From the NCBI RefSeq assembly GCF_000429945.1, contig NZ_AUCV01000054.1, positions 1 to 36,858 of the forward strand: 36,858 nucleotides of DNA, given 5' to 3'. The notes below the pieces were generated by a model that saw only the letters and a list, made by a program, of their open reading frames with translations, searched no databases and was not told the DNA's origin. Every line of letters starts with the position of its first letter. Position 1 is the first letter of the stretch. The stretch comes from Desulfogranum japonicum DSM 18378 (GTDB lineage Bacteria; Desulfobacterota; Desulfobulbia; Desulfobulbales; Desulfobulbaceae). The translations under genes were made by a program, and so were the position numbers. Positions 1 through 36,858 of this stretch are shown here, one piece after another.

Positions 1-112
1 AAAGACGCAAAAATCTTTTGTCAGAACACTGCTACGCATGGTCGCGTAGGGGAACCGGGATCGGCGATGTGATAATTTCCAGGAAACTTTAGTAAGACAT
101 ATAGCACTGAAT

Positions 113-295
113 TTACTCAAGCAGGAAAAAACTGCCAAAGTCGGCACTCAAATCAAACGTCAGAAAGCTGGGTGGGACAATAATTATCTTGCTAAGGTAT
201 TGTTTGGCTGACATTACCCATGCGATTGCCCTGGACACGAAATAAACGCCAATGAGAAATTCACCGGCTTGTCCGGTGTAATGGCTGATTGGCAT
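113..295 (-). pseudogene. Decayed fragment, possibly the N-terminus of a PD-(D/E)XK endonuclease-like protein
   Basis: The minus-strand frame opens with MPISHYTGQAGEFLIG and then contains IAWVMSA and IIIVPP. From memory this resembles the start of small endonuclease-like proteins, which begin TG-x-AGE(F/Y) and follow with a short beta-strand core. The frame stops after 60 residues without a complete catalytic core, so it can only be a relic. It begins 15 bases after the XRE-like remnant on the same strand, an order expected of a regulator-endonuclease pair. The assignment rests on motif memory only, and a chance ORF is possible. Confidence 0.3.
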
Positions 296-310
296 TCTTT
301 CTGAGCCTAC

Positions 311-577
311 TCACATTCTCCCATCAACATCCTGTTTTTTCTTGTCAAATGGGTCTTGGACCATTCCCTCCACCCTTTTTTTGATAACCATCGCGTCGAT
401 TATTTTAATAATCGTTTCTTGATCATCATTATCAAAGTTTTCTAATGCTTGGAGACGATCTGCCGATTGCACGGTTATTGTCCATTTTTCCCAAACCAAC
501 AAGAAAAGCGATATCTTGTTCCAAATATTGCCGGTTATTCTCAGGGCAGCACAACAGCAAAGCAAGTAAGACCCCAA
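311..577 (-). pseudogene. Remnant of an XRE-family (HTH) transcriptional regulator, C-terminal part
   Basis: Residues 38-75 of this minus-strand frame (ADRLQALENFDNDDQETI followed by IKIIDAMVIKKRVEGM) match the C-terminal helix typical of HipB/XRE-type regulators, where a stretch like 'L-x-x-L-x-x-(D/E)-(D/E)-(R/Q)-E-x-I-x-x-(I/L)-I-D' follows the DNA-binding domain. The helix-turn-helix itself is absent: the first 35 residues are Cys/Leu-rich and unlike a repressor. The gene therefore looks 5'-truncated. It is followed on the same strand by the endonuclease-like fragment at 113-295. Confidence is modest because only the C-terminal helix supports it. Confidence 0.38.
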
Positions 578-626
578 AAGTAACCATCTTGGATTCGATT
601 CAGATGGGTAAAAAAGGTGTTCTGCT

Positions 627-693
627 GGTGCGTATGACGCACCCTACAGTCCGAGGCATGCGAAAGACAAAGGTAGGGTGCGCCCTACGCACC
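627..693. repeat. Palindromic intergenic repeat (GTAGGGTGCG type)
   Basis: Two 21-base arms, 627-647 and 673-693, are near-perfect inverted copies of each other. The first contains GACGCACCCTAC and the second GTAGGGTGCG, separated by a 25-base loop. Folded, the element forms a long GC-rich hairpin. Repeats with this GTAGGGTGCGT core are widespread between genes in unrelated bacteria and behave as non-autonomous repeats. It lies between the decayed left-end genes and the 3' end of the RNA methyltransferase gene, so it could also act as a terminator. Confidence 0.6.
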
Positions 694-793
694 GTGTAAA
701 AAAGCCTGGCTGAATTTCACTGGTAATCACAGATCTAAATAGCAAAGACCATAGAATAAATTTCCATAATTCCGCGTGGTGACGGCTCATCAA

Positions 794-1348
794 CTATGTA
801 TTCAGGGAGGTCATATATTTCTGCGCAGCATCATACAGAATCACACTTGCGGCAGTGGCAACATTCAACGAATTGACCATACCATAAATTGGCAGATGCA
901 CTGAAAAATCCACCATGTCCAAGGCCTCGCTGCTCACGCCCAGGGTTTCGTTGCCCAATACAAACAGTGTTGGATAAGCGTAGGTTGTTTCTGTGTAGAG
1001 TTGACTTTTCTTGGTAAGCTCCACCGCCACTATCTGGTACCCTTGTTTCCTGCACGTATCCAACTGCTCACAGGTTGAAGAAAAAGGAGTGATCGGTACC
1101 CAGTTCTGGGCTCCCCTTGCCATCTTCCGAGCCCTTTTGCCCTCAGGAGAGGGGCCATTTGCAGGAATATGAAGGCGCTCAACCATCAGTGCTTCAGCAA
1201 TACGGATGATCGATCCCAAATTATGCCCGCCATTAATGGTATCCAACAGAATTGATATGGGATTTCGCTGTAACTTGCGGTATTCATCCCTGTCATACTT
1301 CTTCTGACGTAACTGGTCTGTTGATAATTGATAATCTATTTCAAACAT
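794..1348 (-). CDS. TrmH/SpoU-family RNA 2'-O-methyltransferase
   Basis: A 184-residue protein with the three signature motifs of the SpoU (SPOUT) class. Motif 1 is N-x-GSIIRIAEA (about residues 43-53), with the catalytic-type Arg. Motif 2 is LFVLGNETLGVS, which forms the trefoil-knot SAM site. Motif 3 is MVNSLNVATAASVILYDA near the C-terminus. The family transfers a methyl group from S-adenosylmethionine to ribose 2'-OH of tRNA or rRNA. No N-terminal RNA-binding extension is visible, so this is the short catalytic-domain-only form, and the target RNA cannot be inferred. No strong ribosome binding site precedes the start. It is a single-gene unit downstream of ppnP on the same strand with a 218-base gap. 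Confidence 0.88.
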   Translation of the reverse strand: MFEIDYQLSTDQLRQKKYDRDEYRKLQRNPISILLDTINGGHNLGSIIRIAEALMVERLHIPANGPSPEGKRARKMARGAQNWVPITPFSSTCEQLDTCRKQGYQIVAVELTKKSQLYTETTYAYPTLFVLGNETLGVSSEALDMVDFSVHLPIYGMVNSLNVATAASVILYDAAQKYMTSLNT

Positions 1349-1566
1349 GCGCTATTCGTGACACAATCATAAAGACAAAAACGGACAACCAAACTGTTTG
1401 GTGCAAACAGGTGTTCTTTTTCCGGCTATGAGGCATACCATCTCCAAACGACGGATACTCTTGCTATGCAGTATGTTCGGAGCATACTGCCTGCCCCATT
1501 TGTGATACCGTTATCTGTGGCAGAAAGATTCCCATAACAAGAATCTCTCTGCACACACATCTGTTT

Positions 1567-1881
1567 TTACTCTGCGATATAACTGCAACAGTAATCGGTA
1601 ATTTTCTTTACCTTTAACTCAAACGAACTATTGGCTGGCACTTCAAAACTTGAACCACCCTGAAAACGTTGCCAGGACTCACCAGGCAGGAGCACATCCA
1701 GATCGCCAGAAGTAATCTCCATAATCTCTTTTGCTTCGGTTCCAAAAGTATATTCCCCCGGCAACATGATACCCAGAGTCTTTTTCGTACCATCTTCAAA
1801 CAGAATCACACGACTGGTAACCTTACCGTCAAAATACATATTGGCTTCTTTAACCACTGATACATTATCAAACTGAGACAT
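1567..1881 (-). CDS. ppnP: Pyrimidine/purine nucleoside phosphorylase PpnP
   Basis: The 104-residue protein matches the PpnP (YaiE, formerly DUF1255) family in length and in its small cupin pattern. It starts with [21 protein letters not shown]-type sequence, carries the [18 protein letters not shown] segment, and has the LPGESW and [11 protein letters not shown] turns near the C-terminus. The family phosphorolyses several nucleosides to free base and ribose-1-phosphate in the cytoplasm. AAGGAAG lies just upstream of the ATG and supports the start. The gene stands alone, with a divergent small hypothetical gene on the other side. Confidence 0.9.
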
Positions 1882-2212
1882 ATTCTTCCTTTCCGTTTAT
1901 ATTTGTTGTATTGCTACCGCGTCTATAAACACACAGCCCTGATTTCTCATATACACGTAGCATTTCAGCGGCACGGGAATGGGTCTACCAAATCCCCACC
2001 CGGTACGGTTGAAACAATTGACAATAGAAACAGTCTATAGCCACTCATTGCTGGTTGCCGCAACAATATTCGAGCACTACACAAGGCAAATTTGTCTTCT
2101 TTGGCCTTTGCGCGTAATATCAAGAACTCGTATACTATTTTTTGGGCAGTTATTATTTCCAGGTCCTGAGGTTTGGCTAGCAGATGACGTTACAGGCCTT
2201 AAAGGAGTAAAT

Positions 2213-2623
2213 ATGTGTGTGTTACATGTGAGCAGCAAAACAACATCTTTTGCCGCTTTTCTCGAAAATTCACAATTTCCTGCTTATAAAAAACATGAAA
2301 AGGGAGAAGTAAACAAAATCAGATACAAGCCAGTTACGTATCAAGATTACGGCTTTTCATCTGTTGTCAGCAAAGGAGAATGGGATGATCTTGCAGGGCA
2401 AATCTCAGATGCCCACACGTTTCTGCAAAAATATGGACAGGAACTACGCAGTGTGATATCCACACACGAGGACATCGATATACAGCTGGATTTCCCATAT
2501 TCGTGCCGTTTGAATGAACATATCCTTATGCACAGCGATTATCTTCCGCCTGAATTCCTGAAATTGGCAGGTGAATTAGGCATTGGAATTACCCTATCAC
2601 ATTACTATCCGAGCGTGGATTAG
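2213..2623 (+). CDS. Hypothetical protein, DUF4279-like
   Basis: The reading frame is open from 1979, but the start is placed at 2213 because AAAGGAG (2201-2207) sits five bases before this ATG and the residues upstream look non-coding. The resulting 136-residue protein is soluble, with no signal peptide or membrane segment. Its second half (W-x-x-L-x-x-Q-I-x-x-A-x-x-FL, then IQLDFPYS, then YLPPEFLKLAGELGIGITLS) matches the pattern remembered for DUF4279-type proteins, whose function is unknown. The next gene starts 26 bases downstream on the same strand and may be co-transcribed. Confidence 0.6.
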   Translation: MCVLHVSSKTTSFAAFLENSQFPAYKKHEKGEVNKIRYKPVTYQDYGFSSVVSKGEWDDLAGQISDAHTFLQKYGQELRSVISTHEDIDIQLDFPYSCRLNEHILMHSDYLPPEFLKLAGELGIGITLSHYYPSVD

Positions 2624-2649
2624 AAGGAACACAAAAAACAACAACAGAT

Positions 2650-3318
2650 ATGTTTGAAGACGTCATGCTCTTTCTTAAAGAACCAAAACATCTTCTTCTG
2701 GTTCTCGTAAACACACCGTTATATTACCTGTACTATAAACTGATTTTTGGAGATGCACAGAATTTGGCAGAGAGTTTCACCCAATCTTCACAGCTTGATA
2801 TTGTATCCTTTTGCAAAGGCAGTCTTTTGGATGACTGGTGGCATACGGCCAAAAGTATATGTTGGATGCTCTTCTGCTATAAGACCATCGCCCTGGAATA
2901 TTCGTATTTGTTTTGTTAACACTTTTGCACATTACATCATAGCATGAGTAAAGAAAGACTCTTTTTACTGTTTTCACTCTCAACATTTGGTTGTCTGCTG
3001 GGATATTATAACGCGTATAAAGCAACCATTATTCTCTTCTCTTTATGGAGTATCGCGATCCGTTCTCCTGCAACCTACAGCGAAAAAATGTCCTTCAGAC
3101 GAGAAAAAATATCACGAATAGAAATGCTGGATATTCTTGCTAAATTGTCTATGCTCCCTGTTCTTTTGATCGCTTTTATTGAATTGCCTGATGATTACCT
3201 GGAATCCCTGCTATGTAAACCATCATTTTTGGCTGCAGTATGGGTCTTTTTGAATCTCATGAACATTGACATTTATTTCAAACAAAACGTAGCCATTCAA
3301 CGACTTAGAAAAACATGA
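2650..3318 (+). pseudogene. Small membrane protein gene interrupted by an in-frame TAA (or two short membrane proteins)
   Basis: Two open stretches, 2650-2919 (89 residues) and 2944-3318 (124 residues), lie in the same frame. They are separated only by a TAA at 2917-2919 and eight codons. Each holds hydrophobic segments (LLLVLVNTPLYYLYY; LFLLFSLSTFGCLLG; LPVLLIAFIEL). The second ATG has no ribosome binding site, so one roughly 222-codon gene broken by a nonsense mutation is the simplest reading. Two independent proteins cannot be excluded. TAA is not a recoding codon for selenocysteine. No family is recognised. A hairpin terminator follows. Confidence 0.45.
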
Positions 3319-3365
3319 GGGACCCTGGATCAAGGGTCGGCAATTATGTCTGATAAAAACTGAAA

Positions 3366-3388
3366 AGGCAGGGTACTTGCCCCTGCCT
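3366..3388. terminator. Bidirectional intrinsic terminator
   Basis: AGGCAGGG (3366-3373) and CCCTGCCT (3381-3388) form a perfect 8-bp stem with a 7-base loop between convergent genes. On the minus strand the stem runs into TTTT and then a TTTTT tract, which suits termination of the tectonin-like gene. On the plus strand a T-run follows about ten bases later. Confidence 0.6.
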
Positions 3389-3530
3389 GTCGATTGCTCT
3401 TTTTCTCTGGGTATCCTTCCCAGAGGACGTTATCTGCTCATGAATGGTAACAAAGCAGATGCTGTGAAATTTGCTCACCAACTGTTTAAAACACTAAATA
3501 TTGTCGAAAAATTCTGACCAAGGCTCCCGT

Positions 3531-4409
3531 TTACTTCAGGCACCACAATTCCTGATTGTCCGGGTTAATTGCGCACATTCGTGCCCCACCTGCGAATATA
3601 CTACTTGCTGCATTGCCTATCCGTTCCCACTTTTCAGGGGTGCCGGAATATTTATACACACCACTTCCATCCGGAGACAAACCATACAGAGTACCATACG
3701 CATCTACAGTAAATGTTTTCCCTGGCCCCCCAATCCTTGTCCATTTTTGAGAGGTTTTATCAAAACTGTATATATCTTCTGTCTGGGGATTAATGGCAAA
3801 TAAAGCATCTCCACCTGCATAAATCTTTACTGCCGGGCCACCGATTTTCGTCCATTTATCGGGAGTACCCTCGTATTTATACACACCACTTCCATCTGGG
3901 GATACCCCATACAGTTCCTGACGACCTGTTGCAAACATCAGCCCCGGACCACCGATTCTTGTCCACTGCTCTGAGCTGGAATCGAAACTGTAAATATCCC
4001 CTGTCTGGGGATTGGTGGCAAACAGTGCTTTTGATATATAAGAATCAATTCCATATATCTTTAGAGCCGGTCCACCGACTTTCTTCCATTGCCCTGGCGT
4101 TCCTTGATATCCATATACAGCAGATCCGTCAGGAGAAATACCGTATAATCTCCCCCCGGCCACAACAAAGGACTTGCCGGGCCCTCCTATTTTTTCAAAT
4201 GAGAGCGGTATTCCTTTATATGTGAAAATATCTCCGGTGGAAGACTCAACCGCATATTCCAAGGTTCCACTGTCAATCTGTTCATACCCCAGAACCACAT
4301 TGCTCACAGCCCCCCAATGTTTTTCCCAGGCAGCTTGAGCCGATGCAGCACACGTGCAAAGCAACACTACGGTTATCGCGACAATTTTTTCACCTGTGTT
4401 TCGTATCAT
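3531..4409 (-). CDS. Exported tectonin-like beta-propeller protein
   Basis: The 292-residue protein opens with a Sec signal peptide (basic MIRNTGEK, a hydrophobic core, a cleavage-like ASAQA near residue 26). The rest is a run of roughly 45-residue repeats of tectonin type with two alternating halves. One is LYG(I/V/L)SPDGSGVYKY-x-GTP-x-x-W; the other is LFA-x-NPQT-x-DIYSFD followed by WTRIGGPG. Such repeats fold into a beta-propeller and often bind glycans or surface polymers. The two most similar repeat pairs suggest recent internal duplication. GAGGAGG precedes the start. It neighbours another exported propeller protein (RCC1 type) on the same strand, separated by a MITE insertion. The ligand is unknown. 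Confidence 0.78.
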   Translation of the reverse strand: MIRNTGEKIVAITVVLLCTCAASAQAAWEKHWGAVSNVVLGYEQIDSGTLEYAVESSTGDIFTYKGIPLSFEKIGGPGKSFVVAGGRLYGISPDGSAVYGYQGTPGQWKKVGGPALKIYGIDSYISKALFATNPQTGDIYSFDSSSEQWTRIGGPGLMFATGRQELYGVSPDGSGVYKYEGTPDKWTKIGGPAVKIYAGGDALFAINPQTEDIYSFDKTSQKWTRIGGPGKTFTVDAYGTLYGLSPDGSGVYKYSGTPEKWERIGNAASSIFAGGARMCAINPDNQELWCLK

Positions 4410-4447
4410 ACGGCCACCTCCTCATTGCTTACAATTGATCTTTACAA

Positions 4448-4460
4448 GTAACTACTCACA
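4448..4460 (+). repeat. Short dispersed repeat GTAACTACTCA, copy 1
   Basis: The 13-mer GTAACTACTCACA occurs here and, identically, at 17044-17056. A third copy sharing 11 bases lies inverted at 18084-18096. All three lie in intergenic DNA. A nearby AACCAGTTATACATACAAATA (4544-4564) also resembles sequence beside the third copy, so these may be edges of a larger decayed repeat. Confidence 0.4.
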
Positions 4461-4597
4461 GTGCACCTGATCTTTCCGCGATCAGCCTGGCTTACGTATG
4501 ACCTAATGCACACCATCAGCCCGTGTGCCCTCCTTCACCATGTAACCAGTTATACATACAAATAAATTTCAAACTAAAAGCTATGTTCCCGTACTTA

Positions 4598-4755
4598 GGA
4601 TCACGAAAAAATAAATTATCCAATTTTGCTTGTCTCTCAACTCGGTAACCTCGTCGCGTCAATGACTCAATACGGCCAGTATGGAACCATTGACGCGACA
4701 ACGACCAAACCTATATCCTACGCAATTTTTGGATATTTACTATTTTCCGCGCCCC
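4598..4755 (+). mobile_element. MITE-like element, copy A
   Basis: About 158 bp, bounded by GGATCACG on the left and CCGCGCCCC on the right (a degenerate GGGTC(A/G)CGG terminal inverted repeat). It is flanked by a 3-bp direct repeat TTA at 4595-4597 and 4756-4758. The interior is shared with copies B, C and D: GCTTGTCTCTCAACTCGGTA, an inverted pair around ATACGGCCAGTAT, and CAATTTTTGGATAT. There is no transposase, so the element would need to be mobilised in trans. The right-hand TTA is, on the minus strand, the TAA stop codon of the RCC1 gene. Confidence 0.82.
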
Positions 4756-7185
4756 TTACTTTTTTGCGGCGTGTTGAATTGAGGGAAAAAAAAGAGCCCA
4801 TGGAAATCCTGTTCCATTGGTTGCAGCGCCCTTGATCTCTGTGGGATAGTTTCTATTGTCAGTATCTCCAAGTCCCAGTTGACCGTACGTATTTTCACCC
4901 CAGCCATACAGCCTCCCATCTTCCGACAGTGCCAGGGAATGGTTATGTTTTGCTGCCAGAGAACGAAGAGACGGGCCAAAGGCAATAGTGATTGGTGCAG
5001 TTTTATATGATCCTGTAAATGTATCGCCCTGTCCAAGTTGACCTGAGCTGTTTGAGCCCCAGGCTTGTCCCTCTGCCAACAATCCCCTTGTAGCCAACGA
5101 ATGCCCTGCCCCTGCTGCAATGGTGTGAAAAAAGAATCCCACCATTGTAGGCGAATAGCGGTTATCCAAATCTCCAAGACCAAGGCGACCGTACCCATTG
5201 AGCCCCCAACTCCAGAGAAAATTGTCTTGTTTAATAGCCAGACAATGATATCTTCCGGCAGCAATGGTTCTCCATGTTGTATCTGTGCCAATCTGAGTGG
5301 GATCAGTGAGTCCTGTGTTCTCCCCAAAAGTGTTTTGTCCCAGCTGGCCGTACAGATTGTCTCCCCAGGCCCAGAGTGTACCATCGGCTTTCAGAGCAAG
5401 GGAAAAATTTTGACCTGCGCTAACGGCGACCCAGTTTTTTTCAGTACCTATTTGTTCAAAATTAGCCATAATCTGTTGATTGTTCACAAACACATATCCC
5501 CACCACCAAAGACTGCCGTCACTTTGTATGCCAAGATAATGAGATTGTCCTGCAGCCACAGCAGACCACTGTGTTCCCGTTTGAGGTTCAGTCGGAGTAA
5601 CGCTGTAATTTCCCCAGGACCAGAGAGTACCGTCAGAGCGAATTCCAAAAGAAGTGTAAACTCCGGCCGCAACCCTCTCCCAGTCTGAATCAACCCCAAC
5701 CTGCCTGGGTGTTAAGCTTTTAAAATTTCCTGCTGCAGGGCCTAATCCCAATTGGCCGTACGTGTTGTCTCCCCAGGCCCAGAGCGTACCGCCGGAATGT
5801 ACTGCAAGGGAATGCCGATCGCCTGTGGCCATGGTTTTCCATCCCGCAGATGCATCCTGAACCGAGATCCTGCCAAATGTTCGCCGGATGCTGGAGCTAT
5901 CAAAACCTTCAGATGCTAAATAGAATCCATCTGCACCTCCTCCCATGGCCACTGTAGGATACTCTGCTCCCCACACCGTCAACGAAGAAAGATTGTCCAG
6001 AAATTCAGCAAAACCGGTACCATGCCCTGTCAAATTTCCAGAAGAATCGGAAGTCAGGATAATCTGACGACCGACAGTATAAAATGTACCATTACTGTCA
6101 ACGACCCAGGCTGCAAAGCAATCGTTTCCATTTGCTGTACAGCTGACATCTGCGATATCGTACACGTTCATGCTCACCCCACTAAGAACATCTCTGTACA
6201 CAGTGGTTGGCGTATTCCAGCCGCCCGGGTAATAGCGAACATGTAAATCGCCCGCATTGATATGCCTGTTGGTTACCCAGGTAATCATGTAATATTGAGC
6301 GCCTTTGGAAAAAGCTACGGCAGGAAACTGATGTATTCCCGCCAGCGGCGTGCCGTTATCAGACAGACTGAGGAGTCGCACACTGGCAGGATTTTTTTCA
6401 AAAACACCTTCTGCCTGTACTCCTGGCACGGTAACCCCGTATATTTTTTCCGTATCATCATAGACAATCATAAATTCATCGCGGACACTGTTGTATGCAA
6501 TATCCGGATGGGTGCTGGCTGTCATGGAACTTGAACGAAGGAGAAGATTTTGCCACGATATTGCACCATCTATACTGATGCGAAGACCGGCTATGTAAGG
6601 GTAAGCAGTAGCATCATCAATGATCATGATGACCTGAAAATCTTTATTGGTTGGGCTGTAAACAATACGAGGTGATTTTTCGCCTGCAGCTAAACAGAAG
6701 CCAGGCCCTGAGGGACATTCGTGCATATCTTCAGCAACAACAAAAGGGGTCAGGGTATCAGCAGGACCACACCAGGGAACAAATCTCCCGTAAATATCCC
6801 AGGACAAAGCAGTATACGCTCCAGTGGGATCATAGGACCAGACAACCAGATAACGATCAAAGACGGGATCGTAAGCTACATCCGGCTGTTCACAGCTATG
6901 AGGAAGATTTGCTATGACATAGTTTGCAATATACCTGCCTGCAGAGGAAAAACGTGCAGCATGGATTTGCTGCACGCCAAGAGTGAGAACACTGTGGCTG
7001 TACTGATACACCACCAGGTATTCATCGTGCTTACTGTTGTATGCAACCCTTGGCTTTCCGGGTATATCTCCCGGCAGGCCTGCAGTGAGCGAAACAGATG
7101 GATTGAACTGCAAGGCTGCAAAGGAGTTTTGGCTCGCCACCACCACCGTCACCACCACAATAAAAATGAAAAAAAAGCATCTCAT
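4756..7185 (-). CDS. Exported RCC1-repeat protein
   Basis: The start is placed at 7185 (MRCFFFIFI...), ten codons inside the longest frame, because AGAGG lies six bases upstream and a typical signal peptide then begins at the start codon, with a cleavage-like NSFA near residue 23. The 809-residue product has an N-terminal half of repeats such as VAYNSKHDEYLVVYQ and VAYDPVFDRYLVVW, suggestive of a beta-propeller. The C-terminal half (from about residue 440) holds seven or so RCC1 repeats of the type 'W-x-x-(V/I)AAG-x-x-HSLA(L/I)-x-x-DG-x-LWAWG-x-N-x-YGQLG(L/Q)G'. Exported bacterial RCC1 proteins are usually surface or adhesion-related; a precise role cannot be given. The stop codon coincides with the target duplication of MITE copy A. 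Confidence 0.82.
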   Translation of the reverse strand: MRCFFFIFIVVVTVVVASQNSFAALQFNPSVSLTAGLPGDIPGKPRVAYNSKHDEYLVVYQYSHSVLTLGVQQIHAARFSSAGRYIANYVIANLPHSCEQPDVAYDPVFDRYLVVWSYDPTGAYTALSWDIYGRFVPWCGPADTLTPFVVAEDMHECPSGPGFCLAAGEKSPRIVYSPTNKDFQVIMIIDDATAYPYIAGLRISIDGAISWQNLLLRSSSMTASTHPDIAYNSVRDEFMIVYDDTEKIYGVTVPGVQAEGVFEKNPASVRLLSLSDNGTPLAGIHQFPAVAFSKGAQYYMITWVTNRHINAGDLHVRYYPGGWNTPTTVYRDVLSGVSMNVYDIADVSCTANGNDCFAAWVVDSNGTFYTVGRQIILTSDSSGNLTGHGTGFAEFLDNLSSLTVWGAEYPTVAMGGGADGFYLASEGFDSSSIRRTFGRISVQDASAGWKTMATGDRHSLAVHSGGTLWAWGDNTYGQLGLGPAAGNFKSLTPRQVGVDSDWERVAAGVYTSFGIRSDGTLWSWGNYSVTPTEPQTGTQWSAVAAGQSHYLGIQSDGSLWWWGYVFVNNQQIMANFEQIGTEKNWVAVSAGQNFSLALKADGTLWAWGDNLYGQLGQNTFGENTGLTDPTQIGTDTTWRTIAAGRYHCLAIKQDNFLWSWGLNGYGRLGLGDLDNRYSPTMVGFFFHTIAAGAGHSLATRGLLAEGQAWGSNSSGQLGQGDTFTGSYKTAPITIAFGPSLRSLAAKHNHSLALSEDGRLYGWGENTYGQLGLGDTDNRNYPTEIKGAATNGTGFPWALFFPSIQHAAKK

Positions 7186-7302
7186 ACATATCCTCTTGCC
7201 AGGAGTTACAGGCACTGTTTATACGAAAAATCGGCATCACCGAAAACTACAGTGGAGTCAATTATCAATTTGCTCTGCCGTCATTCGTATTGCAGTGGCA
7301 AA

Positions 7303-7337
7303 GGGTCACGGAAAAGACAACTTATTTTCCGCGACCC
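7303..7337 (+). mobile_element. Collapsed MITE, copy E (terminal repeats only)
   Basis: GGGTCACGGAAAA and TTTTCCGCGACCC, the two tips of the MITE family, lie within 35 bp with only a few bases between them. AAA flanks both sides (7300-7302 and 7338-7340), consistent with the 3-bp target duplication of the full copies. The whole interior has been lost. It lies in the 327-base gap between the RCC1 gene and the response regulator, where nothing else is recognisable. Confidence 0.68.
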
Positions 7338-7512
7338 AAAAGCCTTTACACAAACCATATCCCAGTTATAAATAAAGAAGTCAATACGGACTATTACGTA
7401 AAAAAGAGGTGAGGTACTACGTAGATTACAAACGAGACAATTGATCAAGAAGCAAATAATCGTGCAAACACAAGGTCTTTAGAGGATATCCACATATATG
7501 GACCAGCACTGG

Positions 7513-8172
7513 CTACAGGGACACGATGCCTATTTTAACAGCATACCGGGTTAATTCCGCAACTGTGTTGAGCCCAAGTTTTTTTCTTAAATTCTGACGA
7601 TGAATTTCAACGGTACGTTTACTGATATGCAGGGTGTCGGCCATGTATTCACTATTTTTTCCCTCAGCAATCAGCTGAAGAATTTCCATTTCCCTGGACG
7701 ACAGGTCACCTTCTCTGGCCACAGCCTTTTCAGGCGTCATTTCAAGGGCTGAGGTAACCACCACTCCTGTTATTTCCGGGCTGACATAAAAATTTCCACC
7801 ATGCACCTGACGAATGGCAAAGGCCAACTCATCAAAGGCGTTGGTTTTCAGAATATAGCCTGCCACTCCTGCTCTGAACATACCCATGACATAGTGTTTA
7901 TCTGCGTGCATGGAGAGGGTAAGAATTTTTTGTTTGGGTATTTGTCTGATGATTTGGCGAGTTGCTTCAATCCCATTTAACTCCGGCATGGAAATATCCA
8001 TTACGATCACATCAGGTCGCAGCTTCTCGGCAAGAACCAGAGCCTCTCGCCCATTGTCAGCCTGCCCGACAACTTCCAGATCTTTTTCACGTCCTATGGC
8101 TTCTGAGAGGCTATCTAAAAGGAGTTTATGATCATCCACCAGAAGCAGATGAATGGCTGTGTCATTTTTCAT
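7513..8172 (-). CDS. NarL/LuxR-family response regulator
   Basis: The 219-residue protein has a receiver domain (residues 8-125) with the acidic pair DD13-14, phospho-acceptor Asp59 in VIVMDISMPELNG and the conserved Lys in GYILKTN. A LuxR-type DNA-binding domain follows (about 150-215), with LSSREMEILQLIAEGK and ISKRTVEIHRQNLRKKLGL. It is the output partner of the upstream kinase: its ATG overlaps the kinase stop codon by four bases (ATGA), so translation is coupled. Phosphorylation would favour DNA binding. Its targets are not evident; the divergent CODH-like gene is the closest candidate outside the operon. Confidence 0.93.
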   Translation of the reverse strand: MKNDTAIHLLLVDDHKLLLDSLSEAIGREKDLEVVGQADNGREALVLAEKLRPDVIVMDISMPELNGIEATRQIIRQIPKQKILTLSMHADKHYVMGMFRAGVAGYILKTNAFDELAFAIRQVHGGNFYVSPEITGVVVTSALEMTPEKAVAREGDLSSREMEILQLIAEGKNSEYMADTLHISKRTVEIHRQNLRKKLGLNTVAELTRYAVKIGIVSL

Positions 8173-11100
8173 GTTTCTTTTTGATTGCTTTTCAAAGGAA
8201 GTGAAAGTGAAACTCTGCTCCCAGAATAAGGGGCAGTGTCAATGGTGACATCACCACCAAGAGCCTGGATGCGTTCCTGCAAACGTACAAGTCCATAGCC
8301 GCCTCCCGAGCTTTCAGTATCAAGAAAACTGTTAAAGCCTTTTCCCTCGTCTGCAACAGTGAAAACGACCTCTGAAGTATCACATGTCATCCATATTACT
8401 GCCTTCCTGGTGTCAGCATGCTTACAGACATTGATCAGAAGTTCTCTGACGGCACGGTAGAGTGTGATATTCGCATTTTCAGTCAAGTTGTCCAAAGAAG
8501 AGTGCAGGGGCAACTCATTTCGCAGGGTCACGTCCATACTGTGGCTGCTTTTCATATCATCGACCAACCACTCAAGAGCTGGCACTAACCCGAAATCGTA
8601 TAAAATTTTAGGGCTCAGCTGAAAAGTCAAAGAACGGATTTGCTTCACCGCTTCTTCAGTCTGTGCCAGGACCAGATGCAGAGACTGCTGTTTTTGAGAA
8701 GAAAGGGACTGTATATGTTTTTTCAGTTGAATAACACTCAATGCCAGAGTCTGAGTCACACTGTCATGGAGATCATCGGCTATACTCTTCCTCTCCTGTT
8801 CCTCAACCATAGCAAGCTCGGCAGACATATTTTGCAGTAAACGTCTGTGTACATCAATCTGTCGATTGGCAGCAGATGCCAGCCCTTTTTCTTTATGAAG
8901 ACTCGCATACAGCTTTGAATTTTCAATTGAAACAATAGCCTGGCCAAGCAAAATATCAAGAATTTTCAGTTGCCCTTTATGAAAGCCGGTATGGGCAGCA
9001 GTTTTTTCCAGGTAGAGAATGCCTGCACAGGTATTTTTCCTGAAAATCGGCATACAGAGAACGGAAATCCAGGGATTACCCCGTATATAAGGATCAGCTG
9101 CAAATATGGTAGATTGTATGGAATTTTCCAGGATCACTGTTTGACGTGCACGGGTCACAAAATGTATTACTGATGTAGGCAAAGAGAGCTGCAGCTGATC
9201 CAAACTCCTCTGCTGCATTATTTCAACATAGTCATTTTTTGTTTCAGCCAAAGCCTGGAGATACAACTGTTGCTCTTCATATAAAAACAGAAGCGCCCTG
9301 GTTGCTTGTGTTTTTTTCAGCACCAGTTGAATCAATTTTTCCATGATACGCGAAAACCTTGTTTCCCTGGCAATAGCACGTGCAGCCTCCAAAACATCAT
9401 GAAGATCACCACCGGTAACCAAAGCCTCTTCCCTCTCTTTTCCAAAGAAAGCTCTGGGATACACCGAAGCAGTATCAGCAAAAACAAAGGGGGGATACAT
9501 TTGCTCCATGGCTGCAGTCTTGGCAACTGCGCCCCATTGCATATACAGCTCATGGGCCTGTGATATATACCGGCTGGCAGTATGCTCATCATTTCCAGCA
9601 AGATAATATCTGCCCGCCAACTCCAACCCCAGAGCCTGCTCATGGAGATAGTTGTTTTCCCGTGCGTGCTGAATACCTCGGGAAAAATAGTCAGCAGCTT
9701 GTCTGTGCTGCAAATGATGCGCACAAAGTAATCCCTTAACAAGTTCGTATTTATGCACAATATTCTCAGGCACAACAGCCGACCATTTCTTGAGCTTCCT
9801 GAGATTTCGTCGAACCGTATGCAGATATCGGTGTCGTCTTCTCCAAGAGCAACTTGACAGGACGGAAAGACGTGCTATGGAATCATAAAAAAGCAATCCG
9901 TAACTCTCGGGCAGTGCCATGGCCGCGTCACTTCGTCTGCTTGCAGCATCTGCAAAACGAATACTCTCCTGCGATTTATGAAAGAGCACACACAGTAGCA
10001 GAGAAAGGTAGTCCTGGGTAAACAGCCCAAAATAGTTGCCAGCCGCCTCCATGGTATCTGAGCAGGTTTCTCTATCATAGATTGGCCCCCGCAGGGCCCA
10101 GGGTTCGGCATTCCAGGTAGTGAGGTTAAATACCACCTGACGAAACATATTCAGATCATCTACAGGTACAGACTGATTCAAATGTTTCAAATCATCGCGT
10201 AACGTATTCATCTGTCTATATAAAAATTGTAGATCAACACCACCATAAAAGCTGAAAGAGCAATAGGTTGCAGCACAGGTTGCGGCAAACTGGTGATCAC
10301 CTGTTTCGCGGCCAATCCTGTGCCCTTGTAACAGAGAAGGACACGATTCGAGCAAGTGCTGCTGCCAGTGGCTGATAAACCCATGTACGGTTGCAATGGT
10401 TCTGGCTTCTACAGACCTGAAATTGTTCTCTCGCAACAATCGTAACGCAAGTAATCCGAATTGATGCCCAGCCTCAAAACGTTGCATAAGCCCACAGAGG
10501 AGAAACCCATATCCCGCATAAGCAAAGGCTGAGGCATCAGTATTGCCAAACTGCAATGATAAACGGATGCTTGTAAAAATGATGAGAGGGAGCAGGTGAG
10601 GTCTGGCGTAAAACGCTGCCAGGGTTGTACAGGAAAAAACCCGCAAAACCGACACAATCGCCGGGTCGCTCATTCCGGAAAGCTCTGCCAACCCGGCTGT
10701 TTTTCTTTTACGAAGCTGCCACAACGTACACAGGAGGCCGAACAGAATATCACTGGTACGGGGGTGTTTTTTTAAGCGGACTCCAAGCTGGCGTGCAAAA
10801 TCAAGAGCAACGTCTATGGCTTCATCCATTTTCCCACTGGCATAAAGAAAACTGGTCTTGATTTCATATATTTTTGTTTTGCTAAGAGGGTCATCAATCT
10901 GTTCATCAACACACGTGACCAACGCATCCATTTCCTGAGACTTTCCCAAAAGCAACGCGGCCTGGGCTGCACCTTGATACAGCTCCTGCGTAAGCTCTGG
11001 GTATACTGCCCAGGACGATGGTTTACCAGGGATCGTTTGCATCAGAAACTCAACACACTCTATTCCTTTGCTGAAATAGGTAAAAGCTGTAACATAGGCT

Positions 11101-12620
11101 GCCCGCGTGAGCGCCAGTACTCCCCCCTTATGATTGAGCAATACAAGTTTGAAAAGATCCTGCACATGGTGCGCGCCACAGGGCGCTACATTCAACAGAT
11201 TGATCACCTGAAACAGCGCATTGGCAGAATTTTCTTCATCAAGATGTGCTTGCAACACTCTCCCAATCCGCACAGCTTTAGCCTCATACTCCTGTTGTGT
11301 TAAAGTCGTCAGTAGACTATCCTGAATGCAGTCATGGGCAAAAGAGTATGCAACGGCTGCAGCAGTTGTCCTGGCAGGCGCATTGCGATCTTCACGGATT
11401 TCCGTTACGAGCAGCCCGATTTTTTCAGCACTGGACAGTGCATGCTCAATAATGCAAGGCTCCATCTCGCAACAGCAGAGAAGTTGTACAACCTCAAACC
11501 GATAGCCAAGTAACGCTGCTGTAACAAGAATATCAAGATACTGTTTGTCAAGCTCAGCTATGCGAGCGCTGATGAAAAGAGCAGCATTATCGCAAACAGG
11601 TAAACGCCCCAGATCTGCTGCATTCCACTCCCATTGAGCGCTGGTGGAATTGTAAGTCAGCAGACTCTGCTTTTGTACAAACAGAACAAACCCCTCAATT
11701 AATATCGGAATTCCTCCGGTTTTATTGGCAACCACCTTACTCAGCTCATAAACCTTTTCCAGTGGACACTGCAGGAGATAACAAAGCTGTTGCTGTATAT
11801 GCCGCCTCTTCAGTGGTGGTACCGTAAGCTGCTCAACAGGCATGTTCCGTCTTGCCAGTTCTTCCAGCAAAGTAAACCACGGATGTTCAGGAAGCATCTC
11901 CTTCTCTCGAAAAGCCACGACAAACAGAATATGGCTGAGATCATCATCAAGACAGATTAAACGGATCAAATCCATGGATGCATCATCCGCCCATTGCAAA
12001 TCATCAACAAACACCAATAGAGGTTGATCAGGATCTGTGAATGCCCGGATAAAAATCTGAAACAGATACTCAAACCTGTTTTTTTCAGCAATGGGGGATA
12101 AAAATGTCGATGGTTCCTGGGAGGGAATTATGTATTTAAGGTTTGGAACGATTTGAGTGATCAGGGAAGCGTCATTTTTCAGTGCACGGGTAATTTTTGA
12201 TTTCCATGAATCAAATGTCGGTCCATCTTGACTTAAAATCCATTCAACTCCACTGTTCAATGCACTTGAAAGTGCGCTGTACGGTAAAGAATGACAAGTT
12301 TGATCAAATTTTCCACAAATATATCTACACCGCTTACGGCCCAGGTATTTTCCGACACTTTGTACCAGCGCAGACTTGCCTATACCGCTTGGTCCCTGTA
12401 TGTGGATGATTTGTTTTGCCTGCCCGGTTCTTTCCCAGGCACGCAAAATCGTCTGAACCTGCTCAGAGCGACCAAACAATGTTTCTGAGATACCCGTGGT
12501 ACCTGACGAATTATCATCCCAGGATACCTCTGGGGATGCTATGGCCTGTTTTTCCCCACTGTTTTCACATTCAGCATCAGGTGATTCAGGTTTCTGTGTC
12601 ATGTCCGTATCTTTAGTCAT
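8169..12620 (-). CDS. Giant AAA-ATPase/TPR-like/GAF/histidine kinase sensor
   Basis: The start is set at 12620, 24 codons inside the longest frame, because AGGAG lies eight bases before this ATG. The 1483-residue protein has an N-terminal AAA_16-type ATPase (Walker A GPSGIGKS at 76-83; Walker B LLVFVDDLQWAD near 201). A long helical, TPR-like middle region spans about 450-1070. A GAF domain follows (about 1074-1240). The C-terminus is a NarX/DesK-type histidine kinase: His1285 in DDLHDSVTQTL, N-box INVCKHA near 1397, DEGKGFN near 1424 and GGGYGL near 1440. The layout resembles PknK/MalT-style STAND sensors that lack the Ser/Thr kinase domain. No membrane segment is visible, so it should sense a cytoplasmic signal. 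Its stop overlaps the start of the response regulator gene. Confidence 0.9.
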   Translation of the reverse strand: MTKDTDMTQKPESPDAECENSGEKQAIASPEVSWDDNSSGTTGISETLFGRSEQVQTILRAWERTGQAKQIIHIQGPSGIGKSALVQSVGKYLGRKRCRYICGKFDQTCHSLPYSALSSALNSGVEWILSQDGPTFDSWKSKITRALKNDASLITQIVPNLKYIIPSQEPSTFLSPIAEKNRFEYLFQIFIRAFTDPDQPLLVFVDDLQWADDASMDLIRLICLDDDLSHILFVVAFREKEMLPEHPWFTLLEELARRNMPVEQLTVPPLKRRHIQQQLCYLLQCPLEKVYELSKVVANKTGGIPILIEGFVLFVQKQSLLTYNSTSAQWEWNAADLGRLPVCDNAALFISARIAELDKQYLDILVTAALLGYRFEVVQLLCCCEMEPCIIEHALSSAEKIGLLVTEIREDRNAPARTTAAAVAYSFAHDCIQDSLLTTLTQQEYEAKAVRIGRVLQAHLDEENSANALFQVINLLNVAPCGAHHVQDLFKLVLLNHKGGVLALTRAAYVTAFTYFSKGIECVEFLMQTIPGKPSSWAVYPELTQELYQGAAQAALLLGKSQEMDALVTCVDEQIDDPLSKTKIYEIKTSFLYASGKMDEAIDVALDFARQLGVRLKKHPRTSDILFGLLCTLWQLRKRKTAGLAELSGMSDPAIVSVLRVFSCTTLAAFYARPHLLPLIIFTSIRLSLQFGNTDASAFAYAGYGFLLCGLMQRFEAGHQFGLLALRLLRENNFRSVEARTIATVHGFISHWQQHLLESCPSLLQGHRIGRETGDHQFAATCAATYCSFSFYGGVDLQFLYRQMNTLRDDLKHLNQSVPVDDLNMFRQVVFNLTTWNAEPWALRGPIYDRETCSDTMEAAGNYFGLFTQDYLSLLLCVLFHKSQESIRFADAASRRSDAAMALPESYGLLFYDSIARLSVLSSCSWRRRHRYLHTVRRNLRKLKKWSAVVPENIVHKYELVKGLLCAHHLQHRQAADYFSRGIQHARENNYLHEQALGLELAGRYYLAGNDEHTASRYISQAHELYMQWGAVAKTAAMEQMYPPFVFADTASVYPRAFFGKEREEALVTGGDLHDVLEAARAIARETRFSRIMEKLIQLVLKKTQATRALLFLYEEQQLYLQALAETKNDYVEIMQQRSLDQLQLSLPTSVIHFVTRARQTVILENSIQSTIFAADPYIRGNPWISVLCMPIFRKNTCAGILYLEKTAAHTGFHKGQLKILDILLGQAIVSIENSKLYASLHKEKGLASAANRQIDVHRRLLQNMSAELAMVEEQERKSIADDLHDSVTQTLALSVIQLKKHIQSLSSQKQQSLHLVLAQTEEAVKQIRSLTFQLSPKILYDFGLVPALEWLVDDMKSSHSMDVTLRNELPLHSSLDNLTENANITLYRAVRELLINVCKHADTRKAVIWMTCDTSEVVFTVADEGKGFNSFLDTESSGGGYGLVRLQERIQALGGDVTIDTAPYSGSRVSLSLPLKSNQKET

Positions 12621-12800
12621 ACGCCAACTCCTGGAAATCACCCTCATACCTAACACATTTTTCGCAGCCTGGTGGTATTGCTGAATACACATGATTACAA
12701 ATCTTTACGGGAATTACAAATCTTCTTTTTCCCTGAACAATCATGAATCCCGGCAATAAACGGCAAAAGTTTCAAAAAATAATATATTTTTGAGGCATAG

Positions 12801-12816
12801 TGTCAGACAGCTGACA
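12801..12816. promoter_or_regulatory. CooA/CRP-FNR-type operator (TGTCA-N6-TGACA)
   Basis: TGTCA (12801-12805), six bases, then TGACA (12812-12816) fits the CooA recognition pattern TGTCR-N6-YGACA. It lies within a wider 22-bp imperfect palindrome (12800-12821). It sits 133 bases before the start of a CODH-like gene and on the upstream side of the divergent kinase gene. CooA is the CO-sensing CRP-family activator of CO dehydrogenase genes, so site and gene agree. The site is read by eye; another CRP/FNR-family member could use it. Confidence 0.5.
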
Positions 12817-12824
12817 GACACTTA

Positions 12825-12836
12825 CCTCACATGAGG
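12825..12836. promoter_or_regulatory. Small palindrome next to the CooA-like site
   Basis: CCTCA-CA-TGAGG is a perfect 5-bp inverted repeat nine bases downstream of the TGTCA-N6-TGACA site, in the divergent promoter region between the kinase and the CODH-like gene. It could be a half of a composite operator. Function is unknown and chance occurrence is possible. Confidence 0.25.
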
Positions 12837-12948
12837 GTAGGCTGAACCCATCAGTAAGAATCTAGCTACCCAAACACCTTGCCGGGATAGACAAAACCAC
12901 CCGTGGGTTCTCTCCGACAGCAGTATCGGGAAAACCAGGAGAAGAAAA

Positions 12949-13692
12949 ATGGCCGAAAATGTTCAGTGTAAAGACGTGTCCATGTGTGAGCACGCACCAA
13001 CTATGATTGTCGAAACAAAACAGGATGACGGGAATGCGATCGATGACGATATGGCCTATGAGACGACGCATTGTACTTCCTGCGATACAGACGTCCCCTG
13101 CAGCCAAACAGCCTGGGAGACATGTACAGAATCATCCACTCTACTTTTCAGAGCACTTAAAGCTGGAAGAATTCGCGGAATGGTATGTATTATGCGAAGC
13201 AATACCACTACCCCCGAACACGATTCCATGCTTTTCCAACTGGCCAGGGAACTGATTCAGCGCGATATTCTTGTGGCTGTCTCCGGCTGTGTCAGCCCTG
13301 TATTGGCGAAAGCAGAACTGACAGGTGCAGATGCTATCATCTCGGCTAGTTACGGTTTGACTGAACTCTGCAATCACCTGGATATCTCACCTATCCTCTA
13401 CATGGGCAGTTGTACCGAGCATGCCCGCATCATAGATCTCTGCACTGAATTGGCAGATCACGCTGAAACAGACATCAGCAAGCTGCCCATAGTAACCGTT
13501 ACAGCTCAATGGCATTCGCAAGAAACAACCACCACTGAACTGAACCCATCTGACCTGAAAAAGATTTATGGAACCTGTTTCTTACAGGAAAACAATTCCA
13601 TAGAGACAGCAAACAGTATTGACGGGCATATTCACAGCAAACGAATACATCTTGCATGGTGTGATCAACACCATTGCAGCATCCACTCTTGA
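12949..13692 (+). CDS. Stand-alone CO dehydrogenase (CooS)-like mini-protein
   Basis: AGGAG lies seven bases before the ATG. The 247-residue protein has an N-terminal Cys cluster (Cys7, 13, 42, 45, 51, 59) and a central region like the Rossmann-type domain of CooS/hybrid-cluster proteins: LARELIQRDILVAVSGC with Cys114, then LAKAEL, then ISPILYMGSC with Cys155. In full CODH the equivalent cysteines, in 'TGC-x-A' and 'MGSCVDNSR', ligate the Ni-Fe C-cluster. The usual 600-plus residues are cut to 247 and the later C-cluster cysteines are absent, so normal CO oxidation looks unlikely. The C-terminus is His/Cys-rich (CDQHHCSIH). It may be a CO sensor, metal carrier or electron-transfer protein. 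A CooA-type site lies upstream and a hairpin downstream. Confidence 0.68.
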   Translation: MAENVQCKDVSMCEHAPTMIVETKQDDGNAIDDDMAYETTHCTSCDTDVPCSQTAWETCTESSTLLFRALKAGRIRGMVCIMRSNTTTPEHDSMLFQLARELIQRDILVAVSGCVSPVLAKAELTGADAIISASYGLTELCNHLDISPILYMGSCTEHARIIDLCTELADHAETDISKLPIVTVTAQWHSQETTTTELNPSDLKKIYGTCFLQENNSIETANSIDGHIHSKRIHLAWCDQHHCSIHS

Positions 13693-13744
13693 AACCTCAA
13701 GAGCCCTCATATCTGTGAAAAATAAGTAACTTGGGGAATACACA

Positions 13745-13785
13745 CCGTACATCCCGCCCCGGTAAGGAAGGGGTGGGATGTACGG
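13745..13785. terminator. Long hairpin after the CODH-like gene
   Basis: CCGTACATCCCGCCCC (13745-13760) pairs with GGGGTGGGATGTACGG (13770-13785), 16 bp with one G-T pair, around a 9-base loop. It lies between convergent genes. No T-run follows on either strand, so it may be a processing or stability hairpin, or a repeat, instead of a classic terminator. Confidence 0.45.
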
Positions 13786-13931
13786 CATCCTATTCACGAC
13801 AACTGCATGTCCGATGGCTCGAAACACCGCAAATTATACGCGTGAAGAATTCTACATATAAGTAGAAGAGGCATTTAAGGGGCTGAGAAAGCAACATTAC
13901 TTGATCCTGCAGAACTCACACGCTCTGACCA

Positions 13932-16754
13932 TCATTCTGCATCCAGAGCATCACGAACGGATCTTGCCAGTTCAGCATAATCTACAGGTTTCATGAGAAA
14001 AGTCTGTATCCCCATCATTGCAGCTTTTTCCGCGTCCATTTCGGCGCTATAACCAGTACACATAATAATGGGTATATCAGAGCGGATTTCCAATATTTTC
14101 CTGACCAGCTGTTCTCCTGTCATTTTAGGCATGGATTGATCTGTGATAACAAGATCAAATGCATCTGGCTTTGAATAAAACAGGTCAATGGCCTGTTGTG
14201 CCTGGGTGCAGACAGTGACAGTATATCCCAACAGCTCGAGTTTCTTTTGGGTTAAGGCAACTATTTCCCGTTCATCATCCACCACAAGAACACGCTCTTT
14301 GCCCGTCGCTTTTTCCAAATGTTGTACCTTATCTTGAACACCTATCTGGGTGTCGGAATCAAGGTAGGGGAAATAGACATGGAAATGAGAGCCGATGCCC
14401 ACTGTGCTCTCCACTTCGATAACACCGTTAAATGATTTCACAAACCCATGGACCATTGCTAACCCCATACCAGACCCTTTTCCGGCATCTTTCGTGGTAA
14501 AATAGGGATCAAATATCTTATGAATGACGTTACCTTCAATACCAGGGCCATTGTCGCTAACAGTCAACACAACATAGGAACCACCTGGCAACTCCACCCT
14601 TTCGGGAGTTGTTATCAAGATATTTTCAGGTAAATCCAGCCTGCTCAGTTTGACCTGCAGTCTTCCGTTAGGACCGTCAATAGCCTGACAGGCGTTTGTG
14701 CAAAGGTTCAGGACAATTTGATGAACCTGGGTCGGATCAGCTAAAATTTGTCCACAACCAGCATCGATCTCCGTGCAGATTTCGATGCTTGCAGGGATTG
14801 TGGCCCGAAGAAGCTGGATAACCTCTGTTACAATCTGGTCGATTTGCACCGGAATCTGTTTTCCGGGTTCCTTGCGACTGAAGGATAAAATATGCCGGAC
14901 AAGTTCTTTTGCCCTCTTACTTGCCTTTAAGATTTCATCTATACATTCCGTCATCTCGGCAGATTGAGGCGACTCAATCTGGGCAAGTTCTGCATAACCA
15001 ATTATCGCAGTTAAAATATTATTAAAATCATGGGCAATACCTCCAGCCAAGGTCCCAACTGCTTCCATTTTATGAGCTTGGCGGAGTTGCTCTTCAATCT
15101 CTATTCTTTCTGTGATATCTCGATCAATACCGCGGTATCCCCGGAAATCACCATTTCTATCAAAAACAGGAATTCCGCTGGACTCCAGAATTACTTTCCG
15201 ACCATCCTTATGCAGATTTTCGTTCACCAGATTGGCAAAAGGCTCTCGTAACTCCTTATAAAGAATAAACTTTTTAAAGACTTTCTCAGCTTCCTTTGAA
15301 GTCATTGGTTCAAAAGCCGACTGACCTAGAAGTTCTTCCGGCGAATATCCCAACAAATTCTTTACACGAGGACTCACATAGGTAAACCTTTCATTCTCGT
15401 CAAATTCCCAGATCCAATCCGTAGAATTTTCAGCAAGATCTTTAAAACGCTGCTCACTCTTCTGTAACGCTTTCTCTGCCGTATCCCTATCCTCCAGCAT
15501 GATATTGACACTTTCAGCCATACGATCCAACTCCTCGAAATGGACCAGCTCTCGATCTATTTTTTCATGGGAAAAAGAAGCTTTTTGAAAAAATGACACA
15601 AGTACGTCTGTATCGTTTTTAAGATTCTTACTCAAGCGATGGAAGAAAAAAAGAAAGAGAGAAAAGACCCCCATGGAAATCAGCAGGGAAAACAGAATCT
15701 TTCTTGTTATTTCAGTTTTCAAGGCAACCTGCATACCCGCAATATCTTTTTCCACATCATCCAGGTAGAAGCCAGCGCCAATAAGCCATCCCCATTCTGG
15801 AATTCCGAGAATATAAGAAGCTTTAGGAGTCTCTTTTTCAGAGGAAGTAAGCTTGACATGGGAATAATAGATATAATCTCCCCCAGGTTGCATTGCAGCA
15901 TCGTACTCTTTCTGGAAAATATTTTTCATTTTTTCCGGATTGGCAGCAAATACCTCCCACAGTTTTTCCGTACCTGAAAATACTTTTCCATTGGATACAA
16001 GGGCATCACCATTAAGTTTATTGACGAATATATAGCCCTCTTTTCCAAATCGAATTCTGCTGATGGTTGAGAGCAAATCCGCCTGTATCTGCTCTTCAAT
16101 GTCATTGACATACAACCCTGTACCAATTACCCATTGATATGGCTTAAAAAGCTTAACAAAAGATATCTTTTTGAAATTACCTCCCTGGGATTTTGGCTTG
16201 GTCCAGTAATATTCACAGAAGCCCTCCCCATAAGTCTTTGCAATTTGTATTATATCTTTAACAACATACTTCCCTTTGACATCCCGTACCCCTAGAAGAT
16301 TTCTCCCCTCTATCTCGGGTTTGTCAGCAAAGAGGATCTCCACCCCATCCAGGCCTGTGACAAAATAATACCCGCTGTCATCTGCATAGCGGACAGGCCG
16401 GAGGGCATCTACAATCATTCCATGAATCTCATCTTTACGATACGACAGTTTATTCTGCTCAAAAATATGTTGTGCAATTGAGAAAGCCTCGTAGGTTCTC
16501 AACCTGATCATTTGCCTGGTTACCAACTCAGTTTGTGATTTTTGATACGAAATCAATTGAGCAACCCGCTCAACCTCTTGCTTGATATTTGCTTTCTGGT
16601 TGGTAATGTAATCGTCTCGTAACTGAGCAGAACGCCCATAAAAATCTTTGTAGGAACGCGCAACATCGACTGCAGTAATGCATACAGCAACCCCTACAAT
16701 AAAAACCGTACCCCAAATCTGAATATACCGACTTAGCTGAGTTTTTTGTTTCAT
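13932..16754 (-). CDS. Double-Cache hybrid sensor histidine kinase
   Basis: A 940-residue membrane sensor. An N-terminal transmembrane helix (about 9-31) and a second (about 356-380) bracket a periplasmic region with two Cache-type repeats, marked by DDSGYYFVTGLDG with W-x-IGTGLYVNDIE and by EGYIFVNKLNGD with WGWLIGAGFYLDDVE. Inside follow a PAS domain (about 440-555, with YVSPRVKNLLGYSPEELLG), a HisKA domain with His575 in GGIAHDFNN, an ATPase domain (N-box near 684, DNGPGIEG near 734, GKGSGMGL) and a C-terminal receiver (821-940; Asp872 in VITDQSMP). Two-Cache sensors bind small ligands such as organic acids or amino acids. No response regulator gene is adjacent, so the output partner is elsewhere. 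Confidence 0.92.
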   Translation of the reverse strand: MKQKTQLSRYIQIWGTVFIVGVAVCITAVDVARSYKDFYGRSAQLRDDYITNQKANIKQEVERVAQLISYQKSQTELVTRQMIRLRTYEAFSIAQHIFEQNKLSYRKDEIHGMIVDALRPVRYADDSGYYFVTGLDGVEILFADKPEIEGRNLLGVRDVKGKYVVKDIIQIAKTYGEGFCEYYWTKPKSQGGNFKKISFVKLFKPYQWVIGTGLYVNDIEEQIQADLLSTISRIRFGKEGYIFVNKLNGDALVSNGKVFSGTEKLWEVFAANPEKMKNIFQKEYDAAMQPGGDYIYYSHVKLTSSEKETPKASYILGIPEWGWLIGAGFYLDDVEKDIAGMQVALKTEITRKILFSLLISMGVFSLFLFFFHRLSKNLKNDTDVLVSFFQKASFSHEKIDRELVHFEELDRMAESVNIMLEDRDTAEKALQKSEQRFKDLAENSTDWIWEFDENERFTYVSPRVKNLLGYSPEELLGQSAFEPMTSKEAEKVFKKFILYKELREPFANLVNENLHKDGRKVILESSGIPVFDRNGDFRGYRGIDRDITERIEIEEQLRQAHKMEAVGTLAGGIAHDFNNILTAIIGYAELAQIESPQSAEMTECIDEILKASKRAKELVRHILSFSRKEPGKQIPVQIDQIVTEVIQLLRATIPASIEICTEIDAGCGQILADPTQVHQIVLNLCTNACQAIDGPNGRLQVKLSRLDLPENILITTPERVELPGGSYVVLTVSDNGPGIEGNVIHKIFDPYFTTKDAGKGSGMGLAMVHGFVKSFNGVIEVESTVGIGSHFHVYFPYLDSDTQIGVQDKVQHLEKATGKERVLVVDDEREIVALTQKKLELLGYTVTVCTQAQQAIDLFYSKPDAFDLVITDQSMPKMTGEQLVRKILEIRSDIPIIMCTGYSAEMDAEKAAMMGIQTFLMKPVDYAELARSVRDALDAE

Positions 16755-17088
16755 GCTTGTATGCTGATGTGACGAGAAAAAATGATTTTCTGGAAAATAG
16801 CATAACTACCAAAACAAAGACAAAACTGACGTATAGACCCATCTTCCCTATAAACTGCTTTATAGTAGCTTATCACAAAAAATGGAGTTATGAATAAATA
16901 CAATGTTCCTGGCAGTGAAAAGATTTGAGCTCTGAACATTTTAAGAAAATAATCATTACCAAATGTGTGAACACCTGGTAAATCAAGAAGCAGATAGCAC
17001 TATCAAAATAGTGTTAAACACAACAGGTTACACAAAAGATAAGGTAACTACTCACAGGGGGAAAGGGTAAGCTTGAGATTCTCTTTTA
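16755..17088. other. Intergenic region upstream of the hybrid kinase, with an operator-like palindrome
   Basis: No gene is seen in the 489 bases between the kinase start and the UPF0173 stop. It contains a nested palindrome: TTACCA (16956-16961) with TGGTAA (16976-16981), and inside it GTGT-GA-ACAC (16965-16974). This could be an operator for the minus-strand kinase or a weak terminator. The rest holds short repeat copy 2 (17044-17056) and MITE copy B. Confidence 0.35.
17044..17056 (+). repeat. Short dispersed repeat GTAACTACTCA, copy 2
   Basis: An identical 13-mer to that at 4448-4460. It lies 33 bases before MITE copy B. Copy 1 also precedes a MITE (copy A), though at a greater distance. 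Confidence 0.4.
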
Positions 17089-17220
17089 GGATCGCGGGAA
17101 ATAATAAATATCCAAAAATTGCGTAGGATATCAGTTTGATAACGTCGTCGCGTCAATGGTTCCATACTGGCCGTATTGAGCCATTGACACGACGACGTTA
17201 CCGAGTTGAAAGACAAGCAA
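17089..17220 (-). mobile_element. MITE-like element, copy B (truncated)
   Basis: In opposite orientation to copies A and D, it begins with GGATCGCGGG after TTA (17086-17088). It runs through AATATCCAAAAATTGCGTAG and the inverted pair around ATACTGGCCGTAT to GACAAGCAA, where similarity stops. The outer roughly 30 bp and the second terminal repeat are missing, so this copy is about 132 bp and probably immobile. The 3' end of the UPF0173 gene begins 24 bases later. Confidence 0.78.
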
Positions 17221-17243
17221 CTCATTCACAGGAAATCAAAGAT

Positions 17244-17927
17244 TTACAGGGCAATTGACTCATTGGGCTGTAAAACGTGCACGGTAGTTCCTGTTTCCTG
17301 CTTAACCGTTCCTGCCCATTGCTCAGCATCCTGATGAATAACATCAAAGGTGTTGTAGTGAATGGGAATAACCTGTTTGGGTTCAATCAGCTTCACGGCT
17401 CGCAGTGCGTCTTCAGGCCCCATGGTGAAATTATCGCCTATAGGTAAAATGGCCAGGTCAATGCCTTCCTCCCCGATGAGTTTCATGTCGTAGAACAATC
17501 CGGTATCACAGGCATGATAGATTTTTTTATCTTCAATATAGAATAAAAAACCGCAGGGGTTCCCGCCATAAGAGCCATCAGGCAACTGCGAGCCATGATG
17601 AGCAATGGTCAACTTTACCCGTCCCCAGGGATAATCAAAGCCACCACCTATATGCTGGGGATGCACTTTTTCCACTCCTTGAGCACCCAGCCAGTTGCTG
17701 ATTTCAAAGTTGGCTATGACCGTTGCGCCTGTTCGTTTAGCTATTTCTATAGTGTCTCCTATATGATCACCATGCCCGTGAGAGACAAGAATATAATCTG
17801 CCTCGATCTCTTCTGGCTTTACCGGGCTTAGTGGATTTCCCGAAAGAAATGGATCTATAAGAATTCTGCTTCCTGCCGCTTCAATGAGAAAGGCACTATG
17901 ACTCAACCACGTTACTTGAATACTCAT
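17244..17927 (-). CDS. UPF0173 metal-dependent hydrolase (metallo-beta-lactamase fold)
   Basis: The start is placed at 17927, twelve codons inside the longest frame, since AGGAGG lies five bases before it and MSIQVTWLSHSAF is the usual family start. The 227-residue length is typical. The metal-binding motif HGHGDH is at 50-55, and further ligands are likely at His and Asp in IAHHGSQLPDGS, HACDTGLF and IPIHYNTF. The fold hydrolyses phosphoester or ester bonds with two metal ions; the substrate of UPF0173 proteins is not established. It is a soluble cytoplasmic protein. It is the downstream neighbour of the SIMPL gene on the same strand, with a 262-base gap holding a hairpin, so the two are probably separate units. 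Confidence 0.9.
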   Translation of the reverse strand: MSIQVTWLSHSAFLIEAAGSRILIDPFLSGNPLSPVKPEEIEADYILVSHGHGDHIGDTIEIAKRTGATVIANFEISNWLGAQGVEKVHPQHIGGGFDYPWGRVKLTIAHHGSQLPDGSYGGNPCGFLFYIEDKKIYHACDTGLFYDMKLIGEEGIDLAILPIGDNFTMGPEDALRAVKLIEPKQVIPIHYNTFDVIHQDAEQWAGTVKQETGTTVHVLQPNESIAL

Positions 17928-18046
17928 AATATCCTCCTGTAGTTTCTTACAATTAGCAGTCAAAATATTACAACGTTCAGCTCAGGTATAATCCAATACG
18001 CTGTGCCGGCCTGATTGCGGAAATCTCAGGCATCCTATAACCAGTT

Positions 18047-18077
18047 ACAAATACAGGGGAGTTTCACATGTATTTGT
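18047..18077. terminator. Hairpin between the SIMPL and UPF0173 genes
   Basis: ACAAATACA (18047-18055) and TGTATTTGT (18069-18077) form a perfect 9-bp stem with a 13-base loop. AGGGGA directly after the left arm and TCCCCT directly after the right arm look like a second, offset pairing. It may terminate the SIMPL transcript or belong to a decayed repeat, as it adjoins the short repeat at 18084. Confidence 0.4.
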
Positions 18078-18083
18078 TCCCCT

Positions 18084-18096
18084 TATGAGTAGTTAC
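18084..18096 (-). repeat. Short dispersed repeat GTAACTACTCA, copy 3
   Basis: Read on the minus strand this is GTAACTACTCATA, sharing 11 bases with the copies at 4448 and 17044. It directly follows the hairpin at 18047-18077. Confidence 0.4.
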
Positions 18097-18189
18097 ACGA
18101 ATTCCTCTAAAAAATATATGTAGTTCTTATTTCATATGGCCCTGGAATGCCGAGCAGATGCGCCTTTAACACCTCTCTTTTTCCACAAA

Positions 18190-18912
18190 TTAATTTACCA
18201 GGTAGTACTCAATGGTAGAGACAACTCGAACCTGTTTTATATGCGCTGTACTGCTGTCTCTGTTACGGATGCTGAACTGTCCCTGAGAAGCTCTTTTAAT
18301 TGTTCCTAGACGGCTTTCTGAATCTGCTGCGAATTTCTCTGCCACCTGTCGTGCTTTTTTGGTAGCTTCCTCTATCATCTCAGGTTTGAGATCATTCAAT
18401 CCGGTAAAAACATAATCCGGCTTTTTATCATAACCTCCTCCAGCAAGAACAATTCCCATTTTCCCCAACTCAGAAACTGAACTCATCAACTTTCGTACTA
18501 CCTCAACCTTCTCACTGTATACGGTTATTGTCTGGGAAGCTGTGAAGCGATAATCAACGGCCCCGTTGTTTGAATATTGTTGTGCTAATTTGTCTGTAAC
18601 CGTTGGTACATTGTTGGTGATTTCCTCTTTGGACAAACCATGATCAAGCAGATACTGTGTAATTTTTTGAGCATTCCCTTCCATTTTTGTATAAAGAGAT
18701 GCAATATCGTTTTCTGCAACACTATAGCTGACCGGCCAGATAACGATATTGGCAGGCACCTCTCTTTCTGCCAGACCTTTGACAACAACTGTACGATCAT
18801 ACTCTTTGAATGCAACAATTCCATTGGTAAAAAAAGACCCCAGCGCTATCGCGCCAAGAACAATGGAAATACCCAATATCGAAGCTCCCTTTGTGCTTAT
18901 CGATGTGTTCAT
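18190..18912 (-). CDS. SIMPL domain (DUF541, YggE-like) envelope protein
   Basis: The 240-residue protein has an N-terminal membrane anchor or signal segment (about residues 11-33) and then a SIMPL domain. The latter shows the typical opening TVVVKGLAEREVPAN, the central TASQTITVYSEKVE and the late segment IEEATKKARQVAEKFA. GAGGGGG sits just before the ATG. YggE-like proteins are periplasmic or outer-membrane-associated and have been linked to oxidative stress protection, but no enzyme activity is known. It is a single gene reading away from the radical SAM operon, with a 422-base divergent region between them. Confidence 0.88.
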   Translation of the reverse strand: MNTSISTKGASILGISIVLGAIALGSFFTNGIVAFKEYDRTVVVKGLAEREVPANIVIWPVSYSVAENDIASLYTKMEGNAQKITQYLLDHGLSKEEITNNVPTVTDKLAQQYSNNGAVDYRFTASQTITVYSEKVEVVRKLMSSVSELGKMGIVLAGGGYDKKPDYVFTGLNDLKPEMIEEATKKARQVAEKFAADSESRLGTIKRASQGQFSIRNRDSSTAHIKQVRVVSTIEYYLVN

Positions 18913-18980
18913 TTTTACCCCCTCGAAAAGGCCAATGCCTCCTTATACAGGAAATGAAATATTGTGTGATACAAACAGAT

Positions 18981-19010
18981 TTGAAATATTCATTGCCACT
19001 ATAGTATAAT
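18981..19010 (+). promoter_or_regulatory. Sigma-70-type promoter for the radical SAM operon
   Basis: TTGAAA (18981-18986) and TATAAT (19005-19010) are spaced by 18 bases and face the radical SAM gene. This is the best -35/-10 pair in the divergent region. It would give a leader of roughly 315 bases, in which no gene or known riboswitch is seen. A small inverted pair, GAGGA and TCCTC (about 19302-19320), lies just before the start codon and could occlude translation. Confidence 0.45.
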
Positions 19011-19334
19011 ATTTCTACCTTTATATTGAGCAGCGAGACGTACTTTCACAAAACAATTACAAAAAACCAACAAAAATAAGACTTGGAAATGGTTTTAAAG
19101 AGCTTGGCAATACCTATCCATCAATGATCTTTTCCCCAGTTTTTGCATTCTATTCAACACTATATTCCCATACTACTACACATATGTCTGCAATAAAGTT
19201 TTGAACAGCTTGAAGATATGATCGTGAAAAATCCATGGTAGTACCTGTAACCTATTTCCCTAACTGTACATCGAGAATGTACTTACTCACTCATTCCAGG
19301 GAGAGGATAAGTCCCGTCCTCCATTCACAGTGTT

Positions 19335-21134
19335 ATGGAATTTAAAAAACTCATCCACCTCCTGTATGTGCCAACCCAGTTTTGCAACATGAGTTGTCAG
19401 TACTGTTATTTAGGGGATTTAACAGAAACACAACCTGATACCACAACAATATTAGGTACACTGCATACAGCACTGGAACAACTTTTGTTGCATGGATACC
19501 TCCCCTTTAACCTCTCTTTCCATGGCGGAGAGGTAACCACCCTTTCCTCCGAAGTCCTTGACAGCCTGTTTCATACGGCCGCAAAGCACTATTCCCAATA
19601 TGGCAGTCAGATACATGCTCAGGGATTTCGAGTCAATCCACCGCACATTAAAACCAACCTGCTAACATTTCAAAAGCACTGGGATGTACTTGTCAAACAC
19701 CAGGTCTCAATCAGCGGCAGCGTGGACCTGCCATTACGCCTGCACGAACGGTTTCGCCGCGACAAAGGCGGCAACAGTACTCTGCAACGCACCCTGGAAA
19801 ATCTTCAAGCCCTGGCAGCGTATCCATATAACAAAAAAATTTCCTGCGTTGTAACCCGAGCCCATCTCGAGGCGGTGGACGAATTCATTGATGCCATTAA
19901 ATACCTGCATTACGACATTGGACTGGATATGAGCCGTTTTAACGTCATGTTTGGGTTTCATTCCCATAAAAACAATGACAAATTTCACAACCAGGTCCCA
20001 GGCACCGAGATGCTGACCCAGCTGGAACAGGTAGATTTTTACCATGCACTGAAACAGGCTTTTTTACGAACTCCCCTGGAAAACGCCTTTAAAAATGAAT
20101 GGTTTAAAGAGTTTACACCTGACTTCTGTTGTTCTTCCGTTAACTGCGGAGATAAATTCTTTCTCCTCCAATCCGATGGAAGCGTTTTCAGCTGTCCCCG
20201 CGGCCAATCATCAAAGCAGTACTGTTACGGCAATATATACGAAGAAGACATAGAAACCATTATGCACAATGGTGAAAACACTATCGAACGTAACGAAAAT
20301 CTCTTGTTCATCGCTGATACCTGCATGATCTGTGAATACCTGCATCTCTGTAACCTGGGCTGTACCTTTGTTCGGCAGGAAACCAATCTGCAAAAAAGTT
20401 ATACATGCCTGTTGCAGAGAGAATTATACCACGACAATCCTGATCGCTACCCTTCCATGGCTGCGGCGGAGATAGAGAACTATGCACGACATTTCCTGCT
20501 GAGAAACAACCTGCAAAAACTTCACAAGGTGCATACCCAAAAGCAGCGTTTTCTTACCCCTGAGTTGAATGAAAAAGAAAACTGGCTCAGTGAAATCATC
20601 CAACGGGACACGGTGTTACAGGATATCTATGGTGACGGCCTTTTTTTACTCAACGTCAATGACGTGAACTACCGCCTGCGATCAGCCATCCTAAAAAATG
20701 AGGCAGATATCGAGGTACTGGACAGCAACAGTCAGGTTATACTTGGAGTGCGAAACGATATTTTCAGCCTGGCCTGTAACGACGAGATAAACAACTACCT
20801 GCATCTCATGCTGCTCCGTGATACCACTGTCAAGTACGGTGATGAGCAGCGTACCAAGCAGGAACATATTTTTGATTATTCCGTGTATAGAAATATCTTT
20901 CTGAGCGCCTCAGAAGAGGTAGACGGCTATTTCCTGTTTGATATTTCCCAGATACTCATCAATCATTCATACTGGTATCTGGATGGGATAAAAAACAACC
21001 TTTTTTTTACAACCAAGGCGCTCCGGGAATATCATTACACCAAGCAAAAAAAGAACGCGTTCTACCACATCCAGGCAATTAACCTGCCTTTCCATAATAT
21101 TGAATTCTTTTGGAACAGGAATACATCAGTATGA
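19335..21134 (+). CDS. Radical SAM/SPASM peptide maturase, probable RiPP-modifying enzyme
   Basis: The 599-residue protein carries the radical SAM cluster motif CNMSCQYC (Cys17, 21, 24), which binds the [4Fe-4S] cluster that cleaves S-adenosylmethionine. The FHGGE motif (62-66) helps bind SAM. A SPASM region with auxiliary-cluster cysteines follows: Cys271, Cys287, then CMICEYLHLCNLGC (Cys330, 333, 339, 343) and Cys358. SPASM enzymes of this size usually modify peptides by crosslinking, epimerisation or thioether formation. The last 230 residues match nothing I recognise and may hold a substrate-binding part. Its TGA overlaps the ATG of the poly-Asn protein (ATGA at 21131-21134), so enzyme and likely substrate are translated together. 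No clear ribosome binding site precedes the start. Confidence 0.82.
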   Translation: MEFKKLIHLLYVPTQFCNMSCQYCYLGDLTETQPDTTTILGTLHTALEQLLLHGYLPFNLSFHGGEVTTLSSEVLDSLFHTAAKHYSQYGSQIHAQGFRVNPPHIKTNLLTFQKHWDVLVKHQVSISGSVDLPLRLHERFRRDKGGNSTLQRTLENLQALAAYPYNKKISCVVTRAHLEAVDEFIDAIKYLHYDIGLDMSRFNVMFGFHSHKNNDKFHNQVPGTEMLTQLEQVDFYHALKQAFLRTPLENAFKNEWFKEFTPDFCCSSVNCGDKFFLLQSDGSVFSCPRGQSSKQYCYGNIYEEDIETIMHNGENTIERNENLLFIADTCMICEYLHLCNLGCTFVRQETNLQKSYTCLLQRELYHDNPDRYPSMAAAEIENYARHFLLRNNLQKLHKVHTQKQRFLTPELNEKENWLSEIIQRDTVLQDIYGDGLFLLNVNDVNYRLRSAILKNEADIEVLDSNSQVILGVRNDIFSLACNDEINNYLHLMLLRDTTVKYGDEQRTKQEHIFDYSVYRNIFLSASEEVDGYFLFDISQILINHSYWYLDGIKNNLFFTTKALREYHYTKQKKNAFYHIQAINLPFHNIEFFWNRNTSV

Positions 21135-21517
21135 ATACAGAAACCGTCCTGCACGATAATAAATTACGAGTGTATCTCACCCAGACCGGCATCAAGAACG
21201 CTGACAATGCCAGACAGATCATCCAGACACACTTTACTGACCACGCCACAGAATATCCATATGTTCTGTTTCGCAATAACTCATTGTATCTGTTTACAAC
21301 TTCCGGCCTGCTCATGGTGGAATCCATGCGCAGCAAAAACGGAGCGAATTATCTGCGTTTTGACGGTGAAAAGATAACCCAACTGGAAGCGGAATACTAT
21401 CTTGGACCGGATTCCGGCGTTGCCAAAGGTAGTGGAGGGATAATCCCCGGTGGAAGCAATAACAACAATAATAATAACAACAACAATAATAACGGTAATA
21501 ATAACAATAACGGATGA
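21131..21517 (+). CDS. Candidate RiPP precursor with C-terminal poly-asparagine tail
   Basis: The 128-residue protein has an ordered N-terminal part (about 1-92) and a Gly-rich linker (93-108: GPDSGVAKGSGGIIPG). The tail is Ser109, twelve Asn (110-121), Gly122, five Asn (123-127) and Gly128. The layout of folded leader, Gly-rich junction and low-complexity core is what a peptide substrate of a radical SAM/SPASM enzyme looks like. It has no Cys at all and no aromatic residue in the tail, so thioether or cyclophane products are unlikely. Asn epimerisation, hydroxylation or backbone cleavage remain possible. The tail uses nine AAT and eight AAC codons. The gene overlaps both neighbours by ATGA. 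AGGA lies ten bases before the start. I know no described family with this tail; modification is inferred. Confidence 0.72.
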   Translation: MNTETVLHDNKLRVYLTQTGIKNADNARQIIQTHFTDHATEYPYVLFRNNSLYLFTTSGLLMVESMRSKNGANYLRFDGEKITQLEAEYYLGPDSGVAKGSGGIIPGGSNNNNNNNNNNNNGNNNNNG

Positions 21518-22386
21518 ATGGAATGAAAAGGTACCTGACCACGATCCTTGGCAGAATCTTCATACATAGTGTAGCAACGGTACTTCTTACGCTCTTTGTC
21601 TGGCAAAAATTCGAAGGGTATTATCATACCAAGGGGCCTGTTGCAGGATTTTTCCCATATCTCATTGTGGTGATACTGATCTGTTATGCCTGGCGTCAGT
21701 TCTCACGCATATCCACGTATCGAACCAGAATAAAAATGGCACAGCATCCAGCCGCCTTCAGCCCCGACAAGATTGATTGTTATGTCAGCGTACAGGGAAC
21801 GTTGCTTGGTGAAAACATTCATGTTTCGCCTCTCAAAGGAGAACCATGCGCGTATTACCGCTCTGAAATATTTGCTGAGTGGGAAACCAAAAAGAGGAAA
21901 CCGAACCGCGGGATGGAAACCCAACGCAAGCCACTGCTGAAGGATTCTTCTGCAGATGAACTGAAAATTTTGGTACAGGATCAGCCTGTCTATGTACGGA
22001 CAACAGATTTCCCACAAAAATGGATGCAATTACGGACCTATGAAAAAACCAGGGAAAAATGTCCTGCCCAGATCATTCAATCTGAAAAAAGCAAATATAA
22101 AAAATATCAGGTATATGAATCTTATGCCTGCAATGGCGACAGCATAATGGCTCAAGGCAAACTCACCAGGTTTACCGATGGTCGGCTCTTCATTGTGCCC
22201 AGCGGTCTGCATTCATACCCCTCGTTTATCATCAGCAAGGTAAAACGCACTCGCGGCGCCCAACTGGTAAAAGAAATTGTTGGTGAAGCGATGAATATGG
22301 CGACGATAAAACGCCTCGATGCCTGGATGCTTGTTATTAACGCGATTCTGCTTCTATACATCTCTACAACAGGTCACCAGGGATAA
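21514..22386 (+). CDS. GIDE-domain-like membrane protein
   Basis: The 290-residue protein has two N-terminal transmembrane helices (about 17-31 and 45-61), a soluble domain (about 80-260) and a C-terminal helix (about 269-286). The motif VSPLKGEPCAYYRSE (104-118) closely resembles the GIDE domain of MULAN-type membrane proteins, 'SP(L/V)(S/T)G-x-PCVYYR-x-(E/R)'. Later segments (VYVRTTDF; YESYACNGDSIMAQGKL) fit its second half. Bacterial GIDE proteins lack the RING finger, so ubiquitin ligase activity is not expected and the role is unknown. As third gene of the operon, starting by ATGA overlap at 21514, it may anchor, present or export the product. A second Met nine bases downstream is an alternative start. 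Confidence 0.6.
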   Translation: MNGMKRYLTTILGRIFIHSVATVLLTLFVWQKFEGYYHTKGPVAGFFPYLIVVILICYAWRQFSRISTYRTRIKMAQHPAAFSPDKIDCYVSVQGTLLGENIHVSPLKGEPCAYYRSEIFAEWETKKRKPNRGMETQRKPLLKDSSADELKILVQDQPVYVRTTDFPQKWMQLRTYEKTREKCPAQIIQSEKSKYKKYQVYESYACNGDSIMAQGKLTRFTDGRLFIVPSGLHSYPSFIISKVKRTRGAQLVKEIVGEAMNMATIKRLDAWMLVINAILLLYISTTGHQG

Positions 22387-22427
22387 CATGAGGGAGCACA
22401 AGGCCCCCCATGTCTTTGCTCCAAATA

Positions 22428-23552
22428 TCAATGGGTAAATAAGGGTAAATGCTTGGCAGACATTTTATACAGAAAAACGCCTATGGAGACAACTCCGAGA
22501 GATACCACAAACTCTTTCCATGATGGGGAATAAGACATCCCTCTCCAAGTGTTGTAACTCTCCATGCTGAACAGGCAAACATTCATCCTATTCAGCAGTA
22601 CCCCGACAATTACCAGAACATTAACAGAAAAAATAACCCTCGTGTTCTGACGATACTTTTTCACAGCCAGAATACAAAGAGGTAAAATCACTCCCACGAG
22701 CATCTCCAGAAGGTACATATTTCCTTCAACAGAGCCATCGAATGCCATGCCCGGGCTTGCCACAGCAAAGAGTTGATATAATTTGAGGCACAGATAAAAC
22801 CCCAGGACAATCATTACTCCCCTGGCCAACCCAAAATAGATTTCCTTGTCGACTTTGTGATGTAAAAACTTCTGGCTTAAAGCAGTCTCAAAGCTCACCA
22901 TTGAAAGCCCCATGGCAACCGCAGAAACAAGAAAATGAAAGGGCAGTTTCGTATCCCACCAAAGTGACGACATCTTGCTTGGAGCGATCAAAAACACCGC
23001 ACCCAGTGACGATTGATGCAGGGTGGAAAGCATTACCCCAAAAATAACCGCCCCAATCATTATTTTCCCTACAGCCCTGCGTGCCTTTTCCCAACCAAGA
23101 CGCTCAAACAGCATGGGACTGAATTCAAGCCCCAATGTTGTGGTGTAAAAAATCACATGCATGGCAACAACCCACATGACCGAATGATACTGCCACATTA
23201 TGGAAGGATGCCATAGACGAAAAGGATGACCAATATCAAGAAACAAGGCCAGTACCGCCATGAGATACCCCAGAAAGGCCGTGAGAATAGCTGGCCGAAC
23301 AATGGGGCGATATTTTTTCCAGTTAAACAGGTACACGGCACAGGCGATAATAAAACCACCGGCGGCCATGGCCACACCACCAAGCACATCCAGCCCCAGC
23401 CAGAATCCCCATGGATACACATCATTCAGGTTGGTAGTTGCTCCCAGGCCGTTTATCATTCGGTATACACCAACCCCCACTCCAAAAATGATCAGGAGCA
23501 TCATAACAATGGTTGCAGGTGTCCAGGTCTTTATTGCAGGATTTGATTCCAT
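22428..23552 (-). CDS. hybB: Hydrogenase cytochrome b-type membrane subunit HybB (NrfD-like)
   Basis: The 374-residue, strongly hydrophobic protein has about ten transmembrane helices and the NrfD/HybB pattern. It opens with TIVMMLLIIFGVGVGVYR, followed by LNDVYPWGFWLGLDVLGGVAMAAGGF and DIGHPFRLWHPSIMWQYHS. Members carry electrons from the periplasmic Fe-S subunit to quinone and contain no haem. It is the last gene of hybO-hybA-hybC-hybB, 80 bases after hybC. GAGGTGAAAG precedes the ATG. It ends 41 bases from the convergent GIDE-like gene. Confidence 0.92.
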   Translation of the reverse strand: MESNPAIKTWTPATIVMMLLIIFGVGVGVYRMINGLGATTNLNDVYPWGFWLGLDVLGGVAMAAGGFIIACAVYLFNWKKYRPIVRPAILTAFLGYLMAVLALFLDIGHPFRLWHPSIMWQYHSVMWVVAMHVIFYTTTLGLEFSPMLFERLGWEKARRAVGKIMIGAVIFGVMLSTLHQSSLGAVFLIAPSKMSSLWWDTKLPFHFLVSAVAMGLSMVSFETALSQKFLHHKVDKEIYFGLARGVMIVLGFYLCLKLYQLFAVASPGMAFDGSVEGNMYLLEMLVGVILPLCILAVKKYRQNTRVIFSVNVLVIVGVLLNRMNVCLFSMESYNTWRGMSYSPSWKEFVVSLGVVSIGVFLYKMSAKHLPLFTH

Positions 23553-23632
23553 TTTCTTTCACCTCACATGCAAAATTGCGTGGAAGATCAATAAACCAGC
23601 ATCCACAGAGGAAGATTCCATCCCGAATGCGG

Positions 23633-25333
23633 TTACAAGACTTTGACCTTTGAAAGGGGAATATTCTTCCCATCCACCAGATGAATGGCACATGCCAGGC
23701 ATGGATCAAAGGAATGCACTGTACGCAGCACCTCAAGGGGCAATTCTGCGTCAGCAATGGGGTTACCTAGCAGGGATGCCTCATAGGGACCGAGTTCATC
23801 GCCATCGTTTCGTGGCCCGGCGTTCCAGGTAGACGGCACAACTGCCTGGTAATTTTTTATTTTCCCATTCTCGATCACGATCCAGTGGGAAAGGGTTCCC
23901 CTGGGAGCTTCATGAAAACCGACACCACGCTGTTCCCCGGAAGGGAATACAGGTGGATTAAAGGTGGCCATATCACCTTTGCCGATATTATCAATCAAGG
24001 CCTGCCACTGTACACCCATGGTATCGTAGAGCACGGCACAGCGGATAACCCTTGCCGCGATTCTGCCGATGGTTGAATGCAGCGCATCAATGCCCACAGA
24101 GGTTCCGGCAAGCTTACTCACTGTCTGCAGTGCCGCATCGACATAGCCTTTGGTTGGACCATGGCCAGCAAGATACATAGCCAGCACATTGGCTAACGGG
24201 CCAACTTGTGCAGGTTTATCCCTATAAGTCGGGGCCTTGACCCATGAATACTTACTCTCATAATCATATCCGGTATAGTTGGGCTCAGTGTCCTCTTCAA
24301 AGGGTGAGCGATTCCATTCACCATCATACCATGCATGTTTTATGCTCTCCTTAATGTCGTCGTACAGCGTGTTTTCCCTGTGGGTGGCTATTGACTCAAA
24401 CTTGCTCACATCCCCGTTCGGAATATAACCTCCCGGCAGGTCATACATGGTTCCCTTGGAATCCATGGGCATATCCGGTACAGAAAAGTAGTTCAGCACT
24501 CCTGCGCCATACCCGGTCCAGTCAGCATAGTTTGCCCCCACGGCCGCCATATCGGTAAACATGGCCTGTTTGATAAAATCTCCGACTTCATCAATCAGTG
24601 TTTTAATATTGAAGAGCTTCTCCAGGGTCAGTGTGGATGGGCTGTCCGGGTTAATCGGATTAGTCACTCCGCCCACTGCAAGATTCTGTACATGGGGGGT
24701 TTTGCTTCCCAGGATTGCCACTACCTGGTTAATTTTTCGTTGATATTCAAGAGCCTGTAGATAATGTGTTGCAGCCAGCAGGTTTACTTCAGGAGAAAGT
24801 TTCATTGCAGGATGTCCCCAGTAGCCGCTGGCAAAAATTCCCAACTGACCGCTGGCAACAAATTTCTTCAGCCGATCCTGTACACCTTTGATTTCCTGCA
24901 CACTGTTCCGCTTCCATCCGGAAAGCTGCTGCCCAAGTTTGGCTGCAGCCAGCGCATCGGCTTTGGTGGCAGAAACAATATCCACCCAGTCCAATGCACA
25001 GAGTTGATAGAAATGCACTATATGATCATGAATACCATGCCCTGCCATAATCAAATTTCTGATATAGTGGGCATTCACAGGTATTTCCAAATCCAGTGCA
25101 TCTTCAACAGCTCTGACCGAAGCCATGGCATGCACCGTGGTACACACACCGCAGATCCGCTGTGTATATGCCCAGGCATCCCGTGGATCCCTGCCCTTTA
25201 AAATAATCTCGATGCCGCGCCACATCTGCCCGGAAGACCAGGCATTCACCACCTTGCCATTATCCACTTCGCAATCAATTCGCAGATGTCCCTCGATTCT
25301 GGTTACGGGATCTATGGTAATTTTTTTGGCCAT
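23633..25333 (-). CDS. hybC: [NiFe] hydrogenase large subunit
   Basis: The 566-residue catalytic subunit opens with the family start KKITIDPVTRIEGHLR. The N-terminal nickel ligands are in RICGVC (Cys61, Cys64) and the C-terminal ones in DPCLACAIH (Cys545, Cys548). Maturation by a HybD-type protease would cut after His551 and remove the last 15 residues. It oxidises H2 in the periplasm after being carried through the Tat system by the small subunit. All four cysteine ligands are standard; there is no selenocysteine. AAAGGAG lies a few bases before the ATG. Here it comes before hybB, whereas the E. coli order is hybOABC. Confidence 0.96.
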   Translation of the reverse strand: MAKKITIDPVTRIEGHLRIDCEVDNGKVVNAWSSGQMWRGIEIILKGRDPRDAWAYTQRICGVCTTVHAMASVRAVEDALDLEIPVNAHYIRNLIMAGHGIHDHIVHFYQLCALDWVDIVSATKADALAAAKLGQQLSGWKRNSVQEIKGVQDRLKKFVASGQLGIFASGYWGHPAMKLSPEVNLLAATHYLQALEYQRKINQVVAILGSKTPHVQNLAVGGVTNPINPDSPSTLTLEKLFNIKTLIDEVGDFIKQAMFTDMAAVGANYADWTGYGAGVLNYFSVPDMPMDSKGTMYDLPGGYIPNGDVSKFESIATHRENTLYDDIKESIKHAWYDGEWNRSPFEEDTEPNYTGYDYESKYSWVKAPTYRDKPAQVGPLANVLAMYLAGHGPTKGYVDAALQTVSKLAGTSVGIDALHSTIGRIAARVIRCAVLYDTMGVQWQALIDNIGKGDMATFNPPVFPSGEQRGVGFHEAPRGTLSHWIVIENGKIKNYQAVVPSTWNAGPRNDGDELGPYEASLLGNPIADAELPLEVLRTVHSFDPCLACAIHLVDGKNIPLSKVKVL

Positions 25334-25416
25334 ACTATCTCTCCTTTACGAGCTCCTTGCAAGGCACTTGATCCCTGCAGGTTATATGCGTATGCACTCT
25401 CCACCGACGCGGTATG

Positions 25417-26412
25417 TTACTTATCCCTGTCTTTTTCCTTATCCAGTTTCTGGGTTACAATCCGACATGCAGTACCGGCCACAAGCAAGGCCCCGATCAA
25501 CTGGGGCACATGACTGACATAACTCCATGTATATTCGGGATAAATCTGATTGGTAATACGTGGATTAAATCCAAGTTTATCGAATTCCACACCGGCCAGA
25601 AACATGTATTGGGTGCCTCCTGCTTCATCCAGGCCGTAAATATGGTCAACATACTCTGGTACAACTTGTTCCGTTGTCTTGCCATGTTCAATGTGGTTAA
25701 CCGGATAGGCATAGGTATCGCCAGGTTTCAGAGCCAGACGCCGCGCTGCTTCCTCTCGCAAATCTTTCACTTTACCAAAGAGTGAAGCGCCTGTCGGACA
25801 GGCTTCACAGCATGCCGAATAACTGCCCTGGGCATAGCGATGGTTACACAGTTGGCATTTTACTACAGACGGAGACGCCTTCTCCCACTCATACATGGGA
25901 ATACCAAAAGGACAGGCCACCTGACAGTATCTGCAGCCAAAACATCTGTTTTTATTATAGGTGACGATTCCCGAGTCCGGATCCTTTTGCAGAGCAGCCA
26001 CAGGACATACCGACACGCAGGCAGGATTCACACAATGGAGACAATGCTGCTTGATAAATGAAAATACTCCCCCTTGAGCATCTGAGTTTTCTCTATATGC
26101 CTTAATCACGCAGAGGGTATCCGCTGAAAGACCAGTCGGAGCGTCATATTTCTTTTCTTCTCCTTCATATTCATAGGGAATTTTGCCCGCAGTCTCCCTA
26201 TGGTAGAGCGCTCCCCCAGGCTCTGAATTCGCCTTTTTACAGTTGACCATACAAGACATGCAACCGATACAGAGTGTTGCGTCGTAAAGAATCCCCACAG
26301 CATCCCGGGGCAATTCTTTCGCATCAGCCCTGTTTCCCACATTGGCTTCCGCAGCCAGCATCAGCCCTGTGCCAGCGGAAAATTTCAGAAAATCCCTTCT
26401 ATTGATAGCCAT
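25417..26412 (-). CDS. hybA: Hydrogenase Fe-S electron-transfer subunit HybA
   Basis: The start is set at 26412 (MAINRRDFLKF), 25 codons inside the longest frame, because it puts the Tat motif RRDFLK at residues 5-10. The 331-residue protein has four Cys-rich ferredoxin-type clusters: CIGCMSCMVNC, CLHCVNPACVSVCP, CFGCRYCQVACP, and CQLC with CCEACP. A C-terminal helix (about 300-320: PQLIGALLVAGTACRIV) anchors it. HybA passes electrons from the small subunit to HybB. It lies 25 bases after hybO and 83 bases before hybC. Confidence 0.93.
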   Translation of the reverse strand: MAINRRDFLKFSAGTGLMLAAEANVGNRADAKELPRDAVGILYDATLCIGCMSCMVNCKKANSEPGGALYHRETAGKIPYEYEGEEKKYDAPTGLSADTLCVIKAYRENSDAQGGVFSFIKQHCLHCVNPACVSVCPVAALQKDPDSGIVTYNKNRCFGCRYCQVACPFGIPMYEWEKASPSVVKCQLCNHRYAQGSYSACCEACPTGASLFGKVKDLREEAARRLALKPGDTYAYPVNHIEHGKTTEQVVPEYVDHIYGLDEAGGTQYMFLAGVEFDKLGFNPRITNQIYPEYTWSYVSHVPQLIGALLVAGTACRIVTQKLDKEKDRDK

Positions 26413-26437
26413 GCAACTCAACTCCCGCGTTGAAGGT

Positions 26438-27538
26438 TCACTCTTCATCCTTGCCACGGAGATTGGCAAGGGCAACAGCTGTAGCACCTACCGCAACACC
26501 GGCTACACCATAGGCAAAACTCTTAGCTCCACCTCCTTTCTCAGGCACAGCCTCAGTAAACTGCCGTGGTGGAGTGGGAAAACTGACCCGGGCCTTGGAA
26601 AAGAGAGGGCTGGAAAAACCGACATTTTCCTCTGAACACCCAAAACAGGGCGCACCAGTTGCGACAGGCCAGCACCCGGTTGAGGAAACATCACCAAAAT
26701 GCAGAGTTGAGCAATTATTAAACGTTTCAGGGCCTTTACAACCCAGTTTATACAGGCAATATCCCTTGCGATGGCTTTCATCACCAAACTGTTCTGCAAA
26801 TCGTCCGGCATCAAAATGAGGTCTACGTTCACAGTTCTCATGAATACGACGATCATAAGCAAACAGCGGCCTTCCCTTGGCATCAAGGGCGGGGAGTTTG
26901 CCAAAGGTTAGAAAATGAATAACTGTGGAAAGAAAATTATATGGATTGGGTGGACACCCAGGAATATTTACAACTGAAATCCCATGCTCTTCCAAAATCT
27001 TATGCACAGGAGTCGCACCGGTTGGATTTGGAGAAGCTGCTGCTACACCACCCCAGGAAGCACAAGAACCTATCGCTATGACCGCACCGGCAAGGGGGGC
27101 TGTTTCTTTGAGAATATCCAGGACAGGTTTGCCGGCTATCTGGCAATATACGCCTCCATCCTTAACAGGAATGGCACCATCAACCACAAGAACAAACTTG
27201 CCTTTGTTGGCCTCAATGGACTTCTCACGATGATGCTCGGCTTGATGCCCTGCACCGGCATTCAGCGTTTCTGAATATTCAAGAGATATAAGATCAAAGA
27301 TAAGGTTATCAATGGTAGGATGGTTGGTTCGCAACAGAGATTCAACACAGCCTGTACATTCCTGACCAGAAAGCCAGATGACCGGTGGCCGTTGCGGAGA
27401 AGTTACAGCCTTCGCCATTTTTGGCACTACACTCATGGGCAGTCCCATGGTTGCAGCAACTCCGGTACAAAACTTAACGAAATCCCTGCGTGTGACTTCG
27501 CCCCATCGTCGTTCGCCGCTCTTTCCCTTTGACACCAT
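26438..27538 (-). CDS. hybO: [NiFe] hydrogenase small subunit with Tat signal
   Basis: The 366-residue protein begins with a Tat signal (RRDFVK at 17-22, then a hydrophobic stretch to about 45). Cys61 and Cys64 in WLSGQECTGCVESLL start the proximal cluster, joined by Cys in GSCASWGG and NIPGCPPNP. Distal and medial clusters are marked by LYKLGCKGPETFNNCS and CWPVATGAPCFGCSE. A C-terminal hydrophobic helix (about 335-358) anchors it in the membrane. AAGGAGG lies six bases before the ATG. As first gene of the operon it sets the layout of a periplasm-facing uptake hydrogenase of the Hyb (group 1c-like) type. Confidence 0.95.
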   Translation of the reverse strand: MVSKGKSGERRWGEVTRRDFVKFCTGVAATMGLPMSVVPKMAKAVTSPQRPPVIWLSGQECTGCVESLLRTNHPTIDNLIFDLISLEYSETLNAGAGHQAEHHREKSIEANKGKFVLVVDGAIPVKDGGVYCQIAGKPVLDILKETAPLAGAVIAIGSCASWGGVAAASPNPTGATPVHKILEEHGISVVNIPGCPPNPYNFLSTVIHFLTFGKLPALDAKGRPLFAYDRRIHENCERRPHFDAGRFAEQFGDESHRKGYCLYKLGCKGPETFNNCSTLHFGDVSSTGCWPVATGAPCFGCSEENVGFSSPLFSKARVSFPTPPRQFTEAVPEKGGGAKSFAYGVAGVAVGATAVALANLRGKDEE

Positions 27539-28292
27539 CAGCTACCTCCTTGGTCAGTTCAAATGAAACAGTATTACATCAGCGAAACAACACCATCGCT
27601 CAAGCAATACGTACGACCTGCAGAGGACAACCGTACCCCTGCAGGGGCCGATCAACTGCAAATAACAAGGCGGACGAGTACTCAGTTAGTGCCTATAAAA
27701 AACTTCTCCTCTCTTTTCACAGGCTCCCCCGTACTTCCCATGACTTGTTGAAAAACAAAAAATATACCTGCAGTGGCACTGTTCACAAATTCAACAAGCA
27801 TTGTCCGTGGTACAAAACTTCTGCACAGTACACTCATGCGGAATTCAGGTCTCAAGCACTTCCGACAGAAAAGTTCCTACTAACATCATGGTATTAAGAA
27901 GTTACAACACAATCAAGCTATTTTTCCATTTTGCACAACTCGCACACAAAGACGAGCTAAAAACTACGAAAATATAACACCATAGAAAAAACAGACAAAA
28001 AAGCCAAAAATTACGCCCACAGAACGACTGGTGCCACGCTGTGGCAACAAACCAAAATAATATAATAAAATACATCCCTGTAACCACGACCCGCCTGAAA
28101 CAAATGTGCACATCGAAGGCACAACACGTTGAAGATTTATTCAGCAAATGTTTCTTCTGTATATTTTCCACTCTACCCTATGAACCCTTTGAAAAGCAGG
28201 GCAGAGCATTGTATATTCGATACGCATTGGGTGATTTATCCTGCATCTGAATCCGGAGAAACAACCATTGCAGATACAGATGCAGTGAAAAA
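27539..28292. other. Divergent intergenic region upstream of the hydrogenase operon
   Basis: No convincing gene in about 750 bases. It must hold the hydrogenase promoter. A perfect 9-bp inverted repeat, CTTGTTGAA (27744-27752) and TTCAACAAG (27790-27798), is the only operator-like feature, about 210-260 bases upstream of hybO. TGGCAC occurs twice but without the matching TTGCA, so a sigma-54 promoter is not supported. Confidence 0.35.
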
Positions 28293-28295
28293 TAA

Positions 28296-28456
28296 GGGTC
28301 GCGGAAAATGATAAATATCCAAAAATTGCATAGGATATCGGTTTGGTAACGTCGTCACATCAATGGTTCCATACTGGCCGTATTGAGCCTTTGACGCGAT
28401 GACGTTACCGAGTTGAGAGACAAGCAAGATTGGATAATTTATTTTTTCCGTACCCC
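28296..28456 (-). mobile_element. MITE-like element, copy C
   Basis: A 161-bp copy with terminal repeats GGGTCGCGGAAAA and TTTTTTCCGTACCCC, flanked by TAA on both sides (28293-28295 and 28457-28459). The internal inverted arms GGTAACGTCGTC and GATGACGTTACC bracket TACTGGCCGTA. It lies directly upstream of the cobalamin-riboswitch-like leader, between the hydrogenase promoter region and the cobamide operon, and so might separate or alter the two transcripts. Confidence 0.85.
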
Positions 28457-28514
28457 TAAGAGGAAAGGCGTGTGAACATCCGCCACGAGCCAGTCATTGC
28501 TGTATTTGAAGTCC

Positions 28515-28700
28515 TGGAAGGCCGATGGGTACCGTGAACATATGTTCAAACCACTGGGGCACCGGGAAGGTTGCCGACCAGTGATACTTCATGAGCCAGA
28601 AAGCCTGCCCGATTACACGGCACGTCTCTTCCCAGAGTTACCCACCGGAATTCTCTGTATTGTGCAAGCCATTGCTGGGCAGGCTACTGAACGGCTTTCA
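28515..28700 (+). promoter_or_regulatory. Cobalamin-riboswitch-like leader with B12 box
   Basis: AGCCAGAAAGCCTGCC (28594-28609) matches the B12 box AGYCAGRARACCTGCC at 15 of 16 positions. Upstream come CACTGG, GGCACC, GGGAAGG, TTGCC and CCAGTG, which fold into a hairpin carrying the GGGAA element seen in cobalamin aptamers. Downstream, GGGCAGGCT (28677-28685) is a perfect 9-base complement to AGCCTGCCC (28602-28610), as expected of an expression platform that switches pairing. The gene order supports it, since the operon that follows encodes CobT. The 5' half of the aptamer is shorter or more diverged than usual, so boundaries are approximate. Confidence 0.55.
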
Positions 28701-28757
28701 AATACAGTGAAAATCCGTCCTTAACAGATATCTTTGTTACTCATACTTTCAGATTAC

Positions 28758-29867
28758 ATGACTATGCAGGATAAAAATCGTGCTTTTGGAGCTGTTATCA
28801 GCCAACTCATCAATGGTAACTCACTCAGCAGAGATGTTGCCTATCACGCTTTTCAACAGGTATTGAACAACGAAGTCAGTGAAATGCAGCAGGGAGCTTT
28901 TCTTGCCGCACTCACAGCAAAAAAAGAAACCGCTGAAGAGATAGCCGGCGGCTGGCAGGCAATATTTGAACGTGACACCAATAAAGTGGTTTTCGATCAG
29001 GAACTTCCTCTTATCGACAACTGTGGTACAGGGATGGATACTTTCAAAACCTTTAATGTCAGCACGGCATCTTCCCTGATCGGTGCTGCTGGTGGATTAC
29101 ACGTATCACGCCATGGGGCCAGGGCTATTTCTTCAAAATGCGGCACCGTTGATATTGCTGAAAATCTTGGAGTCGATGTGGAATGCCCCGTAGAAATCGT
29201 AGCAAAGAGCATCCGCACAACCGGTCTAGGTTTGTTCAACGGCATGAGTCCACACGTCCATCCACAGGCACTGGGACGCATCCTCTCACAGATCTGCTTT
29301 GGATCACCTCTCAACATTGCAGCCTCCCTTGCCAACCCGGCCAAGCCCAAAATGGCGGTGCGAGGTGTCTACAGCCGGGAGATGCTGCTGCCGGTGGCCG
29401 AAGTGATGCGGGAAATCGGTTACTCCCGAGCCCTGGTTGTTTACGGCAGCATACAGGACACGGATTTTGGCATAGATGAGGCATCCGTCTGCGGTACGAC
29501 CTACGGCTACCTGCTTGATAATGGCACCATCACTGCGATGGATTTCACTCCGGAATCTGCGGGACTGCAATGCCACTCCAGCGAAGAGATCTCTGCAAAG
29601 GACTCAGCAGCAACCAGTGCAGAACATCTTATCCGTCTCCTGGCAGGAAGAGAGAAAGGTGGTGCTGAAGATATCGTTCTACTTAACAGCGGCCTGCTCT
29701 TTTTCATAGCCGGAAAGGCCGACTCTATACAGAGCGGTGTGCACATGGCCAAAGAACTCCTTGCTTCTGGAAAGGCCATGGAAAAATTGAAGCAATGGGT
29801 CACTGTGCAAAGCCGAGACCCCGAACAGAGTTTGCAGCAACTCCAGGTGCACATGGAGCGGGTATGA
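28758..29867 (+). CDS. TrpD-family phosphoribosyltransferase (anthranilate phosphoribosyltransferase-like)
   Basis: ATG 28758 is chosen over a TTG at 28734; no clear ribosome binding site helps. The 369-residue protein keeps the TrpD fold landmarks: CGTGMDTFKTFNVST (89-103; PRPP-binding loop, usually GTGGD), HGARAISSKCGTVDIAENLGV-type second loop (119-139; usually SS-x-(S/C)GSAD) and a metal-binding DE in FGIDEAS. TrpD joins PRPP and anthranilate in tryptophan synthesis. Here Gly-to-Met in the first loop, the lack of other trp genes and the setting after a B12-type leader and before CobT argue for another aromatic acceptor, perhaps a cobamide lower-ligand base. Its stop overlaps the next ATG (ATGA). 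Confidence 0.78.
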   Translation: MTMQDKNRAFGAVISQLINGNSLSRDVAYHAFQQVLNNEVSEMQQGAFLAALTAKKETAEEIAGGWQAIFERDTNKVVFDQELPLIDNCGTGMDTFKTFNVSTASSLIGAAGGLHVSRHGARAISSKCGTVDIAENLGVDVECPVEIVAKSIRTTGLGLFNGMSPHVHPQALGRILSQICFGSPLNIAASLANPAKPKMAVRGVYSREMLLPVAEVMREIGYSRALVVYGSIQDTDFGIDEASVCGTTYGYLLDNGTITAMDFTPESAGLQCHSSEEISAKDSAATSAEHLIRLLAGREKGGAEDIVLLNSGLLFFIAGKADSIQSGVHMAKELLASGKAMEKLKQWVTVQSRDPEQSLQQLQVHMERV

Positions 29868-30076
29868 CAACACAACTCCTTATTCTCAAAAATGGCGAAG
29901 AGTACATACGGTTTACGGATAACGGGTACGAACTCTGCCCCATGAACAAAGCCTCTGTATTTGCCCTTGATCGTCTAAATGAAATACAAGAAAAACAGGC
30001 CCTTCTGCAGAATACAGACCTGCCGCTGACTGAAATCCGTTTGCTTACTATTACTGAAAAGCCCTTTCAACCATGA
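29864..30076 (+). CDS. Unknown 70-residue protein in the cobamide operon
   Basis: ATG at 29864 overlaps the TrpD-like stop by ATGA, and the TGA at 30074-30076 overlaps the ATG of the fusion gene by ATGA. Those two tight junctions are the main evidence that it is real. The product is soluble, without signal peptide or membrane helix, and contains GEEYIRF, a single Cys in YELCPMNKASVFALD and a helical LNEIQEKQALLQN. No family is recognised. It may bind one of the two neighbouring enzymes. Confidence 0.65.
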   Translation: MTTQLLILKNGEEYIRFTDNGYELCPMNKASVFALDRLNEIQEKQALLQNTDLPLTEIRLLTITEKPFQP

Positions 30077-32166
30077 AAAAACTTCTGCTGAAACAGCGAA
30101 AGCATCTGGAAATCGTTGAAGACATCCTGCCGGAAACAACGCCTGCCGGCTATAAAAGACTTCGTGTTCTCTTTACAGGAATTTGTCGTACCGATGCTAA
30201 AATGTGGGCTGATGGCCATCGCGACCTCATCCTCCCTCGCGTCCCTGGCCATGAACTGATAGGCTTGGATGAAACAGATGGTTGCCTGTATGGATTATGG
30301 CCAGGACAATCTTGCGGAAAATGTCAGTTTTGTCTGGATGGCAGAGAAAATCTTTGTGAATCCATGAAAATCATCGGCTTCCATGACGACGGAGGATACG
30401 CCGATGAAGCCTTCCTGCCTGAAAATTCGCTCTTACCGGCTCCAAGCATCGAAAATTTACAGGTCCTCACATTTGCAGAACCAGTTGCCTGTGTATTTCA
30501 CTGCCTGAGAACGCATCACCATATGGAGGGCAAGCGGGTTCTCATTTATGGTGGTGGGGTACTTGGCTGCATTACGGCCCTGGTCTGTACACTCCGAGGT
30601 GCTGACGTCACAGTTGTTGAAAAAAACGAAGAGAAGATTGCCCACACGGCTCCTTTTACCCAATCAGTAGGCTATACCACCTGCAAACGCACTACCAGCA
30701 GCAACTTTGACATTGGTATCAATTGCTGCGACAGTCATATTGCGTTCAGCGAGCTCCTGGCCAAAATCAAAAAAGCTGGAGCGCTGCTCTTCTTTTCTGG
30801 ACTCAAAAAAAACATGGAGCTTGAAAGCAATATCGTTAACCTTTTCCACTATAAAGAAATCGACCTGATCGGCTCCTACGGCCCCCTCAAGAAAGATGTT
30901 CAAGATGCCCTGACCTTCTGTGCTCAAGAAGAGGAACGCCTTGCCATGCTCATCGAGAGCGTCGTTGGCCCTGAGGAAGTTGAACAGGCCCTTACAAAAG
31001 TGCATGCGGGCAACGCCTTGAAATATATCATCGATTTCACCAATGCTCCCGCTACAACACAACAACAGGCCCCTGTCCATAAAAAGGCGTCTTCTTCCAG
31101 CCAACATGTCTCCGAGACAGTTGCCTGCACAGTTGCTGCTCTCTCCTATCGTGATGATGGAATACATGAGCAAGCGCAACGAAAAATTGACGATAAAACC
31201 AAACCCCTTGGCGCCCTTGGCAGACTCGAGGGGCTGGCAGTACGCCTTTGCTGCATTCAGCACACCCTCACGCCCCAAATACACAACAAGAGTATGCTGG
31301 TTTTTGCCGGTGATCATGGCATTGTTGAAGAAGGTGTCTCAGCCTATCCTGCCAAGGTAACAGCTGAGATGGTCAACAATTTTCTCAATCACGGAGCTGC
31401 TATCAATATTTTTTGCAAGACCTATGATATTGGCCTCAAAATCATAGACATGGGTGTAAAAACAGATATTTCACCCCATCCGGATCTCCTTGTAAAAAAA
31501 GTCGGCTATGGCACAGAAAACTTTTCCCTGCAACCTGCCATGACCATCTCAAAAGTAAATCGTGCCCTTGAGGCTGGCATGGAAGCTTTTATACAGGTAG
31601 CAGGGCAGGATTGCTCAATTGTCGGTATAGGAGAAATGGGAATTGGCAATACCACTTCGGCAACAGCTATCATTTCTGCAGTTACCGGTACACCTGTAAG
31701 AGAACTGGCAGGCAGGGGAACAGGGGTTGATGATGAGGGATTAAAACGAAAAGTGGAAGTCCTTGAACGAAGCATGGCCCTGCATCATCCTCCAAAGGAC
31801 GACCCCATTGCCCTTTTGTCTCTGGTGGGTGGTTATGAAATAGCCGGAATGTGCGGAGCCATACTCAAAGCAGCGGAAATGGGTGTTGCCGTGGTGCTTG
31901 ACGGCTATATTTCAACCGCTGCAGGACTTGTTGCCACACTCTTTTCAGACACAGTAAGTCATTATCTTCTTGCAGGGCATCGCTCAGTTGAGATTGGGCA
32001 ACGGACGGCACTGCAGCATATGGGAATCGCCCCTCTGCTTGACCTGGATATGCGCCTTGGAGAGGGCACAGGAGCAGCCATTGCCATAGACCTCGCAGAG
32101 CTGGCCTGCCGCACCATGTGCGAGATGGCTACTTTTGAGGAGGCCGGAATTACACGAAAGCAGTAA
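30073..32166 (+). CDS. cobT: Fusion of a zinc-dependent MDR dehydrogenase with CobT
   Basis: A 697-residue two-domain protein. Residues 1-322 are a medium-chain dehydrogenase: Cys38 in TGICRTDAKMW and GHE (59-61) at the catalytic zinc site, CGKCQFCLDGRENLC (81-95) for structural zinc, and GGGVLG (160-165) for NAD(P). A Gln/Ser-rich linker (about 325-348) follows. From about 350 comes CobT, with KPLGALGRLE, FAGDHGIVEEGVSAYP, GEMGIGNTTSATA, AGRGTGVDDEGL and LGEGTGAA with the catalytic-type Glu664. CobT (typically about 350 residues) joins a base such as 5,6-dimethylbenzimidazole to nicotinate mononucleotide to give the alpha-ribazole phosphate of cobamides. The fusion suggests that the dehydrogenase prepares or modifies the base. 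I do not know this fusion as described. MITE copy D follows. Confidence 0.88.
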   Translation: MKKLLLKQRKHLEIVEDILPETTPAGYKRLRVLFTGICRTDAKMWADGHRDLILPRVPGHELIGLDETDGCLYGLWPGQSCGKCQFCLDGRENLCESMKIIGFHDDGGYADEAFLPENSLLPAPSIENLQVLTFAEPVACVFHCLRTHHHMEGKRVLIYGGGVLGCITALVCTLRGADVTVVEKNEEKIAHTAPFTQSVGYTTCKRTTSSNFDIGINCCDSHIAFSELLAKIKKAGALLFFSGLKKNMELESNIVNLFHYKEIDLIGSYGPLKKDVQDALTFCAQEEERLAMLIESVVGPEEVEQALTKVHAGNALKYIIDFTNAPATTQQQAPVHKKASSSSQHVSETVACTVAALSYRDDGIHEQAQRKIDDKTKPLGALGRLEGLAVRLCCIQHTLTPQIHNKSMLVFAGDHGIVEEGVSAYPAKVTAEMVNNFLNHGAAINIFCKTYDIGLKIIDMGVKTDISPHPDLLVKKVGYGTENFSLQPAMTISKVNRALEAGMEAFIQVAGQDCSIVGIGEMGIGNTTSATAIISAVTGTPVRELAGRGTGVDDEGLKRKVEVLERSMALHHPPKDDPIALLSLVGGYEIAGMCGAILKAAEMGVAVVLDGYISTAAGLVATLFSDTVSHYLLAGHRSVEIGQRTALQHMGIAPLLDLDMRLGEGTGAAIAIDLAELACRTMCEMATFEEAGITRKQ

Positions 32167-32212
32167 CTCTACGCTTGAAAATTATCACTCTTTATACGCT
32201 CCAAGATATTAA

Positions 32213-32376
32213 GGGTCACGGAAAAAACAAATTATTCAATATTGCTTGTCTCTCAACTCGGTAACGTCGTCGCGTCAACGGCTCAACAATACGGCCAGTA
32301 TGGAACCATTGACACGACGACGTTACCAAACCTATATCCTACGCAATTTTTGGATATTTTTTATTTTCCGCGACCC
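32213..32376 (+). mobile_element. MITE-like element, copy D
   Basis: The best-preserved copy: 164 bp, GGGTCACGGAAAA to TTTTCCGCGACCC, flanked by TAA (32210-32212 and 32377-32379). Inner arms GGTAACGTCGTCGCGTCAA (32260-32278) and TTGACACGACGACGTTACC (32309-32327) pair at 18 of 19 positions around a loop with ATACGGCCAGTAT. It separates the cobamide operon from the decayed cassette and truncates the rhuM relic at its right edge. Confidence 0.88.
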
Positions 32377-32647
32377 TAAATTCGAACATTTCGAATAACT
32401 GCATCTTCTTCCAACTCACTGTCTGAAAAAACCTTTTTCAGGTGGTAATTGACGGGGTGGGTTTTAACATCGTAAAGACTCCCCATCATTTTCTGGGTCA
32501 GCCAAATATTTTCCTCCACGTAGACGGCTTAAATGCCACCCTTGTCGGTGGCTGCAACATATGCCAGATATGCGGCTGCTGAGAATCGAATGATGACTCT
32601 CTCTTTTTTTCCTGCTTTTGAAGTTGTTTATTTTCATCCTTCTTCAT
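32377..32647 (-). pseudogene. rhuM-family relic (N-terminal part)
   Basis: On the minus strand it begins MKKDENKQLQKQEKK, as does the better copy at 34310. A frameshift lies near codon 18; after it come SAAAYLAYVAA and, after a stop, ENIWLTQKMMGSLYDV and HLKKVFSDSELEEDAVIRN. These are the N-terminal helix-turn-helix-like part of RhuM proteins. The frame ends at the MITE D boundary, where the TAG stop uses the first base of the element. The remaining two thirds of the gene are missing on the other side of the MITE. Confidence 0.75.
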
Positions 32648-32760
32648 TCAACGCCTCCCAGTTTTGATACCTGTACCGGGACCAGCGGCGGTATTTAATC
32701 AACTCCCTCAAGCAGCTGTATTTTCGGCAGATACAATCGTTTGTTCACTTCTTCACTCAT
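32640..32760 (-). pseudogene. pRiA4b ORF-3-like relic (both ends, middle deleted)
   Basis: The minus strand reads MSEEVNKRLYLPKIQLL, matching the start of the intact gene at 34897, and then reaches a stop. It is followed directly by KYRRWSRYRYQNWEALN, matching the intact C-terminus. About 500 bases of the middle are gone. The start overlaps the end of the DUF6880 relic, so the original gene order is preserved. Confidence 0.7.
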
Positions 32761-32892
32761 ATCTTGACCAGAAGCTCCTTTTTCGACCATGGGCCTGCAT
32801 GAGTTGCTCTTTGAAAGCTTCGTGATGATTACATTCTTTCCAGTCAGTGATACTTACCGCCAGTTCATCCAATTTTTTCAGATACCGAATAC
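32757..32892 (-). pseudogene. DUF6880 relic (C-terminal 40 codons)
   Basis: The minus strand encodes RYLKKLDELAVSITDWKE, then CNHHEAFK, then HGRKRSFWSRYE and a stop, matching the end of the intact DUF6880 gene at 34894. The stretch 32823-32892 is identical over 70 bp to 34973-35042, while the rest is clearly diverged. The upstream part was replaced by a transposase fragment at about 32890. Confidence 0.75.
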
Positions 32893-33348
32893 GGAAACCT
32901 TCATTCCCAGATACTCCATGGTGGAGGCAATGCGTTTATAGCCCCATGATGGATTCCGCTTTGCAAATTTCAGGATGGCATCGACGTATTCCTGTGGGAC
33001 TGGTTTGGGACCACGCTTGTTTTCCGGTGAGCTTTTTGAGCTGTCATACTTCTGGCCAACCAGATTTCGGTGCCAGCCAAGAATGGTTTCCGGCTTGAAT
33101 ATTCCAGCAACGTCTTCCAAAGCATGTTTATCCAGGGAGATTGCCTTTTGAGACAGGCGCTTTTTCTGCTGGCTTGAGAGTTTAACCTGTTTGCAGTGGA
33201 AATCATCCCGGAGGACCTCCCGTAAAACAGAATTTTCCTCCATGCAGTACTCCAGCGACTTTTGCAGGTTCAGGAGAAGATCCTTGGTCGTGTCATCAGA
33301 AACGCCTTTGATGATGGCTTTAAATTTGTTGTAGGTCTCCTTGATCAT
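32889..33348 (-). pseudogene. Truncated transposase (N-terminal part, HTH and start of integrase-type region)
   Basis: The minus-strand frame of 156 residues contains KKRLSQKAISLDKHALEDV, FKPETILGWHRNLVGQKYD, GPKPVPQEYVDAILKFAKR and NPSWGYKRIASTMEYLGMKVS. This is the N-terminal pattern of rve-type (DDE integrase) transposases in which a resolvase-like helix region precedes the core. The catalytic DDE core is absent: the frame runs straight into the DUF6880 relic (final VFGI comes from it) and stops. GGAGATG precedes the start. No terminal inverted repeats are recognised. It cannot move on its own. Confidence 0.7.
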
Positions 33349-33508
33349 GATTCATCTCCGTTAAGGTGTTCTATTTTCATTCCAAGATCTCACCGAAACG
33401 GAGTCCCGCATAACCGGCTATATCTTTTACTCTTTCCTCTGTGTCACAGCAGTTGTCATAGTTTTGTCACAGCTCGATGTGGTGATACTTTGTTGCAAAA
33501 CTGACCGG

Positions 33509-34310
33509 TCATTCCTCACCTTTGTGTTCAATCTGTTTGAGCAATAGGTCGAAGTCGCTTTCAAAGAGCCGATCCTGAACAATGCGGTACTTCTCAAATT
33601 CGGTTTCAGCATGAGCCTTTGCCAGCTCTGCGGTCACCTTTCCGGCGTCTTGCAGAATCTCTCTATCCCAGAGTTTCAGGAACCCTCCTAAACGTTCTTC
33701 CCAGTCAGCCATGGTCATAGGAATTTTCCGCATAGCCTGCATTTCTGCCATGTCCAGATAGGCCGACACGATTCGCTGCATCTGTCCAAGTTCAAATTCC
33801 GAAAAGTAATTCTTGGCAATGGAAACATCGTATTTATGGATTTTTCCTTTTGGAGCTCCTTCCCAGCTGGTCAGCTCCATGTTCTCTTTTTGGTGGTCTA
33901 CGCGATCTAAGATAACCTCAGCCGCTGAACTGTACGGCACGTTCATTTTCGATTTTGAAGCCCACGGCGATAATGGCCTGTAAACTGTAATGATCCATCT
34001 CACGTTTCACCTGCCTGTTTCCCTCGGTTTGAACTATTAAGTATTTCTTAATAGTTGCCTCTCGGGTCAGCTCGTTATCAGAATAAATGCGCTTCAGGTG
34101 CTGATTGACAGCTGGAACCGTAACATCATACAGGGTTGCCATCATCTTCTGTGTCAACCAGATATTCTCGTCTTCATAGCGCATTTCCACACTGGTTTCC
34201 GAACTACCAGCGGCTGCAACAAAGGTCAGGTATTCCGCCGCCGAAGAATGGATAAGGGCAGTTTCTTTTTTCCCGGCCTTCTGAAGCTGTTTGTCTTTAT
34301 CTTTTTTCAT
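33509..34310 (-). pseudogene. RhuM-family protein gene with an out-of-frame internal deletion
   Basis: The first frame (from 34310, 130 residues) holds the RhuM N-terminus: ENIWLTQKMMATLYDVTV, HLKRIYSDNELTREATI and YSLQAIIAVGFKIENERAVQF, then stops. A second frame, ending at 33509, continues with SAAEVILDRVDHQKENM, YDVSIAKNYFSEFELGQMQR and WDREILQDAGKVTAELAKAHAE, the RhuM C-terminus. About 100 residues normally found between these parts are missing and the frame is shifted at about 33935. The N-terminal frame overlaps the pRiA4b stop by ATGA. RhuM proteins occur in virulence and mobile islands; their activity is not settled. Confidence 0.8.
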
Positions 34311-34897
34311 TCCACACCTCCCCAGTTTTGATACCTGTCCCGGGACCAGCGGAGGTATTTCATCAGTTCCCAGTTCACCGAGTCTGAATTAAATTGCTCG
34401 CTGTCAAAGTCGCCGCCGGACCATTCCATGTAACTTTCGTGCTCTTCATGGCTCGGGTCCTTCAGGGCGTTGCAGAATTCAAAGTAACCGAGTACGCCAC
34501 CAACATCTTCAGGTGGGCAGGCCCGTTCGCCTTCAAGGCAGGCCAGCTTCGTTCTTAGCTCCGGATTGAAATAGCGGTTTTCTTCGAGAGCAAGCTCATG
34601 CTCCCAGCTGTCCCCTAAATCATACAGATAACGGAAGCTGCGGCCTTTCTGCTTGATCAGATCTCCAAGACGGTATCTGCCGCAGGCCAGCCCGTCTTCT
34701 TTCGATTCAGGGTATTCCGTGTATCGTTTATTCCCGATGGTAAATTCGTGCAGGTGGCTGTCGGTCCAGCCCATGACAATCTGGATGACATCGTGCAGCC
34801 GGTCCAGTGTGATGCTGGCGGGCACTACAAAACGACGCCAGATTGCCGGTTCAACATTAAGTAGCTGTATTTTCAGCAGATACAATCGTTCGCTCAT
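34307..34897 (-). CDS. Plasmid pRiA4b ORF-3 family protein
   Basis: The 196-residue protein begins with LYLLKIQLLNVEPAIWRRFVVP and continues with TLDRLHDVIQIVMGWTDSHLHEF, FRYLYDLGDSWEHELALE and CPPEDVGGVLGYFEFCNAL, the standard pattern of the pRiA4b ORF-3 family (length and order normal). The family is common on plasmids and islands and has no established function. Its ATG overlaps the DUF6880 stop and its stop overlaps the rhuM start, each by ATGA, so the three genes form one translationally coupled unit. Confidence 0.92.
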   Translation of the reverse strand: MSERLYLLKIQLLNVEPAIWRRFVVPASITLDRLHDVIQIVMGWTDSHLHEFTIGNKRYTEYPESKEDGLACGRYRLGDLIKQKGRSFRYLYDLGDSWEHELALEENRYFNPELRTKLACLEGERACPPEDVGGVLGYFEFCNALKDPSHEEHESYMEWSGGDFDSEQFNSDSVNWELMKYLRWSRDRYQNWGGVE

Positions 34898-36246
34898 TTC
34901 TTTACCTCATATTTTGACCAGAAGCTTCGTTTGCGACCATGTGCCTCAATGATCTGCGCTTTGAAAGCTTCATGATGATTACATTCTTTCCAGTCAGTGA
35001 TACTTACCGCCAGTTCATCCAATTTTTTCAGATACCGAATACCATGGGGATATGCTTTGCTGTAGCCACGTTCCAGAATAGAGATAAGCAGACTGCGGTA
35101 CATCAGACTAGTGACAAGGTGGCGGCGTTCTGACTCCATCGCTTCTGCCAGAGAGACCAGACTGTCGTAATGGTTACCATTAAACTGGTCAGCACGCTCC
35201 AGGAGATAGTTTTCGGCTTCATCAATCTTTCCCACGGCAATCAGGAATTCCGCATCCAATTCCTCGAGTCTGTCGGATTTCAGGATCTGCCGGATTTCAT
35301 CGTTGATAACATCATCCCGCTTGTCATGACCGATGACATCCAGAAGCGCCTGCAGGGTGTCTATGGAATGATAGGATCTGAAATTTTGGTACAGAAGCTC
35401 CGTCAATTTTTCTGAATCGCCCTGCTCCTGGTAGATCTCCTCCAGCAGTTGATCCCGCTCGTATGCCTGATAGGTTTCGCCATCCGGAATTTTCTTCAGC
35501 CAAGAATGGGCAGTTTCAACATCTCCACTTTCCAGGCAGACCTGGGCAATATCAATCAACGCTGTTGTAGACAGCTTCCCTAATGATGTAATGCGAGTTT
35601 TTTCAAAGAGCTGAGCATCCTTGATCTGCCGAGCCAGGGATTCAATAGAGCGTAAATGGTGGCGCTTATCGTGTTCTTTTTTTTCTTTGCCGACCCACTT
35701 CTGAAGCGTGGCAATCATTGTACGGATAACAGGTTTCGGCAGACATTCACCGGCACAATCAATCAAGGTATTCCTAATGGCGTAGTCATCCTTTTTATTT
35801 ATTTCCAGGATAATATCAGCAATTTTCTCTTTGTCGTCACAACGCGAAGCATAATCCACAAAAAGCTCTTTGGCATTATAGTGGAACACATCGCCGATCT
35901 CCCCACTGGAGTCATCGCACATCTCAAAAATGGCGCTGTCGGCTTCGTAAAAGGAGGCAACCAACTCTACTCCGGTAACAGCATCATCCACACCGGCTTT
36001 CAAATCCTGCAACAGCATTTCAAGCTCGCGGGCAAAATCGTGGGCACCACGCCAATCAATAAACCGTTTTGATTGTTTCAGGCTCGAAAGCTTCTGCTTG
36101 AAACGGTGAACATTTTCCTTTGGGGTGACAATCAGTCGTTCAATCAGGTCATCGGCCTTATCAGAATGAACGGCAAGGCTTAATAAAGCATCAGCCAAAG
36201 CATCAGGCCCCAGATCGACTAACTTTTGTTTGCGATTACTCTCCAT
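34894..36246 (-). CDS. DUF6880 family protein
   Basis: The 450-residue soluble protein is mostly helical, with TPR-like pairs (for example ALIDIAQVCLESGDVETAHSWL and RDQLLEEIYQEQGDSEKLTELL) and the typical opening LGPDALADALLSLAVHSDKADDLIERL. It is assigned to DUF6880 from this opening and its usual neighbour, the pRiA4b ORF-3 gene. No catalytic motif is visible. CAGGAAATGAA precedes the start. It is the first gene of the three-gene cassette and appears intact, unlike the relic copy at 32757-32892. Confidence 0.75.
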   Translation of the reverse strand: MESNRKQKLVDLGPDALADALLSLAVHSDKADDLIERLIVTPKENVHRFKQKLSSLKQSKRFIDWRGAHDFARELEMLLQDLKAGVDDAVTGVELVASFYEADSAIFEMCDDSSGEIGDVFHYNAKELFVDYASRCDDKEKIADIILEINKKDDYAIRNTLIDCAGECLPKPVIRTMIATLQKWVGKEKKEHDKRHHLRSIESLARQIKDAQLFEKTRITSLGKLSTTALIDIAQVCLESGDVETAHSWLKKIPDGETYQAYERDQLLEEIYQEQGDSEKLTELLYQNFRSYHSIDTLQALLDVIGHDKRDDVINDEIRQILKSDRLEELDAEFLIAVGKIDEAENYLLERADQFNGNHYDSLVSLAEAMESERRHLVTSLMYRSLLISILERGYSKAYPHGIRYLKKLDELAVSITDWKECNHHEAFKAQIIEAHGRKRSFWSKYEVKK

Positions 36247-36629
36247 TTCATTTCCTGCCTTAAATCCTTGTTTCTTTAACTTGGCTGTACACGGCTTTTA
36301 CCAGATAAATTGCCGCAATATTTCTGAAATAATCCTCTTTCATAAGCCTGATAAAGTACCTTCGCTCTCATCCATCCGTTCAATAAACAGGTTTTTCAAT
36401 GCTGGTTGAAAACAGGTTTGAAATTCTCAAAACTGTTTGCCATAAATGGACTTTTCGGAGTTATGTAATAGCCTTGTAGATACCGATTCATGCACGTATT
36501 TCACTTTTTGAATTAGCCCAAGTTCGTGACGCTGGATCACAATTTATCGTAAATACAGATATTTACCGGTTCAGCATGTGCCGTTATGGCACTACTTTTT
36601 TTCTTATTCTGTGAGCAGTTACTTTTTAT
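36247..36629. other. Intergenic region upstream of the DUF6880 cassette
   Basis: About 380 AT-rich bases. It should contain the promoter of the cassette. No RNA gene, operator or coding region is recognised. Confidence 0.3.
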
Positions 36630-36858
36630 TCATATTGTTGTCTTCACCTGCTTACCTGGTAGATTTTGCACTCCAAGAGCTGACAAAATTTCCTGTTGGG
36701 ATGCATCCGGGCGGCTACTTTTTCTCACGTGCACTGTACTGCCGTTCTTACACTTCATTGAAATTGTCATTCTGCACTGGGTAGAAAGAATCTGACGTAT
36801 GCTTGCCCAGTTACTCACAATACCTGCCTTTTTCAACGTTAGTCGAATCAGATGAACA
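36630..36858 (-). CDS. Transposase C-terminal fragment, IS1634-like, cut by the window edge
   Basis: The minus-strand frame is open from the window edge to a TGA at 36630. It reads KKAGIVSNWASIRQILSTQ, RMTISMKCKNGSTVHVRKS and QQEILSALGV, which matches the C-terminal end of IS1634-type DDE transposases ('W-x-(S/R)(I/V)R-x-x-L-x-x-(Q)-R-(I/V)T...G...(I/V)HVRK...Q-x-I-(Y/L)-x-ALG(I/V)'). Whether the gene is complete beyond the window is unknown. It marks the right side of the accessory island. Confidence 0.62.
   Translation of the reverse strand, partial: VHLIRLTLKKAGIVSNWASIRQILSTQCRMTISMKCKNGSTVHVRKSSRPDASQQEILSALGVQNLPGKQVKTTI

Follow-up and report, generated by a model that had tools for sequence, protein, structure and literature searches.

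A radical SAM/SPASM enzyme recurs beside an asparagine-tailed protein in bacteria and has distant homologues near Asn-ending tail fibres of phages

Introduction

The maturases with which we compared the present locus either bond side chains to a Cys or an aromatic residue, or carry out residue inversion or splicing. Among the cyclophane maturases, DynA/DarE, GrrM/OscB, and AmcB are radical SAM (rSAM)/SPASM enzymes with a substrate gene nearby, as is the enzyme described here. According to the cited part of one account, dynobactin carries a bond from Trp to the Cβ of Asn (PMC11002830). The cited part of a second source describes a SPASM enzyme for the ranthipeptide NxxcA, in which a thioether connects Cys to the Cβ of Asn, and states that the known rSAM peptide epimerases depend on a critical Cys and work iteratively along the peptide (PMC8326336). 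Other radical SAM genes are mentioned, in the part of the report cited, for the CP220/CPt10 Campylobacter phages (PMC2853527).

The locus analysed here differs from the dynobactin, darobactin, and other cyclophane systems in its poly-Asn sequence, in a conserved extra C-terminal domain of the enzyme, and in a membrane partner; the bacterial tails also lack the aromatic residue on which cyclophane maturases act. We found no description of Asn-tail maturation in the open-access collection searched, a scope outside which subscription papers and preprints mostly fall.

Results

The window, that is, the whole stretch of 36,858 nucleotides that was analysed, contains three genes on the forward (+) strand joined by two ATGA overlaps, which we read directly at positions 21131-21134 (enzyme and Asn-tailed open reading frame, ORF) and 21514-21517 (Asn-tailed and membrane protein ORF). 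This layout, with a second product of 128 aa, is the one given in an earlier note on this DNA, which had also described the first product (19335..21134, 599 aa) correctly as a radical SAM/SPASM enzyme. Its CNMSCQYC motif provides the radical SAM cluster cysteines C17, C21, and C24, and the SPASM region (20127..20408), for which at least seven cysteines had been claimed, holds eight invariant ones from C265 to C358. A β-rich C-terminal domain follows (20532..21131; residues 400-599), highly conserved among the homologues of this enzyme. The second gene (21131..21517) encodes the proposed substrate, a 128-aa protein whose last 19 residues (21458..21514) form the tail N12-G-N5-G, the proposed modification site, with neither Cys nor an aromatic residue, again as the earlier note had it. 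The third gene (21514..22386) encodes a 290-aa membrane partner, family C4, with hydrophobic stretches close to both termini. Across positions 18900-22600 no RNA family, riboswitches included, reached the gathering score, and promoter-like sites were not enriched (7 vs 8.2 in shuffles).

Among 41 homologues, the CX3CX2C motif of the radical SAM cluster is kept in 40, the remaining row being gapped there, while C265, C271, C287, C330, C333, C339, C343, and C358 are each present in all 41 and also in the phage homologue P0004. These eight columns supply the SPASM cysteines for two auxiliary clusters, and we take them to correspond to the ligands of anSME. The enzyme matched TIGR04085 with 39.4 bits, above the cut-off of 27, and the Pfam SPASM profile below its cut-off (15.9 vs 21.5). 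The best NCBIfam match was DynA (NF041298; 1.1e-25), yet its 90.4 bits against a curated cut-off of 450 place the enzyme outside that family, as do 77.3 bits against 349.45 for the anaerobic sulfatase maturases (TIGR03942). By sequence, the best PDB match was anSME (5.4e-17), which was also the best fold match of the enzyme model (4k39 against model residues 5-373; Z 28.7, rmsd 3.5, 337 residues). The catalytic half is modelled as a radical SAM barrel with a SPASM fold (residues 3-372), closest to anSME, ChlB, CteB, and SuiB, whereas EpeE is a more distant match (best Z 15.1). The eight-Cys SPASM region is shared with anSME; in contrast to that enzyme, there is an extra C-terminal domain of 200 residues, and the Asn runs offer no Cys or Ser target.

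Modelled alone, the C-terminal domain reached a pLDDT of 90.5 and a pTM of 0.85. Foldseek gave no match to known folds at E ≤ 0.001 and no clear PDB relative, and the best fold scores of the model, Z 6.4 for VIA at the tail tip of phage Chi and 5.8 for RhoGDI, are within the range of common arrangements and give no evidence for a new fold. The best conserved Cys column outside the Fe-S ligands, C481, lies in this domain and is kept in 35 of the 41 homologues, among which no such Cys is invariant. A weak PADLOC match to PDC-M09B (whole enzyme 0.0013, C-terminal domain 9.9e-5; 4 of 42 members) is a lead only. Homology between enzyme and substrate was rejected (hhalign probability 0.2%).

A single scan of public genomes with two peptide patterns, which was no census, yielded 40 homologous loci with enzyme identities of 40-67%. 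In 38 of them (39/41 with the window), the enzyme gene adjoins an ORF whose product closes with an Asn run, an arrangement of precursor gene and modifying enzyme as in RiPPs; the other two, L026 and L052, are contig ends with no readable tail. NNN within the last 20 residues was found in none of 478 other neighbourhood ORFs (mechanically chosen, at least 60 aa). The enzyme and the Asn-tailed protein are a recurring pair, as had been proposed, and the outcome is the opposite of the one named beforehand as a refutation, namely homologous maturases beside substrates lacking the tail. The enzyme family is rare and occurs in free-living bacteria, including a cable bacterium (Electronema), Beggiatoa relatives, Thiothrix, Sulfurovum, and Geobacteraceae, and in phages of Campylobacter and relatives; in the tree, computed without L026, the phage branches are long and their placement is unsure. 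Within about 6 kb, no peptidase or exporter gene recurs across the family; such genes may lie farther away. Of transporter-like genes only one recurs, an MFS/acyltransferase/AMP-binding fusion that four close Geobacteraceae loci carry on the opposite strand. Neighbour clusters C8 and C9 occur in 3 loci each.

The alignment of substrates has 39 rows, with L012 (genome G011) added and L041, in which an assembly gap interrupts the ORF of the tail, left out. The Asn run measures 6-21 residues (median 14); 38 proteins end in NNG and L023 in GCG (NGCG). The tail is the best-kept part, the remainder dropping to 14-54% identity to the window protein, and in none of the 39 bacterial tails is there an aromatic residue of the kind required in a cyclophane (triceptide) core. 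The window protein has no NCBIfam or Pfam family, the 39 substrates gave no convincing one (WGxxGxxG in 11, at 0.012 or worse), and in the PDB the tail matched nothing but poly-Asn linkers of fusion proteins.

Codon usage argues for selection on the protein, since AAC and AAT are mixed (319 and 250 codons in the 39 substrates, with gene-body GC of 33-72%). The window tail (8 AAC and 9 AAT) is unlike a triplet microsatellite because its two codons are mixed and no same-codon run exceeds 3. The only (AAY)8 place in its own 5.8-Mb genome is this tail, a count for which the reversed pattern matches the same run and is hence no independent control; a single place, the substrate tail, was likewise found in 13 of 14 carrier genomes examined (this one and 12 others, whose places were hand-checked against the loci). 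Such runs arise as microsatellites too: a second (AAY)8 place in the carrier G011 consists of pure AAT, and one is likewise present in the non-carrier G018. In L020/L021, nine consecutive Asn codons are identical.

A small membrane protein is present in 37 of the 41 loci. C4 adjoins the enzyme-tail pair in 15, and in 22 the third gene is replaced by C2, a small membrane protein encoded upstream and unrelated to C4; the two never occur together, and homology between them was rejected (probability 0.4%). L026, L041, L045, and L051 have neither partner, L026 and L041 being cut by contig ends. Of the 21 substrates encoded at C2 loci (type B), 16 have a hydrophobic stretch (Kyte-Doolittle mean of at least 1.3 over 19 residues) ahead of the tail, compared with 0 of the 18 others. 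The earlier description of the third gene as GIDE-like has to be dropped: PF12483 had no match in the whole genome of origin (control matches were obtained in Synechococcus) and none among 12 homologues at E ≤ 10. The partner alignments compared with Pfam comprised 12 of 15 C4 and 11 of 22 C2 proteins.

Distant full-length homologues of the enzyme occur in Campylobacterota phages. There, a tail fibre with an Asn-type end is encoded two genes ahead of the enzyme in 15/15 loci, which are partly near-duplicates; several phage loci are near-identical, and L094 and L095 were left out of the count because they repeat L072 and L070. The fibres end in NNNNY, GNNF, GNNS, or NGNNNNNGNNNTK; some tails are no longer than GNNF or GNNS, and NNNNY and GNNF close with an aromatic residue. 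When fibres sharing the N-terminal part were compared, an Asn-type end was found in 7/7 loci with the enzyme (the same phages as within the set of 15) and in 0/17 without it (less than 1.3 kb of downstream sequence being covered in L105, L114, and L116). Most Asn-ending fibres share a homologous C-terminal module, and only L091 has an unrelated one. Phage fibres and bacterial substrates have only the Asn end next to the enzyme in common.

The PHROG profile phrog_1802, annotated as 'radical SAM domain-containing protein', aligns along almost its entire length with P0004 (6.4e-142), with the window enzyme (1.9e-47), and with L091 (4.2e-45); it is generic for SPASM enzymes, with matches in 142 of 237 genomes including controls such as E. 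coli, and among the matches listed only G446, G000, and G251 reached its C-terminal end. Neither L091 nor the window enzyme, used as queries in viral scans, gave any relatives, and beyond the known phages a scan with A5 gave, among the matches listed, weak general SPASM matches only.

Discussion

We consider it likely that the operon is a dedicated tail-modifying system, in which the enzyme oxidatively modifies Asn residues in the C-terminal tail of its neighbour, with the same taking place in phage fibres. The radical SAM/SPASM enzyme would act on the poly-Asn C-terminus of the adjacently encoded protein, abstracting H atoms from Asn, most likely at Cβ, repeatedly along the tail, and the auxiliary SPASM clusters would accept electrons to leave oxidised (cross-linked or dehydrogenated) Asn. 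Such action along a peptide would resemble that of PoyD, and an attack of a SPASM enzyme on Asn Cβ would resemble that of the NxxcA system in the cited part of its description (PMC8326336), although the tails here have no Cys donor except in L023. Recognition probably lies with the ~90 residues at the N-terminus of the substrate; the membrane partner may hold or use the modified tail at the membrane, and the tail is probably not released as a free peptide. Distant relatives of the enzyme would modify the C-terminal Asn of phage tail fibres likewise. The modification is probably a chemistry not yet described, because an Asn-only tail offers neither Cys nor ring. The conserved neighbourhood does not prove these steps, being also compatible with modification of another part of the protein or of another molecule.

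The earlier note had proposed a new RiPP class, of which the recurring precursor-enzyme pair stands. A classical RiPP, in which the modified tail would be cleaved from the protein and exported as a small bioactive peptide, would agree with an N-terminal part that resembles a leader and a short C-terminal part of low complexity, and the hydrophobic stretch of the 16 type-B substrates, often followed by an Ala-rich segment, can be read as a signal-peptidase-like site. However, no peptidase recurs within about 6 kb, the transporter-like MFS fusion recurs in four close Geobacteraceae loci, and the phage Asn tail terminates a structural protein. Since there is no recurring peptidase or exporter nearby and the Asn tail ends the whole fibre, the system is not clearly a classical RiPP, a reading that we hold to be unlikely; modification of a protein tail fits bacteria and phages better because of that same fibre end.

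Epimerisation, which the earlier note offered as an option, would invert Asn α-carbons to D-Asn, for instance into alternating D-/L-Asn able to form a polytheonamide-like β-helix. A run of 6-21 identical residues would suit an iterative enzyme, as known rSAM epimerases are in the cited part of the source, but the critical Cys expected from the same part (PMC8326336) has no invariant counterpart outside the Fe-S ligands in the 41 homologues, C481 being the nearest; D-Asn is less likely for this reason. Unlike PoyD/EpeE, the enzyme lacks such a Cys, and its fold matches EpeE less well than anSME, so that we regard inversion as quite improbable. It is very improbable that the tail stays unmodified, flexible or self-assembling, while the enzyme modifies something else: inert poly-Asn linkers do occur in engineered proteins, but the tail is what the substrates keep best, and phage fibres otherwise unlike these substrates also end in Asn beside the enzyme.

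Returning to oxidative tail modification, a wider and more tentative proposal, which we would put at somewhat below even, is that one enzyme family writes one undescribed mark on the Asn C-termini of two kinds of protein unrelated to each other, small membrane-associated ones in bacteria and phage fibre tips, with exchange between phage and host, as a RiPP-like class whose tail is retained. If true, a phage receptor-binding protein would be modified by a radical SAM enzyme, and host recognition would be partly set by a chemistry not evident from the sequence of the fibre gene. The family also includes carriers otherwise hard to study, such as the cable bacterium and the Beggiatoa relatives. 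With a minimal two-gene core, the proposal is directly testable, and phage fibres with and without the enzyme provide a natural experiment. Broken copies are also found among the phages, with the enzyme in pieces in L097/L109 and its end changed in L072/L094.

Recurrence of the enzyme and Asn-tailed protein

The three-ORF layout described in the earlier note was found in the window sequence, with a radical SAM/SPASM enzyme (19335-21134), an Asn-tailed protein (21131-21517) and a membrane protein (21514-22386) joined by two ATGA overlaps. Genes flanking this operon on both sides lie on the opposite strand, among them an ORF at 18190-18912 and, from 22428 onward, a set that we read as hydrogenase-like. 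A Cache-PAS hybrid histidine kinase with a receiver domain lies at 13932-16754 (minus strand); 7 other homologous loci likewise have kinase or receiver genes nearby, probably because such genes are common.

The enzyme was matched in 4 of 57 relatives and in 2 of 395 genomes sampled from its phylum, the window's own genome counted in both. An Asn-tailed ORF lay close to the match in all 4 relatives; in one of them (genome G011) the match covers just the enzyme's C-terminal part, where the contig ends. A profile scan using one genome per species gave 40 homologous loci (40-67% identity) from cable bacteria, other Desulfobulbaceae, Thiotrichaceae, Sulfurovum, Geobacteraceae, several Betaproteobacteria, Myxococcota and one Clostridia MAG. 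The earlier note had proposed checking whether an Asn-tailed neighbour recurs beside these homologues; such an ORF, called by script as an Asn run with a C-terminal Gly, was present in 38 of the 40, and in the other two the sequence stops inside or shortly past the enzyme gene. In 37 loci the tailed ORF follows the enzyme gene and in one (L019) it precedes it; the two genes mostly overlap or lie less than 100 bases apart, with wider gaps in L018 (547 bases), L022 (332), L034 (202) and L041 (289). None of 478 other ORFs across the 41 neighbourhoods had NNN in its last 20 residues. By its features, the system is a SPASM maturase with a putative adjacent substrate; family searches yielded no name for the substrate, and searches of an open-access library no paper describing it. 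In four close Geobacteraceae loci (L033, L035, L057, L034), an MFS/acyltransferase/AMP-binding fusion protein, its domains tested on L033 only, adjoins the system on the opposite strand.

Conservation of the Asn tail

Across 39 aligned substrates, whose gene bodies vary in GC content between 33 and 72%, the Asn run spans 6-21 residues (median 14), is written with both codons (AAC 319, AAT 250) and ends in NNG in 38 cases and GCG in one. This codon mix, together with run length, ends and GC range, indicates that selection acts on the protein. The single exception (L023:4540-4965, ...NNNGCG) is the sole tail with a Cys near its end. Eight successive Asn codons, (AAY)8, occurred at a single place, the substrate tail, in the window's genome and in 12 of 12 further carriers, where places were assigned to loci by coordinates, by hand. 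Counter-evidence to this clean picture came from 29 relatives searched, with a second place in the carrier G011 (contig C57, 316-360) and one in G018 (contig C125, 9448-9489), where the enzyme match is absent. Both are pure AAT runs, in contrast to the mixed-codon substrate tails, and are therefore microsatellite-like.

Two unrelated membrane partners

HMMs of neighbouring proteins assigned the window's membrane protein to a family, C4, found in 15 of 41 loci, while an unrelated family, C2, lies upstream of the enzyme in 22. The two never occur at one locus, and L026, L041, L045 and L051 have neither. L050 carries two tandem C2-type proteins 5' of the enzyme gene (4843-5996). In the enzyme tree, a well supported branch (100/99) splits the C4 group from the C2 group and partnerless rows. 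Of the 21 substrates from C2 loci, 16 have a hydrophobic stretch ahead of the tail, versus 0 of 18 others, by a threshold set after the values were seen. The membrane partners and this stretch suggest a location of the tail at the membrane. The label "GIDE-like" that the third gene had been given was not borne out, since the protein is not a GIDE family member by the curated model.

Enzyme anatomy and proposed chemistry

The enzyme has weak NCBIfam matches to many peptide maturases. The top match, to DynA, scores 90.4 bits against a curated cut-off of 450, and that to anSME 77.3 bits against 349.45; by these models the enzyme is a member of neither family. By fold, residues 5-373 of the predicted model (pLDDT 88.1) matched anSME with Z 28.7, followed by ChlB (26.9), CteB (24.6), SuiB (22.5), TigE (20.0) and EpeE (15.1). 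Residues 400-599 (20532-21131) make up a conserved beta-rich domain, predicted with good confidence, for which PDB searches gave no clear relative. This domain has a weak PADLOC match (9.9e-5; 4 of 42 members) to PDC-M09B, a candidate anti-phage defence protein. Eleven Cys columns, 3 of the radical SAM cluster and 8 in the SPASM region, are kept in at least 40 of 41 loci, and the same eleven in the phage homologues compared.

Pairing, tail conservation and cluster ligands are direct observations; chemically, the enzyme would oxidise Asn residues in the tail. The likeliest site of attack would be the Asn C-beta, because this position is attacked in NxxcA and dynobactin and the nearest fold relatives include anSME, described in the same literature as targeting a C-beta hydrogen (PMC8326336, PMC11002830). 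Since the tail lacks Cys or aromatic partners, Asn-Asn side-chain links or dehydro-Asn would be the simplest outcomes, equally compatible with our data. Epimerisation of tail Asn, among the options in the earlier note, is less likely because no extra Cys outside the Fe-S ligands is invariant across the 41 loci, the next best column being C481 (35 of 41).

Homologues in phages

If confirmed, a phage branch would take the novelty beyond that of a maturase encoded beside its putative substrate. A homologue with 36% identity to the window enzyme, across 98% of its length, was found in a Campylobacter coli plasmid record amid phage tail genes, and also in phage CAM-P21; the second gene before it encodes a tail fibre (PF12571, 3.5e-40) ending in STNNNNY. 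Campylobacterota phages, at L063 (4307-7743) and L091 (3018-6019), have a full-length enzyme homologue two genes past an Asn-rich-ended fibre, with an ORF of 211 aa (or 124 aa) in between. The 15 different phage loci (the C. coli locus, ten from IMG/VR and four from Campylobacterota genomes) have fibres ending in NNNNY (8), GNNF (5), GNNS (1) and NGNNNNNGNNNTK (1, L091), but are not independent, several being near-identical and a homologous C-terminal module being common to most.

As a control, we compared 26 loci, two of them cut, with fibres sharing the N-terminal part. The Asn tail was present in 7 of 7 with the enzyme, all of them phages already counted in the 15-locus set, and other ends were found in 17 of 17 without it, more than 3 kb downstream being covered in 14 of these and less than 1.3 kb in L105, L114 and L116. 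In the enzyme-negative L123, the reading frame stops early. Among the phage loci, L097 has a broken enzyme and L072 one with an altered end, and the L091 fibre has only its first ~150 residues in common with the others.
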